A DNA stretch of 64,000 nt from Nocardioides pocheonensis (GTDB taxonomy: Bacteria; Actinomycetota; Actinomycetes; Propionibacteriales; Nocardioidaceae), in the NCBI RefSeq assembly GCF_003725535.1, contig NZ_RJSF01000019.1, forward strand, positions 212,514 to 276,513, written 5' to 3'. Of the stretch, positions 1 to 64,000 are shown one piece after another (position 1 is the stretch's first letter; each line of letters begins with the position of its first letter). Below the pieces are notes generated by a model, which saw only the letters and a program-made list of their open reading frames with translations, had not been told where the DNA came from and ran no database searches. The position numbers and the translations under genes are program-made.

Positions 1-546
1 GGCGTCACGGAGAACACCGCGGGGCTCAGCTACAGCGGAGAGTCCGGCGGCCTCAACGAGGCCACCTCGGACATCTTCGGGACGATGGTCGAGTTCTTCG
101 CCAACAACCCCAGCGACCCGGGCGACTACCTGATCGGTGAGCAGTTCGACCTCAAGAAGCACCTCGGCTTCCGGCGGATGGACAACCCCGCCTCCGACGG
201 CAGCTCGGTGAACTGCTGGAGCTCGACGACGAAGAACCTCGACGTGCACTACTCCTCGGGCGTGGGCAACCACTTCTTCTACCTGCTCTCCGAGGGATCG
301 GGTGCGAAGACGCTGAACGGTGTGTCCTACAACAGCCCGACGTGCAACGGCTCGTCGGTCACCGGGATCGGTCGCGACGCGGCGGCACGGATCTGGTACC
401 GCGCGCTGACCGTGTACATGACGTCGAGCACGAATTACTCGGGTGCGCGCACGGCGACGCTCAACGCCGCGAAGGACCTGTACGGCGCGGGCAGCACCCA
501 GTACAACGCGGGTGCCGCGGCGTGGAGCGCCGTGAACGTGGCCTGA
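1..546 (+). CDS. Thermolysin-family (M4) neutral metalloprotease, C-terminal part
   Basis: The frame is open from the first base, so this is the last 181 residues of a secreted zinc endopeptidase whose signal peptide, propeptide and HExxH helix lie before the window. GGLNEATSDIFG carries the glutamate expected as third zinc ligand of M4 peptidases. LDVHYSSGVGNHFFYLL matches the thermolysin segment around His231, the transition-state histidine. The protein ends soon after the M4 C-terminal helical domain (TATLNAAKDLYG... AWSAVNVA), with no added C-terminal domain. The role, extracellular protein degradation, comes from family knowledge. The family call is firm; the full length is unknown. Confidence 0.92.
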   Translation, partial: GVTENTAGLSYSGESGGLNEATSDIFGTMVEFFANNPSDPGDYLIGEQFDLKKHLGFRRMDNPASDGSSVNCWSSTTKNLDVHYSSGVGNHFFYLLSEGSGAKTLNGVSYNSPTCNGSSVTGIGRDAAARIWYRALTVYMTSSTNYSGARTATLNAAKDLYGAGSTQYNAGAAAWSAVNVA

Positions 547-612
547 CCTCTCCCCAGGCCAGGAGACGAGGGTCCGTCCGGAGGGGCGGGCCCTCGTCGT
601 CGTCCCGGAGCC

Positions 613-1164
613 TCAGCCGAGTGCGGTGTGCAGGCGGACCTGCTTGACCTGCACGGTGCCGTCACCGGTGAGGTCGAGGGTCCGGTGCGCGCCGTCGGGC
701 GCCCAGCCCGCCTCGGTGAGGAAGGAACGGGCCGCGTCGTCCTGGGCGGCGAGCCACGTGACCGCGCGCGTGAACCGGTCGGCCCGGAGCGTGTCCACGA
801 CGGCCTGGACCAGGCGCGACCCGTGGCCCTGGCCCCGCTTGTGCGGGTCGACCGTGAGGTCGGTGACCTCGCCGTCCGCCAGGGGGTCGCAGTCGGGGTC
901 GGCGGCCGGCCCGGTGAGGGCGAAGCCGGTGACCAGGTTGCGCTCGAGGGCCACCAGCACGCGGTTGCGGGCGTCCGGCGGCCGGGTCAGGGAGGTGCGC
1001 CAGTGCTCGGCAAGCTCGTCGACCGACATCGAGTCGAGCAGGTCGGGCGGCAGGATCCCGGCGTACGACGCGCGCCAGGCCCGCACCTGGACGGCGGCGA
1101 TCGCGGGTGCGTCGTCGCCCCACGCCACCCTGCAGGAGACGTCCGCGCTCGCCGGTCCGGTCAC
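613..1164 (-). CDS. GNAT-family N-acetyltransferase
   Basis: A protein of 183 residues with the GCN5-related acetyltransferase fold, predicted to move an acetyl group from acetyl-CoA to an unidentified amine. The acetyl-CoA loop is visible as RGQGHGSRLV (R/Q-x-x-G-x-G/A type), preceded by the strand GEVTDLTVDPHK. The N-terminal stretch AIAAVQVRAWRASYAGILPPDLL is typical of this family. The GTG start is chosen because it overlaps the stop of the upstream kinase gene by 4 bases (GTGA), a sign of translational coupling. The open frame extends 35 codons further upstream, but that part is arginine-rich shadow sequence inside the kinase. The substrate is unknown. Confidence 0.85.
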   Translation of the reverse strand: MTGPASADVSCRVAWGDDAPAIAAVQVRAWRASYAGILPPDLLDSMSVDELAEHWRTSLTRPPDARNRVLVALERNLVTGFALTGPAADPDCDPLADGEVTDLTVDPHKRGQGHGSRLVQAVVDTLRADRFTRAVTWLAAQDDAARSFLTEAGWAPDGAHRTLDLTGDGTVQVKQVRLHTALG

Positions 1165-1787
1165 GGAGCCATCCAAGCAGGCAGGTCCGCGAGGTCGACG
1201 ACGAGGTCGGCCCGGGCCGCCGTGCCGGCGACCAGACGAGCGTTCGGCTCGTCCGTGCGCTCGACCCACGCCCGAGCGGCGTCGGGCGTGCGGCCGTGGA
1301 GCACGTGCCGGAGCTCGAGGCGCCGCCGCCGTTCCTGGTCGTCACCGGTGAGGAACCAGCACTCGTCGAGCAGGTCGCGTACGCCGCTCCATCCCGGGGT
1401 GTCCAGCAGGACGTAGTTGCCCTCGGTGAGCACCCAGCGGTGCTCGGGCAGCACCGCGATGGCGCCGGCCAGGGAGAGCTCGCGGTCGCGGTCGAACGCC
1501 GGCGCGTACACCGCCCCGGCATCGGCGCGGAGCCGGGCCAGCAGGGCCAGGTAGCCGTCGACGTCGAACGTGTCGGGGGCGCCCTTGCGCTCCAGGCGCC
1601 CGAGGCGGCGCAGCTCGTCGTCGTGGAGGTGGAAGCCGTCCATGGGCACCACGATCGCTGCGGGACCGAGGGCGTCGGCGAGCCGGTGGGTGAACGTCGA
1701 CTTCCCGGCTCCCGGCGCGCCGCAGATCCCGAGCAGCACGCGCCGGTCGCGGCCGAGGCGGCGTACGCGCTCGAGCAGGTCCTCCAC
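1161..1787 (-). CDS. Uridine-kinase-like P-loop nucleoside/nucleotide kinase family protein
   Basis: A small cytoplasmic P-loop kinase of 208 residues. GAPGAGKST at residues 23-31 is the Walker A loop. MDGFHLHDDEL is the DGFH motif shared by the PRK/uridine kinase/pantothenate kinase-like group. TEGNYVLLDTPGW and the RHVLHGR segment fit the Walker B and lid region. The substrate cannot be read from sequence; uridine-, sugar- and pantothenate-like kinases share these motifs. The GTG start has a GGGAG ribosome-binding site about 9 bases upstream; the longer open frame crosses the paaA promoter region and is not credible. It is coupled to the downstream GNAT gene and divergent from paaA. Confidence 0.85.
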   Translation of the reverse strand: MEDLLERVRRLGRDRRVLLGICGAPGAGKSTFTHRLADALGPAAIVVPMDGFHLHDDELRRLGRLERKGAPDTFDVDGYLALLARLRADAGAVYAPAFDRDRELSLAGAIAVLPEHRWVLTEGNYVLLDTPGWSGVRDLLDECWFLTGDDQERRRRLELRHVLHGRTPDAARAWVERTDEPNARLVAGTAARADLVVDLADLPAWMAP

Positions 1788-1859
1788 GGCGCCAGTCTCC
1801 CAGCCGCCCGATCGAGCGGAGGCCACCACCCGGGCATTACACCTGCACCGTCGCGCACC

Positions 1860-1875
1860 GTGTGATCTGTAACAC
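1860..1875. promoter_or_regulatory. Inverted repeat GTGT-N8-ACAC upstream of paaA
   Basis: A short interrupted palindrome, GTGT then GATCTGTA then ACAC, lies just upstream of the paaA -10 box, where a -35 element or operator would sit. No regulator gene adjoins the cluster, so the binding protein is unknown. The symmetry is only four bases per arm and could be chance. Confidence 0.3.
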
Positions 1876-1883
1876 TCGTGGGT

Positions 1884-1889
1884 TAGGCT
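1884..1889 (+). promoter_or_regulatory. Putative -10 box of paaA (leaderless)
   Basis: TAGGCT lies 7 bases before the GTG start of paaA, the spacing expected if transcription begins at or near the start codon. No Shine-Dalgarno sequence precedes the start, in agreement. Confidence 0.6.
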
Positions 1890-1896
1890 CCTCGTC

Positions 1897-2823
1897 GTGA
1901 GCACGTTCGAGGAGCTGATCGCCGCCAACGAGCGGGTCGAGCCGCGCGACGACATGCCCGATGCCTACCGCGCGACGCTGGTCCGCCAGATCGCCCAGCA
2001 CGCGCACAGCGAGATCATCGGCATGCAGCCGGAGGGCAACTGGCTGACCCGGGCGCCGAGCCTGCGCCGCAAGGCGATCCTGCTGGCCAAGGTGCAGGAC
2101 GAGGCCGGCCACGGCCTCTACCTGTACGCCGCCGCGGAGACCCTGGGCGTCTCGCGCGAGGAGCTCCTCGACGCCCTGCACGCCGGTCGGCAGAAGTACT
2201 CCTCGATCTTCAACTACCCGACCCTCAGCTGGGCCGACATCGGCGCGATCGGCTGGCTCGTCGACGGTGCCGCGATCGTCAACCAGGTCCCGCTGTGCCG
2301 GTGCTCCTACGGGCCCTACGCCCGGGCGATGGTCCGGGTCTGCAAGGAGGAGTCCTTCCACCAGCGGCAGGGCTTCGAGCTGCTGCACACGCTGAGCCAC
2401 GGCACGGAGGCCCAGCACGCGATGGCCCAGGACGCCGTCGACCGGTGGTGGTGGCCGTCGCTGATGATGTTCGGCCCACCCGACGACGCCTCGACGCACA
2501 GCGCGCAGTCGATGGAGTGGGGGATCAAGCGGTTCTCCAACGACACCCTGCGCCAGCGGTTCGTCGACATGACCGTGCCGCAGGCGGAGGCGCTCGGACT
2601 GACCCTGCCCGACCCGGACCTGCGCTGGGACGAGGAGGCCGAGACCTGGCGCCACGGCGAGATCGACTTCACCGAGCTGTTCGAGGTGGTCAAGGGCAAT
2701 GGGCCGTGCAACGCCCAGCGGCTCGGCCACCGCGTGCAGGCGCACGAGGACGGCGCCTGGGTGCGTGAGGCGGCCGCGGCGTACGCGCGCAAGCAGGCGG
2801 AGAAGGGGAGGGCGGTCGCGTGA
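1897..2823 (+). CDS. paaA: 1,2-phenylacetyl-CoA epoxidase subunit PaaA
   Basis: Catalytic subunit of the diiron epoxidase that converts phenylacetyl-CoA to the ring 1,2-epoxide, the first oxygen-dependent step of the phenylacetate pathway. Its 308 residues are the usual length. The ferritin-like diiron carboxylates fall in [20 protein letters not shown] and [15 protein letters not shown] (E-x2-H pairs). [18 protein letters not shown] and [19 protein letters not shown] are family signatures. The start is GTG with no ribosome-binding site but a -10 box 7 bases upstream, so a leaderless mRNA is likely. It heads paaABCDE, and its stop overlaps the paaB start (TGATG). Confidence 0.96.
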
Positions 2824-3119
2824 TGGTTTCGGCAAGCTCAACCACCGGGGGAGAGCTGTGGGAGGTCTTCGTGCGGCCCCGGCGGGGTCTGGCACACGTG
2901 CACGTCGGCTCGATCCATGCCTCCGACGCCGCGATGGCGCTGCGCAACGCGCGCGACGTCTACACCCGGCGCCAGGAGGGCGTGTCGCTGTGGGTGGTCC
3001 CGGCGGCCGAGGTACGGGCCAGCAGCCCGGACGAGCAGGACAGCTTCTTCGACCCGGCGGCCGACAAGGCCTACCGGCACCCGACGTTCTACGAGGTCCC
3101 CGATGCGCTCCACCTGTGA
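2823..3119 (+). CDS. paaB: 1,2-phenylacetyl-CoA epoxidase subunit PaaB
   Basis: A 98-residue structural subunit of the PaaABCE epoxidase complex. LWEVFVRPRRGLAHVHVGSIHA and ARDVYTRRQEGVSLWVVP are the conserved PaaB core, and FFDPAADKAYRHPTFYEVP is the conserved tail. The ATG overlaps the paaA stop by one base (TGATG); a GTG three bases earlier is also in frame. The first ten codons ([10 protein letters not shown]) are unlike PaaB. They are encoded by a short repeat-like sequence at 2825-2843 (GGTTTCGGCAAGCTCAACC) that recurs elsewhere in the window, so the N-terminus looks extended or replaced by the element. Confidence 0.94.
   Translation: MVSASSTTGGELWEVFVRPRRGLAHVHVGSIHASDAAMALRNARDVYTRRQEGVSLWVVPAAEVRASSPDEQDSFFDPAADKAYRHPTFYEVPDALHL
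2825..2843 (+). repeat. REP-like motif, copy 1 (inside paaB 5' end)
   Basis: GGTTTCGGCAAGCTCAACC. An 18-of-19 match lies on the minus strand at 43668-43686, and a weaker match at 59385-59403. This copy is translated as the N-terminus of PaaB. Confidence 0.6.
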
Positions 3120-3873
3120 GGCCGTGGCCACGGAGGCCGAGTACGCCGTGGCGCTCGCCGACGACGCGCTCGTCGCGTCGCAGCGGCTGGTCGAGTGGGT
3201 GGCCCGCGCGCCGCAGATCGAGGAGGACGTCGCGATCGGGAACATCGCGCTCGACCTGCTCGGCCAGGCCCGCCTGCTCTACCAGTACGCCGGGTCGCTG
3301 ACCGACCCCCCGCGCACCGAGGACGACCTGGCCTACTTCCGCGACGAGCGGGCGTTCCGCAACGTCTGCCTGGTCGAGCGGGAGAACGGCGACTTCGCGG
3401 TCACGATGGTGCGCCTGCTGGTGCTGGCGGCGTACCAGCGCGAGCTCTACGACCGGCTCGCCCGCTCGGTCGACCCCACGCTGGCCGCGATCGCCGCCAA
3501 GGCGGTGAAGGAGGTCGCCTACCACCGCGACCACGCGCGCCAGTGGGTGCTCCGGCTCGGCGACGGCACCCCCGAGTCGCACCGGCGGACGCAGACCGCG
3601 CTCGAGGCCGAGTGGCCCTGGGTCTCCGAGCTGTTCGACGGCGGCTGGCTCGCGCCCGCCCTCGTCGAGCGCGGGGTCGCGGTCGCGCCGGCGAGCCTCG
3701 AGGAGCCCGTGCTTGCCTTCCTCCGCGAGGTCCTCGACGAGGCCACCCTGGCCGAGCCGGACCCCCGCCCGGCCGTCACGGCGGGGCGCGAGGGCAGGCA
3801 CACCGAAGCGCTCGGCCACCTGCTCACCGAGCTCCAGCACCTCGCCCGCTCCCACCCCGGAGCGAGCTGGTGA
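3103..3873 (+). CDS. paaC: 1,2-phenylacetyl-CoA epoxidase subunit PaaC
   Basis: Structural ferritin-like partner of PaaA, needed for substrate binding in the epoxidase. LADDALVASQRLVEWVARAP, IGNIALDLLGQARLLYQYAG and KEVAYHRDHARQWVLRLGDG are hallmark PaaC segments. The ATG chosen gives 256 residues and follows a GAGG motif by about 6 bases, overlapping the paaB end by 17 bases. A GTG at 3124 would give a start closer to the E. coli length and is a real alternative. The open frame running back to 2917 is arginine-rich shadow sequence inside paaB. Its stop overlaps the paaD start (GTGA). Confidence 0.94.
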   Translation: MRSTCEAVATEAEYAVALADDALVASQRLVEWVARAPQIEEDVAIGNIALDLLGQARLLYQYAGSLTDPPRTEDDLAYFRDERAFRNVCLVERENGDFAVTMVRLLVLAAYQRELYDRLARSVDPTLAAIAAKAVKEVAYHRDHARQWVLRLGDGTPESHRRTQTALEAEWPWVSELFDGGWLAPALVERGVAVAPASLEEPVLAFLREVLDEATLAEPDPRPAVTAGREGRHTEALGHLLTELQHLARSHPGASW

Positions 3874-4397
3874 CCGCCGCAACCGCCGATCGCGTGGTCG
3901 CGGAGGCGCGCGTCTGCGTGGCCGCCGTGCTCGACCCCGAGCTGCCGATGATCACGATCGAGGACCTCGGCATCCTGCGCGACGTCCAGGTCCACGACGG
4001 GCGGGTCCAGGTGACGATCACGCCGACGTACGCCGGCTGCCCGGCGATGGACGCGATCCGCGCCGACATCGAGGAGGCCGTCCACCGCGCGCTGCCGGAC
4101 CACGGGGTGGACGTGCTCACGGTGCTCGCCCCGGCGTGGTCGACCGACGACCTCACCGACGCCGGGCGCACCAAGCTCGCCGAGGCGGGCATCGCGCCAC
4201 CGGGGGTCTCGAGGCTCGCCGGCGCCGGCACCTCGACCACCAGCCGTGCTGCCGTCGCGCTCGAGCTCAGCATCCGCTGCCCGCAGTGCGGGTCGCCGGA
4301 CACGCGGGAGCTGAGCCGTTTCGGCTCCACCGCCTGCAAGGCGCTCTGGGTCTGCCGGGCCTGCAGCGAGCCGTTCGACAGCTTCAAGAACCACTGA
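3870..4397 (+). CDS. paaD: Phenylacetyl-CoA epoxidase maturation protein PaaD (MIP18/DUF59 family)
   Basis: A 175-residue iron-sulfur assembly factor thought to help mature the PaaE reductase or the epoxidase. The N-terminal MIP18/DUF59 domain contains LDPELPMITIEDLGILRDV and the conserved cysteine in TPTYAGCPAMD (Cys57). The C-terminus holds a zinc-ribbon-like cluster: Cys137, Cys140, Cys156, Cys162 and Cys165 (CPQC...CKALWVCRAC). The GTG start overlaps the paaC stop by four bases. The much longer frame upstream is paaC read in another phase. Operon position between paaC and paaE is canonical. Confidence 0.94.
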   Translation: MTAATADRVVAEARVCVAAVLDPELPMITIEDLGILRDVQVHDGRVQVTITPTYAGCPAMDAIRADIEEAVHRALPDHGVDVLTVLAPAWSTDDLTDAGRTKLAEAGIAPPGVSRLAGAGTSTTSRAAVALELSIRCPQCGSPDTRELSRFGSTACKALWVCRACSEPFDSFKNH

Positions 4398-4413
4398 CGA
4401 GGAGCACTGAGCC

Positions 4414-5457
4414 GTGGCCCGTCCCGAGTTCCACCCTCTGCGCGTCATTGCGGTCGACCCGCTGACCGACGACGCGGTGGCCCTCACCCTCGAGGTGCCC
4501 GAGGACCTGCAGCCGGCGTACGCGTTCACCGCCGGACAGCACGTCGCGATCAGGGTGCCCGGCGACGACATCCGGCGGTCCTACTCCCTCTGCGTCCCAC
4601 CGGGTTCGCGCGGTCTGCGGATCGGCGTCAAGCGACTCCCGGGCGGGATGTTCAGCCAGAAGGTGCTCGAGGGGCTCGCCCTCGGCGACACGCTCGAGGT
4701 GATGACCCCGATGGGCCGGTTCGGTGCCGCTCTCGCCGGGCTGCGGCGCCCCGCGTTCGTTGCCGCGGGATCCGGCATCACGCCGGTGCTGTCCATGGCA
4801 GCGGTCGCTCTCGAGGACCCGGCGGTCGAGGAGGTGACCGTCGTGGACTGCAACCGCACCCAGCGCGACGTGATGTTCCTCGACGAGCTCGCCGACCTCA
4901 AGGACGAGCACCCCACACGCCTCCAGCTCGTGCACGTGCTCACCCGGGAGGTCCAGGAGAGCCCGTTGCTCTCGGGTCGCCTCGACGCGGACCGCTTCCG
5001 CGAGATCCGCCACGCGCTGCTCGGCGAGGCCGACGGGTGGTTCCTGTGCGGGCCCTTCGACCTCGTCACCACCCTGCACGAGGCCCTCGTCGCCGACGGC
5101 GTCGACCCGGGCACCGTGCACACCGAGCTGTTCCACGCCGAGGCACCGCCCCGGTCGGACGAAGCACTGGCCCCGGCCGGAGGGACCGACGTCACCGCGA
5201 CCCTCGGCGGGCTGCAGAGCGCGTTCACGGTGCAGCCCGGCGAGCACGTGCTCGACGCGTTCCTGCGCGTGCGCGGCGACGCGCCGTACGCCTGCAAGGG
5301 CGGGGTCTGCGGCACGTGCCGGGCCCACCTCCTGGAGGGCAGCGTGTCGATGGACGCGAACTGGGCGCTCGAGCCCGACGAGGTCGCGCGCGGCTACGTG
5401 CTGACCTGCCAGTCCCGGCCGACGAGCGAGCGGCTGACCCTCGACTACGACGGCTGA
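4414..5457 (+). CDS. paaE: 1,2-phenylacetyl-CoA epoxidase reductase PaaE
   Basis: NADPH-dependent flavin/iron-sulfur reductase that passes electrons to the PaaA diiron centre. It has 347 residues. The FAD-binding RRSYSLC motif sits in the first domain and GSGITPVLSM is the nucleotide-binding loop. A C-terminal plant-type ferredoxin domain has Cys294, Cys299 and Cys302 (CKGGVCGTC) plus Cys332 (YVLTCQS), the full set for a 2Fe-2S cluster. The GTG follows a GAGGAG ribosome-binding site 16 bases after paaD. It is the last gene of the operon; no paaK, paaG, paaZ or regulator follows. Confidence 0.96.
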   Translation: MARPEFHPLRVIAVDPLTDDAVALTLEVPEDLQPAYAFTAGQHVAIRVPGDDIRRSYSLCVPPGSRGLRIGVKRLPGGMFSQKVLEGLALGDTLEVMTPMGRFGAALAGLRRPAFVAAGSGITPVLSMAAVALEDPAVEEVTVVDCNRTQRDVMFLDELADLKDEHPTRLQLVHVLTREVQESPLLSGRLDADRFREIRHALLGEADGWFLCGPFDLVTTLHEALVADGVDPGTVHTELFHAEAPPRSDEALAPAGGTDVTATLGGLQSAFTVQPGEHVLDAFLRVRGDAPYACKGGVCGTCRAHLLEGSVSMDANWALEPDEVARGYVLTCQSRPTSERLTLDYDG

Positions 5458-5494
5458 GGACCTAGGCCCCTGCCCACCGCCGGTCCGGCAGCCC

Positions 5495-5500
5495 TAGCGT
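5495..5500 (+). promoter_or_regulatory. Putative -10 box of the 5507 gene (leaderless)
   Basis: TAGCGT lies 6 bases before the ATG at 5507, with no ribosome-binding site between. Confidence 0.5.
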
Positions 5501-5506
5501 CGAAGC

Positions 5507-5866
5507 ATGAGCACGCACGTGCAGCAGCCTGCGGGGACCCACCGGCTCGCGCGCCGGGCCTGGGTCGCGGTCGGGTGCATCCCGGTCGGCTTCGTCCTCT
5601 CGATGGTGGTCGGCGAGGGTCTGTTCGCGATGCAGGGGTACGACTCCGGGGACGAGGACGCCCCGGCCGGTGCGATCGCGCTGGCGGGTGGAACCGGCAT
5701 CCTGGTCTTCGCCGGCCCGTGCGTGGCCGCCTGGCTCCTCGGCCGGCGCGCCGTCGCTGCCGGTGAGCCGCAGGGGAGCACGCCGGCGCTGGTCGGGGCG
5801 GTGGTCGGCGCCGTCTTCGTGCTGATGAATCTCCTCGGGGTCGTCGGCCGGATCGCCGGGCTCTGA
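5507..5866 (+). CDS. Small three-helix membrane protein of unknown function
   Basis: A 119-residue protein not recognised as a named family. Three hydrophobic segments are visible at about residues 19-37, 57-77 and 94-112, separated by an acidic loop (YDSGDEDAP). The N-terminal stretch is short and basic, suggesting a cytoplasmic start. The ATG is supported by a TAGCGT -10 box 6 bases upstream. It is convergent with the transporter gene that ends 3 bases further on. No catalytic motif is evident. Confidence 0.7.
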   Translation: MSTHVQQPAGTHRLARRAWVAVGCIPVGFVLSMVVGEGLFAMQGYDSGDEDAPAGAIALAGGTGILVFAGPCVAAWLLGRRAVAAGEPQGSTPALVGAVVGAVFVLMNLLGVVGRIAGL

Positions 5867-5869
5867 CGA

Positions 5870-6673
5870 CTACGCGTCCTGCTCCTCGAGCAGGTCGAGC
5901 CGCGCCTCCACGCCGCAGAGCACCACTCCCGCCGCCACGCTGACCGCGAAGGCCACCACGGCCGGGGGCCACCAGCCGGCCCGGACGTCGTCGCCGAACG
6001 CGGCGAGGCCGACGGCCGCGGGGATCACGGTCGAGAGCAGCACGACAGGAGCCGTGGCGGCCGTGACCGCACCCCGCTTCATCGCCGCGGAGTAGAGCAG
6101 GAACCCCAGGCCGCCGAACAACCCGATCGTCAGGGCCGGCGCGATCGTGTGGGCGTCGAGCGCGGGATGCACGAGCGCCCGGGTCGCGACCGGTGAGCCG
6201 CCGTACGCCGTGCCGGCCAGCACGCCGAGCGCGACGGCCCCGAGGTTGCTCCGGGAGCGCCAGGCGAGCCAGCCGAGGAGCGCGTTCGCTGCCAGCAGGA
6301 CGTAGAGCACCACCGTCGTGGTGGTGCTGAACTCCGAGGTGCCCACGGACCCGGCGGCCACGGCGAGGACGCCGAGCCCGAGAGCCATCGCCACGACCGC
6401 GACCCAGTGCTGCGGCCTCAGCGGCTCGCCCATCACCGACGACGCCACCAGCGCGGTGACGACCAGCGACGAGCCGACGCCGACCTGGGCGAGGTAGAGC
6501 GGCAGCTGGGCGATCGCGACGTAGTGCAGGAACCACCCGGCCAGGTAGATCCCCACGACGAGCAGCATCATCGGCGAGAGCAGCCCGCGCCGCCGGATCA
6601 CCGCCGCCTGGACGACCGCCACCACGCCGAAGAGCGCCGCAGCGAGCAGCGCGGCTGCGAGTCCGAGGAGCAC
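5870..6673 (-). CDS. DMT-superfamily (EamA-like) membrane protein
   Basis: 267 residues made almost entirely of about nine to ten hydrophobic helices, consistent with the drug/metabolite transporter superfamily. The segment [29 protein letters not shown], which ends one repeat with a conserved glutamate-proline, is typical of EamA repeats. The C-terminal tail [13 protein letters not shown] is short and acidic. The substrate is not predictable. It is divergent from thyA, with 50 bases between the starts. Confidence 0.75.
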
Positions 6674-6710
6674 GGCGTGAGTCTGACACGGTCCCGTCGC
6701 CGGCCGGAGG

Positions 6711-6716
6711 TAGGTT
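6711..6716 (+). promoter_or_regulatory. Putative -10 box of thyA (leaderless)
   Basis: TAGGTT lies 7 bases before the thyA ATG. Confidence 0.6.
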
Positions 6717-6723
6717 TCTGCCC

Positions 6724-7533
6724 ATGCAGACCTACCTCGACCTGGTTCGGAGGATCCTCGACGAGGGTGCGGAGAAGTCCGATCGCACCGGCACCGGCAC
6801 CCTCAGCGTGTTCGGCCACCAGATGCGCTTCGACCTCGAGGACGGGTTCCCGCTCGTCACCACCAAGAAGATCCACACGCGGTCGGTCTTCGCCGAGCTG
6901 CTGTGGTTCCTGCGCGGCGACACCAATGTGAAGTGGCTGCAGGACCGGGGCGTGACCATCTGGGACGAGTGGGCCGACGAGAACGGCGACCTCGGTCCGG
7001 TCTACGGCTACCAGTGGCGGTCGTGGCCGACCCCCGACGGGCGGCACGTCGACCAGATCGCCCAGCTCGTCGACAACCTGCGCCGCGACCCCGACTCCCG
7101 GCGCCACATCGTGTCGGCCTGGAACGTCGCGGACATCCCGTCGATGGCGCTGGCGCCGTGCCACACGATGTTCCAGTTCTACGTGGCTCCCCAGGACGAC
7201 GGCCCGGGCAAGCTGTCCTGCCAGCTCTACCAGCGTTCGGCCGACGTCTTCCTCGGGGTGCCGTTCAACATCGCGTCGTACGCGCTGCTCACGCACATGG
7301 TCGCGCAGGTCACGGGCCTCGGTGTCGGCGACTTCGTGCACACGCTCGGCGACGCCCACCTGTACACCAACCACCTCGAGCAGGCCCGCCTCCAGCTCAC
7401 CCGTGAGCCCCGCCCGCTGCCGCGCCTGGTGCTCGACCCGTCGGTGACCGAGCTCGACGCCTTCGACCTGGAGCACATCGCGATCGAGGGCTACGACCCG
7501 CACCCGGGCATCAAGGCGCCCATCGCCGTATGA
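6724..7533 (+). CDS. thyA: Thymidylate synthase
   Basis: Makes dTMP from dUMP, using methylene-tetrahydrofolate as carbon donor and reductant. Its 269 residues are close to the bacterial standard of 264. The catalytic cysteine is Cys146 in [26 protein letters not shown] holds the phosphate-binding arginines, and [10 protein letters not shown] and the early [12 protein letters not shown] are signatures. The ATG is preceded by a -10 box at leaderless spacing. Its stop overlaps the folA start (ATGA), joining the two enzymes that make and recycle dihydrofolate. Confidence 0.98.
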
Positions 7534-8030
7534 CCGCTCCCGCCCAGCGGCGCGTGACCCTGGTGGCCGCGGTCGCCGACAACGGCGTGATCGGTCGCGA
7601 CGGTGACATCCCCTGGCGCATCCCGGCCGACTTCGCGCACTTCAAGGCACTCACGCTCGGGCACGTGCTGGTGATGGGGCGGGCGACGTACGACTCCATC
7701 GGCCGGCCGCTCCCGGGCCGCACGACGATCGTGCTCACGCGCGACCCGCAGTGGCGCGCCGCCGACGGCGTGCTCGTGGCCGGGAGCCTCGACGACGCGC
7801 TCCGGCTCGCGGCGGACCTTCCCGGCGAGATCTTCGTGGCGGGGGGCGCCGGTGTGTACGCCGCGGCGCTGGACCGTGCGCACGCGCAGGTGCTCACGGA
7901 GGTGCACCTCAGCCCGGAGGGCGACACGCACTACCCGGAGTTCGATCGTGCGCAATGGGTCGAGACGCGGCGCGAGTCGCACGCCGACGGTGAGGTGCGC
8001 TACGACTTCGTCTGGCTCGCGCGGGCCTGA
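7530..8030 (+). CDS. folA: Dihydrofolate reductase
   Basis: NADPH-dependent reduction of the dihydrofolate produced by ThyA. 166 residues. [28 protein letters not shown] is the classic N-terminal region with the acidic active-site residue in [28 protein letters not shown] contains the NADPH-binding GR motif and FVAGGAGVY the second glycine-rich loop. The ATG overlaps the thyA stop by four bases. The last 31 bases overlap the convergent lipoprotein gene. Confidence 0.97.
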
Positions 8031-8707
8031 GCGACGAGCTTCAGCAGGTTCACCTCGAGGGTGCGCACCTTGGCCTCGTCGAGCCGGGAGCGCTGGACCA
8101 GGTAGACGCTGACGATCCGGGTGCCCACCTGGACGGCGCCGGCGGCGTTGACGTCGGGCCCGCCGAACATGGACCCGGTGATGACGAACGCCGCGGAGCC
8201 GATGCCCGGCACGTCCTGGGGATCTCCCTCGACGGCGGAGTTCGCCTCGGTCTTGGCGCCCGCCATGCCGCCGGCCTCGGACGTGCTCTTGTCCAGGACC
8301 GTCACCGACATGCCGGTCTTGCCGCCCTGGTCGAACTTGCAGCCGGTCTGCCCGGGCACGGCAGCCCCGGTGACGGTCACGCCGAGGACCGCCCCGACCT
8401 GACCGGCGCCCAGGTGGCTGCAGACGCCGCCGCCGGCCGTCGAGGGCGCCTTCTGGTCCTGCGCGTCGCCGTCGCCGCCGGACGCGGTCGCCTTCGGCGT
8501 CCTCGTCGGGGTCGGCTTCGGCATGGCGCTCGTCACGGCCGCCGTCGGGGCCGGGGTGGGAGCGGGTGCCGTCGAGGTCGGCGTCGGGTTCACGGTGGAG
8601 CCGAGGGCACCCTGGTCGGGATCGACCTGGCTCCCGCCGCAGCCGGCTGCCGCGAGCGACAGCGCTCCGGCGAGGGCCGCCACGGACGCGACACGGGTGA
8701 GGCTCAT
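8000..8707 (-). CDS. Lipoprotein with DUF3558-like domain
   Basis: 235 residues. A signal peptide with a lipobox (SLAAAGCGG) places it on the outer face of the membrane. A Pro/Thr/Ala-rich linker (roughly residues 35-75) precedes a small domain with two cysteines (GGVCSHLGAGQVGAVLG and GCKFDQGG). Its layout resembles the actinobacterial DUF3558 lipoproteins, whose function is not established. The ATG chosen opens the signal peptide; the frame extends 132 codons upstream, but that is shadow of dapA. TACCTT (minus strand) lies 7 bases before the start. The 3' end overlaps folA by 31 bases. Confidence 0.78.
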   Translation of the reverse strand: MSLTRVASVAALAGALSLAAAGCGGSQVDPDQGALGSTVNPTPTSTAPAPTPAPTAAVTSAMPKPTPTRTPKATASGGDGDAQDQKAPSTAGGGVCSHLGAGQVGAVLGVTVTGAAVPGQTGCKFDQGGKTGMSVTVLDKSTSEAGGMAGAKTEANSAVEGDPQDVPGIGSAAFVITGSMFGGPDVNAAGAVQVGTRIVSVYLVQRSRLDEAKVRTLEVNLLKLVAQARASQTKS

Positions 8708-8714
8708 GGGGTCG

Positions 8715-8720
8715 AAGGTA
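8715..8720 (-). promoter_or_regulatory. Putative -10 box of the lipoprotein gene (leaderless)
   Basis: TACCTT on the minus strand, 7 bases before the ATG at 8707, without a ribosome-binding site. Confidence 0.5.
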
Positions 8721-8761
8721 CCGTCCCCGGTCGCGCTGACGGGGTCGGACCCGCGGAGCAC

Positions 8762-8767
8762 TAACCT
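8762..8767 (+). promoter_or_regulatory. Putative -10 box of dapA (leaderless)
   Basis: TAACCT lies 7 bases before the dapA ATG. The same hexamer and spacing recur before cinA. Confidence 0.6.
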
Positions 8768-8774
8768 AGGACCC

Positions 8775-9671
8775 ATGACCTTGCCTGACGCCCCCTTCGG
8801 TCGCATGCTGACCGCGATGGTGACTCCGTTCGCCGAGGACGAGTCCGTGGACCTGGACGGGGTCGCGCGCGTCGCCGACCACCTGGTGCGCAACGGCAAC
8901 GACGGGCTCGTGGTCTCCGGCACGACCGGGGAGTCCCCGACCACGACCACCGAGGAGGACGGCCAGATCCTCGCGGCCGTCAAGGACGCCGTCGGTGACC
9001 GGGCCAAGGTCATCGCCGGGGTCGGCACGAACTCCACGGCGCACTCCGTCGAGCTCGCCCGGCAGGCGGCGAAGGTGGGCGTCGACGGCATGCTGCTGGT
9101 CACGCCGTACTACAACAAGCCGTCCCAGGCCGGGGTGCTCGAGCACTTCCGTCGCGTCGTCGAGGCCGGTGAGCTGCCCACGATGCTCTACGACGTGCCC
9201 GGGCGCACCGGCACGACGATCGCGCTGGAGACCTACGAGCGTGCGCGCGAGCTGGACCACGTGATCGCGGTCAAGGACGCGTTCGGTGACATGCCGCGGG
9301 CGACCCGCCTGGTCGACCTGGGCTACGCCGTCTACTCCGGCGACGACCCGGCAACGCTGAGCTTCCTCGCCCACGGCGGCAGCGGGCTCGTGTCCGTCGT
9401 GGGTCACGTCGCCGGGCGCGAGCTTGCGGCGATGATCCACGCGTTCCTGTCCGGTGACCACGACGGGGCGCTGGCGACGTACAAGCAGCTGCTGCCGGCG
9501 TTCGACGCGGTCATGGGCGTCGCGAACTACGGCGCGACCACGGCGAAGGCCGCGCTCCAGCTGGCCGGGGTCCTCGACAACCGCCGGGTGCGGGGTCCGC
9601 TGGTCGCCCTCGACGACGACGAGGTCGCCGCCCTGCGCGTGGGCCTGGTTGCCGCAGGGCTCCTCTCATGA
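8775..9671 (+). CDS. dapA: 4-hydroxy-tetrahydrodipicolinate synthase
   Basis: Condenses pyruvate with aspartate semialdehyde, the first committed step of lysine and diaminopimelate synthesis. 298 residues. The Schiff-base lysine is Lys167 in HVIAVKDAFGD and the catalytic tyrosine is Tyr139 in MLYDVPGRTG. VVSGTTGESPTTTTEED is the pyruvate-binding loop and MLLVTPYYNKPSQ a family signature. The ATG is chosen over an upstream frame extension because it has a -10 box at leaderless spacing and matches DapA length. It overlaps rnj by four bases (ATGA), the usual actinobacterial dapA-rnj arrangement. Confidence 0.96.
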   Translation: MTLPDAPFGRMLTAMVTPFAEDESVDLDGVARVADHLVRNGNDGLVVSGTTGESPTTTTEEDGQILAAVKDAVGDRAKVIAGVGTNSTAHSVELARQAAKVGVDGMLLVTPYYNKPSQAGVLEHFRRVVEAGELPTMLYDVPGRTGTTIALETYERARELDHVIAVKDAFGDMPRATRLVDLGYAVYSGDDPATLSFLAHGGSGLVSVVGHVAGRELAAMIHAFLSGDHDGALATYKQLLPAFDAVMGVANYGATTAKAALQLAGVLDNRRVRGPLVALDDDEVAALRVGLVAAGLLS

Positions 9672-11359
9672 GCCACGCGCACCCCGAGCTGAGCCTGCCC
9701 GGTCCGCTGCCGCGCGGGGGCCTGCGGGTCACCGCCCTCGGCGGCCTGGGCGAGGTCGGTCGCAACATGACCGTCTTCGAGTACGACGGCCGGATCCTCG
9801 TCGTCGACTGCGGGGTGCTCTTCCCGGAGGAGAACCACCCCGGCGTCGACCTGATCCTCCCGGACTTCGACGCGATCCGTGACCGGCTCGACGCGGTCGA
9901 CGCGGTCGTGCTGACCCACGGCCACGAGGACCACATCGGAGCCGTGCCCTACCTGCTCCGCGAGCGCGAGGACATCCCGCTGGTCGGCTCCCAGCTCACG
10001 CTGGCGCTGGTCGACTCCAAGCTGCGCGAGCACCGGCTCAAGAACACCGTGAAGCACATCGTCGCGGAGGGCGACCGGATCACGTTCGGCCCGTTCGACC
10101 TCGAGTTCGTGGCGGTCAACCACTCCATCCCCGACGCGCTCGCGGTCGCGATCCGCACCGGCGCCGGGCTGGCGCTGCACACCGGCGACTTCAAGATGGA
10201 CCAGCTGCCGCTGGACGGCCGGATCACCGACCTGCGGGCCTTCGCGCGGCTGGGGGAGGAGGGGGTCGACCTCTTCCTGACCGACTCCACCAACGCCGAG
10301 GTTCCGGGCTTCACGACGTCGGAGAAGGACATCGCCCCGGTGCTCGACCGGGTCTTCCACCAGAGCGGCCAGCGGATCATCGTGGCCTGCTTCGCCTCCC
10401 ACGTGCACCGCGTGCAGCAGATCATGGACGCCGCCGCCGAGCACGGCCGCAAGGTCGCGTACGTCGGCCGCTCGATGGTCCGCAACATGGGGATCGCGCG
10501 CGACCTGGGCTACCTCAACGTCCCGCCGGGGCTGCTGGTCGACGCGAAGGCGCTCGCCGACATGCCGCCGGACAAGGTGGTGCTGATCTCCACCGGGTCG
10601 CAGGGCGAGCCGCTGTCGGCGCTGAGCCGGATCGCCCAGCGCAACCACAGCTTCGTGAGCCTCGAGGAGGGCGACACCGTCATCCTCGCGAGCAGCCTGA
10701 TCCCGGGCAACGAGAACGCCGTCTTCCGGGTGATCAACGGGCTGATCCGTGGCGGCGCGCGGGTCGTGCACAAGGGCAACGCACTCGTGCACGTCAGCGG
10801 GCACGCGAGCGCCGGTGAGCTGCTCTACTGCTACAACATCATCAAGCCGCGCAACGTGATGCCGGTGCACGGCGAGTTCCGGCACATGAAGGCCAACGCC
10901 GACCTCGCGATCGCCTCCGGTGTCTCCGAGGACCGGGTCGTGCTCGCCGAGGACGGCATCGTCGTCGACCTGGTCGACGGCAAGGCCGACATCGTCGGCA
11001 AGGTCGACTGCGGCTACGTCTTCGTCGACGGCCAGTCGGTCGGCGACATCACCGAGAGCAGCCTCAAGGACCGCCGGATCCTCGGCGAGGAGGGCTTCGT
11101 GTCGGTGATCGTGGTGGTCGACTCCCAGACCGGCAAGGTGGTCAGCGGTCCGGAGATCCACGCCCGCGGCTTCGCCGAGGACGACGCCGCGTTCGAAGCG
11201 ATCCGGCAGCCGATCATCGACGCGCTGGCCAAGGCGTTCAGCGAGGGCGTCGACGACACCCACCAGCTGCAGCAGACGATCCGCCGGGTGGTCGGCCGCT
11301 GGGTGAGCAACACCCACCGTCGTCGGCCGATGATCATCCCGGTCGTCCTGGAGGCCTGA
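9668..11359 (+). CDS. rnj: Ribonuclease J
   Basis: Metallo-beta-lactamase-fold RNase (5'-3' exo- and endonuclease) for mRNA decay and rRNA processing. 563 residues. The zinc motif HGHEDH is at residues 84-89. HTGDFKMDQLP, DSTNAEVPGFTTSEKD and VHVSGHASAGELLY are beta-CASP signatures; the C-terminal 100 residues form the RNase J oligomerisation region. Start codon and dapA stop overlap (ATGA), so the two are co-transcribed. Confidence 0.96.
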   Translation: MSHAHPELSLPGPLPRGGLRVTALGGLGEVGRNMTVFEYDGRILVVDCGVLFPEENHPGVDLILPDFDAIRDRLDAVDAVVLTHGHEDHIGAVPYLLREREDIPLVGSQLTLALVDSKLREHRLKNTVKHIVAEGDRITFGPFDLEFVAVNHSIPDALAVAIRTGAGLALHTGDFKMDQLPLDGRITDLRAFARLGEEGVDLFLTDSTNAEVPGFTTSEKDIAPVLDRVFHQSGQRIIVACFASHVHRVQQIMDAAAEHGRKVAYVGRSMVRNMGIARDLGYLNVPPGLLVDAKALADMPPDKVVLISTGSQGEPLSALSRIAQRNHSFVSLEEGDTVILASSLIPGNENAVFRVINGLIRGGARVVHKGNALVHVSGHASAGELLYCYNIIKPRNVMPVHGEFRHMKANADLAIASGVSEDRVVLAEDGIVVDLVDGKADIVGKVDCGYVFVDGQSVGDITESSLKDRRILGEEGFVSVIVVVDSQTGKVVSGPEIHARGFAEDDAAFEAIRQPIIDALAKAFSEGVDDTHQLQQTIRRVVGRWVSNTHRRRPMIIPVVLEA

Positions 11360-11360
11360 G

Positions 11361-12023
11361 GTGGAGGCCGACGCCTTCGAGCTGGTCAGCTACGAGCAGT
11401 GGGGCGCGGACTTCTTCGCCGAGGCGGTCAGCAGCGAGCGCATCCTCGGCGCGGTGAACAACCTCGCCGGCCAGCCGATCGACTTCGGACCGATGGGCGT
11501 CGGGCCGGGCCGGATCGCGAAGGTGCGGGCGTTCGGGGCGATCGGCGCGGCCACCGCCGAGCGGGTCGAGGGCCCGGAGATCACCTACCGGGTCGAGCTG
11601 CCGGTCGAGCTCACCTTCGAGCTGAACCTCCAGGTCGAGACGCACACCTTCCACGCCGAGCTGCTGGTGCCGCTGACCCTGCGTGCCCGAGCGGTCCGGG
11701 GCGTGCGCGTCTTCATCGACGTGACCCCGCCACGCAGCTCCGACGTGCAGGTCCGGGTGCAGGCCGAGGGCATCCGCGCGTCGATCATGCAGCGCGTGGC
11801 CAACGTCGAGGGCGAGCTGCGCCGCTTCGTGGCCCGGTACGTCGCCCGCGAGGTGTCCAAGCCGCACGTCGAGGCGGCACGGCTGATCGACGTGGCCGCC
11901 GCGATCGACCGCGCGTGGGCGCACATCTCGCCCGAGGCCACGCGGCACACGGTCGCCGAGGACCTCAACGAGGCGCTCGAGACGGAGATCCGGGAGAACG
12001 AGGACACCTTCCTCGAGATGTGA
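11361..12023 (+). CDS. Conserved actinobacterial protein of unknown function
   Basis: A 220-residue soluble protein that I cannot assign to a function. It is rich in beta-strand-like segments (ITYRVELPVELTFELNLQVET, VRVFIDVTPP), followed by a helical, acidic C-terminus (LNEALETEIRENEDTFLEM). The GTG starts one base after the rnj stop, and a GGAGG ribosome-binding site lies inside the end of rnj, so it is the third gene of the dapA-rnj unit. No signal peptide or catalytic motif is visible. Confidence 0.78.
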   Translation: MEADAFELVSYEQWGADFFAEAVSSERILGAVNNLAGQPIDFGPMGVGPGRIAKVRAFGAIGAATAERVEGPEITYRVELPVELTFELNLQVETHTFHAELLVPLTLRARAVRGVRVFIDVTPPRSSDVQVRVQAEGIRASIMQRVANVEGELRRFVARYVAREVSKPHVEAARLIDVAAAIDRAWAHISPEATRHTVAEDLNEALETEIRENEDTFLEM

Positions 12024-12165
12024 CTCTCGTGGCCAGTGGGGGTCGTGGGAAGCGTCTGCTGGGCGGTTCGCGCGGTTTCGACACTTTCCACGTTCCGCCC
12101 CCGAGGGGGCCCTTGGGCCCTACGCTTGTTGCCAGCGCGGGGGCCTGCGCTCCGGGAGAGGCACG

Positions 12166-13959
12166 ATGACTGCGAAGGACGCACCACGCCCAGACGGCGT
12201 CAGGAAGCTCTATGAGCTGATGCGCCGCGTGAACTCCTCCAGCGACCCGGCCGAGGTGCTCGAGGAGATCGCTCGCGGCGTCGTCGAGGTGCTCGGCTTC
12301 GGGATCGCCGCCATCGCCCGCCTCGAGGGCGACACCCTCGTGATGACCACGGTCGCCGGCCCCGAGGACGTCCGCGAGCAGATCATCGGACGCCGTACGC
12401 CGGTCTCGGCGATCCTGAACGAGTTCGCCCAGGCCGACGAGTGGGGCGTGCTGCGCTACGTCCCCCACGGCCGGCTGCCCGACGAGATCATGAGCGCGGC
12501 GTGGATCCCCGAGATCGACCCGAGCGACGACCCCGAGGCCTGGCACCCGCTCGACGCCCTCTACGCCCCCCTCTACAGCGCGACCGGCGAGCTGCTCGGC
12601 AACATGTCCGTCGACCTGCCCCCGGGCAACCGCATCCCGGGCCGGCGCGACCGCGAGCTGCTCGAGATGTTCGTGGTCCAGGCGGGCCTCGCGATGTTCA
12701 ACGCCCAGCAGCGCGAGCGGCTCGCGGAGCAGGTGCGTCTGGGTGAGACGCTCCAGCGGGTCACCGCCGCGGGGCGGCTCCTCGGCCTGGACCTGACCCT
12801 GCACGAGGCGGCGGAGGCGATCGCGACCGGCCTGGACGCCGCCCAGGTCTGGGTGCACTGCTTCCCGGACGGCGAAGCGAGCGCGAGCGAGTACGCCGCC
12901 GGCTTCCCCGACCGGGCGCCGACGCAGCGCCAGGCGGGCCTGCGACGCGAGCTGGCCCGTGCGGCCCACGAGCTGGGTCGTCCGATCGTCGTCGGCCGCG
13001 ACTCCGAGGAGCCGGGCCTGTGGGGCGTGCAGAACGTGCTGGCGCTCTACGACGCGGGCAGCCTGGCCGCTGTGCCGATCGCCGTCGGGCACGAGCTGCT
13101 CGGCAACCTGGTCCTGCTGCGCAGCAAGGACGCGGCCGACCTCACCGAGGCCGAGCTCGACGCGATCGAGCAGATCAGCCGCGAGATCGGCCGGATGGTG
13201 CTCAACACCCGCCTCTACGAGACCGAGCGCCGCCTGGTCGCCGAGCTGCAGGAGATCGACCGCTACAAGGGCGAGCTGATCGCCACCATCTCCCACGAGC
13301 TGAAGACCCCGCTCACCTCGATCATCGGGCACACCGAGCTGCTCGAGGAGCTCTCCACCGAGGTCGACTCGGTCCAGGCGATCTCGCGCAACGCCCAGCG
13401 GCTGAACCGGCTGATCGAGAACCTGCTGAACTACTCCCGCATCCAGGACCGCCGCGAGCACGCCCGCCGCGCGGTCGACCTGACCGTGCTCTGCGAGAAC
13501 AGCCTCGACCTGCTCGCGGTGCAGGCCGAGCAGGGCGGCCTGCAGGTGAAGCTGGCCTCCCCGCCGTCTCCGGTCGTCGTGTACGGCGACCCCGAGGAGC
13601 TCGCCCGCGTGATCGACAACATCCTCAGCAACGCGGTGAAGTACACCCCGGCCGGCGGTCGGGTCGACGTCGCCGTCAGCGCCGACGGCTCGTGGGGCGA
13701 GGTGGCGTGCACCGACACGGGCCTGGGCATCTCGGTGGTCGACCAGAGCCACCTCTTCTCGGCGTTCCACCGCTCCAGCAACCCCGAGGCCCTCTCGATC
13801 CCGGGCACCGGCCTCGGGCTGGCGATCTCCCGCCGGATCACCGAGCTGCACGGTGGCGACATCCTGGTCGAGTCCACCCTCGGGGAGGGCAGCACGTTCC
13901 GCGTGCGGCTACCCCTCAGCGACCGGCCCGTCGGCGACTGGGCGCTCGAGGACCGCTGA
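12166..13959 (+). CDS. GAF-domain sensor histidine kinase (orphan)
   Basis: 597 residues with no transmembrane segment. Two GAF-like sensory regions, about residues 15-180 and 195-345, precede a HisKA domain with the phospho-acceptor His377 in TISHELKTPL. The ATPase domain follows: NILSNAVKYTP (N box), DTGLGIS (G1) and GTGLGLAISRRI (G2). A GGGAG site lies about 11 bases before the ATG, and TACGCT at 12121-12126 is a plausible -10 giving a leader of some 35-40 bases. No response regulator adjoins it. Its last 51 bases overlap the convergent cydDC gene. The ligand (redox, gas or small molecule) is unknown. Confidence 0.9.
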   Translation: MTAKDAPRPDGVRKLYELMRRVNSSSDPAEVLEEIARGVVEVLGFGIAAIARLEGDTLVMTTVAGPEDVREQIIGRRTPVSAILNEFAQADEWGVLRYVPHGRLPDEIMSAAWIPEIDPSDDPEAWHPLDALYAPLYSATGELLGNMSVDLPPGNRIPGRRDRELLEMFVVQAGLAMFNAQQRERLAEQVRLGETLQRVTAAGRLLGLDLTLHEAAEAIATGLDAAQVWVHCFPDGEASASEYAAGFPDRAPTQRQAGLRRELARAAHELGRPIVVGRDSEEPGLWGVQNVLALYDAGSLAAVPIAVGHELLGNLVLLRSKDAADLTEAELDAIEQISREIGRMVLNTRLYETERRLVAELQEIDRYKGELIATISHELKTPLTSIIGHTELLEELSTEVDSVQAISRNAQRLNRLIENLLNYSRIQDRREHARRAVDLTVLCENSLDLLAVQAEQGGLQVKLASPPSPVVVYGDPEELARVIDNILSNAVKYTPAGGRVDVAVSADGSWGEVACTDTGLGISVVDQSHLFSAFHRSSNPEALSIPGTGLGLAISRRITELHGGDILVESTLGEGSTFRVRLPLSDRPVGDWALEDR

Positions 13960-16900
13960 GCCGCTGACGACCTGACCCCGGTCGGAGAGCGTCAGCACCC
14001 GGTCCATCTCGGCCAGGCCGACCTCCTCGTGGGTGATCCACACCAGGCTGCGGCGTGCGTCCGGGCCGTCACCGCGGGCGGCCAGCACCGTGTCGGTCAC
14101 GGCGCGGGCCGTGGCGGTGTCCAGGTGCGCGGTCGGCTCGTCGAGCACGAGCACCTCGGGGTCGGCGAGCAGGGCGCGGGCGATCCCGATCCGGGCCCGC
14201 TCGCCGCCGGAGACGTCCGTGGCGCCGTCGCCGAGGAGCGTGTCGAGACCCTCGGGCAGGTCGGCGTACCAGGCGCCGAGGCCGGCCGCGCGCAGGGCCG
14301 CCAGCACGCGGAGGTCGTCCGCGGCCGGCGACGCCAGCCGCAGGTTCTCCCGCAGGGACGAGGCGAACACGTAGGGGTTGTCGTCGACGAGGCCGACGTG
14401 CCGGCGCACCTCGGCCGACCCCAGCCGCTGCGCGTCCTGCTCGGCCAGGAGGTACGCACCGTCCCGGGGCGCCAGGTGTCGCACCAGCGTGGCGGCCAGC
14501 GTGGACTTGCCGCAGCCGGAGGGTCCGACGACACCGAGCGCCTGGCCCGGCGCCAGGTGCAGGTCGAGCCCGGTGACCACCGGCTGGTCGGACCACGCCA
14601 GTGAGGCGTGCTCCAGGCGCAGGTCGCAGGGACCCGAGAGCGTGGCCGGGGTGGCCGGCTCGGTGACCGCCGGGGCCAGGGCCTCGAGTGCGGCCAGCCG
14701 CTCGCGGGCGGCGCGGGTGCGGACGCCCATCGACCCGGCCTCCGGCACGGTGACCAGAACGTCGTGGAGCGCGAGCGGCAGCAGCAGCAGCATCGCGGTC
14801 ATGGGCCCGGACACCTCCCGGGCCGCGAGGCCGGGCGCGGTCAGCCACGCGGTCGCGACCACCGCCGCGCCGGAGAGCACGACCAGCAGGCCGCGAGCCG
14901 CGGCCAGCGCGCGTGCCGTGGCCCGGCTCGCCGCGGCCAGCCGGGTGCCGATCCGGCCGACCCGCTCGACGGCGGCGTCGTCGGCCTCCCACAGCACCAA
15001 TTGCCGCGCCGACTGGAGGCCGGCGACGACCTCCGCGGAGAGGGCGGCCCGCTCGGTGACGAACGCGGCCTCCGCGCGCCGGGAGCCGAGCCAGCCCAGG
15101 AGCAGGGCGGTCCCGCCGCCCGCGAAGGCCACGAGCGCCACCGGCACCACGGAGACGGGGTGCACCAGGAGCGCCACCAGGCACGCGACCAGGCTGGTCC
15201 CGAGCGCCGCGAGCAGGGGCTGGCGCACCCGGAGCTGCTCGTCGAGCTGGGCGTCGACGTCGTCGACGACAGCGGTCAGCAGGTCGCCGCGGTGCCGTCC
15301 GAGGCGGGCGGGGGAGAGCGGGACCAGTACGTCGTAGACCCGGGCCCGGGTGTCGGCGAGCATCCTGAGCGCGACGTCGTGGGACACCAGCCGCTCGGCG
15401 TACCGGAGGGCGGGCCGGGCCAGGCCGAACGTGCGCACGCAGACGATCGCGACCATCAGGTAGAGCACCGGGGGATGCTGCGCCGACTTGGCGATCAGCC
15501 AGCCGGCCGTCGCGGTCAGGGCCACGCCCGAGGTCGTCGCCGCGGTGGCGAGGGCGGTGGCGAGCGCCAGCCGGCGACGGGCGTGCACGGGAGCGGGGAC
15601 CGGCGTCTCCGCGGGCTCGGGGTCGGCCGTGCCCGCGACGGCCGCCGCGGCGGGGACGACGACGTCGTGCTCGGCGGGGGGCGTCACGGCCTCACCGGCG
15701 GGCGTCGTGAGCACGACCAGGTGGTCGGCTGCGCCGATCACGGCGGCGCGGTGCGCGACCACGACGACGATGGCGTGCCGGGCGAGCCGGGTCAGGGTGG
15801 CGAGCATGATCTGCTCGGTCTCGGCGTCGAGGTGGGCCGTCGGCTCGTCGAGGATCACGTAGGGCCGGTTCGCCAGTACCACGCGGGCCAGCGCGAGCCG
15901 GGCGCGCTGTCCGGCCGAGAGCCCGGCGCCGTCCTCGCCGAGGGGCGTCTCGAGCCCGAGCGGGAGCGTCGCGACGACCTCCTCGAGCCCGACGGCGGCC
16001 AGGGAGCGCCAGAGCTCGGGGTCGGTCGCCTCGGGACGGCCGATCCGCAGGTTGTCGGCGACGGTGCCGGCGGTCAGCCACGGCACCTGCGGCACCTGGG
16101 CGACCAGGTGGCGCCAGCTGCGCACGTCGACGGGCTCGCCGGCGAGCGTGATCGAGCCGCTGTCGAGCGGGCGCTCGCCGAGGAGCGCCTGCACGAGCGT
16201 GGACTTGCCGCACCCCGAGGGCCCGACGATCGCGGTCAGGCCCGGTGCCGGGATCGTCGCTTCCGGTACGACGAGCGCGGGTCGCGTGCTGCCCGGGTAG
16301 GAGACGACCACGTCACGCAGGTGCAGCGGCACCGGGTCGACGCGGTCGGGGTCCTCGGGCTGCGCGGCGTCGGCATCGGCGGACCGCACGGCGGCGGCCT
16401 CGTCCAGCAGCGCGGTCACCGAGACCAGCGTGGCGACGCCCTCGGCGGCGGAATGGAACTCCGCGCCCACGCGGCGCAACGGCCAGTAGGCCTCGGGCGC
16501 GAGCAGCAGCACGACGAGCGCGGTGCGCAGGTCGAGGCCGCCGGTCGCGAGCCGGAGGCCGACGCTGACGGCGACGAGGGCGACCGACAGGGTGGCGATC
16601 AGCTCGAGCGCGCCGCTCGACGCGAAGGCGAGCTTGAGGGTCTCCAACGTGGCCTGCCGGTAGCGGTCGGTGACCGCCCGGATCCGACGGGACTGCACCT
16701 GCGCCCGGTTGTAGGTGACCAGTGTGGGCAGCCCACGGACGACGTCGACGAAGTGCCCGGCGAGCCGGGAGAGCGTGCGGTACTGCCGGTCGGCCCGGTC
16801 GCGGGTGGCCAGGCCGATCAGGATCGCGAACACCGGCACCAGCGGCAGCGTGCACACCACGATCACGCCGGCCCACAGGTCCTGGCTGAGGATCAGCGCG

Positions 16901-17346
16901 AGGGTCAGGGGCGGGAGGACCGTCGCCACCACGAGGGTCGGCAGGAAGCGGGTCAGGTAGGGCTCCACCGCCGCGACGCCGCGGGTGGCGAGCAGCCCGA
17001 GCTCGCCGCTGCGCCGCCGGGACAGGCCGACGGTGCCCAGGTCCGTCGCCGCCCGGAGCACCTGCATCCGCAGGCTGCGGGTGACCTGGCCCGCTGCATG
17101 GGCCGCTGCGACGTCGCCGCACGCGCCGACGACCGCCCGGGCAGCGCTGATCCCCAGCAGCCACCAGGCGGCGGTGTGCCAGCCGGTGCCGGCGGGTGAG
17201 GAGAGGAGGCCGGTGACCAGCGCGGCCACCGAGAACGCCTGGGCGGCGACGAGCCCGCCCGACAGCACGCCACTACCGATCACCCCGGCCAGGGAGTACC
17301 TGGCCGGGGTGAGCAGTGGCAGGACCCGCGGGTCCACCGGCTTCAT
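13909..17346 (-). CDS. cydDC: Fused CydD-CydC thiol reductant ABC exporter
   Basis: 1145 residues joining two half-transporters that are separate genes in E. coli. The complex exports cysteine or glutathione-type thiols and is required to assemble cytochrome bd. The CydD half is N-terminal, with Walker A GPSGCGKSTL near residue 375 and signature LSAGQRARLALARVVL. The CydC half follows after a Pro/Ala linker, with a second Walker A near residue 938 and signature VSGGERARIGIARALL. Each half has about six transmembrane helices before its ATPase. Fusion is known in Streptomyces-type actinobacteria. It is the third gene of the cyd operon, 25 bases after cydB. Confidence 0.95.
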   Translation of the reverse strand: MKPVDPRVLPLLTPARYSLAGVIGSGVLSGGLVAAQAFSVAALVTGLLSSPAGTGWHTAAWWLLGISAARAVVGACGDVAAAHAAGQVTRSLRMQVLRAATDLGTVGLSRRRSGELGLLATRGVAAVEPYLTRFLPTLVVATVLPPLTLALILSQDLWAGVIVVCTLPLVPVFAILIGLATRDRADRQYRTLSRLAGHFVDVVRGLPTLVTYNRAQVQSRRIRAVTDRYRQATLETLKLAFASSGALELIATLSVALVAVSVGLRLATGGLDLRTALVVLLLAPEAYWPLRRVGAEFHSAAEGVATLVSVTALLDEAAAVRSADADAAQPEDPDRVDPVPLHLRDVVVSYPGSTRPALVVPEATIPAPGLTAIVGPSGCGKSTLVQALLGERPLDSGSITLAGEPVDVRSWRHLVAQVPQVPWLTAGTVADNLRIGRPEATDPELWRSLAAVGLEEVVATLPLGLETPLGEDGAGLSAGQRARLALARVVLANRPYVILDEPTAHLDAETEQIMLATLTRLARHAIVVVVAHRAAVIGAADHLVVLTTPAGEAVTPPAEHDVVVPAAAAVAGTADPEPAETPVPAPVHARRRLALATALATAATTSGVALTATAGWLIAKSAQHPPVLYLMVAIVCVRTFGLARPALRYAERLVSHDVALRMLADTRARVYDVLVPLSPARLGRHRGDLLTAVVDDVDAQLDEQLRVRQPLLAALGTSLVACLVALLVHPVSVVPVALVAFAGGGTALLLGWLGSRRAEAAFVTERAALSAEVVAGLQSARQLVLWEADDAAVERVGRIGTRLAAASRATARALAAARGLLVVLSGAAVVATAWLTAPGLAAREVSGPMTAMLLLLPLALHDVLVTVPEAGSMGVRTRAARERLAALEALAPAVTEPATPATLSGPCDLRLEHASLAWSDQPVVTGLDLHLAPGQALGVVGPSGCGKSTLAATLVRHLAPRDGAYLLAEQDAQRLGSAEVRRHVGLVDDNPYVFASSLRENLRLASPAADDLRVLAALRAAGLGAWYADLPEGLDTLLGDGATDVSGGERARIGIARALLADPEVLVLDEPTAHLDTATARAVTDTVLAARGDGPDARRSLVWITHEEVGLAEMDRVLTLSDRGQVVSGSAVLERPVADGPVAEG

Positions 17347-17371
17347 CGATCTGCGCCGTCCGGTCCGAGAC

Positions 17372-18403
17372 TCACGCCGCGCCGGCGGGCAGTGGCTCCG
17401 CCGGGCTCACCGGCGGGATGTGATGGGTCGAGAGCCGCTTGCGGAACACCCAGTACGTCCAGGCCTGGTAGGCCAGGACGACCGGCGTGAAGATCACCGC
17501 GACCCAGGTCATCACCGTCAGGGTGTAGCCGGTGGCCGACGCGCTCGTCGTCGTCAGGGAGTACGCCGCCGAGGTGGTCGAGGGCATCACGTCCGGGAAG
17601 AGCGCGAAGAACAGCCCGGCCACCGCAAGGGCGATGGTCGCGAAGGTGCCGATGAACGCCCAGCCCTCCCGACCCTTCCACGCCGCGCCGATCGCACCGA
17701 CGAGCGCGAGTGCCGCGAGCACGAACGCGACGCCGGAGGACACCGACCCGGTCTTGGCCTGGGCCCAGACCAGGAAGACCACCGCCACCACCGCGGCCGC
17801 GAGCCCGAGCCGCACCGAGAGCGCGCCGGCACGGTGCCGGATCTCGCCGTCGGTCTTGAGCGCGATGAACATCGCGCCGTGCGTCGCGAACAGCAGCAGG
17901 GTGACCACGCCGCCGAGCAGTCCGAACGGGTTCAGCAGCGTGAACAGGTTGCCGGTGAACTCCTTGTCGCCGTTGATCGGGACGCCCGCCACGATGTTGG
18001 CGAACGCGACGCCCCACAGCAGCGCCGGGACGAAGGAGCCGATGACCAGGCTGAGGTCCCAGTTGCGCCGCCAGACGTCGTCGTCCTTCTTCGCGCGGTA
18101 CTCGAAGGCGAGGTTGCGCACGATCAGGGCGACGAGGATCAGCAGCAGTGGCAGGTAGAACCCGCTGAACAACGTGGCGTACCACTCGGGGAACGCCGCG
18201 AACGTGGCGCCACCGGCGACCAGCACCCACACCTCGTTGCCGTCCCAGAGCGGGCCGACGGTGTTGTAGAGCACGCGACGCTCGGTGTCGTTCCTGGGCA
18301 CGACCGGCAGCAGCATGCCGACGCCGAAGTCGAAGCCCTCGAGGGTGAAGTAGCCGATCCAGAGGACGGCGATGAGCGCGAACCAGACAGTCGTGAGTTC
18401 CAT
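17372..18403 (-). CDS. cydB: Cytochrome bd ubiquinol oxidase subunit II
   Basis: 343 residues, about eight to nine transmembrane helices. Opens with MELTTVWFALIAVLWIGYF and continues with the CydB signature LEGFDFGVGMLLP, then VGPLWDGNEVWVLVAGGATF. With CydA it forms the bd-type terminal oxidase that reduces oxygen with high affinity, without proton pumping. The ATG lies 16 bases after cydA with AGAGAGGA upstream. The C-terminus LAYQAWTYWVFRKRL is canonical. Confidence 0.96.
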   Translation of the reverse strand: MELTTVWFALIAVLWIGYFTLEGFDFGVGMLLPVVPRNDTERRVLYNTVGPLWDGNEVWVLVAGGATFAAFPEWYATLFSGFYLPLLLILVALIVRNLAFEYRAKKDDDVWRRNWDLSLVIGSFVPALLWGVAFANIVAGVPINGDKEFTGNLFTLLNPFGLLGGVVTLLLFATHGAMFIALKTDGEIRHRAGALSVRLGLAAAVVAVVFLVWAQAKTGSVSSGVAFVLAALALVGAIGAAWKGREGWAFIGTFATIALAVAGLFFALFPDVMPSTTSAAYSLTTTSASATGYTLTVMTWVAVIFTPVVLAYQAWTYWVFRKRLSTHHIPPVSPAEPLPAGAA

Positions 18404-18419
18404 GTCTCTTCGTCCTCTC

Positions 18420-19868
18420 TCAGTAGGCGAACGCCAGCGGGCGGTCTTCGTCGGACGTGTGGTCGGGTGGCGCCTCGTACGCCGGGGCGCCGAGCTTGAT
18501 GTAGCGCCACATCAGGCCGAACTCGACGACCGCCAGCACGGCGTACAGGGAGGTCAGCACGATGACGGAGACCCAGGCGTCGAAGACCGAGACGCCGGGG
18601 GAGACGCCCTGGGCCGTGGTCATCAGGCCGAAGACCACCCACGGCTGCCGGCCCATCTCGGTGAACATCCAGCCCCAGGCGTTGCCGAGGATCATCGCGA
18701 TCGGCAGCAGGATGGCCAGGCGGGGCCACCAGGCACCCGTCGGACGGCCCCCGTTGCGCGTGACCAGCAGGATCAGCGCGGCACCGGCCGCGGCGAACAC
18801 GCCGAGCCCGATCATGAAGCGGAAGGACCAGTAGGTCACCGGGATGATCGGGGTGTAGTCACCGGGGCTGTAGTACTTGTTGCCCGGGTCCTGGCCGTAC
18901 TTGGCCTGGTACTCCTCGCGGAGCTGGTTGATGCCCTTGACCTCGCTGTTCGGCGAGCCCGTGGCCAAGAAGGAGAGCAGCTTGGGCACCTTGATCGCGA
19001 ACTTCTCCTGGGTGCCGTCGGGCGTGCCGATGGTCAACAGGGAGAAGGAGGCGCCCGACTCCGTCTCGTAGAGGCCCTCCGCAGCCGCCATCTTCATCGG
19101 CTGGACCTCGGTCATGATCTTGCCCTGGACGTCACCGCTGATCGCCACGCCCAGCCCGGCGACCAGCGTGACCGCCGCACCGATCCGGACCGCCCGCAGG
19201 TACAGCGGGGCGTCGTCCTCGGGCGCCGCGACCGCGCGGCGCTGCTTGAGGTGGAGGTACGCCGCGACGCCGACCACGAAGGCGCCGGCGGTCATGTAGG
19301 CCGACAGCACGACGTGCGGGAACGTCACCAGCTGCACCTTGTTGAACATCACGGCCCAGAAGTCGTGGAGCTCGGCGCGCCCGGTCTTCGGGTTGTACTG
19401 GTAGCCGACCGGGTGCTGCATCCAGGAGTTCGCCGCGAGGATGAAGTAGGCGGAGAACAGCGTGCCGATGTGGACCAGCCAGATCGTCGCCGCGTGCAGC
19501 TTCGGTGGCAGCTTCCCCCACCCGAAGATCCACAGCCCGAGGAAGGTGGACTCCAGGAAGAAGGCCAGAAGTCCCTCGATGGCCAGCGGCGCGCCGAAGA
19601 TGTCACCGACGAAGCGGGAGTAGTCCGACCAGTTCATGCCGAACTGGAACTCCTGCACGATGCCGGTGACGACACCGATCGCGAAGTTGATCAGGAAGAG
19701 CTTGCCGAAGAACTTCGTGAGTCGGAGGTACTCCTCGCGTCCGCTGCGGACCCAGGCAGTCTGAAAACCCGCCACCATGGCGCTGAGGCCGATGGTGACG
19801 GGGACGAACAGGAAGTGGTAGACGGTCGTGATGCCGAACTGCCAACGTGCGATGTCGGTGACATCCAT
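18420..19868 (-). CDS. cydA: Cytochrome bd ubiquinol oxidase subunit I
   Basis: 482 residues carrying the three haems (b558, b595, d) and the quinol site. It starts MDVTDIARWQFGITTVYHFLFVPVT, whose histidine is the N-terminal haem ligand region. MGRQPWVVFGLMTT is the invariant GRQPW motif. The periplasmic quinol loop (about residues 255-325, around LLSFLATGSPNSEVKGIN) is of the short Q-loop class. A GGGAG site precedes the ATG by about 10 bases. The 17-bp palindrome at 19900-19916 lies 31 bases upstream and matches the operator before blaI. Confidence 0.96.
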   Translation of the reverse strand: MDVTDIARWQFGITTVYHFLFVPVTIGLSAMVAGFQTAWVRSGREEYLRLTKFFGKLFLINFAIGVVTGIVQEFQFGMNWSDYSRFVGDIFGAPLAIEGLLAFFLESTFLGLWIFGWGKLPPKLHAATIWLVHIGTLFSAYFILAANSWMQHPVGYQYNPKTGRAELHDFWAVMFNKVQLVTFPHVVLSAYMTAGAFVVGVAAYLHLKQRRAVAAPEDDAPLYLRAVRIGAAVTLVAGLGVAISGDVQGKIMTEVQPMKMAAAEGLYETESGASFSLLTIGTPDGTQEKFAIKVPKLLSFLATGSPNSEVKGINQLREEYQAKYGQDPGNKYYSPGDYTPIIPVTYWSFRFMIGLGVFAAAGAALILLVTRNGGRPTGAWWPRLAILLPIAMILGNAWGWMFTEMGRQPWVVFGLMTTAQGVSPGVSVFDAWVSVIVLTSLYAVLAVVEFGLMWRYIKLGAPAYEAPPDHTSDEDRPLAFAY

Positions 19869-19899
19869 GGGTGCGTGCTCCCATCCAGAGCGAACGATC

Positions 19900-19916
19900 T
19901 CCTACACAACGTAGTA
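19900..19916 (-). promoter_or_regulatory. Candidate BlaI-type operator in the cydA promoter
   Basis: On the minus strand this reads TACTACGTTGTGTAGGA. It matches 14 of 17 bases of the palindrome TACTACGTCGGGTAGTA before blaI (22674-22690), with the same 6-5-6 half-site layout. BlaI/MecI-family repressors are known to bind TACTAC/GTAGTA-type dyads. It sits where the cydA core promoter is expected, so binding would repress the operon. Confidence 0.6.
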
Positions 19917-19982
19917 GATGGTACGACACCGCCGCCGGGCCGCGGAGGGGACAAGGTCCCCGGGGTGCGGGACAGTGGTCCC

Positions 19983-20492
19983 ATGGACATCGGTGCCTTG
20001 TTGTCAGACTCGCTCGGACGCGTCCGCGACCAGGTCCCGGAGGTGGTCCGCGGACTCGACGTCGACCAGCTCGCCTGGCGTCCCGACGAGGGCGCGAACT
20101 CCCTGGCCTGGCTGGTCTGGCACCTCACCCGCATCGAGGACGACCACGTCGCCGAGGTGGCCGGCACCGAGCAGGTGTGGACGGCGTCGGGCTGGTACGA
20201 CCGGTTCGCGCTGCCCTTCCCACCGCAGGTCCACGGCTGGGGCCAGAGCGAGGACGAGGTGGCTCAGGTGCGGGTCACCGCGGAGCTGCTGACCGGCTAC
20301 CACGCCGCGACCGCCGAGCGCGCGATCGAGTACGTCGAGACGCTCACCCCGGACGACCTGGACCGGGTGGTCGACGAACGCTGGGACCCCCCGGTCACCC
20401 TCGGCGTGCGCCTGGTCAGTGTCGTGTGCGAGGTCAACCAGCACGTGGGGCAGGCGGCGTACCTGCGCGGGCTGATCGAGCGGCGGCGCTAG
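19983..20492 (+). CDS. DinB-like (DUF664) family protein
   Basis: 169 residues with the four-helix DinB/YfiT-like fold. This is a metal-dependent family that includes mycothiol- and bacillithiol-dependent transferases and is unrelated to DNA polymerase IV. Helix one contains NSLAWLVWHLTRIEDDH, with a conserved histidine; a later helix has CEVNQHVGQAAYLRGLIE, with the second histidine. Actinobacterial members of this DUF664 group are often single-domain. The ATG starts MDIGALLSDSLGRVRDQ; the longer frame upstream is antisense to cydA. Substrate unknown. Confidence 0.82.
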   Translation: MDIGALLSDSLGRVRDQVPEVVRGLDVDQLAWRPDEGANSLAWLVWHLTRIEDDHVAEVAGTEQVWTASGWYDRFALPFPPQVHGWGQSEDEVAQVRVTAELLTGYHAATAERAIEYVETLTPDDLDRVVDERWDPPVTLGVRLVSVVCEVNQHVGQAAYLRGLIERRR

Positions 20493-20496
20493 CGGC

Positions 20497-21435
20497 TCAG
20501 GGGCGCGGCAGCGTGCTGATGCCGAACGCCGTGGTCATCGAGGCTGCCGTCGCCGCGTTGCGGAGGTAGGGCACGCCGGCGACGTCCTCGAGGAGCCGGG
20601 TCAGCGAGTAGTGGGTCAGCGGCGTGCCGACGACCTTGTGCTGCTGGTAGCGCGACGCGACCACGGTCAGCACCGTGTTGCCCTGGTGGTGGTCGTCCTC
20701 GTCCGCGGTGATCACGACGGCCAGCCGTCCCGACTGCCAGTCGGGCCCGGCCTGGATCCGCGTGATCTTCTTGCTGAGCCACGCGTCCGAGGTGGCCAGG
20801 GACGCGTCGTGGGCGTCGTGGACCAGGTTCGGGATCACCATGCCGACGTTGGGGAGCGTGCCGGCGTCGGCGTTCCTGCCGAGCGCACCAGCCATCACGT
20901 CGTACCGGCGGCAGGCGGTGCGGTCGGAGACGAAGTAGGTCCACGGGTTGTGCCGGACGGCGTACTCACCGGCGTTGGCGAGCGCGCAGCGCCGCGGCTG
21001 GGACTCGGCGTACACCTTCACGGTGCGGCCGGCGCGGCGGGCCTGGGACAGCACCGATGCGCCCCGCAGCCGGTGCGCCGCCGGCGGCCTGTCGTCGGTC
21101 ACGCCGAACGTCGAGCCGCCGAGGATCGCGAGGTAGTTCGGGAGCGAGGGGTGCGTGATCGCGGTGTAGTTGGTCGCGTAGGCGTACTGCTGGGCGAGAC
21201 CGTGGACGAACGGCATCGAGGACGTCATCTGGTCGAGCGAGTGGTTCTCGACCATGAACACCAGCACCTTGGTGATCGCCGGATTCGGCGGCGCCGTGCT
21301 CCCGGGGCGCGTGGCGCGTGGCGCCGCCGCAGCCCCGCCGCCGGCGGAGGTGAGCGCGGCCAGCACGGCCAGGGCGGCCACCAGGGCCACTGCGGACAGG
21401 TGCCTGCGGGTGCGCAGGTCAGGGCGATTGATCAC
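20497..21435 (-). CDS. Secreted phosphoesterase (alkaline-phosphatase fold, PF04185-like)
   Basis: 312 residues. An N-terminal signal sequence (basic RRH, then LSAVALVAALAVLAALTSAGG) indicates export. The mature part has VLVFMVENHSLDQM, ITHPSLPNYLAILGGSTFG and VITADEDDHHQGN, typical of the phospholipase C/acid phosphatase phosphoesterase family; the Glu-Asn near the start and the late Asp-Glu-Asp-Asp are the likely metal-site region. The GTG is chosen because GAGGAGG lies 5 bases upstream; the open frame begins 10 codons earlier. It is convergent with the DinB-like gene, 4 bases apart. Confidence 0.85.
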   Translation of the reverse strand: MINRPDLRTRRHLSAVALVAALAVLAALTSAGGGAAAAPRATRPGSTAPPNPAITKVLVFMVENHSLDQMTSSMPFVHGLAQQYAYATNYTAITHPSLPNYLAILGGSTFGVTDDRPPAAHRLRGASVLSQARRAGRTVKVYAESQPRRCALANAGEYAVRHNPWTYFVSDRTACRRYDVMAGALGRNADAGTLPNVGMVIPNLVHDAHDASLATSDAWLSKKITRIQAGPDWQSGRLAVVITADEDDHHQGNTVLTVVASRYQQHKVVGTPLTHYSLTRLLEDVAGVPYLRNAATAASMTTAFGISTLPRP

Positions 21436-21624
21436 GATTCCTCCTCGGGGCCCACAGCACATCATGCCGGGCGGTCACAACGGGGGAGGTTCGGGAAGTG
21501 GCGGGAGCCGGGAGCTCGACGGGGTCGCGCGGTCCGCTCCACGGACCTGTGCGCCCTGGCTGCCTGGAGGCATGCCGGTCCGAGCCGCCGGGTCGACCCG
21601 GAGCCAGGAGGGTCGAAGGCGCGT

Positions 21625-21843
21625 CTAGAGCCGGGACATCTTGCGGAACGGGCTGGGCACCCGGACCTTCTGCGAGCGGAAGTCGACGGTCACTGCCGCC
21701 GCCTCCACGTTCACGACCCGACCCATGCCGTAGGAGTCGTGGGAGACCAGGTCGTCCACCTCGAACTCCTCGATCACCGGCTCGGGCTCTGGCTGGAACG
21801 GGCTGCTGGCCAAGTGTCGACGCGGCCGTGCTGAGGTACTCAT
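21625..21843 (-). CDS. Small CarD/KOW-like conserved protein
   Basis: 72 residues. The core VDDLVSHDSYGMGRVVNVEAAAVTVDFRSQKVRVPSPFRKM resembles the small Tudor-like fold seen in CarD and KOW proteins, where V-x-H-x-x-Y/F-G-x-G-x-V is the fold signature. The N-terminal 25 residues are basic and proline-rich and probably disordered. A GGAGG motif lies about 12 bases upstream of the ATG. Function is unknown; RNA polymerase or RNA contact is only an inference from fold similarity. The enclosing longer frame is antisense to the next gene. Confidence 0.6.
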   Translation of the reverse strand: MSTSARPRRHLASSPFQPEPEPVIEEFEVDDLVSHDSYGMGRVVNVEAAAVTVDFRSQKVRVPSPFRKMSRL

Positions 21844-21975
21844 CACTGCCAGTATCCTCCTTCGCCGCCCGTACGCCGAACTGATGCCGGATCCTGGCGT
21901 GTGACCGTCGTCGCAGGGGGTGGCCGCGCGGGCGCGCGATCGGGCGGATCTGGGGGCTCGCGCCACAATGTGGGC

Positions 21976-22443
21976 ATGCCTCGGACCATTGCGACCAACA
22001 CGACCGTGGACCTCGACGGGCTGCTCGAGTTCGTCCGGTCGCGGCACCACCTGGTGCTCGTGACCCGGCGCTCCGACGGCTCGCCCCAGCTCTCGCCGGT
22101 GACCGGCGGGGTCGACGACAGCGGCCGGATCGTGATCGCGACGTATCCGGAGCGGGCGAAGACCGCCAACGCCCGGCGCAGGCCGGAGGTCTCGGTGCTG
22201 GTGCTGTCCGACGACTTCGACGGTCCCTGGGTGCAGGTCGACGGCACCTGCGAGGTCCTGGACGTGCCCGAGGCGGTCGAGCCGCTCGTGGAGTACTTCC
22301 GGAACATCTCCGGTGAGCACCCCGACTGGGACGAGTACCGGCGGGCGATGATCGACCAGGGCAAGTCGCTGCTGCGGATCACCCCGACCCGGTGGGGGCC
22401 GGTCGCGAGAGGTGGGTTCCCCCCGCGGCTCGCGGAGGGGTGA
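21976..22443 (+). CDS. PPOX-class F420-dependent oxidoreductase
   Basis: 155 residues of the split-barrel flavin/deazaflavin-binding fold. HHLVLVTRRSDGSPQLSPVTGGVDDSGRIVIATYPE is the classical PPOX core with the cofactor-phosphate-binding segment ERAKTANARR. The C-terminal FPPRL is typical of actinobacterial F420H2-dependent members. The reaction is probably reduction of an unsaturated or quinone-like substrate; the specific substrate is unknown. CACAAT, a weak -10, lies 6 bases before the ATG. Confidence 0.85.
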   Translation: MPRTIATNTTVDLDGLLEFVRSRHHLVLVTRRSDGSPQLSPVTGGVDDSGRIVIATYPERAKTANARRRPEVSVLVLSDDFDGPWVQVDGTCEVLDVPEAVEPLVEYFRNISGEHPDWDEYRRAMIDQGKSLLRITPTRWGPVARGGFPPRLAEG

Positions 22444-22455
22444 GGCCGCGGCGGG

Positions 22456-22614
22456 TCAGCGCCCGTCCGGCGGCGCCTGGTCGGGCTCCCACTCGGGCAT
22501 CGCGTCCGGACCGGGGTCGGGCTCCCCGCCCGGCTGTTCGCTCGGCTGCACGGCCGGGTCCCCGGACGGGACGACCTGGGGGTCCTCGACGGGCTCGTTC
22601 GGCGTGGTGGTCAT
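22456..22614 (-). CDS. Small acidic proline-rich protein
   Basis: 52 residues, dominated by Pro, Glu, Asp and Gly (MTTTPNEPVEDPQVVPSGD...PDQAPPDGR) and predicted to be disordered. It is divergent from blaI, with 84 bases between starts that include the blaI operator. No homology is recognised. The composition and the ATG make it plausible rather than certain. Confidence 0.45.
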   Translation of the reverse strand: MTTTPNEPVEDPQVVPSGDPAVQPSEQPGGEPDPGPDAMPEWEPDQAPPDGR

Positions 22615-22673
22615 CGCCGGGCGGTACCCGGCTCCCCGCTGCGCAGTCGCGGCGTACGCACTCGGCGCTCTGT

Positions 22674-22690
22674 TACTACGTCGGGTAGTA
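22674..22690 (+). promoter_or_regulatory. BlaI-type operator upstream of blaI
   Basis: TACTACGTCGGGTAGTA: a perfect 6-bp dyad (TACTAC/GTAGTA) with a 5-bp centre. It overlaps the -10 box TAGTAT of the blaI promoter, as expected of autorepression. The half-sites match the known BlaI/MecI recognition pattern. Confidence 0.8.
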
Positions 22691-22691
22691 T
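22686..22691 (+). promoter_or_regulatory. Putative -10 box of blaI (leaderless)
   Basis: TAGTAT lies 7 bases before the GTG start and is embedded in the right half of the BlaI operator. Confidence 0.6.
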
Positions 22692-22698
22692 CTGCGTC

Positions 22699-23097
22699 GT
22701 GCCCCGCCAGTCCCGCCTCGGAGACCTCGAGCGCAGCGTCATGGAGTCGCTGTGGGACGCCGGCGACGCGTGGCGCACCGTGCGCGAGGTGCACGACGTC
22801 CTCGCTCGCGACCGCGACATCGCCTACACGACCGTGATGACGGTGCTCGACCGGATGGCGCGCAAGGACCTCGTCGAGCGTGAGCGTGAAGGGCGCGCCT
22901 GGAGGTACCGGCCCTCGCAGAGCCGTGGCGCGATGACCGCGGAGGTGATGCGCCAGGCCCTCGGTGAGTTCGCCGAGGAGGCCAACGCGCGCGACCGGGC
23001 GGCCGCCCTGGTGGCCTTCGTCGGCGAGGCCACCGACGCCGACCGGCAGGCGCTGCGAGACGCCCTCGCCGCGCTGGAGCGTCGCAGCCGGGCATGA
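22699..23097 (+). CDS. blaI: BlaI/MecI/CopY-family winged-helix repressor
   Basis: 132 residues. LGDLERSVMESLWDAGD and IAYTTVMTVLDRMARKDLVERE are the winged-helix signature of BlaI repressors, and the C-terminal helical part is the dimerisation domain. It is predicted to bind the 17-bp dyad overlapping its own promoter and probably the similar site before cydA. It overlaps the M56 protease gene by four bases (ATGA), the BlaI/BlaR1 pairing seen in inducible resistance systems, though no beta-lactamase gene is present nearby. The GTG start is at leaderless distance from its -10 box. Confidence 0.93.
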   Translation: MPRQSRLGDLERSVMESLWDAGDAWRTVREVHDVLARDRDIAYTTVMTVLDRMARKDLVEREREGRAWRYRPSQSRGAMTAEVMRQALGEFAEEANARDRAAALVAFVGEATDADRQALRDALAALERRSRA

Positions 23098-23963
23098 CCA
23101 CCCTGGTGCTGGCGGCCCTGGCGGTGCTGCTCGCCGGCCCGGTTCCCTGGCTGATGACCCGGCTCCACGGGTTCCGGCGCACGCCGCGGGCGGCGATGGT
23201 GCTCTGGCAGGCGGTGGCGCTGGCCGGGGTGCTCTCCGCCCTGGGCGCGGGGCTGTCCCTGGTCACCGTGCAGCTGGTGGGGGAGCAGTCGGTCCGCTCG
23301 TACGCACTGTCGGCGATCCCGCTGTCGCTGACCGGCCTGGTCCTCGCGCGGCTGCTGCTCTCCGGCCACCGGGTCGGCACCGGTCTGCGTCAGCTGCGTC
23401 GACGGCACCGCCACCTCGTCGATCTGCTCGCCGAGGACCACGACGGGGTGCACGTGCTCGAGCACGAGGCGCCGACGGCGTACTGCGTGCCGGGCCTGCG
23501 TTCCCGCGTGGTGGTCAGCAGTGGCACGGTCTCCTCGCTCACCGACCGGCAGCTCGCCGCCGTGCTGAGCCACGAGCAGGCTCACGTGCGGGCCCGGCAC
23601 GACCTGGTTCTCGAGGGGTTCACCGTGCTCCAGGAGGCGTTCCCGAGGGTGGTCACCTCGAAGCAGGCGCTCGCCGAGGTCCAGCTGCTCGTGGAGGTGC
23701 TCGCCGACCGCGCAGCCCGACGGCGGCAGGGCGCGCACGCCCTGGTCTCGGCGTTCTCGGCGCTGCTGGACGGAGGCCTGGTCCAGGCACCCGAAGGTGC
23801 CGTGGCGGCCACGGGCAGCGACCTGCAGGTGCGGATCGGGCTGCTGCTCGACGACCACCGCCACCGGGTGCAGGCAGGCGTCCTGCTGCTGCTCGCCGCC
23901 GGGGTGCTGGTGCTGCCCACCCTGCTCGTCGTGCTGCCCTGGCTCCAGGGGCTTGCCGGCTGA
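23094..23963 (+). CDS. M56-family membrane metalloprotease (BlaR1-like, no sensor domain)
   Basis: 289 residues. Three hydrophobic helices (about 2-21, 35-62, 70-90) precede a zinc protease domain with HEQAH at 160-164 and the likely third ligand Glu201 in EVLADRAA. A final helix lies at about 262-285. Family members cleave their partner repressor when a signal arrives. Unlike BlaR1 there is no penicillin-binding sensor domain after the last helix, so the stimulus must be sensed otherwise. It is translationally coupled to blaI. Confidence 0.88.
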   Translation: MTTLVLAALAVLLAGPVPWLMTRLHGFRRTPRAAMVLWQAVALAGVLSALGAGLSLVTVQLVGEQSVRSYALSAIPLSLTGLVLARLLLSGHRVGTGLRQLRRRHRHLVDLLAEDHDGVHVLEHEAPTAYCVPGLRSRVVVSSGTVSSLTDRQLAAVLSHEQAHVRARHDLVLEGFTVLQEAFPRVVTSKQALAEVQLLVEVLADRAARRRQGAHALVSAFSALLDGGLVQAPEGAVAATGSDLQVRIGLLLDDHRHRVQAGVLLLLAAGVLVLPTLLVVLPWLQGLAG

Positions 23964-24033
23964 GAAAAATCGCTGGACGGAAATTGTGAGAACTGCTCCC
24001 GTCGTCAGGGCCGCTCACCTAGACTGGAGGTAG

Positions 24034-24067
24034 AGCCCCGATCGGTACCCGAGAGCCGGTCGGGGCT
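24034..24067. terminator. Hairpin between the M56 gene and ftsK
   Basis: AGCCCCGATCGG and, after a loop, CCGGTCGGGGCT form a 12-bp stem with one imperfect pair, followed by CCTT. The T-run is short, as in many actinobacterial terminators. It would end blaI-M56 transcription 70 bases after the stop. The surrounding 207 bases (23964-24170) hold no other recognisable feature besides the ftsK promoter. Confidence 0.6.
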
Positions 24068-24157
24068 CCTTCACGTCCTGGCACGGCGTCCTCACGCGGG
24101 CACGACACGGTCGGCGCACCGCGGCGTGTGACACGTGGGACTGGTGTGGCCATCCCG

Positions 24158-24163
24158 TACATT
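24158..24163 (+). promoter_or_regulatory. Putative -10 box of ftsK (leaderless)
   Basis: TACATT lies 7 bases before the ATG at 24171. Confidence 0.55.
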
Positions 24164-24170
24164 GCGGATC

Positions 24171-26693
24171 ATGGCGACCCGTACGTCTTCCCCGCCGGCG
24201 TCGCGCAGCAGGAGCACGCCCAAGAAGGGCGGTTCCGGCTCGCGGTCCCGGTCGTCGGGAACCTCCAGCAAGCGCAAGCCGGCCCCGAGCAGGTCGCGGC
24301 GGCCGGCGCCGCGCGCCGTGCGCAGCGGCCCCGGACCCGTTTCGCGGGTGTTCGGAGCGCTGGGCCACGGAGCCGCGGGGGTGTGGCTCGGGATCGCCGG
24401 AGGCGTGGGCGCCGGAGCGCGGAAGATCGGGCAGGGCGCGCGTGACCTCGAGCCGGAGCACCGGCGGGACGGCGCCGGGCTCTTCCTGATCGCCCTCGCC
24501 GTCGTCGTGGCCGCCTCGGTCTGGTGGCAGCTGCCCGGATCGGTGTTCGCCGGCACGCGTGCGGTCGTCGCCGGCTCGGTGGGCCTGGTCGCGTGGTTCG
24601 TGCCGCTGATGCTCTGCTACGTGGCCTGGCGCAACCTGCGCGACCCCGAGGCCAACGGCCCGGCCGGGCGCCAGGTCGTCGGCTGGGGCGCCCTGCTGTT
24701 CGGAGTGCTCGGCATCATCCACATCGCGAACGGCTCGCCCAAGCCCGAGCTCGGCGACACCGGGCAGCTGCAGCAGGCAGGCGGCGCGCTGGGCTTCGTG
24801 GTCGCCAAGCTGCTCACCGACCTGCTCCACACCGGGTACGTCGTCGTGCCGCTGCTCGTGCTGCTCGCCTTCTTCGGGCTGCTCGTCGTCACGGCCACGC
24901 CCGTCTACCAGGTCCCGGCGCGGCTCCGGCACGCACGCGACCGGCTCCTCGGCCGGCACGTCGCGGACGAGACCGAGGCGGACGACGTCGAGGCGACCGT
25001 GGCCACGAAGCGCCGCCGGCGCAAGGGCGTCGACGACCCGGAGATCGACCCGGACATGGGCGACCCGGCGTACGACTCCCCGGTGCTCGAGGGGCGCGAG
25101 TTCTCCAAGCGGGGCAAGGCCGCGCCCGAGCCGGAGATCCCCGAGGACGAGGCCAAGCACGACCTAGAGCCGCCGCCGCACACGCCGCTGCCGGCCCGGG
25201 TCGAGCAGCTCAGCCTCTCCGGCGACATCACCTACTCGCTGCCCGAGAGCGACATCCTCAAGCCCGGCAGCGCGCACAAGCCGCGCACGAAGGCGTCGGA
25301 CGACATCGTCGGGCGACTCATGCAGGTCTTCGAGGAGTTCGAGATCGACGCCCGGGTCACCGGCTACACGCGCGGCCCCACGGTGACCCGCTACGTCGTC
25401 GAGCTCGGCCCGGCGGTGAAGGTCGAGAAGATCACGAACATCGCGAAGAACATCTCCTACGCGGTGGCTTCTGCCGACGTGCGGATCCTCTCGCCGATCC
25501 CCGGCAAGTCCGCGGTCGGCATCGAGATCCCGAACATCGACAAGGAGATCGTGTCGCTGGGCGACGTGCTGCGCTCCAACACCGCGCGCAACGACCACCA
25601 CCCGATGGTGGCCGGGCTCGGCAAGGACGTCGAGGGCGGCTTCGTGGTCGCCAATCTCGCCAAGATGCCGCACCTGCTGGTCGCCGGTGCCACCGGCTCC
25701 GGCAAGTCCAGCTTCATCAACTCGATGATCACCTCGGTGCTGATGCGGTCCACGCCCGACGAGGTGCGGATGATCCTGGTCGACCCGAAGCGGGTGGAGC
25801 TGAACGCCTACGAGGGCATCCCGCACCTGATCACGCCGATCATCACGAACCCGAAAAAGGCCGCGGAGGCGCTGCAGTGGGTCGTGCGCGAGATGGACAT
25901 GCGCTACGACGACCTCGCGAACTTCGGCTTCCGGCACATCGACGACTTCAACAAGGCGGTGCGGGCCGGCAAGGTGAAGGTGCCGCCGGGCAGCGAGCGG
26001 CAGCTGGCGCCCTACCCCTACCTGCTGGTGGTCGTCGACGAGCTCGCCGACCTGATGATGGTGGCCCCGCGCGACGTCGAGGACTCCATCGTCCGGATCA
26101 CCCAGCTCGCCCGCGCGGCGGGCATCCACCTGGTGCTCGCGACCCAGCGCCCGTCCGTGGACGTGGTCACCGGCCTGATCAAGGCGAACGTGCCCTCCCG
26201 GCTCGCCTTCGCCACCTCCAGCCTCGCCGACAGTCGCGTCATCCTCGACCAGCCGGGCGCCGAGAAGCTGGTCGGCCAGGGTGACGGCCTGTTCCTGCCG
26301 ATGGGTGCCTCGAAGGCGGCCCGCATCCAGGGCAGCTGGGTCACCGAGGCCGAGATCCACCAGGTGGTCAACCGGTGCAAGGCGCAGCTCGAGCCGTCGT
26401 ACCGCGAGGACGTCACCGCACCGCAGAGCTCCAAGCGCGACCTCGACGACGACATCGGTGACGACCTCGACCTGGTGATCCAGGCCGTCGAGCTCGTCGT
26501 GTCCACCCAGTTCGGCTCCACCTCGATGCTGCAGCGCAAGCTGCGGGTCGGCTTCGCCAAGGCCGGGCGGCTCATGGACATCCTCGAGAGCCGGGGCGTG
26601 GTGGGCCCCAGCGAAGGTTCGAAGGCCCGCGACGTGCTGGTCAAGCCCGATGACCTCGACGCGGTCATCGCCACCCTGCAGGGGGAGCAGTGA
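24171..26693 (+). CDS. ftsK: DNA translocase FtsK
   Basis: 840 residues. A basic, Ser/Pro-rich cytoplasmic start is followed by about four membrane helices (roughly residues 100-245), an acidic linker, then the RecA-type motor with Walker A GATGSGKSS near residue 505 and Walker B LLVVVDELADLMM. The C-terminal winged-helix gamma domain (VVSTQFGSTSMLQRKLRVGF) reads polar KOPS-like motifs. It pumps DNA through the division septum and activates dimer resolution. The ATG is supported by a -10 box 7 bases upstream; the frame opens 12 codons earlier. It overlaps the next gene by four bases (GTGA). Confidence 0.97.
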   Translation: MATRTSSPPASRSRSTPKKGGSGSRSRSSGTSSKRKPAPSRSRRPAPRAVRSGPGPVSRVFGALGHGAAGVWLGIAGGVGAGARKIGQGARDLEPEHRRDGAGLFLIALAVVVAASVWWQLPGSVFAGTRAVVAGSVGLVAWFVPLMLCYVAWRNLRDPEANGPAGRQVVGWGALLFGVLGIIHIANGSPKPELGDTGQLQQAGGALGFVVAKLLTDLLHTGYVVVPLLVLLAFFGLLVVTATPVYQVPARLRHARDRLLGRHVADETEADDVEATVATKRRRRKGVDDPEIDPDMGDPAYDSPVLEGREFSKRGKAAPEPEIPEDEAKHDLEPPPHTPLPARVEQLSLSGDITYSLPESDILKPGSAHKPRTKASDDIVGRLMQVFEEFEIDARVTGYTRGPTVTRYVVELGPAVKVEKITNIAKNISYAVASADVRILSPIPGKSAVGIEIPNIDKEIVSLGDVLRSNTARNDHHPMVAGLGKDVEGGFVVANLAKMPHLLVAGATGSGKSSFINSMITSVLMRSTPDEVRMILVDPKRVELNAYEGIPHLITPIITNPKKAAEALQWVVREMDMRYDDLANFGFRHIDDFNKAVRAGKVKVPPGSERQLAPYPYLLVVVDELADLMMVAPRDVEDSIVRITQLARAAGIHLVLATQRPSVDVVTGLIKANVPSRLAFATSSLADSRVILDQPGAEKLVGQGDGLFLPMGASKAARIQGSWVTEAEIHQVVNRCKAQLEPSYREDVTAPQSSKRDLDDDIGDDLDLVIQAVELVVSTQFGSTSMLQRKLRVGFAKAGRLMDILESRGVVGPSEGSKARDVLVKPDDLDAVIATLQGEQ

Positions 26694-28393
26694 GCGAAGT
26701 CAAGACCCACGAACTGGTGGCGATCCGGCGCAACGTCTGGCTCAGCGGCGTCGTCGCCGGCCTCGCCGCGCTGATCGGCCTGGGCTACCTGCTGCGCAGC
26801 GGCGGGGTGCTCGACACCCTGGTCGGAGCCGCGCTGCTGCTGGTCGCGGCGCTGCACGGCGCCGGCCTCGCCTCTGCGCGCACCCCGGTGCTCGTCGCCG
26901 ACGAGCACGGCATCCGGCTGCGGGTCGGGATGTCCTGGCGCGGGCTGCCCTGGGGATCGGTGCGCCAGGTGGTGGTGGAGCACGCCGACAGCCCGCTGCG
27001 CGAGGGACGGCTCGTGGTGGTCCCGCGTGACCCGGAGTCGGCCCTGGACTACCTGGGAGTGCGCGAGCGGCTGCACCTGCGCTGGAACGAGCTCTGGTAC
27101 GGCGCCGCGCTCAGCGTGCCGCTCGGCATCACGACCCTCACCGACACTCGCGACCTCGGCGGCGCGCTCACCGACCTCGCCGACGGCCGGACCGACGTGG
27201 TGCACCTGCGCGGGCGCCAGCTGGCCCAGCTCGACGACGTGGTCGCGCCTCCGCTCGAGCCCGGCGACGAGGAGGACGAGCCCTTCGACCACGCCGCTCT
27301 CGCACCCCTGGAGGACGAGGCCATCGACGACGAGGCCATCGACGACGAGGCCGCGGCCGACGAGGCCATGGACGACGAGGCCGTGGCCGCAGTGGAGCTG
27401 CCCGAGCCGGTGGCGCCGCTGCGCGACCTCCACCGGCCGGCCCGGGTCGAGGTGCGCCTCGACGCGCCGGCGATCCGCCGCCAGGACGACGAGGACCCGG
27501 CCGCGGCGGACCCGCTGGCCGGCGTCGTACCGGTGCAGCGCCGCCCCGACGAGCTCGGGCCTCCCCCCGAGCCGGTCCCGGACCTGGTCCACGCCGAGAC
27601 CTGGGAGGAGCTGCCCGTAGAGCTGGAGACCGAAGACCTCACGGTGGTCGGCCCCGACGAGCGGGTCCCGGCCGAGCCCGTGATCGGCCCGAAGATCGCG
27701 CACGCGCGCGAGATGCTCGACATGAGCATCGACGAGCTCAGCCAGCGCACCCGGATCCGGCCGCACGTGATCGAGGCGATCGAGGTGGACGACTTCGGGC
27801 CGTGCGGGGGCGACTTCTACGCGCGCGGGCACCTCACCGCGATCGCGCGCGTGCTCGGCCTGACCCTCGAGCCGTTGATGAAGGAGTACGACGACCGGTA
27901 CGCCGGCGGCCCGATCAACGCCCGTCGCGTCTTCGAGGCCGAGCTCGCGACCGGTCTCAGCAGCGGCATGCGCGCCACCCGCGGCGGACCGAGGTGGACG
28001 CTGCTGATCGGTGCCGTGCTCTGCCTGACCATGGTCTGGGGCGTCGCCCGGCTGCTCTCCGGTGCTCCCGAGCAGGTCGCGACGCCGCCGTCGAGCAGCA
28101 GCGACTCCGCCGGGCTGGCGGCCAACCGGCAGCCGATCACCTCGCCCCTGATGAAGACCACGACGATGACCGTGACCGCCGCCCACGCCGGTGCCCACGT
28201 GGTCGTCAAGGACCGCACCGGCCGCGTGCTGTGGTCCGGCGACCTGCGGATGACCCACCACCGGCGCGTGGTCGGGCTGGCGCCCTTCACGGTGGAGTCG
28301 GACAACGGGGGAGCGATCGAGGTGACGATCGCCGGTCACGCGATGGGCACGCTCGGCGTCGCCGGCAAGGCGACCTCGAAGCGGTTCGGCTGA
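26690..28393 (+). CDS. PH-like membrane domain fused to RodZ-like HTH protein
   Basis: 567 residues with an unusual order. Two membrane helices (about 17-33, 42-58) and a bacterial PH-like domain (about 65-180; TPVLVADEHGIRLRVGMSWRG) come first. A long Asp/Glu-rich linker with a five-fold DEAxDDEA-type repeat (about 208-233) follows. Next is an Xre/RodZ-type helix-turn-helix (about 330-400; MLDMSIDELSQRTRIRP), one membrane helix (about 438-455) and a beta-rich C-terminal domain resembling RodZ DUF4115. RodZ links MreB to the wall machinery; here a role in cell shape or division is inferred from fold and from coupling to ftsK. The GTG overlaps the ftsK stop. Confidence 0.8.
   Translation: MSEVKTHELVAIRRNVWLSGVVAGLAALIGLGYLLRSGGVLDTLVGAALLLVAALHGAGLASARTPVLVADEHGIRLRVGMSWRGLPWGSVRQVVVEHADSPLREGRLVVVPRDPESALDYLGVRERLHLRWNELWYGAALSVPLGITTLTDTRDLGGALTDLADGRTDVVHLRGRQLAQLDDVVAPPLEPGDEEDEPFDHAALAPLEDEAIDDEAIDDEAAADEAMDDEAVAAVELPEPVAPLRDLHRPARVEVRLDAPAIRRQDDEDPAAADPLAGVVPVQRRPDELGPPPEPVPDLVHAETWEELPVELETEDLTVVGPDERVPAEPVIGPKIAHAREMLDMSIDELSQRTRIRPHVIEAIEVDDFGPCGGDFYARGHLTAIARVLGLTLEPLMKEYDDRYAGGPINARRVFEAELATGLSSGMRATRGGPRWTLLIGAVLCLTMVWGVARLLSGAPEQVATPPSSSSDSAGLAANRQPITSPLMKTTTMTVTAAHAGAHVVVKDRTGRVLWSGDLRMTHHRRVVGLAPFTVESDNGGAIEVTIAGHAMGTLGVAGKATSKRFG
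27314..27388 (+). repeat. Five tandem 15-bp repeats inside the RodZ-like gene
   Basis: Imperfect copies of GACGAGGCCATCGAC encode the acidic DEAID/DEAAA/DEAMD string of the linker. Such repeats can vary in number between strains. Confidence 0.75.
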
Positions 28394-28409
28394 GCGCTCC
28401 GCCGTTCGC

Positions 28410-29465
28410 TCAGTAGCCCCCGTCGGGCGGCACCATCTCCGCACGCACGCCCAGGAGCCTGATCGGACGGTCGTCCTCGAGCCGGTGGAGCAGCGCCAGG
28501 GCGGCTCCGGCGATCTCGTCGACGTCGGAGGTCGGCGCGTCGAGCTTGCGGCTGCGGTGCACGGTGAAGAACGGCGCGAACCGCACCTTCAGGTGCACCC
28601 GCGCGCACGCACGTCCCTCCCGGTCGATGTCCGCGACGACCTGGGCGGCGAGCTCGCGGACGGCGGTCTCGACCTCCTCGGGTGAGGTCAGGTCGGCCTG
28701 GTACGTCGTCTCGCGACCGTGCGCCCGCGCCACCCACGGGGTGTCGTCGACGGTCGCCCGCCCGCCGCCGCGGCCGAGCCGCGCGTAGTGCGGGCCCATG
28801 GCCGGACCGAACTCGCCGACGAGCGCCTGCGGGTCGACGGCAGCGAGCTCGCGGACCGTGTGGATGCCCAGCGCCGCCAGGCGCGCCGCGACCCGGGAGC
28901 CGATGCCCCAGACCGCGGTCGTCGGCCGGTCGCCCATCACGGCGAGCCAGGTGTCGCGGGTCAGCGTCGCGACGCCGCGGGGCTTGCCGAGGTCGGTCGC
29001 GATCTTCGCCCGGGTGGTGGTGTCGCCGATCCCGACCGAGCAGTGCAGCCCGGTCGCCGCGAGCACGTCGGCCTGGATCCGTCGGGCGGCCGCCTCCGGG
29101 TCGTCGGTCTCGAGGCCGACGAACGCCTCGTCCCAGCCGAGGACCTCCACGGTCGCTCCCGGAACGGCCCGGAGCGTCGCCATCACCTGCTCGGACGCGG
29201 CCTCGTAGACCGGCCGGTCCACGGGCAGGAAGACCGCGTCCGGGCACCGGCGCGCGGCCGTCCGCAGCGGCATCCCCGACCGGATCCCGAACGTGCGGGC
29301 GGCGTACGACGCCGTCGAGACCACCCCGCGCTCGGTGGGGTCGCCCCGCCCGCCGACGACCACCGGCAGGCCGGCCAGCTCGGGACGCCGCAGCACCTCG
29401 ACGGCCGCGAGGAACTCGTCGAGGTCGACGTGCAGCACCCAGGACCTCAGCCGGTGGGAACCCAT
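28410..29465 (-). CDS. dinB: DNA polymerase IV, DinB2-type
   Basis: 351-residue Y-family translesion polymerase. Catalytic carboxylates lie in HVDLDEF (Asp14, Asp16) and in GWDEAFVG. The steric-gate position, aromatic in most DinB proteins, is Leu19 (DLDEFLAAVE), the feature of mycobacterial DinB2, which uses ribonucleotides readily. VGIGDTTTRAKIATDLGKPRG and VWGIGSRVAARLAALGIHTV are the palm and helix-hairpin-helix signatures. It ends VRAEMVPPDGGY, without an obvious beta-clamp motif. The ATG overlaps the hybrid kinase 3' end by 19 bases; a GTG at 29438 is an alternative start. Confidence 0.94.
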   Translation of the reverse strand: MGSHRLRSWVLHVDLDEFLAAVEVLRRPELAGLPVVVGGRGDPTERGVVSTASYAARTFGIRSGMPLRTAARRCPDAVFLPVDRPVYEAASEQVMATLRAVPGATVEVLGWDEAFVGLETDDPEAAARRIQADVLAATGLHCSVGIGDTTTRAKIATDLGKPRGVATLTRDTWLAVMGDRPTTAVWGIGSRVAARLAALGIHTVRELAAVDPQALVGEFGPAMGPHYARLGRGGGRATVDDTPWVARAHGRETTYQADLTSPEEVETAVRELAAQVVADIDREGRACARVHLKVRFAPFFTVHRSRKLDAPTSDVDEIAGAALALLHRLEDDRPIRLLGVRAEMVPPDGGY

Positions 29466-31990
29466 CGCTCCAGCACGGCGAGCACGTCCGCCTTCTGCAT
29501 CGGCTTGGCGAGGTAGTCGTCCATCCCGGCCGCCACGCAGCGCTCCCGCTCGCCGTCGGTCACCGTCGCGGTCATGGCGACGATCGGCGTGCGCTGTCCC
29601 GCCTTCTCGTTGCGGCGGATCTCGCGCGTCGCCTCGTAGCCGTCCATCTCCGGCATCTGCACGTCCATCAGGATCAGGTCGAAGGCCTGCCGGCCGGCGA
29701 TCTCGACCGCCTGTCGCCCGTCGTCGACCACCTCGGCGGTGTAGCCGAGGTGGGCCAGCAGGCCCGCGGCGACGAGCTGGTTCACGTCGCTGTCGTCGAC
29801 CACGAGCACGACCCCGCGCGACCCGCCGCTCACGGGCTCCGGCACGACCGCCGGCTCGTCCGGAGCCTGTTCGCCGACGACACCCTCCAGGGTGAGCCGC
29901 ATCCGCGACATCAGGACCGGCTTGGTCAGGGCGGCGGAGATCGAGGCCGCACGCGTCTCGGCCTCGGTGACGGTCGGACCCGAGGTCATCAGCACGACCG
30001 GCAGGCCCGCCAGTGACGGCTCGGCGCTGATCCGTCGTGCCAGCTCGAGTCCGTCCATGCCGGGCATGCACAGGTCGAGCACGCCGAGGTCGTAGGGCTG
30101 TCCGGCGCGGGCAGCCCCTTCCAGCGCCTCCAGGGCCCCCTCGGCCCCGTCGACGACGTCCACGGACATCCCCCAGTGCTGGAGCTGGTCGTGCAGGATC
30201 GTCCGGTTGGTGGCGTTGTCGTCGACGACGAGGACGCGCAGGCCGTCGAGCGAGGAGGACGTGGGGCGCGCGACCGTGACCTTCGGCTCCCGGCCGACCT
30301 CGAGGGGGAGGGTGCACCAGAAGGTGCTTCCCGCGCCGGCGGAGCTCTGCACCCCGAGCTGACCGCCCATCGCGTCGACCAGGCGCCGGCTGATCGACAG
30401 CCCGAGCCCCGTGCCGCCGTACTTGCGGGTGGTCGAGGAGTCGGCCTGCGTGAACGGCTCGAAGAGCCTCCCGACGTCGTCGGGGGCGAGTCCGATCCCG
30501 GTGTCGCTGACCTCGAAGCGCACCACGCAGCGGTCGCCGGTCCGGTCGTCGAGGGTCACCCGGAGCACCACCTCACCGGTCGCCGTGAACTTCACGGCGT
30601 TGCCGGCGAGGTTCAGCAGCACCTGCCGGATCCGGGACGGGTCGCCGCGAAGACCGCTGGGGACCTCGGGCGAGCAGAACGCGAGCAGCTCGAGGCCCTT
30701 GGCGAGAGCAGGCTCGGCGACGATCTCGGCGACGCTCTCGACCAGGTCGACGACGTCGAAGTCGATCTCCTCGAGCTCGAGGTGTCCCGACTCGATCTTG
30801 GAGAAGTCCAGGATCTCGTTGATCACCGCGAGGAGCCCCTGTCCTGCGGTCCGGACGCCTTCGGCGTACCGCCGCTGGCGCTCGTCCAGGGTCGTGGTCA
30901 GCAGCAGCTCGTTGAGGCCGATCACGCCGTTCATCGGGGTGCGGATCTCGTGGCTCATCGTGGCCAGGAACTCCGACTTGGCACGCGAGGCGGCGAGCGC
31001 GGCGTCGCGCGCCACGGCCAGGTCGCGACGCATGTGGGTCTCGGCGACCAGCAGCCGCCACACCCGCAGGACCGTGATCGCGACGACGACGAGCATCGCG
31101 ACCACGCCCTCGCTCGCGTCGACCTGCCGGCCCTGCACGTCGGCGGCGACCAGCAGCACCGGGGGCACCAGCAGCGGGAGCACCGCGAGACCGAGCTGGC
31201 CGAGCTGGGTGCGGGTCGCGCCGGCGGGCACGGCCGTCGCGGAGGCCGAGGTGGGGCCGGGCCGTCGCCAGGTGGAGGTCGCCATCAGCATGCCGCCGAC
31301 CATCCAGCCGGAGTCGAGGACGGCCGAGAACAGCGTCGACGTCCACGGCAGCATGTACCCGAAGTCGGACGCCAGCCAGCAGCCGATGCCGACGGCGAAG
31401 CGCACGCCCAGGGCCTCGCGGTGCTCACGCACCGACAGCATCCGGAGCACCAGGGCGAGCAGGACCGCGTCCAGCAGCGGGTAGCCGCCCAGGACCAGCC
31501 GCGTGTTCACCGGGACCGAGGTGTCGATCACGATGGAGCGCACGGCGACGCTCCAGAGGAGCAGCACGCTGACCACGACGACGGTCACCAGGTCGACCGC
31601 GGCGTCGATGTTGATCCTGCGGGCGTCCTGCCGCCGGGCCAGCACGATCGTCAGGAGCGCCGCCACCAGGAAGACGTAGGCACCGTAGTAGCCGACGTCG
31701 GCCCACGACGCGTCCGGCTCGTGCCCGGTGAGGGAGTACGTCGTCCAGGTCACGTCGCCGGCCGCCGACGACGCCAGGCCGACCGTGATCAGCAGCGGCA
31801 CCCGTCTCCGGCCCGGCGGCGCCGCGCGGGTGCCGAGAGCGGCGACCAGCGGGCCGGCGATGATGACCGAGAGGTACGTCGTGTTGCCGACGAGACCGGA
31901 CGGCCAGATGACGTGCACGAGCACGAGCAGAGCGGTCAGGCTCCACAGGACGACCGCGGGTCGCTGGGCTCGCACGGCCATCTCCCTCAC
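29447..31990 (-). CDS. Membrane hybrid sensor histidine kinase with two receiver domains
   Basis: 847 residues. About nine to ten membrane helices fill residues 10-320. HisKA follows with the phospho-histidine in MSHEIRTPMNGVIGLNELL (near residue 346), then an ATPase domain (NLAGNAVKFT, DTGIGLAPDD, GTGLGLSISRRLV). REC1 carries the aspartate in LGVLDLCMPGMDG and REC2 the aspartate in LILMDVQMPEMDG. There is no HPt domain or output domain, so phosphate must pass to a partner elsewhere. The GTG is preceded by AAGGAA; an ATG at codon 4 is possible. It precedes and overlaps dinB in the same direction. Confidence 0.92.
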   Translation of the reverse strand: MREMAVRAQRPAVVLWSLTALLVLVHVIWPSGLVGNTTYLSVIIAGPLVAALGTRAAPPGRRRVPLLITVGLASSAAGDVTWTTYSLTGHEPDASWADVGYYGAYVFLVAALLTIVLARRQDARRINIDAAVDLVTVVVVSVLLLWSVAVRSIVIDTSVPVNTRLVLGGYPLLDAVLLALVLRMLSVREHREALGVRFAVGIGCWLASDFGYMLPWTSTLFSAVLDSGWMVGGMLMATSTWRRPGPTSASATAVPAGATRTQLGQLGLAVLPLLVPPVLLVAADVQGRQVDASEGVVAMLVVVAITVLRVWRLLVAETHMRRDLAVARDAALAASRAKSEFLATMSHEIRTPMNGVIGLNELLLTTTLDERQRRYAEGVRTAGQGLLAVINEILDFSKIESGHLELEEIDFDVVDLVESVAEIVAEPALAKGLELLAFCSPEVPSGLRGDPSRIRQVLLNLAGNAVKFTATGEVVLRVTLDDRTGDRCVVRFEVSDTGIGLAPDDVGRLFEPFTQADSSTTRKYGGTGLGLSISRRLVDAMGGQLGVQSSAGAGSTFWCTLPLEVGREPKVTVARPTSSSLDGLRVLVVDDNATNRTILHDQLQHWGMSVDVVDGAEGALEALEGAARAGQPYDLGVLDLCMPGMDGLELARRISAEPSLAGLPVVLMTSGPTVTEAETRAASISAALTKPVLMSRMRLTLEGVVGEQAPDEPAVVPEPVSGGSRGVVLVVDDSDVNQLVAAGLLAHLGYTAEVVDDGRQAVEIAGRQAFDLILMDVQMPEMDGYEATREIRRNEKAGQRTPIVAMTATVTDGERERCVAAGMDDYLAKPMQKADVLAVLERWVPTG

Positions 31991-32069
31991 CGTTCCTTCG
32001 GAAGTCAGGGTAAGGGAACGGAGGGCTCCGGGGAGTGCGTTCCGGCGTGTTTTCCGGCCGTCGGTCGCG

Positions 32070-32738
32070 CTATCCGCGCCAGGTGTAGCGGTGCTCGGGT
32101 CGACCGGTCGACCCGTAGCGCAGGCCCAGCTCGACCCGGCCCGCGGAGACGAGGTCGGCCAGGTAGCGCTGCGCGGTCGCGCGGGAGACGCCGGTCGCGT
32201 CTGCGACCTCCTGGGCGGTGAGCGCGTCGGCGGCCCCCAGCAGGACGTCGCGCACGGCGTCGGCCGTCACCGCGGAGCGGCCCTTCGGCATGGCGCCGGC
32301 GGGGGAGTCGCCCTCGCGGAGCACGGCGAGTGCCCGGTCGACGGCCCGCTGGTCGGCTTGACCGGCCTCCAAGGAGTGCCAGAACCGGCGGAACGCCGCG
32401 AGCCGCTGCGTGAGCACCGGTGGGGCGAACGGCTTGAGGATCACGTTGACGGCACCTGCGGCCACGGCTCGCCGGATCACCGCGCCGTCGTTCTCGGCGC
32501 TGATCAGCATCACCGCGGCGTCGAGCCGGCGGATCAGGGAGGTGCCGCGCTCGTCGGGGAGGTACTCGTCCAGCAGCACCAGGTCGGGATGCTCGGATCC
32601 GGCGAGCGCGAGTGCCTCGGCGGCCGTGTGCGCGACGCCGACCACCTCGACGCCCTCGACGGTCGCCGCCAGCTCGGAGTGCAGTCGCGCGACCCTGAAG
32701 TCGTCCTCGACGACGAGCACGCGGATCGCCCGGCTCAC
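32070..32738 (-). CDS. CitB/DcuR-family response regulator
   Basis: 222 residues. The receiver domain has the acidic pocket EDD (11-13) and phospho-acceptor Asp57 in LLDEYLPDERG; the conserved lysine is in ILKPFAPP. The C-terminal helix-turn-helix VADATGVSRATAQRYLADLVSAGRVEL matches the CitB/DctR/DcuR group, which typically controls uptake of small carboxylates. The GTG start overlaps the stop of its cognate kinase (GTGA). The likely target is the divergent ABC importer at 34509-37306. The 31991-32069 stretch upstream of the hybrid kinase holds nothing else recognisable. Confidence 0.9.
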   Translation of the reverse strand: MSRAIRVLVVEDDFRVARLHSELAATVEGVEVVGVAHTAAEALALAGSEHPDLVLLDEYLPDERGTSLIRRLDAAVMLISAENDGAVIRRAVAAGAVNVILKPFAPPVLTQRLAAFRRFWHSLEAGQADQRAVDRALAVLREGDSPAGAMPKGRSAVTADAVRDVLLGAADALTAQEVADATGVSRATAQRYLADLVSAGRVELGLRYGSTGRPEHRYTWRG

Positions 32739-34375
32739 CGCGCCGCCTCCCGTGCGACCGCCTCGACAGCCCCGCGCAGGCGGGCCTCGAACACCGCTCC
32801 GTGCGCGGCGGGCGGCGGACCGCCCTGGTCGACGAGCACGATGTCGCCGCCTGTGGCGCGCGCCGTGTGCCGGGCGAGCGCGAGGCCGAGACCGTGGCCG
32901 TCGGACTCCTCCTCCTTGCTCGTCCAGCCGTGGTCGAAGACCGCGCCCACCGCCCCGGGCGGCACGCCGTCGCCCGTGTCGCGCACGTGCACGACGAGGT
33001 CCGCACCGTCGGACACGAGCGTCACCTCCACGCGGGCCGGATGGCGCGACCCGGTCGCCGCGGCCCGCACGGCGTTGTCGAGCAGGTTCGCCACGACGGT
33101 GACGGTGTCGAGCGGGCGACGCAGGCGGCCGTCGACGAAGGTCTCGGGGGCCACCTCGAGGGTCACGGCCGACTCCGACGCGGCGGCGGCCTTCGCGGCG
33201 AGGACGCCGGCCAGGTACGGGTCGTCGACGCCGGAGACCCAGGTGGTCGAGCCGGAGAGCTCCTCGAGGTAGGCGAGCGCCTCGGGCACGTGACCGCGGT
33301 GCAGCAGGCCGGCGAGGGCGTGCAGCCGGTTGGTGTGCTCGTGCGCCTGGGCGCGCAGCGCGTCGGTGAGGGCCCGGGTCGCCTCGAGCTCGCGGGCGAG
33401 GCTGTCGAGGTCGCTCCGGTCGCGGAGGATGAGCACCTCGCCCAGGTCGCGGCCGTCGCGCTGCACGGGCAGCCGGGTGGCGAGCACGGCCCGGTCCGCG
33501 ACGATGCGCAGCTCTCCGCGCGGCGCCGGCTCCTGCGTCATGAGCTCCACCACGGCCGGGTCGGTGGTCGCCTCGCCGAGGACCTCGCCGCGGCGCGGCA
33601 CGGACCCGAGGAGCCGCACCGCCTGCGGGTTCGTGACCGTGACCCGCCCGGCGTTGTCCACCGCCAGGATGCCGTCGGTCACGCCGTGGAGCACCGCCTC
33701 GTGCTCGCGGACCAGGTCGGCCATCTGCTCGGGCTCGAGGCCGAGGGTGGAGCGGCGCAGCCGGCGGCCCATGCTGATCGCCCCGAGGATGCCGAGCGCG
33801 AGCGGCACCAGCGCGATCAGCCCGAGGGTGAGGGCGAGGGCGCGTGTCTTCTCGTCGATCGCCGCGATGTCGATCCCGACACTCACCTCGCCGACGACGG
33901 TGCCGGCCGCGTCGCGCAAGGGGACCTTGCCGCGTGCGGAGCGGCCGAGGGTGCCGCGCTCGACCGCCACGACCTCGCGGCCGGAGAGCGCCTCCTCGGG
34001 GCTGGTCGAGACCCGCTCCCCGATGCGCGACCGGGTCGGGTGGCTGAACCGGATGCCCTGGTCGTCGGTGACCACGACGTAGAGCGCGCCGGTGGCGCGG
34101 CGTACCGCCTCCGCCTGGCGCTCGACCGGACCGGAGGGAGTCGGCTTGGTGGTGGTGACCGCCGTCGCCAGGCCCGGCAGCTGCGCCACGGACCGGGCGA
34201 CGGCGAGGGCCCGCTGCTCGTACTGCTCGGTCAGGTCGCGGCGGAGCACGGCGACCGCGGCGACGGTCACGAGCAGCACGACCAGGCTCAGCAGCAGGGC
34301 GGTCAGCACCGCGATCCGCGACCCCAGCCGCAGCCGCGGCCGGCGCGGCGGGTCGGGGTGAGCAGGCGCGGACAC
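32735..34375 (-). CDS. CitA/DcuS-type sensor histidine kinase
   Basis: 546 residues. Membrane helices at about 22-44 and 180-200 enclose an extracytoplasmic PAS-like ligand domain (ATGALYVVVTDDQGIRFSHP is its hallmark). A cytoplasmic PAS domain (about 222-320) follows. The phospho-acceptor His345 lies in AHEHTNRLHALAGLLHRG, the family's variant H box, then HATPase (NLLDNAVRAA, DTGDGVPP, GHGLGLALARH). Relatives sense citrate, C4-dicarboxylates or similar anions directly outside the cell. The ligand here is unknown. Divergent from the ABC importer. Confidence 0.92.
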   Translation of the reverse strand: MSAPAHPDPPRRPRLRLGSRIAVLTALLLSLVVLLVTVAAVAVLRRDLTEQYEQRALAVARSVAQLPGLATAVTTTKPTPSGPVERQAEAVRRATGALYVVVTDDQGIRFSHPTRSRIGERVSTSPEEALSGREVVAVERGTLGRSARGKVPLRDAAGTVVGEVSVGIDIAAIDEKTRALALTLGLIALVPLALGILGAISMGRRLRRSTLGLEPEQMADLVREHEAVLHGVTDGILAVDNAGRVTVTNPQAVRLLGSVPRRGEVLGEATTDPAVVELMTQEPAPRGELRIVADRAVLATRLPVQRDGRDLGEVLILRDRSDLDSLARELEATRALTDALRAQAHEHTNRLHALAGLLHRGHVPEALAYLEELSGSTTWVSGVDDPYLAGVLAAKAAAASESAVTLEVAPETFVDGRLRRPLDTVTVVANLLDNAVRAAATGSRHPARVEVTLVSDGADLVVHVRDTGDGVPPGAVGAVFDHGWTSKEEESDGHGLGLALARHTARATGGDIVLVDQGGPPPAAHGAVFEARLRGAVEAVAREAAR

Positions 34376-34421
34376 CCGCCCACCCTAGGCCGGAAACAGG
34401 GCCGGGAGCCGCCCTGAGCAG

Positions 34422-34464
34422 AATGCGCAGAACGCAACTTGTGAGCACTGGCGGCGCAATGCGC
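34422..34464. promoter_or_regulatory. Repeated AATGCGC motif between the two-component system and the ABC operon
   Basis: AATGCGC occurs at 34422-34428 and 34458-34464, in the same orientation with starts 36 bases apart, in the 133-bp divergent intergenic region. These are candidates for response-regulator binding. The spacing is close to a multiple of the helical turn, but the motif is short and unproven. Confidence 0.35.
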
Positions 34465-34494
34465 GCAAGGGTAGTGACGCACGTCATAGGCACC

Positions 34495-34500
34495 TAGCGT
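34495..34500 (+). promoter_or_regulatory. Putative -10 box of the ABC importer operon
   Basis: TAGCGT lies 8 bases before the ATG at 34509, with no ribosome-binding site between, so a leaderless or nearly leaderless start is likely. Confidence 0.5.
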
Positions 34501-34508
34501 CGCCGCCC

Positions 34509-35327
34509 ATGACCCCACTCACCCCCGTTCCGGCGATCTCGCTGCGCGGCGCGACCAAGAGGTTCGCGACCCGCAGCGGCGCGCCGTTCACCGCCATCAC
34601 CGACGTCACCCTCGACGTCGCCCCCGGGGAGTTCGTCACGATCGTCGGGCCCACCGGGTGCGGCAAGTCGACGACGCTCTCCCTGGTGTCCGGCCTGGAG
34701 CCGGCGTCGGCCGGCACCGTCGAGGTCCACGGTCGACCGGTCACCGCGATCCCCGACGGCATCGGCTACATGTTCCAGACCGACGCGGTGCTGCCGTGGA
34801 AGAGCGTGCTGGACAACGTCGCCCTCGGGCTCCGCTACCACAAGGTGGCCAAGCAGGAGGCCCACGCCCGGGCGCGTGACTGGATCCAGCGGGTCGGTCT
34901 CGCCGGCTTCGAGGACCGCTACCCGCACCAGCTGTCCGGCGGCATGCGCAAGCGCGTCGCGATGGCGCAGTCGCTGATCGGCGAGCCGTCGATCCTGCTG
35001 CTCGACGAGCCGTTCGGCGCCCTCGACGTGCAGACCCGGGAGCACATGCAGGACGAGCTGCTCGACCTGTGGTCCGGCACCGGCGCCGCGGTCGTGTTCA
35101 TCACCCACGACCTCACCGAGGCGATCAGCCTGGCCGACCGCGTCGTGGTGATGACCGCCGGTCCCGGCACCGTCAAGGAGACCGTCCCGATCGACCTTCC
35201 CCGTCCCCGCAAGGTCGAGGAGATCCGGCTGACCCCGGAGTTCACCGAGATCTACCGCAACGTCTGGAACAGCCTCCGCGAAGAGGTCGAGATCACCCGA
35301 GCCCGAGGAGCCTCCCGTGTCGCTTGA
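34509..35327 (+). CDS. ABC importer ATPase (SsuB/TauB/nitrate type)
   Basis: 272 residues. Walker A GPTGCGKSTT, Q-loop MFQTDAVLPWKSVLDNVALGL, signature LSGGMRKRVAMAQSL, Walker B ILLLDEPFGALD and the H-loop VFITHDLTEAI are all intact. The sequence belongs to the nitrate/sulfonate/taurine/pyrimidine-precursor group of importers. The substrate is set by the binding protein two genes on. It overlaps the permease gene by 11 bases. Confidence 0.94.
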   Translation: MTPLTPVPAISLRGATKRFATRSGAPFTAITDVTLDVAPGEFVTIVGPTGCGKSTTLSLVSGLEPASAGTVEVHGRPVTAIPDGIGYMFQTDAVLPWKSVLDNVALGLRYHKVAKQEAHARARDWIQRVGLAGFEDRYPHQLSGGMRKRVAMAQSLIGEPSILLLDEPFGALDVQTREHMQDELLDLWSGTGAAVVFITHDLTEAISLADRVVVMTAGPGTVKETVPIDLPRPRKVEEIRLTPEFTEIYRNVWNSLREEVEITRARGASRVA

Positions 35328-36213
35328 TGTCGCCAACGTCGCGTCGACCCAGGTCGACGCCACGTCCGAGAACGTCACCGCCCGCCGCTCGGCGTACCGG
35401 TTCCTGCGCGGGCGCAGCGGCAGCTCCGCCTGGCTGGTCAACGCCGTCCGACTCGTCCTGGTCGTCGTCTGGCTCGGCTCCTGGGAGCTGTCCGCCCGCA
35501 CCGTGATCGACCCGTTCTACTACTCGATGCCCAGCCGGATCTGGGAGCGCCTGGTCGACTGGTTCACGAACGGCACCTCGCAGGGCAGCATCTGGGCCAA
35601 CATCGAGGTCACGCTCGAGGAGGCCGTGCTCGGGTTCGCGATCGGCACGCTCGCCGGCGTCGTGCTCGGCGTGGTGCTGGGCCGCAGCCGGTTCCTGGCT
35701 GAGGTGCTGGCTCCCTTCATCAAGGGCACCAACGCGATCCCGCGGATCGTGCTCGCGTCCCTCTTCGTGATCTGGTTCGGCCTCGGCATGACCAGCAAGG
35801 TGGCGACTGCCTTCGTCCTGGTGTTCTTCGCGGTCTTCTTCAACGCCTTCCAGGGCGCCCGCGAGGTCGACCGCGTGCTGGTCGACAACGCCCGGATCCT
35901 GGGTGCCTCGCGGTGGGACCTGATGCGGACCATCATCCTGCCCAGCGCCACCTCCTGGATCCTCGCCAGCATGCACGTGGCCTTCGGCTTCGCGCTGATC
36001 GGTGCGGTCGTCGGGGAGGTCGTCGGCGCCGACCGGGGCATGGGGCTGCTGATCTCGCGGTCCCAGGGCAACTTCGACGCCGCTGGCATCTACGCCGGGA
36101 TGTTGATCATCACCGCCGTCGCGCTGGTCGCCGAGTGGCTGATCACCAAGCTCGAGACCCGGCTCACCCGATGGCGTCCGCAGCAGAGCAGCTCGGCCGC
36201 CGCCGGCATCTGA
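35317..36213 (+). CDS. ABC importer permease (SsuC/TauC type)
   Basis: 298 residues with about six membrane helices. It has the coupling EAA-like loop DNARILGASRWDLMRTIILPSA and the family segment SQGNFDAAGIYAGMLIITAVAL. The N-terminal 45 residues are cytoplasmic and polar. The GTG start is supported by GAGGAG 6 bases upstream, inside the end of the ATPase gene. It forms the membrane channel of the importer with the flanking genes. Confidence 0.94.
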   Translation: MSLDVANVASTQVDATSENVTARRSAYRFLRGRSGSSAWLVNAVRLVLVVVWLGSWELSARTVIDPFYYSMPSRIWERLVDWFTNGTSQGSIWANIEVTLEEAVLGFAIGTLAGVVLGVVLGRSRFLAEVLAPFIKGTNAIPRIVLASLFVIWFGLGMTSKVATAFVLVFFAVFFNAFQGAREVDRVLVDNARILGASRWDLMRTIILPSATSWILASMHVAFGFALIGAVVGEVVGADRGMGLLISRSQGNFDAAGIYAGMLIITAVALVAEWLITKLETRLTRWRPQQSSSAAAGI

Positions 36214-36259
36214 CCCCTACCCACCCGCACCGCCCTCACCCCGAAGGAAGAGAACACCC

Positions 36260-37306
36260 ATGAAGAAGAACAGCCTCCGCACCGCAGCGGCCGTCCTCAG
36301 CGTCGTTGCGGCGGCCGGCCTCGCCGGTTGCCGGAGCAGCAACAGCGACAGCGCCGGCGACGCCTCGAAGACCCCGACCGTGCGGATCATGGTCGGCGGG
36401 ATCGACAAGGTGATCTACCTGCCGGCGATGCTCACCCAGCAGCTCGGCTACTTCAAGGACGCGGGCGTGAACGTCAAGCTGCTCACCGAGCCGTCGGGCG
36501 CGTCGGCCGAGAACGTCCTGCTGGCCGGCCAGGTGGAAGGCGTGGTCGGGTTCTACGACCACTCGATCACGCTGCAGGCGCAGGGCAAGTGCGTCGAGAG
36601 CGTCGTCCAGCTCGCCAAGGTGCCGGGCGAGGCCGAGGTGGTCTCCACCAAGGCTGCTTCGAAGCTCACCTCGGCAGCGGACTTCAAGGGCCGGAAGCTG
36701 GGGGTCACCTCGCCGGGCTCCTCGACCGACTACCTGACCCAGTACCTGGCCAAGAAGAACGGCGTCGAGACGGCCGACTACACGACCGTCGCGGCAGGCG
36801 CCGGCTCGACCTTCACCGCGGCGCTGCAGAACGGTGGCATCGACGCCGGCATGACGACCGACCCGACGATCGCCACGGTGACGTCGCAGGGGCTCGGCAA
36901 GGTGATGATCGACATGCGCACCGAGGAGGGCACCAAGGCGGCCCTCGGTGGGCTGTACCCCGCGGCCTCCATGTACATGGACTGCGGCTACGTGCAGAAG
37001 AACCCGGAGACCGTCCAGAAGGTGGTCGACGCGTTCGTGAAGACCCTCGGCTGGATCTCCACCCACGACGCGAGCCAGATCGCGGCGAAGATGCCGAAGG
37101 ACTACGCCGCCGGCAACCCTGACCTCTACACGCAGTCGATCAAGGACTCCTCGCCGATGTTCACCACCGACGGCGTGATGCCCGACGGCGGCCCGGAGAC
37201 GGTGCTCGACGTGCTCGGAACCTTCAGCGAGACGGTGAAGGCCAAGAAGGACGACATCGACCTGTCGAAGACCTACACGACCAAGTTCGCCAAGGCCGCG
37301 AGCTGA
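36260..37306 (+). CDS. ABC importer substrate-binding lipoprotein (NMT1/SsuA-like)
   Basis: 348 residues. A signal peptide ends in the lipobox GLAGCRSS with Cys24 as lipid anchor. The periplasmic-binding fold of the NMT1/THI5/SsuA group is seen in [23 protein letters not shown] and in the [20 protein letters not shown] segment. Relatives bind pyrimidine precursors, sulfonates, nitrate or aromatic acids; the ligand here is not predictable. AAGGAAGAG lies about 10 bases before the ATG. The operon ends in a strong hairpin just downstream. Confidence 0.92.
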
Positions 37307-37312
37307 CTCACC

Positions 37313-37357
37313 CGGTCGGGCCCGTACGCCGCATTTCGCGGCGTACGGGCCCGACCG
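37313..37357. terminator. Perfect 20-bp hairpin after the ABC operon
   Basis: The left arm GGTCGGGCCCGTACGCCGC is complemented exactly by GCGGCGTACGGGCCCGACC, with one more C-G pair outside and a five-base ATTTC loop. There is no T-run. It separates the importer operon from rimO (start 17 bases on) and could work from both sides. Confidence 0.85.
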
Positions 37358-37373
37358 TCATACTCGCTGGGTC

Positions 37374-38852
37374 ATGACTACCGCCGCCTCCCCCCGCCAC
37401 ACCGTCGCGATGGTGACGCTCGGCTGCGCCCGCAACGAGGTGGACTCCGAGGAGCTCGCCGGTCAGCTCGAGGCCGGCGGCTTCCTGCTGGTCGACGACC
37501 CCGCCGACGCAGAGACGGTCGTGGTGAACACCTGCGGCTTCGTCGAGGCCGCCAAGAAGGACTCGGTCGACACCTTGCTGGCCGCCGCCGACCTCAAGGA
37601 CGACGGCGTCACCCGGTCGGTCGTCGCCGTCGGTTGCCTCGCCGAGCGGTACGGCGCCGACCTGGCCACCTCGATGCCCGAGGCCGACGCCGTGCTCGGC
37701 TTCGACGACTACCCCGACATCGCCGAGCGCCTCCGCGGCATCCTCGCGGGGGAGCGGCACGCCGCCCACACCCCGACCGACCGCCGCACGCTGCTGCCGA
37801 TCACGCCGGTCGACCGCCGGGCCTCGGACGTCGTCGTCCCGGGCCACGGTCTGGAGTCCATCGGCGCGGGCGCGCCGGCGACGGGTCCCCGGACTGTGCG
37901 CCGCCGGCTCGACGGCGGCCCGATGGCCCCGCTCAAGCTGGCCTCCGGGTGCGACCGTCGCTGCGCGTTCTGCGCGATCCCGAGCTTCCGCGGGTCGTTC
38001 GTCTCGCGGCGCCCGTCCGACGTGCTCGCCGAGGCTCGCTGGCTGGCGTCCGAGGGCGTCCGCGAGCTGTTCCTCGTGTCGGAGAACTCCACGTCCTACG
38101 GCAAGGACCTCGGCGACATCCGGCTGCTGGAGACCTTGCTCCCCGAGCTGGCGGCGATCGAGGGGGTGAGCCGCGTGCGGGTCTCCTACCTGCAGCCCGC
38201 CGAGACGCGTCCGGGCCTGGTCACGGCGATCGCGTCCACCCCCGGCGTCGCGGACTACTTCGACCTGTCCTTCCAGCACGCCTCCGCCACGGTGCTGCGC
38301 CGGATGCGCCGGTTCGGCGACCCCGAGTCGTTCCTGGGTCTGCTCGCCGACGTCCGACGGCAGGCGCCGGCCGCGGGCGTGCGGTCCAACTTCATCGTCG
38401 GCTTCCCGGGCGAGACCGAGTCCGACTTCGAGACCCTGTGCGCGTTCGTCTCCGAGGCCCGGCTCGACGCCGTCGGCGTCTTCGGCTACTCCGACGAGGA
38501 CGGCACCGAGGCCGCGTCGTACGCCGACAAGCTGAGCGCCGACGAGATCGAGGAGCGGGTCGAGCACCTCAGCGGTCTCGTGGAGCAGCTCACCGCCCAG
38601 CGCGCGGAGGAGCGGATCGGGGAGCGGGTCGAGGTGCTGCTCGAGACGCTGGACGACGGGGCGATGGAGGGCCGGGCGGCCTGTCAGGGCCCCGAGGTCG
38701 ACGGCTGCACCACCCTGACCGCGGTGCCGGACGGTGCCCGGGTGGGTGACATGATCGAGGCCGTCGTGGTCGCCACCGAGGGTGTCGACCTGGTCGCGAG
38801 CCCCGTGGCTGCGCCGACCGGGTCCGCCGACGAGCCGCCGGCCCGGCACTGA
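37374..38852 (+). CDS. rimO: Ribosomal protein S12 methylthiotransferase RimO
   Basis: Radical-SAM enzyme that adds a methylthio group to an aspartate of ribosomal protein S12. 492 residues. The N-terminal UPF0004 domain has the cysteines in [12 protein letters not shown] and VNTCGF (and VGCLAE) for the second iron-sulfur cluster. The radical-SAM motif CDRRCAFC is at residues 193-200. A C-terminal TRAM domain ends the protein. An extra loop near residues 120-180 ([17 protein letters not shown]) lengthens it beyond the E. coli form. Followed by pgsA, the usual actinobacterial order. Confidence 0.95.
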
Positions 38853-38865
38853 CCGAGAGGACCCG

Positions 38866-39519
38866 ATGAGCGATCAGCAGGAGAGCGCCGAGTCCACGGC
38901 GGGTGCTGCTTCCTCGGCCAGCATCTGGAACGTCCCGAACGCCCTCACCGCCCTGCGGATCGCGATGGTGCCCGTCTTCGGCTGGGCGCTGCTGCACGAC
39001 GGCGGCGACAGCCAGGGGTGGCGCTGGCTGGCCTACGGCCTGTTCGTCGTGGCCATGATCACCGACAAGATCGACGGCGACATCGCGCGCAAGCACAACC
39101 TGATCACGAACTTCGGCAAGATCGCCGACCCGATCGCCGACAAGGCGATCACGGGGATGGCGTTCATCGGGCTCTCGCTGATCGGCGCGCTGTGGTGGTG
39201 GGTCACGATCGTCGTGCTCGTCCGGGAGTGGTCGGTCACGATCGCGCGCCTGTCCATCGCCCGCCAGGTGGTGATGGCGGCGAGTCGGAGCGGCAAGATC
39301 AAGACCCTGGCCCAGGCGCTCGCCCTGGGCGGCTTCGTGGCGCCGTTCAAGGACCTCACCGGCTCCTGGGACGCGCCCGGTGACGTCGTCTGGTGGGCCG
39401 CCGCGCTGCTGATGGCTGTCGCCCTGGTGCTCACGGTCACCTCGGGCCTGGAGTTCGCCCGCGACGCCGTGCGTCAGCGGCGCGCCGCCCTGGCGGGCGA
39501 CGGCCCCGTCAGCGGTTGA
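38866..39519 (+). CDS. pgsA: CDP-diacylglycerol--glycerol-3-phosphate 3-phosphatidyltransferase
   Basis: Makes phosphatidylglycerol phosphate, the first step to phosphatidylglycerol and cardiolipin. 217 residues. The CDP-alcohol phosphotransferase motif D-x2-D-G-x2-A-R-x8-G-x3-D-x3-D is intact across DKIDGDIARKHN and FGKIADPIADK. NVPNALTALRIAMVPVF is the usual N-terminus and about five helices span the membrane. GAGAGGA precedes the ATG by 6 bases; the 28-codon upstream extension lies inside rimO. The last 11 bases overlap the convergent PH-domain gene. Confidence 0.95.
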   Translation: MSDQQESAESTAGAASSASIWNVPNALTALRIAMVPVFGWALLHDGGDSQGWRWLAYGLFVVAMITDKIDGDIARKHNLITNFGKIADPIADKAITGMAFIGLSLIGALWWWVTIVVLVREWSVTIARLSIARQVVMAASRSGKIKTLAQALALGGFVAPFKDLTGSWDAPGDVVWWAAALLMAVALVLTVTSGLEFARDAVRQRRAALAGDGPVSG

Positions 39520-40225
39520 ACCTGCGCTCGCGGTCGCGCCGGTCGCGCTCGGCGATCGCGCGGTAGTACTGCACGATCCGGTGCACCTCGGCGGCATCGA
39601 CCTCCGACGGCCCGATCTCGATGGTGCGGCCGTCGATCGCTTCGAGGTGCAGCCGCCAGGAGGGCTGGTCGGGCGTGCCGAGCAGCTCCACGAGGTGCAC
39701 GGGGTCGGCGAGGTTCACGACGTCCAGCACACCGCCCTTGCGGACCCGCATGATCGATCCCTTGAGGTCGACCGTGGTCACGCCGGCGCTCATCAGCGCA
39801 CCGCGGAAGACCACGGCGACGAACGCGCACGCCGCCAGGCCGGCGATCGACACCACCGACTGGGTGAGGATCGTGGCGACCAGGAAGCCGAGGACGCCCG
39901 CCAGCGAGAGCAGCAGGACCGTGCCCGCGAGGAATCGTGGGGCAGCCTTCTCCGACCAGTGGGCGACGTCCGGGATGGGGTGCGTCGAGGGCGTCGGTAC
40001 GGCGATCGCGACCTCGTCCTCGAAGTCGTCGTCGTCGAGCGCGTCGAGCGGCCCCGGCTGGGCCGGGATCTGCGGCGCGCTGTCGAGGTCGCGCGCCGGG
40101 CCGAGCCAGGACGGCGTGTCGAACTGTGCTCGCGCCTGCGCCCGTCGCAGCTCGGCCTGACGTCGGGCCGCCTCCGCCGAGAGGGCTTCGGGTCCGGTCG
40201 TGGTGCCGGTGTCCGTCTCGTCCAT
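39509..40225 (-). CDS. PH-domain (YdbT-like) membrane protein
   Basis: 238 residues. A charged N-terminal stretch with a helical basic segment (ARRQAELRRAQARAQF) and an acidic string (LDALDDDDFEDE) precedes two membrane helices (about 100-140) and a bacterial PH-like domain (about 143-225; VTTVDLKGSIMRVRKGG). Function is unknown. The PH-plus-two-helix plan is shared with the N-terminal part of the RodZ-like protein at 26690. GGAGGA lies 5 bases before the ATG; the frame extends 49 codons upstream without support. Confidence 0.75.
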   Translation of the reverse strand: MDETDTGTTTGPEALSAEAARRQAELRRAQARAQFDTPSWLGPARDLDSAPQIPAQPGPLDALDDDDFEDEVAIAVPTPSTHPIPDVAHWSEKAAPRFLAGTVLLLSLAGVLGFLVATILTQSVVSIAGLAACAFVAVVFRGALMSAGVTTVDLKGSIMRVRKGGVLDVVNLADPVHLVELLGTPDQPSWRLHLEAIDGRTIEIGPSEVDAAEVHRIVQYYRAIAERDRRDRERRFNR

Positions 40226-40286
40226 GGTTCCTCCCAAATGTGCGGAGTTTCTGCATTCACATTGTCGGCCTTGTGACGAATTGGTG

Positions 40287-40321
40287 GACTGGACCGCTGG
40301 GCGTCCCGACTGGACCGCTGG
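40287..40321 (+). repeat. Direct 14-bp repeat
   Basis: GACTGGACCGCTGG occurs at 40287-40300 and 40308-40321, two helical turns apart (21 bp). It lies in the 176-bp gap (40226-40401) between the PH-domain gene and the GH15 gene, which otherwise shows nothing recognisable. It could be a regulator site for the PH-domain gene or a local duplication. Confidence 0.45.
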
Positions 40322-40401
40322 TCGGCGGAAGTCAGCGCGACCGGCTCGTCCCCCGGGAAAACGCCTCAGCACGGCTCCGGGTCACGGCCCGCCGGCGCCG
40401 C

Positions 40402-42207
40402 TCACGGCCTCGTGTCCGCCAGCGTCCTCGCCGCGTGGACCAGGGCGAGGTGCGAGAACGCCTGCGGGAAGTTGCCGGCCATCCGGCTGCGCCGGGCGTC
40501 GTACTCCTCGCTGAGCAGGCCGACGTCGTTGGCCAGGCCCACCAGCCGCTCCATCAGCGCGGTCGCGTCGTCGTGCCGTCCGGCCCACGCGTACGCCGAG
40601 ACCAGCCAGAACGAGCAGGCCAGGAAGGGGTTCTCCTCGCCGGAGAGCCCGTCGACGCCGCTGGTCGTGCGGTAGCGCAGCACCAGGCCGTCGCGCAGCA
40701 GGTCCTGCTCGACCGCCTCGATCGTGGCGAGCATCCGTGGGTCGTCGCCCGCGACGAAGCCGACGGCCGGGAGCAGCAGCAGGGCGGCGTCGACCTCGGT
40801 GGTGTCGTAGTGCTGGGTGAAGCACCCGCGGCGGTCGTCCACGCCGTGCGCCAGGATCTCGTCGCGCACCTGGGTGCGGAGGTCGCGCCACCGGTCCACC
40901 GGTCCCTCGAGGCCGTGGGTCTCGACGGCCCGGACCATCCGGTCGAACGCGGCCCAGACCATCACCCGGCTGTGCGTGAAGTGCTGGAGCGGGCCGCGGA
41001 TCTCCCAGATGCCGCGGTCGGCGCGCTGCCAGGTCGCGGCCAGGTTCTCGGTCAAGGTGGACTGCAGGCTCCAGCTGTCGGGCGTCTCCGGCAGGCCTGC
41101 GTCGCGGGCGGCGGCGAGCGCGCACAGCACCTCGCCGACCACGTCGGTCTGGCGCTGGTCGACCGCGCCGTTGCCGATCCGCACGGGTCGCGAGCCGGCG
41201 TACCCCGCGAGGCCGTCGAGCTCCTGCTCGGCCAGGTGCCGCGCGCCGTCGACGCGGTAGACGACCTGGAGGTCCTCCGGGTCGCCCGCGATCGAGCGCA
41301 GCAGCCAGGCCCGCCACGGCTCGGCCACGCTGGCGTTCTTGGTCCCGATCACCGCCTCGACCGTGAGCGCGGCGTCCCGCAGCCAGGAGTAGCGGTAGTC
41401 CCAGTTGCGCTCGCCGCCGAAGTCCTCGGGCAGCGAGGTCGTCGGTGCGGCGACGATCCCACCGGTGTCCTCGTGGGTGAGCCCGTGGAGGACGAGCAGG
41501 CTGCGCACGACCTCGGCACGGAACGGTCCGGCGTACTCGCACTGCTCGGCCCAGCGTCGCTGGCCCTCGAGGGTCCGCCGGAGCAGCGCGTCGACGTCGC
41601 CGGGCGCGGGTGCGGGCCGGTGCGAGCGCACCCAGGTGAGCGTGAAGTCCAGGCAGTCGCCCTCGCCGACCTCGAGGTCGTCCTCGTGGCGGCCGTCCCC
41701 GGCCCGCGGGAGCCGGGCACCGGTGAGCACGAGCTTGTCGGGACCGGCCACCGCGATGATCGCCTCGAGCCCGTCCACCTGCTCCCGGTGGACCCAGGGT
41801 CGGATCGCCCCGTAGTCGAAGCGGATCACGAGCTCGTGGCGGACCGGCAGCCGTCCGCGCAGGCCCTCGACCCGCCGGACCACGTCGTGCCGGTGGTCGC
41901 CGGTGGGCATGAAGTCGGTGACCCGGACCTCGCCCGCGTCCGTCGAGTACGTCGTCTGCAGCACGTTGGTGTCCTCGACGTACCGGCGCTCGACGGTGAG
42001 CTCGCCCTCGACGTCCTCGCTGCGCACGCCGAGGAGCCAGTGGCTGGAGTCCGGGTCGCCCAGGATCCGCGTGAAGCAGGAGGGGGAGTCGAACCGCGGC
42101 AGGCACATCCAGTCGATCGATCCGTCGCGTCCCACCAGGGCCACGGTGTGGCCGTCGCCGATCGTGGCGTAGTCCTCGATCGGCGTGTGCTCGCGAGTCG
42201 GCGCCAT
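40402..42207 (-). CDS. GH15 family glycoside hydrolase (glucoamylase/trehalase-like)
   Basis: 601 residues of the bacterial GH15 form: an N-terminal beta-sandwich (IEDYATIGDGHTVALVGRDG, SIDWMCLPRFDSPSCFTRIL) and an alpha/alpha-barrel catalytic domain (WDYRYSWLRDAALTVEAVI, CSFWLVSAYAWAGRHDDA). Relatives hydrolyse trehalose or alpha-1,4/1,6 glucans inside the cell; mycobacterial trehalases belong here. No signal peptide is seen. The ATG (MAPTREHTPIEDY) is preferred to a longer frame that crosses the divergent cinA promoter. Trehalase is the likelier activity but unproven. Confidence 0.88.
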   Translation of the reverse strand: MAPTREHTPIEDYATIGDGHTVALVGRDGSIDWMCLPRFDSPSCFTRILGDPDSSHWLLGVRSEDVEGELTVERRYVEDTNVLQTTYSTDAGEVRVTDFMPTGDHRHDVVRRVEGLRGRLPVRHELVIRFDYGAIRPWVHREQVDGLEAIIAVAGPDKLVLTGARLPRAGDGRHEDDLEVGEGDCLDFTLTWVRSHRPAPAPGDVDALLRRTLEGQRRWAEQCEYAGPFRAEVVRSLLVLHGLTHEDTGGIVAAPTTSLPEDFGGERNWDYRYSWLRDAALTVEAVIGTKNASVAEPWRAWLLRSIAGDPEDLQVVYRVDGARHLAEQELDGLAGYAGSRPVRIGNGAVDQRQTDVVGEVLCALAAARDAGLPETPDSWSLQSTLTENLAATWQRADRGIWEIRGPLQHFTHSRVMVWAAFDRMVRAVETHGLEGPVDRWRDLRTQVRDEILAHGVDDRRGCFTQHYDTTEVDAALLLLPAVGFVAGDDPRMLATIEAVEQDLLRDGLVLRYRTTSGVDGLSGEENPFLACSFWLVSAYAWAGRHDDATALMERLVGLANDVGLLSEEYDARRSRMAGNFPQAFSHLALVHAARTLADTRP

Positions 42208-42219
42208 GTCGGCAGACAC

Positions 42220-42225
42220 TAACCT
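42220..42225 (+). promoter_or_regulatory. Putative -10 box of cinA (leaderless)
   Basis: TAACCT lies 7 bases before the GTG at 42233, identical in sequence and spacing to the dapA box. It supports that start over an ATG at 42206. Confidence 0.6.
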
Positions 42226-42232
42226 CTGGTCT

Positions 42233-42706
42233 GTGGACACTCGTGAGCTCGCCGGCCGCCTCCACCAGGAGCTGCTGGCTCGCGGCGAGACGGTGGCGTG
42301 TGCCGAGTCGATCACGGGCGGCGGCCTGTCCGACCTGCTCAGCGGCACGCCGGGCGCGTCGGCGACGTACGTGGGCGGTGTGGTCAGCTACGCCACCCGG
42401 GTCAAGCGTGACCTCCTCGGCGTGACCGCGGCCCAGGTCGTCTCCGCCGACTGTGCGTCCCAGCTGGCCGGTGGGGTCCGCACGCTGCTGCGCAGCGACT
42501 GGGCGGTCTCCACGACCGGGGTCGCCGGGCCGGAGCGGCAGGACGACAAGCCGGTCGGCACGGTGTACGTCGGCGTCGCCGGCCCGCGCGGCGTCCAGGT
42601 CCACCGGCTGTCGCTGCACGGTGACCGCGCGGAGATCCGGGCGGAGGCGTGCCGCCAGGCCGTGCAGGCGCTGCTGGACGAGCTGGCGCCGGAGCGGGTG
42701 CCGTGA
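42233..42706 (+). CDS. cinA: CinA-like nicotinamide-nucleotide amidase (PncC, stand-alone)
   Basis: 157 residues, the C-terminal CinA domain only. It is predicted to deamidate nicotinamide mononucleotide to nicotinate mononucleotide in NAD salvage. The catalytic serine lies in ACAESITGGGLSD (Ser26), the lysine in YATRVKRDLLGV, and STTGVAGPERQDDKPVGTVYVGV is the conserved phosphate/amide segment. The N-terminal MoaB-like domain of full CinA is absent, as in most actinobacterial forms. In relatives it follows pgsA directly; here the PH-domain and GH15 genes intervene. Confidence 0.93.
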   Translation: MDTRELAGRLHQELLARGETVACAESITGGGLSDLLSGTPGASATYVGGVVSYATRVKRDLLGVTAAQVVSADCASQLAGGVRTLLRSDWAVSTTGVAGPERQDDKPVGTVYVGVAGPRGVQVHRLSLHGDRAEIRAEACRQAVQALLDELAPERVP

Positions 42707-42719
42707 GCGGGCCGCGGCG

Positions 42720-43610
42720 ATGACCACCGAGGAGCTGCTCGAGGTCGCCGACGGGCTCTACGCCGAGCCGCTCGGAGCCTTCACCGGCGCCCGGGACGCC
42801 GCCGCGAAGGCGGCCGGAGACAAGGAGCTCGCGGCCCGGGTCAAGGCGCTGAAGAAGCCCTCGGTCGCGGCCTGGGCGGTCAACCTTCTGGTCCGGAGGG
42901 AGTCGGCGCAGATCGACCAGGTGCTCACCCTGGGCGCGTCGCTGCGCGCCGCCGCGGAGTCGATGGCGGGCGACGAGCTGCGCACGCTCACCCGCCAGCG
43001 TCGCCAGCTCACGAACGCGCTCGCCGAGACGACCCGCGAGCTGGCACGCGAGCACGACGTGCGGCTGACCACGGCGGTCCTCGACCAGGTCGAGGGCGTC
43101 CTGACCGCGGCGATGCTCGACCCCGTGGCCGCCCAGGTGGTGCGCAGCGGCCTGCTGCTGACGGCGTTCACCCCCACCGGGATCTCCGAGATCGACGTCG
43201 AGGTGGTGTGCGCGGTGCCCGAGGCCCTTGGTCCCGACGTCGCGCACCGGGCACGGGCCACCGAGCGGGAGGCCCCCTCGCTGCGCCTCGTGCCCGAGGA
43301 CGACCGGGTCCGGCGCGAAGCCGCGCAGGACGCGGTCGAGGAGGCGACCCGAGGGGTGGAGGAGGCCCGCGAAGAGCTCGCCCACGTCGAGTCGAACGTC
43401 AAGAACCTGCACGCCCGCCGGCTCCAGCTCCAGGGCGAGATCGACGAGCTGCGCCGCCGGCTCGCCGGCCTGGAGGAGGACGTGGACGCGGTCGACGAGG
43501 ATCTCGAGGACGCCGAGGCGGCCCAGGAGGAGGCAGCGGCCGCGCTGCACGAGGCCGAGGCCGAGCTGGCGTCCGCCCGCCAGGCGCTCGCCGACCTGCC
43601 CGGTGGCTGA
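42720..43610 (+). CDS. Coiled-coil protein of unknown function
   Basis: 296 residues, cytoplasmic. The N-terminal half (LGAFTGARDAAAKAAGDKELAARVKALKK, SVAAWAVNLLVRRE) is a conserved helical region of unknown role. From about residue 200 to the end the protein is a long acidic coiled coil (heptads through LHARRLQLQGEIDELRRRLAGLEEDVD). The ATG lies 13 bases after the cinA stop, so the two are probably co-transcribed. No enzyme motif is seen. Possible roles include scaffold or nucleoid association, with nothing decisive. Confidence 0.75.
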   Translation: MTTEELLEVADGLYAEPLGAFTGARDAAAKAAGDKELAARVKALKKPSVAAWAVNLLVRRESAQIDQVLTLGASLRAAAESMAGDELRTLTRQRRQLTNALAETTRELAREHDVRLTTAVLDQVEGVLTAAMLDPVAAQVVRSGLLLTAFTPTGISEIDVEVVCAVPEALGPDVAHRARATEREAPSLRLVPEDDRVRREAAQDAVEEATRGVEEAREELAHVESNVKNLHARRLQLQGEIDELRRRLAGLEEDVDAVDEDLEDAEAAQEEAAAALHEAEAELASARQALADLPGG

Positions 43611-43619
43611 GCGACCAGG

Positions 43620-43669
43620 GGTTGGGCGCCCGGGGGGTTGGGCGCCCGGGGGGTTGGGCGCTCGGGGGG
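43620..43669 (+). repeat. 16-bp tandem repeat, three copies
   Basis: TTGGGCGCCCGGGGGG recurs with a period of exactly 16 bases from 43622 (copies at 43622, 43638 and 43654, the last with one T). A fourth partial unit grades into the REP-like motif at 43668. It fills the gap between the convergent coiled-coil and glpK genes. Confidence 0.8.
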
Positions 43670-43686
43670 TTGAGCCTGCCGAAACC
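43668..43686 (-). repeat. REP-like motif, copy 2
   Basis: On the minus strand GGTTTCGGCAGGCTCAACC, 18 of 19 identical to the copy at 2825. It touches the glpK stop codon, so it may also influence glpK mRNA 3' end formation. Confidence 0.65.
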
Positions 43687-45179
43687 TACGCCCAGCCCTT
43701 GGCTCGCTCGACGCCCTTCTGCCACAGCGCGTAGGCGGCGGCCATCCGGTCGGCGGCGGACGGGTCCGGGGTGAAGCTGCGGTCGAGCTGCCACGAGGAG
43801 CGCAGGTCGTCGGTGGAGTCCCACACACCCGTGCCCAGGCCGGCCATGAACGCGGCGCCCAGGGCGGTGGTCTCGACGATCCGCGGCCGCTCGACCGGTA
43901 CGCCGAGCAGGTCGGCCTGGAGCTGGCAGAGGAGGTCATTGGCCGCCGCGCCTCCGTCGACCTTCATCGTCGCCAGCGCGGTCTGCGGCGTGACCGTCTC
44001 GATCACGTCGCGCACCTCGAAGGCGATCGCCTCGAGCGTCGCCCGGACGAGGTGGGCGCGGGTCGTGCCGCGGGTGAGGCCGAGGATCGTGCCGCGGGCG
44101 TGCGGGTCCCAGTGCGGCGCCCCGAGGCCGGTGAGCGCCGGCACGAACACCACCCCGTCGGTCGACTCGACGGTCGCCGCGATCGCGGCGGTCTCGGCGG
44201 CGGTCCCGACGATCTGCAGCCCGTCGCGCAGCCACTGGACCGCGGCGCCGGTCACGAAGATCGCGCCCTCGAGGGCGTAGGTGAGCGTCCCGGACGGGTC
44301 CCGCCACGCCGCCGTCGACAGCAGCCCTGCGTCGGAGCGCACCACCTGCGCGCCGGTGTTGGTGAGGATGAACGACCCCGTGCCGTAGGTGCACTTGGAG
44401 TCGCCCTCGTCGAAGCAGGTCTGGCCGAACAGAGCGGACTGCTGGTCGCCCGCGATGCCTGCCACCGGCAGGTCGAGGTCGAGGAAGCTGCGCGGGTCGG
44501 TGCGGGCCAGCTCGCCCCAGTTGTCGACCACCTCGGGCAGCGCGTCGCGAGGCACCCCGAACAGGTCGCACAGCTCGTCGGACCAGCCCCCCTGCTCGAG
44601 GTCGAACAGCAACGTGCGCGACGCGTTGGAGACGTCGGTGACGTGCCAGGTGCCGCGCGACATCCGGGCGACCAGGTAGGAGTCGACCGTGCCGACGGCG
44701 TACCGACCGGACTCGACGAGCGCCCAGGTGTGCGGCTCGTGCTCGGCCAGCCAGGCCAGCTTGGTGCCGGAGAAGTACGGGTCGAGGCGCAGCCCGGTCA
44801 GCTCAGCGACGCGTGGCTCGTGGCCGGCGCCCTTGAGCCGGTCGCAGATCTCCGCGGTGCGCCGGTCCTGCCAGACGATCGCGCGGCGAGGGGAGCCGAG
44901 GGTCTCGCGGTCCCAGAGCAGCACGGTCTCGCGCTGGTTGGTGATGCCGATCCCCGCCAGGTCGGCCGCGTCGCCTGACCACGCCTTGAGGCAGTCACGC
45001 GCCGACTCGAGCGTGGCCTGCCAGATCTCCTCGGGGGAGTGCTCGACCCAGCCGGGCTCGGGGAAGTGCTGGGCGAACTCCTGGTACCCCCGTGCGGCGA
45101 TGGCACCGTCCGGGGTGACGACGACGGTCGTCACCCCGGTGGTGCCGGCGTCGATGGCGAGGATGCTGCGGGCGCTCAT
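43686..45179 (-). CDS. glpK: Glycerol kinase
   Basis: Phosphorylates glycerol to glycerol-3-phosphate. 497 residues of the FGGY family. ILAIDAGTTGVTT is the ATP phosphate loop (E. coli has DQGTTSS). NQRETVLLWDRETLGSP, PYFSGTKLAWL, GDQQSALFGQTC and GLGAPHWDPHARGTILGLTRG are glycerol-kinase signatures, and the last segment is the ATPase adenosine region. The ATG gives MSARSILAID; an ATG three codons upstream is possible. No glpF or glpD is adjacent. The stop codon abuts the REP-like element. Confidence 0.94.
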   Translation of the reverse strand: MSARSILAIDAGTTGVTTVVVTPDGAIAARGYQEFAQHFPEPGWVEHSPEEIWQATLESARDCLKAWSGDAADLAGIGITNQRETVLLWDRETLGSPRRAIVWQDRRTAEICDRLKGAGHEPRVAELTGLRLDPYFSGTKLAWLAEHEPHTWALVESGRYAVGTVDSYLVARMSRGTWHVTDVSNASRTLLFDLEQGGWSDELCDLFGVPRDALPEVVDNWGELARTDPRSFLDLDLPVAGIAGDQQSALFGQTCFDEGDSKCTYGTGSFILTNTGAQVVRSDAGLLSTAAWRDPSGTLTYALEGAIFVTGAAVQWLRDGLQIVGTAAETAAIAATVESTDGVVFVPALTGLGAPHWDPHARGTILGLTRGTTRAHLVRATLEAIAFEVRDVIETVTPQTALATMKVDGGAAANDLLCQLQADLLGVPVERPRIVETTALGAAFMAGLGTGVWDSTDDLRSSWQLDRSFTPDPSAADRMAAAYALWQKGVERAKGWA

Positions 45180-45215
45180 GCCCGGCATCCTGTCAGGGGC
45201 CCCCGAGCCCGGTCA

Positions 45216-45863
45216 CTAGCGCCGCGCGGCGACCTTCGCCGCGAGCACCGCCTTCAGGTCGGCTGACGGTGCGACCGACAGGTCGCCGGTGCGGTACCCG
45301 GCGATCGGGTTGCCCCGCGGGCTGTAGCAGACGATCGTGACGGTGAGGCTCGCCGGGTTCTCCGTCGTGGCCTCGTCGATCAGCACGGCGGCGGCCCAGG
45401 AGTTGGCGACCTTCGGATCGGGCGCGCTCGACACGAAGATGCCGGTGCTGGTCTTGTCGGTCACGCCCCCGCCGGTGCGCTGGGTGCCCCGCGGGCAGCT
45501 CGCGGCGGCGATGATCGCGTCCGGCTTGGTGTTGCCGTTGAAGTCGTAGGCGACACCCGGGACGTCGTACGCCCGCACGCTGCCCGACGCCAGCGCGAAG
45601 TCGCTCTGGTCCATGCCGTCGAGCAGGTCGGCGTTCAGGTCGGGCACCTTGATGCTGCGGTTCACCCGCAGCGGCGGTGCGCCGACGGGGGCGTTCAGGG
45701 CGAGGGCGGAGCCCTTCTTGGTGGTCAGGGTCGTGGTCTTGCCGGCGACGTTGGACTTGCCGAGGACGAAGGTGCCGCCGGTCGCGGCGTACGCCGTGCC
45801 GGAGCCGATGACGAGCGCCGTCACGGCGCCGATGCCGAAGCTGGCGGTGCGGGAGATCAACAT
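45216..45863 (-). CDS. Exported protein with NADLLDG motif, unknown function
   Basis: 215 residues. A signal peptide (ISRTASFGIGAVTALVIGSGTAYA) predicts secretion. The mature N-terminus has GTFVLGKSNVAGKTTTLT and PPLRVNRSIKVPDLNADLLDG. The LNADLLDG pattern recurs in actinobacterial exported and tail-fibre-like proteins, where it may aid trimer or head-group formation. A C-terminal domain with one cysteine pair (ASCPRGTQRTGGG, TIVCYSP) follows. Function unknown. Convergence and spacing with glpK do not suggest a shared role. Confidence 0.75.
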   Translation of the reverse strand: MLISRTASFGIGAVTALVIGSGTAYAATGGTFVLGKSNVAGKTTTLTTKKGSALALNAPVGAPPLRVNRSIKVPDLNADLLDGMDQSDFALASGSVRAYDVPGVAYDFNGNTKPDAIIAAASCPRGTQRTGGGVTDKTSTGIFVSSAPDPKVANSWAAAVLIDEATTENPASLTVTIVCYSPRGNPIAGYRTGDLSVAPSADLKAVLAAKVAARR

Positions 45864-45936
45864 GGGTGCGGGTCCATCCTGGGAGGGGATTTGCTCCCGG
45901 ACCCTAGGGCCGCCGGCGCCGCGCCCGCTGGCGTTT

Positions 45937-46779
45937 TCAGTGTTGGCCGCGGAGGAGGTCCAGCACCTTGCGGTCGATCCAGCTGCCGTCCTCGGCGACG
46001 CGCATCTCGTAGTTCTCGGTGCCCACCCATGCCGCGAGGTCGCGGTGACCGGCCGCGCGCGCCCGCTCGTCGAGCTCGGCCGCCAGCTCGGCGGTGACCG
46101 GGACCTTCTCGTCCTCGGTCGAGGCGGTCAGGTAGAAGTCGTTGAGGTCCAGCAGCCGGCCCAGCTCGCTCACCGGGTCGGGGTGGTCGTCCACGCGGAG
46201 GTCGACCGCGACGTCGTCGAGACCGGCGTACCCGGCGCCGTCGGACACCACCAGCAGGGCGGCCGACTGCCGGCCGCGCCGATCGCCACCGGCGGCGTCA
46301 CCGGCCGCCAGCGCGGCGAGCAGGCGGCGCCCGAGCGGCTCGCCCGCGGCGGCGTCCCACGCGCGCTTCATCTCATCGACCACCTCGGGGCCGGCGAGGA
46401 CGTTGCCCTGGATCGCCACCCCGCCGCCGCCCTCGGGACCGTCCTCGGCGAGGCCGCCGGCCCAGTCCAGGCAGGCCGTGCCGGTGTACGTCGCGGCGCC
46501 GCCCTCGCCGTCGACCATCCCGAGCTGGCGGTGGTCGCGCTTGTCGTCCTCCTCGATCATCCGCTGGACCGCCACGGAGGCGGTCGCGCCCTCGTCGAGG
46601 AGCGAGAGGCCGATGCCCTTCCAGGCGACGTTGGCGTCGGCCTGGGTCGCGAGGGCGCCGACGCCGGCGACCGCGGCCGGCACCGCGTTGCCCACGGCGA
46701 GGAACTTCGAGGCGACGGCGACACCCCACGCGGCCTCGCCGCGCGCGTCGTGTCCGTGCCCGACGATCGAGAAGGTCAT
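45937..46779 (-). CDS. DUF1028 domain-containing protein
   Basis: 280 residues. MTFSIVGHGHDARGEAAWGVAVASKFLAVG and NVAWKGIGLSLLDEGATA are the DUF1028 signature. The fold is Ntn-hydrolase-like, with Thr2 as the possible nucleophile after removal of Met1. GNVLAGPEVVDEM and YAGLDDVAVDLRVDDHPDPV complete the domain. The C-terminal 50 residues (YEMRVAEDGSWIDRKVLDLL) resemble a peptidoglycan-binding-like or cystatin-like tail but are not clear. Relatives may act on cyclic amide or ureido compounds; the substrate is unknown. Divergent from pfkA. Confidence 0.86.
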   Translation of the reverse strand: MTFSIVGHGHDARGEAAWGVAVASKFLAVGNAVPAAVAGVGALATQADANVAWKGIGLSLLDEGATASVAVQRMIEEDDKRDHRQLGMVDGEGGAATYTGTACLDWAGGLAEDGPEGGGGVAIQGNVLAGPEVVDEMKRAWDAAAGEPLGRRLLAALAAGDAAGGDRRGRQSAALLVVSDGAGYAGLDDVAVDLRVDDHPDPVSELGRLLDLNDFYLTASTEDEKVPVTAELAAELDERARAAGHRDLAAWVGTENYEMRVAEDGSWIDRKVLDLLRGQH

Positions 46780-46785
46780 GGCGCG

Positions 46786-46791
46786 AGGGTA
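46786..46791 (-). promoter_or_regulatory. Putative -10 box of the DUF1028 gene (leaderless)
   Basis: TACCCT on the minus strand, 6 bases before the ATG at 46779. Confidence 0.5.
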
Positions 46792-46802
46792 CCGACCGTG
46801 AC

Positions 46803-46808
46803 TAGGGT
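46803..46808 (+). promoter_or_regulatory. Putative -10 box of pfkA (with leader)
   Basis: TAGGGT lies 40 bases before the ATG. The leader is relatively AT-rich and ends in a GAGGAG ribosome-binding site, unlike the leaderless neighbours. The two divergent -10 boxes are only 11 bases apart. Confidence 0.5.
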
Positions 46809-46848
46809 GGGCTCGGTCACTTTAACGATCCAATTGAGGAGTGCGCAG

Positions 46849-47877
46849 ATGCGTGTCGGAGTGCTCACCGGCGGGGGAGACTGCCCAGGCCTGAACGCCG
46901 TCATCCGGGCGGTCGTCCGCCGAGGCGTCCAGGAGTTCGGCTACGAGTTCGTCGGGTTCCGCGACGGCTGGAAGGGGCCGCTGGAGGGGCTCACCATGCC
47001 GCTCGGCATTCCCGAGGTCCGCGGCATCCTGCCCCGCGGCGGGACGATCCTCGGCTCGTCGCGCACCAACCCCTTCAAGCTCGAGGGCGGGGTCGAGCAG
47101 ATCAAGACCAACCTCGCCGAGGCCGGCGTCGACGCGCTGATCGCGATCGGCGGCGAGGACACCCTGGGCGTCGCGACGAAGCTGCACGACCTCGGCGTCA
47201 ACGTGGTCGGCGTGCCGAAGACCATCGACAACGACCTCTCCGGCACCGACTTCACCTTCGGCTTCGACACCGCGGTGAACATCGCGATGGAGGCGATCGA
47301 CCGGCTGCACACCACCGCGGAGTCCCACCACCGCGTGCTGGTCGTCGAGGTGATGGGCCGGCACGCCGGCTGGATCGCCCTGCACTCCGGCATCGCCGGT
47401 GGCGCCAACGTGGTGCTGATCCCCGAGCGCCCGTTCGACATCGAGCAGGTCTGCAAGCACGTCATGCAGCGCTTCGAGAGCAAGTACGCCGTGATCATGG
47501 TCGTCTCCGAGGGAGCCATCCCGGTCGAGGGCGGCGACATGACCCTGGTCTCCGGCGAGAAGGACGCCTTCGGGCACGTCCGCCTCGGCGGCATCGGCGA
47601 GCGGCTGGCCACCGAGATCGAGGCCCGCACCGGCAAGGAGGCCCGCGCGGTCGTCCTCGGCCACATCCAGCGCGGCGGCACTCCGACCGCGTTCGACCGG
47701 TGGCTGGCGACCCGCTTCGGGCTGCACGCGATCGCCGCGGTCCGCGACGGCGACTTCGGCACGATGATGGCGCTCCGGGGCACCGACATCGTCCGGGTGC
47801 CGCTGATCGAGGGCACGGGTGAGCTCAAGCTGGTCCAGCCCGAGCAGTACGCCGAGGCCGAGGTCTTCTTCGGCTGA
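46849..47877 (+). CDS. pfkA: 6-phosphofructokinase, predicted pyrophosphate-dependent
   Basis: 342 residues. Phosphorylates fructose-6-phosphate; the reaction is reversible if PPi is the donor. VLTGGGDCPGLNAVIR is the phosphate loop, PKTIDNDLSGTD carries catalytic Asp127, and VMGRHAGWIAL and the late HIQRGGTPTAFDR bind the sugar phosphate. The residues that separate ATP from PPi enzymes are Asp104 (GGEDT, Gly in E. coli) and Lys124 (PKTIDND, Gly in E. coli); both are of the PPi type, as in Amycolatopsis methanolica. Glu103 replaces the usual Asp103. GAGGAG precedes the ATG; longer frames are antisense to DUF1028. Confidence 0.93.
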   Translation: MRVGVLTGGGDCPGLNAVIRAVVRRGVQEFGYEFVGFRDGWKGPLEGLTMPLGIPEVRGILPRGGTILGSSRTNPFKLEGGVEQIKTNLAEAGVDALIAIGGEDTLGVATKLHDLGVNVVGVPKTIDNDLSGTDFTFGFDTAVNIAMEAIDRLHTTAESHHRVLVVEVMGRHAGWIALHSGIAGGANVVLIPERPFDIEQVCKHVMQRFESKYAVIMVVSEGAIPVEGGDMTLVSGEKDAFGHVRLGGIGERLATEIEARTGKEARAVVLGHIQRGGTPTAFDRWLATRFGLHAIAAVRDGDFGTMMALRGTDIVRVPLIEGTGELKLVQPEQYAEAEVFFG

Positions 47878-48660
47878 TCAGGCGGGGTCGACGGCAGGCT
47901 CGACCGCCAGGTCGACGTACAGCGCGCGGTGGTCGGAGACCGGCAGCCGCACGGCGTGCGAGGACCGGACGTCCAGGCTGCCGTCGACCAGCACGTGGTC
48001 CAGCTGCTCGCGCGGCCGGTCGGCCGGGAACGTCGGGTGGTCGGCCAGCGGCCGCAGGCCGCTCACCGAGGCTGCCGCGCCGGCGTCCATGTTGAGGTCC
48101 CCGGTGAGCAGCAGGGGCCGCCGCCGGTGGGCCAGGGCCCGCACCAGCAGCCTCAGCTGACGCCGGTTCCACCACGGCACGAACGACAGGTGCGTGGTGA
48201 CCGCGGTGACCGGTCCGGCCGACGTCGCGACGTCGGCCGCGACCGCGACCCGGGGCTCGTCGCGGACCCAGGTCGGCAGCAGCCGCCCGCCGAAGCGCAT
48301 CGGCACCGGTGTCGGCACGGGCGGCAGCCGGACCACCTGCCAGGCCGAGAGCGGGTGCCGGCTGAGCAGCGCGACGCCGTACGCCGCGTCGTCGGGCTGC
48401 TCGTCGCCGGTCGCGGCCAGCCAGGTCGAGCCGGGGCTGCCCGAGAGGGCCGCGACGAACCGGTGGTGGGGCGCTCCCATGGCGTCCGCCGCGATGCTGG
48501 TGAGGTCGGCGTTGCGGGACCGGGCCTGGTTGCGGTCGACCTCCTGCAGCGCGAGCACGTCGGCGTCGAGCGCCGCGACAGCGCGGGCGAACCGGTCGAC
48601 ATGCACCTCGTCGTCGTCCGGACAGCGCCCGTGGAGGATGTTGAACGTGGCCACACGCAT
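47878..48660 (-). CDS. Endonuclease/exonuclease/phosphatase-family protein
   Basis: 260 residues of the DNase I-like metal-dependent phosphodiesterase/phosphatase fold. MRVATFNILHG starts the fold with the Asn-containing strand. LALQEVDRNQARS has the metal-binding glutamate, LLTGDLNMDAG the Asp-x-Asn catalytic pair and LPVSDHRALYVDL the terminal Asp-His. The substrate is not predictable (nucleic acid, phosphoinositide or other phosphate). The ATG at 48660 matches the usual N-terminus; the frame extends 11 codons more. Its stop directly abuts the pfkA stop. Confidence 0.87.
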   Translation of the reverse strand: MRVATFNILHGRCPDDDEVHVDRFARAVAALDADVLALQEVDRNQARSRNADLTSIAADAMGAPHHRFVAALSGSPGSTWLAATGDEQPDDAAYGVALLSRHPLSAWQVVRLPPVPTPVPMRFGGRLLPTWVRDEPRVAVAADVATSAGPVTAVTTHLSFVPWWNRRQLRLLVRALAHRRRPLLLTGDLNMDAGAAASVSGLRPLADHPTFPADRPREQLDHVLVDGSLDVRSSHAVRLPVSDHRALYVDLAVEPAVDPA

Positions 48661-48755
48661 CGCGTTCGCCGTTCCCCGACGACCCGCGGGCATGCACGCC
48701 GCCGGTGCTGACGGCCCGGCGGAGAGTTCGGGCAGGGATTGGGTAACGGGCCGCC

Positions 48756-49355
48756 ATGGGAGACGACCAGGAGTGCCTGCGCGAGGCGCTGAAGCGCGTC
48801 GCGACCGCGCTGAAGGAGACCGGGCTGCCGTTCGCGCTCGCGGGCGGCTATGCAGCGTGGGCCCGGGGCGGGCCGGAGCCCGACCATGACGTGGACTTCC
48901 TGGTCGACCCGGACGACGCCGACAAGGTGGCCGGGCTGCTCGCGGAGAAGGACCTGCGGATCGTCCATCCCCCGGAGGACTGGCTGTTCAAGGTCTTCAC
49001 CGACGGAGCGATGGTCGACGTGCTCTTCCGGGCGGCCGGCTCCCCGGCCGTCGGCCCCGCGCTGGAGCGCGCCACGGACGTCGAGGTGCTGTCGGTGTGG
49101 ATGCCGGTGCTCTCGGCGACCGACGTCGTGGCGCAGAAGTTCGCGGTGCTCGGTGAGCGCTACTGCGACCTGGCGGCCGTCCTGCCGACGGCCCGGGCGC
49201 TGCGCGAGCAGGTCGAGTGGGACCTCGTGCGCGACACCGTGGCCGGCAACCCGTACGCCGAGGTGGCGCTGGACCTGCTCGAGCGGCTGCACATCATCGG
49301 CACCGGCGGGTCGGGCGAGGGGCCGCCCGACGGGTCGCCCGACGGTGGAACGTGA
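48756..49355 (+). CDS. Nucleotidyltransferase-fold protein
   Basis: 199 residues. LPFALAGGYAAWARGGPEPDHDVDFLVDP contains the GG-x(10-12)-D-x-D pattern of minimal nucleotidyltransferases, with the catalytic pair in HDVDF. SATDVVAQKFAVLGER resembles the conserved C-terminal part of AbiEii/AbiGii-type or MNT-like proteins. No antitoxin-like partner adjoins it, so it is more likely a solitary conserved protein than a toxin. The C-terminus is Gly/Pro-rich. Start ATG; no clear ribosome-binding site. Confidence 0.7.
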   Translation: MGDDQECLREALKRVATALKETGLPFALAGGYAAWARGGPEPDHDVDFLVDPDDADKVAGLLAEKDLRIVHPPEDWLFKVFTDGAMVDVLFRAAGSPAVGPALERATDVEVLSVWMPVLSATDVVAQKFAVLGERYCDLAAVLPTARALREQVEWDLVRDTVAGNPYAEVALDLLERLHIIGTGGSGEGPPDGSPDGGT

Positions 49356-49378
49356 CCGGGGCGCCGCGCCCGGGGACG

Positions 49379-49384
49379 TAGGAT
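49379..49384 (+). promoter_or_regulatory. Putative -10 box of type II DAHP synthase (leaderless)
   Basis: TAGGAT lies 6 bases before the GTG at 49391. Confidence 0.55.
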
Positions 49385-49390
49385 TGCCCG

Positions 49391-50758
49391 GTGCACGACC
49401 CCACCCCGACGTCCGTCCCCGCCCTGGCCGACCTGCATGCGCTCGGCGCTGCCCAGCAGCCGAGCTACCCCGACCAGGCGGCGGTCGACGCTGCGGTGAC
49501 GCGGCTGCGCTCGTTCCCGCCGCTGGTCTTCGCGGGGGAGTGCGACGAGCTCAAGGAGAAACTGGCCGCGGTCAGCCGGGGTGAGGCGTTCCTGCTGCAG
49601 GGTGGCGACTGTGCCGAGACGTTCGCGGGCGTGACCGCCGACAACATCCGCAACAAGCTGCGGGTGCTGCTGCAGATGGCGGTGGTGCTCACCTACGCCG
49701 CGTCCGTGCCGGTGGTCAAGCTCGGCCGGTTCGCCGGACAGTACGCCAAGCCGCGGTCCTCCGACCTCGAGACCCGCACTCTGCCGGGTCAGGGGGAGGT
49801 CACGCTCCCGGCGTACCGGGGCGACGCGGTCAACGGCTACGAGTTCACCCCGGAGTCGCGCATCCCCGACCCGCAGCGGCTGGTCGAGGTCTACCACGCC
49901 TCGGCGGCGACGCTGAACCTCGTGCGCGCCTTCACGACCGGCGGCTACGCCGACCTGCGCCAGGTGCACGCCTGGAACACAGACTTCGTGCTCAGCTCGG
50001 CGGTCGGCCGGCGCTACGAGGCGGTCGCGAACGAGATCGACCGGGCGCTCACCTTCATGCAGGCGATCGGCGCCGACCCCGACGAGTTCCACCGGGTCGA
50101 GATGCACTCCAGCCACGAGGCCCTGGTGCTCGAGTACGAGCACGCGATGACCCGCATCGACTCCCGCACCCAGCTGCCGTACGACGTGTCCAGCCACTTC
50201 CTCTGGATCGGTGAGCGCACCCGCCAGCTCGACGGCGCGCACGTCGAGCTGCTCAGCCGCGTCCGCAACCCGATCGGCGTCAAGCTCGGCCCGACCACGA
50301 CCGCCGACGACGCGATCGCCCTTGCCGCCAAGCTGAGCCCCGACAACGAGCCCGGGCGCCTCACCTTCATCACGCGCATGGGCGCGCAGAAGATCCACGA
50401 CCTGCTGCCGCCGCTGGTGGAGAAGGTCAAGGCGGCCGGGGTCCAGGTCGCGTGGGTCTGCGACCCGATGCACGGCAACACCTACGAGGCGTCCTCGGGC
50501 TACAAGACCCGCCGCTTCGACGACGTGATCACCGAGGTGCAGGGCTTCTTCGACGTGCACCGGTCCCTGGGCACGTGGCCCGGCGGCGTGCACATGGAGC
50601 TGACCGGCGACGACGTGACCGAGTGCGTCGGCGGCGGCGAGGAGCTGGCCGAGATCGACCTCTCCGAGCGCTACGAGTCGGTGTGCGACCCCCGGCTCAA
50701 CCGGGTGCAGTCCCTCGAGCTGGCCTTCCTGGTCGCGGAGATGTTGCGCAAGGCCTGA
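49391..50758 (+). CDS. aroG: Type II 3-deoxy-7-phosphoheptulonate (DAHP) synthase
   Basis: 455 residues. Condenses phosphoenolpyruvate and erythrose-4-phosphate to DAHP, the first step of the shikimate pathway. LQGGDCAETFAG has the metal-binding cysteine, KLGRFAGQYAKPRS and WVCDPMHGNT the substrate-binding residues, and VHMELTGDDVTECVGG the conserved C-terminal metal site. The type II fold is the one used by mycobacteria and plants. It is preceded by a -10 box at leaderless distance. A second, unrelated DAHP synthase lies at 55107-56153. Confidence 0.96.
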   Translation: MHDPTPTSVPALADLHALGAAQQPSYPDQAAVDAAVTRLRSFPPLVFAGECDELKEKLAAVSRGEAFLLQGGDCAETFAGVTADNIRNKLRVLLQMAVVLTYAASVPVVKLGRFAGQYAKPRSSDLETRTLPGQGEVTLPAYRGDAVNGYEFTPESRIPDPQRLVEVYHASAATLNLVRAFTTGGYADLRQVHAWNTDFVLSSAVGRRYEAVANEIDRALTFMQAIGADPDEFHRVEMHSSHEALVLEYEHAMTRIDSRTQLPYDVSSHFLWIGERTRQLDGAHVELLSRVRNPIGVKLGPTTTADDAIALAAKLSPDNEPGRLTFITRMGAQKIHDLLPPLVEKVKAAGVQVAWVCDPMHGNTYEASSGYKTRRFDDVITEVQGFFDVHRSLGTWPGGVHMELTGDDVTECVGGGEELAEIDLSERYESVCDPRLNRVQSLELAFLVAEMLRKA

Positions 50759-50792
50759 GTCGCCTCGCTGAACCTTCGGGCCCGGACCTCCG

Positions 50793-50798
50793 TAGGGT
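50793..50798 (+). promoter_or_regulatory. Putative -10 box of the cupredoxin gene (leaderless)
   Basis: TAGGGT lies 5 bases before the ATG at 50804. Confidence 0.45.
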
Positions 50799-50803
50799 CG
50801 GGC

Positions 50804-51403
50804 ATGAAGCCACCCCGTGCTCCGCGCCTCGCCGCTGCCATGGTCCCGCTCCTCGGCCCGTTCCTCGGCCTGGTCGTCGCGGTCGTGGGGACCCCGGCCG
50901 CGGCGACCAGCGCCGTGGTCTCGGTGCAGGACTTCTCGTTCACGCCGGCCACGGTGACCGTCGGTCAGTCCGAGACCGTGACCTGGGCGTTCCGTGCGCT
51001 GCACACGACCACGTCGAACCAGGGGTTCTGGGACTCCGGTGCGCGCGCGTCCGGGGACTACGTCGTCACCTTCCCCGACGCCGGGAGCTTCGGCTACCAC
51101 TGCTCGATGCACCCGTCGATGACCGGTCGGGTGCGCGTGCCGGTGCGGGCCACCGGGACCGCCGCGACCGGCTGGCGGCTGCGCTGGACCGCCCGGACCA
51201 GCACGCCGGCCGACCGGCGGTTCGACGTACAGGTGCGGCGGGCAGGCTCGACGACGTGGACCTGGCTGCGCCGGGCGACCGCACGACGGGCGGCGCTGTT
51301 CGATCCCAGCCGCCGCGGCAGCTACCTCGTCCGTGCCCGCACCCGCAACGTCGGCGCGGGCATCTCGGGCTGGTCGCCGCCGCTCACGGTCCCGATCGCG
51401 TGA
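50804..51403 (+). CDS. Exported cupredoxin-like protein with C-terminal FN3-like domain
   Basis: 199 residues. A signal peptide ends near residue 35 (GTPAAATSA). The cupredoxin domain (VSVQDFSFTPATVTVGQSETV) carries candidate copper ligands His67, Cys100, His103 and Met106 (HTTTS ... YHCSMHPSM), a complete type I set. From about residue 120 a second beta-rich domain (GWRLRWTARTSTPADRRFDVQVR ... YLVRARTRNVGAGISGWSPPL) looks like a fibronectin type III fold. It could carry electrons or bind copper at the surface; its partner is unknown. Confidence 0.82.
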   Translation: MKPPRAPRLAAAMVPLLGPFLGLVVAVVGTPAAATSAVVSVQDFSFTPATVTVGQSETVTWAFRALHTTTSNQGFWDSGARASGDYVVTFPDAGSFGYHCSMHPSMTGRVRVPVRATGTAATGWRLRWTARTSTPADRRFDVQVRRAGSTTWTWLRRATARRAALFDPSRRGSYLVRARTRNVGAGISGWSPPLTVPIA

Positions 51404-51407
51404 TCGC

Positions 51408-51413
51408 TACGCT
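51408..51413 (+). promoter_or_regulatory. Putative -10 box of threonine aldolase (leaderless)
   Basis: TACGCT lies 6 bases before the GTG at 51420. Confidence 0.5.
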
Positions 51414-51419
51414 CGAGCG

Positions 51420-52418
51420 GTGATCGACCTCCGCTCCGACACCGTCACCCGCCCGACCGAGGCCATGCGTGCTGCGATGGCCCGGGCGGAGGTCGGCGAC
51501 GACGTGTACGGCGAGGACCCGACCGTGACCGAGCTCCAGGAGCGGGTCGCGGCGATGTTCGGCATGGAGGCCGCGCTGTTCACCCCGACCGGGTCGATGG
51601 CCAACGTGCTCGCGGTCGCGGCCCTGGTGCGACCCGGCCAGGAGGTGCTGTGCGAGTCGCGCGCGCACATCGTGCGGGCCGAGCTCGGCGCCCACGGGGC
51701 CCTGACCGGGATCACCACGCGCACCTGGTCGCACCCGGACGGCCAGGTCGACCTCGACGCGATCCGCGAGATGTACGCCCCCGACATGGGCATGTACTTC
51801 GTGCGCACCACCGCCGTCTCGGTCGAGAACACCCACAACTTCGCCGGCGGGGCGGTGCTCCCGATCGAGGACCTGCGCGCCCTCCGCGCCTGGGCGACCT
51901 CGGTGGGCTGCGCCGTGCACCTCGACGGGGCCCGCATCTGGAACGCGCACGTCGCGACCGGCACGCCCCTGGCGGAGTACGGCGCCGTCGCCGACACCCT
52001 GTCGGTCTGCCTGTCCAAGGGTCTCGGCGCGCCGATCGGCTCCCTCGTCGCGGGCCCGGCCGAGCTGGTCGAGGAGGCGCGGGTGCGGCGCAAGCGGATG
52101 GGCGGCGGTATGCGCCAGGTCGGCGTCCTCGCTGCGGCCGGGCTGCACGCGCTGGACCACCACCTCGACCGGATGGCCGAGGACCACGAGCACGCCCGCC
52201 TCATCGCCGAGGCGTGCGGCGTGGACCCGGCGACCGTGCCGACCAACATCGTGGTGGTCGACGTGCCGTCCGCCCCGGACGTCGTGGCCGCGGCTGCCAC
52301 GCAGGGCGTGCGGATCGGCGCGGTCGGGCCGCAGCGCGTGCGGCTGCTCACCCACCTCGACGTCAGCCGCGCCGACGCCGAGCAGGCCGCGAAGGTGCTG
52401 GCCTCGCTGCTCGGCTGA
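51420..52418 (+). CDS. ltaE: Low-specificity L-threonine aldolase
   Basis: 332-residue PLP enzyme that cleaves threonine or allo-threonine to glycine and acetaldehyde. MIDLRSDTVTRPTEAMR is the classic N-terminus; GDDVYGEDPTV, SVENTHNFAGG and HLDGARIWNA (PLP-binding Asp) follow. The Schiff-base lysine is Lys200 in CLSKGLGAP. The GTG start gives exactly the family N-terminus and has a -10 box 6 bases upstream. The frame opens 29 codons earlier inside the cupredoxin gene. Confidence 0.95.
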   Translation: MIDLRSDTVTRPTEAMRAAMARAEVGDDVYGEDPTVTELQERVAAMFGMEAALFTPTGSMANVLAVAALVRPGQEVLCESRAHIVRAELGAHGALTGITTRTWSHPDGQVDLDAIREMYAPDMGMYFVRTTAVSVENTHNFAGGAVLPIEDLRALRAWATSVGCAVHLDGARIWNAHVATGTPLAEYGAVADTLSVCLSKGLGAPIGSLVAGPAELVEEARVRRKRMGGGMRQVGVLAAAGLHALDHHLDRMAEDHEHARLIAEACGVDPATVPTNIVVVDVPSAPDVVAAAATQGVRIGAVGPQRVRLLTHLDVSRADAEQAAKVLASLLG

Positions 52419-52433
52419 GGCACGAGGACGTGG

Positions 52434-54932
52434 CTACTTCACCCTGACGGAGGCCTCGTTCGACGGTGCGCTCTCGCCCCCGGGACCGACCGCGGTCACC
52501 CGGTAGTACCAGGTGCCCGAGGTGACGCTCGAGTCGGTCGTGGTCGTGCCGGAGACGCCTGACCGGTAGAGCGTCTCGCCTCCGCTCGTCGAGCCCCGGT
52601 AGATGTTGTAGGTGGCACCGCTGCCGCTCCAGGAGAGCGTGACCCGCTTGCCCCGCGCTGCCGCCACCAGGTTGGTCGGTGCAGGTGGCGCGGTCGCCGT
52701 CACGGTGACCGTCGCGGCGCCGTGGACGGAGCCCAGCGTCGCGGTCACGCTGCCCGACCCCGTGGTCGAGCTGGATGCGGTGAACGTCGTGCTCGCCCCG
52801 GTGGACGGGGAGAGCGTTCCGGGGGCGGTCGTGGTCCAAGTTGCGCTCGAGACGCCGACCGGGTTCCCGAACTGGTCGCTGCCACTGGCGGTGAAGAGCT
52901 GGCTGCCGCCGAGGGCCAGGGTCGCACCGGAGGGCGAGACCGTGAGGGTGCTGAGCGGCGCCGCGGTCACGGTCTCGGCCTGGGTGGCTCCGGTGAGCCC
53001 CACGGCCGACGCCGACAGGGTGGGCGTCCCGGCCCGGGTGTCGCGGTAGGAGAAGTCCGGGGTCACCGTCGCGCCGGCGGGGATCGTGAGGACCAGCGTG
53101 CTGGTCCACGCGCCGCCGACGGGCGCGAACTGTCCACCGGAGGAGCTCGAGCCCAGCGTGACCTGGACGGGCCCGGGCTGTGCCGCGGAGACGCCGATCC
53201 GCATCGGGGCCGACGACGCGCCGGCGACGAGCGTCTGGGGAGCGGTGGCGAAGGAGAGCGCCGCTGTCGCCGGTGCGGAGGGGGTGACCGCGAACAGCCA
53301 CGTGCGCCAGGACGTCGTCGACGTGCTGCCGCCGGCGAGGTCGTACTGGTTCCCCAGCCAGACCCGCCCGACGCTGCCGCCGCCGGCTGCCGGGTCGGGG
53401 CTGGCCGCGGAGTAGTCGCCCCACCGGCAGGGGGCGGTGCTGCTGCAGCTGAAGTCGACGTTCGCGCCACCGGCCTGGACGAGGTTGCTGAGCGCCGACT
53501 GCGCACCGCTGCCCGACTTGGAGACGAACTGGATGGCCGGGAAGGTGCTCGCCGACGAGGTGCTGACGCTCATCGCCATGCTGTTGCCGTGGGACCCCGT
53601 GCTGCCGTCGTCCGCGCGGTCCGGCGAGATCGCGCCGTTCCAGGCGAACAGCGACGCGCTCCCGGCGACGCCGGACTGGAGCAGCGACCCTGCTGCCGGA
53701 TCGACCTCGTACCACCGCTCCTCGGCGCCGGCGCCGCCGTACACGGCATGGGCGGTCCAGAGCGCGACTGCGTTGCCGTGGTCGGGGTCGACCGCCGCCA
53801 CCGCGGCCTCGAAGCGCCCGTCGAGCGTGTCGAGCAGGTAGGAGCTGCCCTGCTGGGAGGCGTTGGCCGGGATCCGGTACGTCGGCACGGCCACCGACCT
53901 GGGTGCCCCGAACGCGGGGACCGGGATGCCGTTGGCGTCCGTGCCGTTCGTGGTGACCGTGTACGTGGTCACGTAGTCAGCCGACGGGGCGACGGTCAGG
54001 TCAGCGTTCGCGACGACGTACCCGGTGCCTGCGGCGTTGTCGACGAGGTTCGCGGGCACCGGCGTGGCGGCCAGGCTCCCGTCGGCGTTGTGCAGCACGC
54101 CCGAGTAGTGCACGGCGAAGAGGCCGGCCGACGCGCAGGTCGTGCCGGCCGGAGGCTTGTTGAGGCTCGCGAACCAGGATCCGGTGTAGGTGCTGCCTGC
54201 CGACGTGAAGTCGTTGTAGCCGAAGATCAGGAAGTCCTTCGAGTCGCCGAGCTTGGGGTAGTCCGGGAAGTCGGTGCCGAAGCTCAGCGTGTACTGGCAG
54301 AAGTCGGCGGAGCTCGCCGGCGTGGCCGTCTTGCTCCACCCGACCGCCAGCCCGTTGTCGGTCATGGAGAGCGAGTCGTAGTAGAGGGCCACGTAGTAGA
54401 ACCGCTGGGTCGTCGCGTCCCACATCATCTGCGGGTCGCTGAGCGAGTAGCCGAAGAGTCCGCCGGGGACGGCCGTGAGCGCGCTGAGCGAGCCGCTGTT
54501 CAGCACCGACCCGGACCGGTTGTAGATCGCGTAGCTGGTGTTGACCGTCTCGATGTAGCGGTCCGGCCCGATGGCTCCGGTGGTGTCCGGCGGCGTCAGG
54601 CCGGACTGGTAGGTGCCGGCGAAGCTCGGCGACACGTTCGGGTACGTCGTGACCACCGGCGCGGTCGATGCCGCCTGGGCCGAGCCACCTCCGACACCGG
54701 CTCGTCGGTTCGCGGCGGCCTTCGCCTGGGCGAACGCCCGCGCGTGGAGCGGGAGGTAGCCGTGGCCCATCGATGCCCCGCCACCGTGGGTCGGTCGCAG
54801 GTTGCTCGCCGGCTGCAACGTGGAGGAGGGGCCACTCGACGGGTCTCCGGCCGCCGCGGCACCTGCCCCGGGAGCGGACAGACCGGCGAGCACCACCAGA
54901 CCGACGAGAGCCAGAACGATTCGCTTGTGCAT
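52434..54932 (-). CDS. Large secreted protein with bacterial Ig-like and FN3 domains
   Basis: 832 residues. A signal peptide (MHKRIVLALVGLVVLAGLSAPGAGA) is followed by a Ser/Gly-rich stretch. A roughly 430-residue region of aromatic beta-strands (TPPDTTGAIGPDRYIETVN, YPKLGDSKDFLIFGYND) resembles a propeller-like surface domain. About residues 640-735 form a Big-type Ig domain (STLTVSPSGATLALGGSQLF), and 745-832 an FN3 domain (PPAPTNLVAAARGKRVTLSW). No sortase signal or enzyme motif is evident. The ATG chosen begins the signal peptide. The 174 bases upstream hold no other recognisable feature. Confidence 0.82.
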   Translation of the reverse strand: MHKRIVLALVGLVVLAGLSAPGAGAAAAGDPSSGPSSTLQPASNLRPTHGGGASMGHGYLPLHARAFAQAKAAANRRAGVGGGSAQAASTAPVVTTYPNVSPSFAGTYQSGLTPPDTTGAIGPDRYIETVNTSYAIYNRSGSVLNSGSLSALTAVPGGLFGYSLSDPQMMWDATTQRFYYVALYYDSLSMTDNGLAVGWSKTATPASSADFCQYTLSFGTDFPDYPKLGDSKDFLIFGYNDFTSAGSTYTGSWFASLNKPPAGTTCASAGLFAVHYSGVLHNADGSLAATPVPANLVDNAAGTGYVVANADLTVAPSADYVTTYTVTTNGTDANGIPVPAFGAPRSVAVPTYRIPANASQQGSSYLLDTLDGRFEAAVAAVDPDHGNAVALWTAHAVYGGAGAEERWYEVDPAAGSLLQSGVAGSASLFAWNGAISPDRADDGSTGSHGNSMAMSVSTSSASTFPAIQFVSKSGSGAQSALSNLVQAGGANVDFSCSSTAPCRWGDYSAASPDPAAGGGSVGRVWLGNQYDLAGGSTSTTSWRTWLFAVTPSAPATAALSFATAPQTLVAGASSAPMRIGVSAAQPGPVQVTLGSSSSGGQFAPVGGAWTSTLVLTIPAGATVTPDFSYRDTRAGTPTLSASAVGLTGATQAETVTAAPLSTLTVSPSGATLALGGSQLFTASGSDQFGNPVGVSSATWTTTAPGTLSPSTGASTTFTASSSTTGSGSVTATLGSVHGAATVTVTATAPPAPTNLVAAARGKRVTLSWSGSGATYNIYRGSTSGGETLYRSGVSGTTTTDSSVTSGTWYYRVTAVGPGGESAPSNEASVRVK

Positions 54933-55106
54933 GCCACGTCCCCCATCCCCGGGGCCACGGTCGACGGCACGACCTGCGGCTGGATCCGAGTCTGGGAGCA
55001 GGGCGGGGCGGTCGGCAACCCTGGACGCCCGCACGCCGCGTGGCGGTGCCCCGACGAGCGTGACGGTGGGGCGCGGGCGGTCTCTGCGGGCTAGACCGCG
55101 CGCCGG

Positions 55107-56153
55107 TCAGCCGCGGATGCGCTCCCGCGCGTCGACCCGGCCGAGCACCGGCGGCAGCTGGCGGACGGCCTGGGCGAGCGCGCGCAGGTCGGCCCCGAAG
55201 AGGGCCTGCGGACCGTCGCACAGGGCGTGCTCGGGGTCGGGGTGGACGTCGACGATGACGCCGTCGGCGCCCGCACCCATCGCCGCCCGCGAGAGGGGGA
55301 GCACCAGGTCGCGCCGGCCCCCGGCGTGGGAGGGGTCGACGATCACCGGCAGGTGGCTGGTCGACTGCACGATCGGGACAGCGGAGATGTCGAGGGTGTT
55401 GCGCGTGCGGGGCTCGAAGGTGCGGATGCCGCGCTCGCACAGGACCACGTCGAGGTTGCCGCGCTGGGCGACGTACTCGGCGGCCATCAGCCACTCCTCG
55501 ATGGTCGCGGTCATCCCGCGCTTGAGCAGCACCGGCTTGCCGGCCTCGCCGGCGGCCTGGAGCAGGCCGAAGTTGGCCATGTTCCGGGTGCCGATCTGGA
55601 GCATGTCGGCGTACTCGGCCACGACGGCGACGTCGCGCGCGTCGACGACCTCGGTCACGACCGGGAGCCCGGTGGTCTCGCGCACGTCGGCGAGGATCTC
55701 GAGGCCGCGGACGCCCAGGCCCTGGAACGCGTACGGCGAGGTGCGCGGCTTGAACGCACCGCCGCGCAGCAGGGTCGCGCCGGCCGCGCGAGCCATCTCG
55801 GCGGCCTCGAGCGTCTGCGTGGGCGTCTCGACGGCGCACGGACCGGCGATGAAGGTGAACGTGTCGGGACCGATCGGCACCTGGTGCCCCTTCGGCCCGA
55901 CCCAGACGGTGGAGCGGTCCGGGTGGTGCTGACGGCTGACCAGCTTGAACGGGTCGGAGATCCGGTGCACGTCCGCCACGCCCGGCATGGTGCGCAGGTT
56001 GAGGCCGTGGAACGACTCGATGTCACCGACCAGCCCGATGATGGTGCGCACCACGCCGCGGCTCACGAACGCCTGCCCGCCGACGCTCTCGACGCGCTCG
56101 GCGACGTGCGCGATCTGCTCGTCGGTGGCGTCGGGCGCCATCACCACAACCAT
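55107..56153 (-). CDS. aroF: Type I (beta) 3-deoxy-7-phosphoheptulonate synthase
   Basis: 348 residues of the KDO8PS-like DAHP synthase class. The N-terminal 70 residues (MVVVMAPDATDEQIAHVAER) form the ferredoxin-like regulatory domain of Thermotoga-type enzymes, predicted to bind Tyr/Phe. The barrel has FIAGPCAVET, LLRGGAFKPRTSPY, VLLKRGMTATIEEWL and VDPSHAGGRRDLV, with the metal and PEP sites intact. It catalyses the same reaction as the type II enzyme at 49391 but is unrelated in fold family. TAGGGT on the minus strand lies 6 bases before the ATG. Confidence 0.95.
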   Translation of the reverse strand: MVVVMAPDATDEQIAHVAERVESVGGQAFVSRGVVRTIIGLVGDIESFHGLNLRTMPGVADVHRISDPFKLVSRQHHPDRSTVWVGPKGHQVPIGPDTFTFIAGPCAVETPTQTLEAAEMARAAGATLLRGGAFKPRTSPYAFQGLGVRGLEILADVRETTGLPVVTEVVDARDVAVVAEYADMLQIGTRNMANFGLLQAAGEAGKPVLLKRGMTATIEEWLMAAEYVAQRGNLDVVLCERGIRTFEPRTRNTLDISAVPIVQSTSHLPVIVDPSHAGGRRDLVLPLSRAAMGAGADGVIVDVHPDPEHALCDGPQALFGADLRALAQAVRQLPPVLGRVDARERIRG

Positions 56154-56159
56154 GAGCGG

Positions 56160-56165
56160 ACCCTA
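56160..56165 (-). promoter_or_regulatory. Putative -10 box of aroF (leaderless)
   Basis: TAGGGT on the minus strand, 6 bases before the ATG at 56153. Confidence 0.55.
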
Positions 56166-56212
56166 GATCCAGCGTCCACGTTGCGGACGGCTGTTTCGCG
56201 GGTCGAGACCGC

Positions 56213-56611
56213 TCAGTCGCAGGACTGGAACGTCGAGGTGTCGCTCTGCACGGTGTCGCAGGACTGCGAGAAGCCGTTCGACACCACCGCTCCGAGCGCG
56301 AAGAGGCCGAGGAAGAGCAGCAGCGCCAGGGCTCCCAGCACCGTGCCCACGATGCCGAGCACGAAACCGGCCTGGGCCATGCCGCGGCCGCCGAGCCGGC
56401 CCTGTGCGTCGTCGATCTCCCGCATCGCCTTCCGGCCGACGACGATCGCCGGCACCGCGGTGAAGGGTCCGCACATCACCACCCCGAGGATGCCCAGGAC
56501 GAGCGCCGTGACCGCGTTGCCGGAGCTGGCCGGCGGGCCGGGCGTCGCCGGACCGCCGGCGTACGGGGACGACGGGGGAGGGGGCGGCGGGTTCGGCGGC
56601 AGCTCGGACAT
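56213..56611 (-). CDS. DUF4190-like membrane protein
   Basis: 132 residues. A proline-rich cytoplasmic N-terminus (MSELPPNPPPPPPSSPYAG) precedes two membrane helices: one in NAVTALVLGILGVVMCGPFTAVPAIVVG and one in GFVLGIVGTVLGALALLLFLG. The K/R-AMREID string between them is the DUF4190 signature. The extracytoplasmic tail carries two cysteines (SQSCDTVQ, FQSCD). GGAGGA lies 5 bases before the ATG. A close paralogue lies at 58989-59312. Function unknown. Confidence 0.82.
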   Translation of the reverse strand: MSELPPNPPPPPPSSPYAGGPATPGPPASSGNAVTALVLGILGVVMCGPFTAVPAIVVGRKAMREIDDAQGRLGGRGMAQAGFVLGIVGTVLGALALLLFLGLFALGAVVSNGFSQSCDTVQSDTSTFQSCD

Positions 56612-56666
56612 GGTTCCTCCCGGATCGGCTCCCGGGAGTATGACAGCGGCAGTGGGCCCGAGGGGG

Positions 56667-57140
56667 CTAGCGCGCGGACGGCGGCCGACGCAGCACCGCC
56701 GGCAGGTACGCCGCTCCGGGTGCGGCCGTGCTGGCCGCAGCGCTGTCCTGGGCGTTGGCCAGCGCGCAGTGCCTGAGCGACAGGCACCCGCAGCCGATGC
56801 AGCTGTCGAAGCCGTCACGCAACCGTTCGAGAGCCGCGATCTGCTCGTCGAGCCGGCGGCGCCAATGGGTCGAGATCCGGTGCCAGTCCGACTTGGTCGG
56901 GGTCCGCCCGCTGGGAAGGCGGCCCAGCTCCTCGCGGATCTCGCTCAGCGAGAGGCCGATGTTGCTGGCCGCCCGGATGAACGCGAGCCGGCGGAGCACC
57001 CCGCGCTGGTAGCGGCGCCGGCCGCCCTCACTGCGGGTCGCGTCGATCAGGCCCTGGTCCTCGTAGTAGCGCAACGCGGACGCGGCGAAGCCGCTGCGAC
57101 GCGCGACCTCGGTGACGCTGAGCAGGTCGTGGGTGTCCAT
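56667..57140 (-). CDS. soxR: Redox-sensitive MerR-type regulator SoxR
   Basis: 157 residues. The MerR-type winged helix (LLSVTEVARRSGFAASALRYYEDQGL) is followed by a dimerisation helix and the 2Fe-2S cluster motif CX2CXCX5C at Cys114, Cys117, Cys119 and Cys125 (CIGCGCLSLRHC). SoxR activates target promoters when its cluster is oxidised by redox-cycling compounds. In actinobacteria it often responds to endogenous redox-active metabolites rather than superoxide. The ATG gives MDTHDLLSV; a longer frame would run into its own operator. It is divergent from the SDR gene across a perfect SoxR box. Confidence 0.95.
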   Translation of the reverse strand: MDTHDLLSVTEVARRSGFAASALRYYEDQGLIDATRSEGGRRRYQRGVLRRLAFIRAASNIGLSLSEIREELGRLPSGRTPTKSDWHRISTHWRRRLDEQIAALERLRDGFDSCIGCGCLSLRHCALANAQDSAAASTAAPGAAYLPAVLRRPPSAR

Positions 57141-57165
57141 CGGCGGCCGGGTCCTTCTCTGATCC

Positions 57166-57196
57166 TTGACTTCAAGTTCACTTGAACTTGAAGACT
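57166..57196 (+). promoter_or_regulatory. SoxR box and MerR-type promoter of the SDR operon
   Basis: Two 11-base arms, CTTCAAGTTCA and TGAACTTGAAG, face each other across a CT centre at 57170-57193 in an exact dyad. It lies within a promoter whose -35 (TTGACT, 57166-57171) and -10 (AAGACT, 57191-57196) are 19 bases apart, the over-long spacer of MerR/SoxR-activated promoters. The SDR start and its ribosome-binding site AAGGAG follow. Confidence 0.9.
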
Positions 57197-57229
57197 GGCA
57201 GACAGAACGCAACCGATCAAGGAGAAGTC

Positions 57230-57928
57230 ATGCCAGTAGCACTTGTCACCGGAGGGTCGGCCGGACTCGGACGCGCGTTGACCCGATCCCTGGCGGAGGA
57301 CGGGTGGCGGGTGGTCGTCGACGGCCGCGACCCGCAGCGGCTGGCCTCCGTCGCCGACCACCCGAACGTCGTCGCCGTCCGTGGTGACCTGGTCGACGAG
57401 TGGCACCGCGGAGCGCTGTGCGCCGCCGTCGACCGCGAGGGACGGCTCGACCTGCTGGTGCACAACGCCAGCACGCTCGGTCCGACGCCGCTGGGTCGTC
57501 TCGACCAGGCGGCGACCGAGGACCTGCTCGACGTGTGGCGCACCAACCTCGCCGCCCCGCACGCCCTCACGAGCGACCTCCTCCCGGCGCTCGTCGCCGC
57601 GCGCGGCGTGCTCGTGTCGGTCTCCTCCGACGCGGCCGTCGAGCACTACCCGACGTGGGGCCTGTACGGCGCCTCGAAGGCGGCACTCGACCACCTCACG
57701 CTCACCTTCGGTGAGGAGAACCCCGACCTCGCCGCCTACGCCGTCGACCCCGGCGACATGCGCACGCAGATGCACCAGGACGCCTTCCCCGGCGAGGACA
57801 TCTCCGACCGGCCCCTGCCGGAGTCGGTGGTCCCGCGCCTGCGTGCCCTGATCGCGGCACGACCGCCCTCGGGCCGCTACCGCGCCGCCGACGTCGACGT
57901 ACCGGCGCTCGAGACGGTGGGTGCCTGA
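57230..57928 (+). CDS. Short-chain dehydrogenase/reductase, SoxR target
   Basis: 232 residues. The NAD(P)-binding loop TGGSAGLGRAL, NAG-equivalent VHNAS, catalytic Ser in VSVSSDAA and YxxxK in LYGASKAAL make a complete classical SDR. Substrate unknown; quinone or redox-active aromatic compounds fit the SoxR context. AAGGAG lies 7 bases before the ATG. Its stop overlaps the start region of the QueA-like gene, forming a two-gene operon. Confidence 0.9.
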   Translation: MPVALVTGGSAGLGRALTRSLAEDGWRVVVDGRDPQRLASVADHPNVVAVRGDLVDEWHRGALCAAVDREGRLDLLVHNASTLGPTPLGRLDQAATEDLLDVWRTNLAAPHALTSDLLPALVAARGVLVSVSSDAAVEHYPTWGLYGASKAALDHLTLTFGEENPDLAAYAVDPGDMRTQMHQDAFPGEDISDRPLPESVVPRLRALIAARPPSGRYRAADVDVPALETVGA

Positions 57929-58988
57929 CGTGCGCATCCTCGAGGAACGCTCCACGATCCACTTCGAGCCGGCCCCGGACGCCGTGGCCCCGGCCCCGGC
58001 CGAGGCCCGCGGGCTGTCGCGCGAGGACGTGCGGTTGCTCGTCGCCTCACCGGAGGGTCTCGTGCACGGCCGGTTCCGCGACCTGCCCGACCACCTCCGT
58101 GCCGGCGACCTCGTCGTGGTCAACGACTCCGCGACGATCCCCGGTGAGGTCGACGCCGAGAGTGCCACACGCGGTCCGGTCGTCCTGCACCTGGCCACAC
58201 CGCTCGACGACGGAACCTGGGTGAGCGAGGTGCGCACGCCCGGTGACGCGGCTCGCGCGATCCTCGACGCCGAGCCCGGCGACCGGTTCGACGCCGGTCC
58301 GGTCACCGTGACCCTGGTCGAGCCCTATCCGCGCACCGGCTCGTCGCCGACGGGCCGCGGCAACCGGCTGTGGCGGGCGCAGGTCGACGGCCCGCTCGAG
58401 AGTCACCTCGACCGGCACGGCCGGCCGATCGCCTACGGGTACCTCTCGCGGCGTCACCCGCTCAGCGCCTACCAGACGGTGTTCGCGACCCGGCCCGGCA
58501 GCGCCGAGATGCCGTCCGCCGGACGTCCGTTCACCCACGGCCTGGTCACGAGGCTGGTCTCCAAGGGCGTCGCGATCGCGCCGATCACCCTGCACACGGG
58601 CGTGTCCTCGCAGGAGGCAGGGGAGGCTCCGCAGCCGGAGCGGTTCGCCGTGCCGGCCGCGACCGCGCGGCTGGTCAACGCCGTCCGTGCCGGTGGCGGA
58701 CGCGTCGTCGCCGTCGGTACGACGGTGACGCGAGCGCTGGAGTCGGCGGTGGCCGAGGACGGGACGGTCGTGGCCCGCCGCGGCTGGACGGACCGCGTGG
58801 TGACGCCCGCGGACCCGCCCCGGGTGGTCGCCGGCCTGGTCACCGGCTGGCACGACCCGATGGCCTCGCACCTGCTCCTGGTCGAGGCGGTCGCCGGGCG
58901 TGAGCTCGCCCAGCGGGCGTACGAGGCGGCCGTCGCGCAGGAGTACCTCTGGCACGAGTTCGGCGACGCCGCCCTGCTGCTGCCCTGA
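57921..58988 (+). CDS. queA: QueA-like S-adenosylmethionine:tRNA ribosyltransferase-isomerase family protein
   Basis: 355 residues. LPDHLRAGDLVVVNDSATIPGEV, GRPIAYGYLSR, SAEMPSAGRPFTH, PITLHTGVSS and GTTVTRALESA are QueA-family motifs. QueA transfers the ribosyl part of SAM to a 7-deazaguanine in tRNA to make epoxyqueuosine. The first 40 residues differ from ordinary QueA (which begins near the LPPELIAQ motif), and no tgt, queG or other queuosine gene is nearby. Here it is co-transcribed with an SDR under SoxR, so another substrate is possible. GTG starts at 57921 or 57930; GGTGGG spacing favours the latter slightly. Confidence 0.85.
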   Translation: MPDVRILEERSTIHFEPAPDAVAPAPAEARGLSREDVRLLVASPEGLVHGRFRDLPDHLRAGDLVVVNDSATIPGEVDAESATRGPVVLHLATPLDDGTWVSEVRTPGDAARAILDAEPGDRFDAGPVTVTLVEPYPRTGSSPTGRGNRLWRAQVDGPLESHLDRHGRPIAYGYLSRRHPLSAYQTVFATRPGSAEMPSAGRPFTHGLVTRLVSKGVAIAPITLHTGVSSQEAGEAPQPERFAVPAATARLVNAVRAGGGRVVAVGTTVTRALESAVAEDGTVVARRGWTDRVVTPADPPRVVAGLVTGWHDPMASHLLLVEAVAGRELAQRAYEAAVAQEYLWHEFGDAALLLP

Positions 58989-59312
58989 TCAGGCCGAGCT
59001 GAGGTGGAACGTCCCGCCGAAGGCGAAGACCAGGGCCACGACCAGCGCGCCGAGGACCATCAGCCCGACCTCGATCCAGCCGAGCACGACGCCGGCGGAG
59101 GCGAGCCCGCGACCCGTGATCATGCCGCCGGACGCGTCGATCTCGCGCTGCGCCGACCGGCCGACGATGATCGCCGGGATCGCCGCGAGCGGGCCGCACG
59201 AGACGATGCCGAGGATGCCGAGCACGAGCGCGGCGACGGCCTTTCCGGAGCTCGTCGGCGCGCCGCCGTACGGCGCGGCCGGGGGCGGCGGGGGAGGCGG
59301 GAAGTCGGTCAC
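58989..59312 (-). CDS. DUF4190-like membrane protein, paralogue
   Basis: 107 residues. Same plan as the 56213 protein: a Pro-rich start (MTDFPPPPPPPAAPYGG), a first helix (AVAALVLGILGIVSCGPLAAIPAIIVG) with the same C-G-P turn, the AQREID string, and a second helix (LASAGVVLGWIEVGLMVLGALVVALVFAFGG). The cysteine-bearing tail of the other copy is missing. Convergent with the QueA-like gene with no gap. Function unknown. Confidence 0.8.
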   Translation of the reverse strand: MTDFPPPPPPPAAPYGGAPTSSGKAVAALVLGILGIVSCGPLAAIPAIIVGRSAQREIDASGGMITGRGLASAGVVLGWIEVGLMVLGALVVALVFAFGGTFHLSSA

Positions 59313-59384
59313 CCGCGCACAGTAGCGGGTTCGGGTCTCGACCCGGCGTCGCGGGTTCGCGAGCTCACCCGCGGGCCGCTCCTC

Positions 59385-59403
59385 GGATCGAGCTTGCCGA
59401 AAT
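59385..59403 (-). repeat. REP-like motif, degenerate copy 3
   Basis: On the minus strand the core TTTCGGCAAGCTCGATCC matches the other copies except near the right end. It lies in a 145-bp gap (59313-59457) rich in short inverted stretches (GGGTCTCGACCC near 59331), which otherwise holds no gene. Confidence 0.45.
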
Positions 59404-59457
59404 CGACCTCCTCGCGTCGAGCCGGCGCTCGTCCGTCGCGCCGCCTCGGCTCGGACG

Positions 59458-60366
59458 TCAGACCGCGATGTGGGTGACCTCCGCCTCGATCCGCCGGCGG
59501 GGCAGGAGCTCGACGACCAGCATCGCGGTCAGCACCATCGCACCGCCCAGGAGCATTCGCGCGGTGACCGACTCTCCGCCGAGGAGCACCGCGAAGAAGG
59601 CTGCGAACACCGGCTCCATGCTCATGATGATCGCCGACCGGGTCGGCGGCAGGTGGGCCTGCGCCCAGGTCTGGCCGAGCAGGGCCGCGGCTCCGGCGAA
59701 CAGTGCCATGTAGGCCACGGCGAGCCAGTCGCCGACCCGGTGGGGGAGGACGATCCCACCGGGCGCCGCTGCGGCCAGGCAGATCACGGTGATCACCAGG
59801 CACTGCACGATCGACATGCCGATCGCGTCGGCCGGCCGTGACCAGGCGCCGAGGCCGACGATGTGCAGGGCGTAGAGGATCGCGGCGACCAGGGTCAGGG
59901 CCTCGCCGTAGCCCACGCTGAACCCGTCGAGCGTGAGCACGGCCAGCCCGGCCACCGCGAGCAGGACGGCACCCCAGGTCAGCGCGTTGATGCGGGTGTG
60001 CAGGATCGCGGCGGCGAGCAGGGGCGTGCAGACGACGTACATGCCGGTGATGAACCCGGACACGCTCGCCGGCGTGTGGGCGAGCCCGACGGTCTGGAGG
60101 ATCTGGGCGATGCCGTAGAGCAGGCCGAGCACGATCGCGTGCCGGCGCAGCTCGGGGGACAGCCGGCTGACCGCCCGGGGTGCGAGGGCGAGCATCGCGA
60201 GGCTCGCGATCGCGAACCGGACCGCGAGGAAGTCGACCGCGGGCACCCGGTCCAGCAAGTCGTGGATGAGGAAGAACGTGGAGCCCCAGCAGGCCGTCAT
60301 CGCGAGCAGGGTGAAGGTCGCCAGCAGCGCGAGCCGGCCCTCGCGCGCCGCAGTCGTCGACGTCAC
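59458..60366 (-). CDS. DMT-superfamily (EamA) exporter
   Basis: 302 residues with about ten membrane helices in two EamA repeats. WGSTFFLIHDLLDRVPAVDFLAVRFAIA is the repeat-one signature, and MEPVFAAFFAVLLGGESV with the conserved Pro and Glu marks the end of repeat two. Relatives export amino acids, nucleosides or drugs; substrate unknown. The GTG overlaps the nfo stop (GTGA), so the two are co-translated. Confidence 0.88.
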   Translation of the reverse strand: MTSTTAAREGRLALLATFTLLAMTACWGSTFFLIHDLLDRVPAVDFLAVRFAIASLAMLALAPRAVSRLSPELRRHAIVLGLLYGIAQILQTVGLAHTPASVSGFITGMYVVCTPLLAAAILHTRINALTWGAVLLAVAGLAVLTLDGFSVGYGEALTLVAAILYALHIVGLGAWSRPADAIGMSIVQCLVITVICLAAAAPGGIVLPHRVGDWLAVAYMALFAGAAALLGQTWAQAHLPPTRSAIIMSMEPVFAAFFAVLLGGESVTARMLLGGAMVLTAMLVVELLPRRRIEAEVTHIAV

Positions 60367-61232
60367 CGGTCGCGCAGCTTCTTCAGCAGCGGCACGCAGG
60401 TGCCCGGGACGCCGCCGTCACCGGAGCCGGGCGTCTCCGCGACGAACGGCACGCCCTCGGTCGCGGCGTGGGCGAGCAGCTCGACGAACGCGTCCTCGCC
60501 GATCCGGCCCTCACCGATCCGCTCGTGCCGGTCGCGCAGGGAGCCGCGGGGGTCCTTGGAGTCGTTGGCGTGGACCAGCCGGAGCCGGTCGGCGCCGGCG
60601 ATCTCGACCAGCCGGTCGAGCGTGCGCGTCGCACCGCCCGGCTCGTCCAACGGGGCCCCTGCCGCGAAGACGTGGCAGGTGTCCAGGCAGATGCCGACCC
60701 TCGGGTGGCGGTCGAGCACGTCCAGATACGGTCCGAGGTCCTCGACGCCCCCGCACAACGACCGGCCCTGGCCGGCGGTCGGCTCGAGCAGCAGCCAGGG
60801 GCCGTCGTCGGGGAGTCGGTCGAGGACCGGGAGCAGGCCCTCGCGCACCTGCCGGAGCGCCGCGTCGACGGCGCCGTCCTCGACGCACGACCCGGTGTGC
60901 ACGACCACGCCCTCGGCGCCCAGGCGGGCGGCTCGTGCCAGGTTGTGCGCGATCGACGCGACCGAGCGCTCGTACGTCGCCGGCGTCGGCGAGCCGAGGT
61001 TCACCAGGTACGGCGTGTGCACGAACGCGCGCACGCCGCGGTCGGCGCACGTGCGCGCGAACTCCTCGTCGACGGCCGGATCGCCCTCGCTCAGCGCCCA
61101 GCCGCGGGGGTTGCCGACGAAGACCTGCACCGCCTCTGCGCCGATCTCCTCCGCGGTGCGCAGCGCCCCGGCGACGAGTCCCTTTCCGACGAAGACGTGG
61201 GACCCGACCGGCCGGGTGATCGCGCTGGGCAC
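60363..61232 (-). CDS. nfo: Endonuclease IV (deoxyribonuclease IV)
   Basis: 289 residues. AP-endonuclease and 3'-repair diesterase of base-excision repair, with a TIM-barrel binding three zinc ions. VQVFVGNPRGWAL, VVVHTGSCVEDG, LLEPTAGQGRSL, ICLDTCHVFAAG, LVHANDSKDPRGS, HERIGEGRIG and FVAETPG are the family signatures, with zinc-binding His, Glu and Asp in each. GTG start with TAGGCT on the minus strand 6 bases upstream. Coupled to the downstream EamA gene. Confidence 0.95.
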   Translation of the reverse strand: MPSAITRPVGSHVFVGKGLVAGALRTAEEIGAEAVQVFVGNPRGWALSEGDPAVDEEFARTCADRGVRAFVHTPYLVNLGSPTPATYERSVASIAHNLARAARLGAEGVVVHTGSCVEDGAVDAALRQVREGLLPVLDRLPDDGPWLLLEPTAGQGRSLCGGVEDLGPYLDVLDRHPRVGICLDTCHVFAAGAPLDEPGGATRTLDRLVEIAGADRLRLVHANDSKDPRGSLRDRHERIGEGRIGEDAFVELLAHAATEGVPFVAETPGSGDGGVPGTCVPLLKKLRDR

Positions 61233-61238
61233 CGAGCC

Positions 61239-61244
61239 AGCCTA
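61239..61244 (-). promoter_or_regulatory. Putative -10 box of nfo (leaderless)
   Basis: TAGGCT on the minus strand, 6 bases before the GTG at 61232. Same hexamer as paaA. Confidence 0.55.
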
Positions 61245-61315
61245 CGAGCCCGACGCGGGCCGCCCGCGCGGCGGGCGGCGATCACGTCAGCAGGTGCCAG
61301 GTCAGCAGGTACCGG

Positions 61316-61906
61316 TCAGGAGGTGCGCAGGCCGTCCATGACGACCTTGAGGATGCGGCGCTGCTGCTCGCGGTCGAAGTTCGGCATCATCGTGCAGCCG
61401 CCGACCAGCCGGATGACGTCCGGGGCGCTGACGTCGCTGCGGACCTGTCCGGCCTCCTGGGCCCGGCCGACCATGGTCTCGGCGGCTCCGGTGAGCACCG
61501 CGCGCGAGTGCGTCATCAGCTCGGAGTCGCGACCTGTCGCCTCGATGAGCTCGTGGAAGATGTGCTTCTTCGTCGCCGCGTAGTCGGCGAAGACCTCGAG
61601 CCACAGCTCGAGCGCCTCGACCGGGGTGTGGCCGGGGACCAGCCGCTCGGTCGCCTTCTGCAGCCCGTCGACCTCCTCGCGGTAGACCGCCTCGAGCAGG
61701 TCCAGCCGGGTGGGGAAGTGCCGGTACAGCGTGCCGATGCCCACGCCGGCCGCCTTGGCGATCTGCTCGAGCGAGACCTCGGCGTCGGGGGAGGCCGCGA
61801 GGAACACCTCGCGGGCCGCCTCGACCAGGCGGGCACGGTTGCGGGCCGCGTCGGCACGGAGCTTCGGAGCCTCGGCGACGGCGTCGCGGCGAGCGGTCTC
61901 GGTCAT
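61316..61906 (-). CDS. TetR-family repressor of the divergent MFS gene
   Basis: 196 residues. RARLVEAAREVFLAASPDAEVSLEQIAKAAGVGIGTLYRHFPTRLDLLEAVY is a full TetR helix-turn-helix (helices 1-4). The C-terminal domain is of the AcrR-like type (TetR_C_33-like: KKHIFHELIEATG, TMMPNFDREQQRRIL), a ligand pocket of unknown specificity. It very likely represses the MFS transporter through the two GGAGG-N3-CCTCC sites in the divergent region, and probably itself. Confidence 0.93.
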   Translation of the reverse strand: MTETARRDAVAEAPKLRADAARNRARLVEAAREVFLAASPDAEVSLEQIAKAAGVGIGTLYRHFPTRLDLLEAVYREEVDGLQKATERLVPGHTPVEALELWLEVFADYAATKKHIFHELIEATGRDSELMTHSRAVLTGAAETMVGRAQEAGQVRSDVSAPDVIRLVGGCTMMPNFDREQQRRILKVVMDGLRTS

Positions 61907-61921
61907 CGGAGCATTAATCCC

Positions 61922-61967
61922 TTGATAAGCGGAGGGGGCCTCCGTATATTAAGTGGAGGCGCCCTCC
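61922..61967 (+). promoter_or_regulatory. MFS promoter with paired TetR operators
   Basis: TTGATA (61922-61927) and TATATT (61945-61950) are 17 bases apart, an almost consensus promoter in an AT-rich island. Two dyads, GGAGGGGGCCTCC (61931-61943, in the spacer) and GGAGGCGCCCTCC (61955-61967, at the expected start), have centres 24 bases apart. Binding would block RNA polymerase. Confidence 0.85.
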
Positions 61968-62001
61968 AGATCATACCTTCTCGTGGAACGGAAGACATCT
62001 C

Positions 62002-63513
62002 GTGTCCGACCAACTTATCGCCGAGGCCCCCGTGGCTGAAGCCTCCATCCCGGTCCGCTCCCTGCGACCCCTGCGACCCAGGCGGCGTCCCGAGCGGCCC
62101 CGCCTGGTGCTGGCCACGATCCTCACCGCCCAGCTGATGGTGGTGCTCGACATGAGCATCGTGAACGTGGCCCTCCCGCAGATGCAGCGTGCCCTGGACT
62201 TCACGCCCACCGGGCTGTCCTGGGTGCTCAACGCCTACAGCCTCGCCTTCGGCGGGCTCCTCCTCCTCGGTGCCCGCAGCGGCGACCTCCTGGGCCGGCG
62301 GCCGACCTTCCTGGCCGGGATCACGCTGTTCACCCTCGCCTCGCTCGCCGGCGGGTTCGCGACGACCGGCGCGGCGCTCGTGGCCGCGCGGGTGATCCAG
62401 GGTCTCGGCGCGGCGTTCGCCGCTCCCGCGACCCTGTCGCTGCTCACCACGATGTTCCCCGAGGGCCGCGAGCGCACCCGTGCCCTCGGCCTCTACACCG
62501 CCGTGTCGATCGGCGGCGCGTCGTTCGGCATGGTCGTCGGCGGCATCCTCACCGAGATCGCCAGCTGGCGCTGGGTGATGTGGGTGAACGTCCCGATCGG
62601 GCTGGTCGTCGCGACCACCGCCTGGCTCGCCGTCCCGCACACGCCGCGCCGCCATGGACGCTTCGACCTCGCCGGTGCGATCACCTCGACCCTGGGCGTC
62701 TCCGGCCTGGTCTACGGGTTCGTGCACGCGGCCAGCGACGGCTGGGGCGACTCGGTCACCCTGGTCTCGATCGCGCTCGGCGTGGCCCTGCTGGCCGCGT
62801 TCATCACGATCGAGCGCAGTGCCGAGGAGCCGATCACGCCGCTGTCGCTGTTCGCCAGCCGGATCCGCAGCGGCGCGCTGCTGGCCAGGATGTTCCTGAT
62901 CGCCGGGGCGATGGGTGCGTTCTTCTTCCTCACCCAGTACCTCCAGGACGTGCTCGACCTGAGCCCGGTCCGGGCCGGCCTGGCGTTCCTGCCGCTGACC
63001 GCGATGCTCTTCGTCGCCTCGCAGGCCGCGTCGCGCGTGCTGGTCGAGCGGTTCGGTGAGCGGATCGTGCTGGTCGTCGGTGCCTCGCTGACCACGCTGT
63101 CGCTGCTCTGGCTGACCCGGCTCGACGCCGGCAGCGGGTACACCGACGTGCTGCTGTCGCTGGTCGTGCTCGGCCTGGGCAACGGGTTGGCGTTCGTCCC
63201 CCTGACCTCCTCGGCCCTGCACGGCGTCCAGCCGCACGAGGCCGGGGCGGCGTCGGGGCTCGTGAACGTCGCCCAGCAGCTGGGCTCGGCCCTCGGGCTG
63301 GCCGGCCTGGTGACCGTCTCGGGGCACGCCAGCCGGTCGGTCGACCTGGCGCCCGGTCTCGGCGCGGTCGCCCGGGCGCATGAGACGTTCCTGTCCGGAG
63401 CGCATGCGGCCTTCCAGGCGGCCACCGTGATGCTGGTCGTCACGCTGGTCCTGGTCACCTTCGTGATCCGGCGCGAGCAGGTGCCGGCCGAGGTGACCGT
63501 GGACCGCGGCTAG
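62002..63513 (+). CDS. DHA2-family (14-helix) MFS efflux transporter
   Basis: 503 residues. LVLATILTAQLMVVLDMSIVNVALPQ carries motif D1 (LDMSIVNVALP) of EmrB/QacA drug exporters. GARSGDLLGRRPTFL is motif A, GASFGMVVGGILTE is motif C, and about fourteen helices are visible. It expels a lipophilic compound with proton antiport; substrate unknown. The basic N-terminal tail (RPLRPRRRPERPR) is cytoplasmic. GTG start after GGAAG. It is the target of the divergent TetR repressor and overlaps the next gene end by four bases. Confidence 0.93.
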   Translation: MSDQLIAEAPVAEASIPVRSLRPLRPRRRPERPRLVLATILTAQLMVVLDMSIVNVALPQMQRALDFTPTGLSWVLNAYSLAFGGLLLLGARSGDLLGRRPTFLAGITLFTLASLAGGFATTGAALVAARVIQGLGAAFAAPATLSLLTTMFPEGRERTRALGLYTAVSIGGASFGMVVGGILTEIASWRWVMWVNVPIGLVVATTAWLAVPHTPRRHGRFDLAGAITSTLGVSGLVYGFVHAASDGWGDSVTLVSIALGVALLAAFITIERSAEEPITPLSLFASRIRSGALLARMFLIAGAMGAFFFLTQYLQDVLDLSPVRAGLAFLPLTAMLFVASQAASRVLVERFGERIVLVVGASLTTLSLLWLTRLDAGSGYTDVLLSLVVLGLGNGLAFVPLTSSALHGVQPHEAGAASGLVNVAQQLGSALGLAGLVTVSGHASRSVDLAPGLGAVARAHETFLSGAHAAFQAATVMLVVTLVLVTFVIRREQVPAEVTVDRG

Positions 63514-64000
63514 CCGCGCTCGGCGGCCAGCCGGTCCCGGATCGCCAGCACATTGGCGACGTAGGGCCGGCTGCCCGGGGCGATGCCGTGCCGGCGGACG
63601 GCGCCCAGGCCCTGGTAGTACGCCGCGACCGCCCTGCGGGTGCTCCTCGTCTCGTCGAGGAGCACCCGCAGCAGCGTCACCCCGGCCCTGATGTTGTCGT
63701 GGGTCTCGCGAAGGTCGAGCGGCCTCCCGGCGTACAGGGACATCCACAGGCCGGTCGCCGGCAGCACCTGCATCACCCCGAGCGCGCCGGCCGCCGAGGT
63801 CACCGGCTGGTGCCAGCCCGACTCCTGCCAGGCCACGGCCTGCGCCAGCGCGACCGGTACGCCGCGGCGCTGAGCCTCGCGCCGGACCGCCTCCCGCACC
63901 TGGTCGCGGCTCATCCGCCAGTGCCGCCAGCCCTGCGTGGCCGGGTCCGCCGCCGGGGGCGCAACCGGTGCCGCCTGCGCGGCGGGTGCCTTCGCCTTCG
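63510..64000 (-). CDS. Lytic transglycosylase (SLT domain), 5' part outside the window
   Basis: The frame stays open to the window edge, so at least 163 residues are present and the N-terminus is missing. The SLT domain (VALAQAVAWQESGWHQPVTSAAGALGVMQVLPATG) has the catalytic glutamate in the QESGW motif, with YAGRPLDLRETHDNIRAGVTLLRVLLD and AVAAYYQG following. Upstream of it an Ala/Pro linker (KAPAAQAAPVAPPAADPA) points to a further N-terminal domain, often LysM, beyond the window. It cleaves peptidoglycan to anhydromuropeptides. An ATG at 63914 inside the linker end is unlikely to be the true start. Confidence 0.9.
   Translation of the reverse strand, partial: KAKAPAAQAAPVAPPAADPATQGWRHWRMSRDQVREAVRREAQRRGVPVALAQAVAWQESGWHQPVTSAAGALGVMQVLPATGLWMSLYAGRPLDLRETHDNIRAGVTLLRVLLDETRSTRRAVAAYYQGLGAVRRHGIAPGSRPYVANVLAIRDRLAAERG

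Follow-up and report, generated by a model that had tools for sequence, protein, structure and literature searches.

In staphylococci, BlaI/MecI and BlaR1/MecR1 combine a Penicillinase_R winged-helix repressor, a dyad at the repressor's own promoter and an adjacent membrane zinc protease, and all three features recur at the Nocardioides pocheonensis locus described here, although its protease has no penicillin-binding sensor domain, the locus has no beta-lactamase gene and the predicted target is a respiratory oxidase. That oxidase, cytochrome bd, serves as an alternative terminal oxidase when the main one is limited, and it matters for the tolerance of respiratory drugs by mycobacteria. The other close comparison is with the BlaI (Rv1846c) and BlaR (Rv1845c) proteins of Mycobacterium tuberculosis: according to PMC5473688, which cites Sala (2009), BlaI binds at the promoters of cytochrome bd and of ATP synthase, and BlaR has no beta-lactam sensor domain. 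For the ATP synthase operon, both binding in an electrophoretic mobility shift assay (EMSA) and repression have been reported (PMC12565901). Since binding at the cytochrome bd promoter is already on record in PMC5473688, a link between BlaI and cyd is not new in kind, and the same text provides a precedent for the statement in the initial annotation that mycobacterial BlaI is tied to respiratory genes. There is less documentation for a BlaI-protease module that is linked to cyd and has no beta-lactamase; no such cis-linked arrangement of blaI, protease and cyd genes outside the mycobacteria was found in the literature searched, most subscription journals lying outside its scope.

The window, by which we mean the whole 64 000 nt stretch analysed, encodes cytochrome bd in a leftward run of genes extending from 19868 to 13909 on the reverse strand. 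These are cydA (18420..19868; subunit I, PF01654, E-value 2e-164), cydB (17372..18403; subunit II, PF02322) and a cydD-cydC fusion (13909..17346) that specifies the bd oxidase assembly exporter in one 1145 aa ORF with matches to TIGR02857 and TIGR02868. On the forward strand, blaI (22699..23097) has a GTG start and encodes a 132 aa protein matching Penicillinase_R (PF03965; E-value 4e-25, 89 bits against a cut-off of 22.6); it is 49 % identical to M. tuberculosis BlaI (PDB 2G9W, E-value 1e-24), and the genome contains no other BlaI-family gene. The gene for a BlaR1-like membrane zinc protease (23094..23963, forward strand; 289 aa, with the motif HEQAH) follows, its start overlapping the blaI stop by 4 bp. 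The DNA separating cydA from blaI contains a mycothiol-S-transferase/DinB-like gene (19983..20492, forward; PF04978), a phosphoesterase-like gene (20497-21465, reverse), a small ORF with below-threshold resemblance to CarD domains (21625-21843, reverse) and an F420/PPOX-type gene (21901-22443, forward), all of which we place outside the putative switch.

A perfect TACTAC-N5-GTAGTA dyad, TACTACGTCGGGTAGTA (22674-22690, forward strand), stands 8 bp 5′ of blaI, and a second predicted BlaI operator, TACTACGTTGTGTAGGA (19916-19900, on the reverse strand, which is the cydA coding strand), stands 31 bp 5′ of cydA. The latter has one mismatch to the motif, its imperfect half reading GTAGGA, and three mismatches to the blaI dyad; the two are thus 14/17 identical, which confirms the figure that the initial annotation had given for the palindrome at the blaI promoter and the sequence at the cydA promoter. 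A -10-like TAGTAT at 22686-22691 is formed from the 3′ half of the blaI dyad and the T that comes next, and ends 7 nt 5′ of the GTG; this arrangement points to a leaderless promoter that would be blocked by the repressor. The promoter positions at blaI and cydA were placed by eye, and a scan of the two upstream regions with the sigma-70 consensus found no promoter.

Similarity of the two dyads by chance can be ruled out from shuffled windows, from the rarity of the motif in the genome and from the family survey presented below. Shuffled windows hold a mean of 0.01 dyads, and none of 100 shuffles reached two matches. In the 4.92-Mb genome a pattern search allowing one mismatch, the genome-wide scan that the initial annotation had proposed, returned four sites only; two are those at the blaI and cydA promoters, and four places drawn at random from the genome would put one in the 115-bp gap 5′ of cydA with a probability of approximately 1e-4. 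The remaining two (C7:227884 and C8:43360) were dropped as targets because both are within coding sequence, one inside a long ORF and one at the end of an apparent rpsD. At this threshold blaI and cydA are therefore the only noncoding dyad locations in the genome, whereas blaC and the ATP synthase operon are part of the regulon reported for M. tuberculosis.

We surveyed cydA promoters in 150 genomes of the same family, taken as Nocardioidaceae from the named relatives, which yielded 94 main-type and 36 paralogous cydA upstream regions; since these genomes are related to one another, their counts cannot be taken as independent. The initial annotation had pointed to close relatives that keep blaI as the place where a missing cydA dyad would tell against its proposal, and at all 48 sampled loci with blaI divergent from cydA the common region carries one to three dyads. 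(The script counted 47; G124, in which the flank ends at the contig end, was added after dyads were read at C51:1012, 1057 and 1076, just 5′ of cydA at 1130.) Dyads are absent from the 14 main-type promoters in genomes where BlaI is found only elsewhere or beside another cydA, from all 36 paralogous promoters, and from all but one of the 32 main-type promoters in genomes without BlaI. Comparing divergent with all other main-type loci, Fisher's test gives 3e-26, a value that overstates the evidence among related genomes. The one exception is G120, a close relative with a genome 75 % complete, the blaI of which may be in the missing part. Neighbouring dyads are often in tandem, with a commonest spacing of 19 bp (32 pairs), or about two helical turns.

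Control of cydA in actinobacteria by Rex/CRP-type regulators is likewise transcriptional control of cytochrome bd, and the corresponding site, TGTGA-N6-TCACA, is distributed quite differently from the dyad, being present in 18 of the 36 paralogous cydA promoters (L222-L257) and in none of the 48 dyad-bearing promoters; no promoter in this set had both kinds of site. The cydA promoter of the window showed no Rex/CRP-type site, and this form of control was dropped. We regard it as highly improbable that some other regulator binds the dyad with BlaI a mere neighbour, in that dyads in the survey track divergent blaI genes and, G120 aside, are absent where blaI is absent; the same dyad is moreover found 5′ of blaI itself, even where blaI is in trans (mycobacteria and Micromonospora), and a variant, TTCTAC-N5-GTAGAA, accompanies divergent blaI genes in another two families.

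The separation of blaI from cydA in the window can be placed in a phylogenetic context with a tree built from 81 BlaI protein sequences, although this is a short protein and the tree does not resolve several of its deep forks. The window BlaI is nearest to that of Marmoricola RYN_191 (support 99/94) and falls in a set of 24 (96/89), the other 23 of which are all cyd-linked, while 16 BlaI proteins encoded elsewhere in genomes form a separate clade (100/98); the window BlaI is thus a member of the cyd-linked clade. In Marmoricola RYN_191 (L018), cydA and blaI are direct divergent neighbours with three dyads, and the DinB-like gene is after blaI, rather than between cydA and blaI as in the window. 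The simplest reading of these gene orders is that a local rearrangement split an originally divergent pair, now approximately 2.8 kb apart; the ancestor would have had several dyads shared by the two genes, and separation in the window's lineage would have left one dyad at each promoter.

The same association extends beyond the family. Divergent blaI genes are seen at named loci of Kribbella and Phytoactinopolyspora, and a class-wide sample contains 22 further divergent blaI-cydA pairs in four other families, including 15 of 15 genomes in one of them; the Streptomyces loci examined have no dyads. In the Intrasporangiaceae Phycicoccus, Terracoccus and Knoellia, blaI lies about 6 kb downstream of the cydA start and dyads are still present at cydA, and in Micromonospora there are dyads at cydA and another 5′ of a blaI located in trans. 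Among genomes with a BlaI 79-93 % identical to that of M. tuberculosis, which we assign on this basis to Mycobacteriaceae, a dyad with no more than one mismatch is present in 13 of 13 cydA promoters sampled, and each of eight blaI loci read has a dyad of its own. These mycobacterial relatives therefore resemble the window in having a dyad at both cydA and blaI, but their blaI is in trans to cydA whereas that of the window is near the cyd genes.

These comparisons bear on whether the cydA dyad is a relic, with BlaI now regulating mainly itself and the protease, and something else running cydA. The window promoter has a single, slightly imperfect dyad and no second in tandem, whereas most relatives have two or three, and control of cydA may accordingly be weaker here than in the relatives. 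A relic is nonetheless improbable. The G120 dyad is 17/17 identical to that of the window, and the block around it has been kept identical, although the cyd region, with its shared cydA-DinB neighbourhood, is 83 % identical over 3.6 kb; cydA dyads are retained in the other lineages with a separated blaI; and the window promoter offers no Rex/CRP-type site. We consider control of cydA by the window's BlaI to be highly likely from the sequence comparisons, and the proposal of the initial annotation that BlaI controls cytochrome bd is supported both by the dyads across genomes and by the clade to which this BlaI belongs.

Protease homologues follow cyd-linked blaI genes in nearly all loci examined. 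An exception is Marmoricola RYN_191, where there is no protease gene in the blaI flank examined in spite of the presence of blaI and dyads, and the protease may thus not always be needed. Residues H160, E161, H164, E201 and D205, which make up HExxH and an ExxxD motif downstream of it, are invariant. The initial label of M56 protease holds in so far as the product is a BlaR1-like membrane zinc protease encoded beside blaI, but the Pfam assignment is to M48 (41.6 bits, cut-off 20.3), with Peptidase_M56 below its cut-off (17.6 against 31); 12 of 14 members of the protease family match M56 at E-values of 0.01 or less. The structural model is helical (mean pLDDT 81) and its best fold match is to BlaR1 (8exq), although this is weak (probability 1.00, E-value 0.012, TM 0.39).

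Neither the profile search nor the model reveals a penicillin-binding sensor domain in the 289 aa protease, which resembles M. tuberculosis BlaR in this respect and compares with 554 aa for the BlaR1 chain. This is pertinent to the idea that the locus works like the staphylococcal switch, responding to beta-lactams or to wall damage as its true signal and having cyd as one of its targets. The family names would favour such a switch, as would an increase of M. tuberculosis blaI-blaR and cydAB mRNA upon treatment with a beta-lactam plus clavulanate, reported in PMC5473688. We think it unlikely, however, given a protease of this kind, the absence of a beta-lactamase gene at any of the four genomic dyad places (class A matches in the genome are weak only) and the recurrence of cydA as the neighbour.

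Because the pairing recurs across many actinobacteria, the BlaI-protease pair very probably governs respiration here and not antibiotic resistance. We propose that blaI and the downstream protease gene constitute an autoregulated repressor-protease pair, for which the conserved target besides itself would be cydAB-cydDC, the operon for cytochrome bd. Dimers of BlaI are predicted to bind TACTAC-N5-GTAGTA in the -10/start region of blaI and in the cydA promoter of N. pocheonensis, holding both low; the BlaR1-like protease would read a membrane or respiratory stress and inactivate BlaI, and the bd oxidase would then be made as an alternative terminal oxidase. Repression and proteolytic release are steps that we infer from knowledge of the BlaI family, and the signal proposed is likewise conjectural. 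That such a module is conserved at cyd suggests a connection to respiration, across actinobacteria, for a regulator that owes its name to penicillin resistance, and the cyd-linked loci would be simple places to seek the signal of sensor-less BlaR proteins. A tentative extension, about which we have some doubt, is that actinobacterial BlaI and its protease are primarily a respiratory-stress switch in which the protease senses the state of the respiratory chain or of the membrane rather than beta-lactams, and that beta-lactamase control was added later, for example in mycobacteria.

Most perfect dyads in the Nocardioidaceae genomes are between blaI and cydA. A few (L258, L260, L262 and L263) are found outside the cyd and blaI regions: those in G092 and G104 are near CopC-like and DsbA-like genes, and those in G054 and G085 stand 5′ of membrane-protein genes that resemble each other, G085 having two dyads close together. 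In Actinomadura fibrosa (L312) and Spirillospora albida (L316), the region between blaI and a divergent cydA of the second class contains perfect dyads. We also note that the variant dyad is near cydA in the two families that carry it (L336, L337 and L338), with three copies at 19-bp spacing in one of these.
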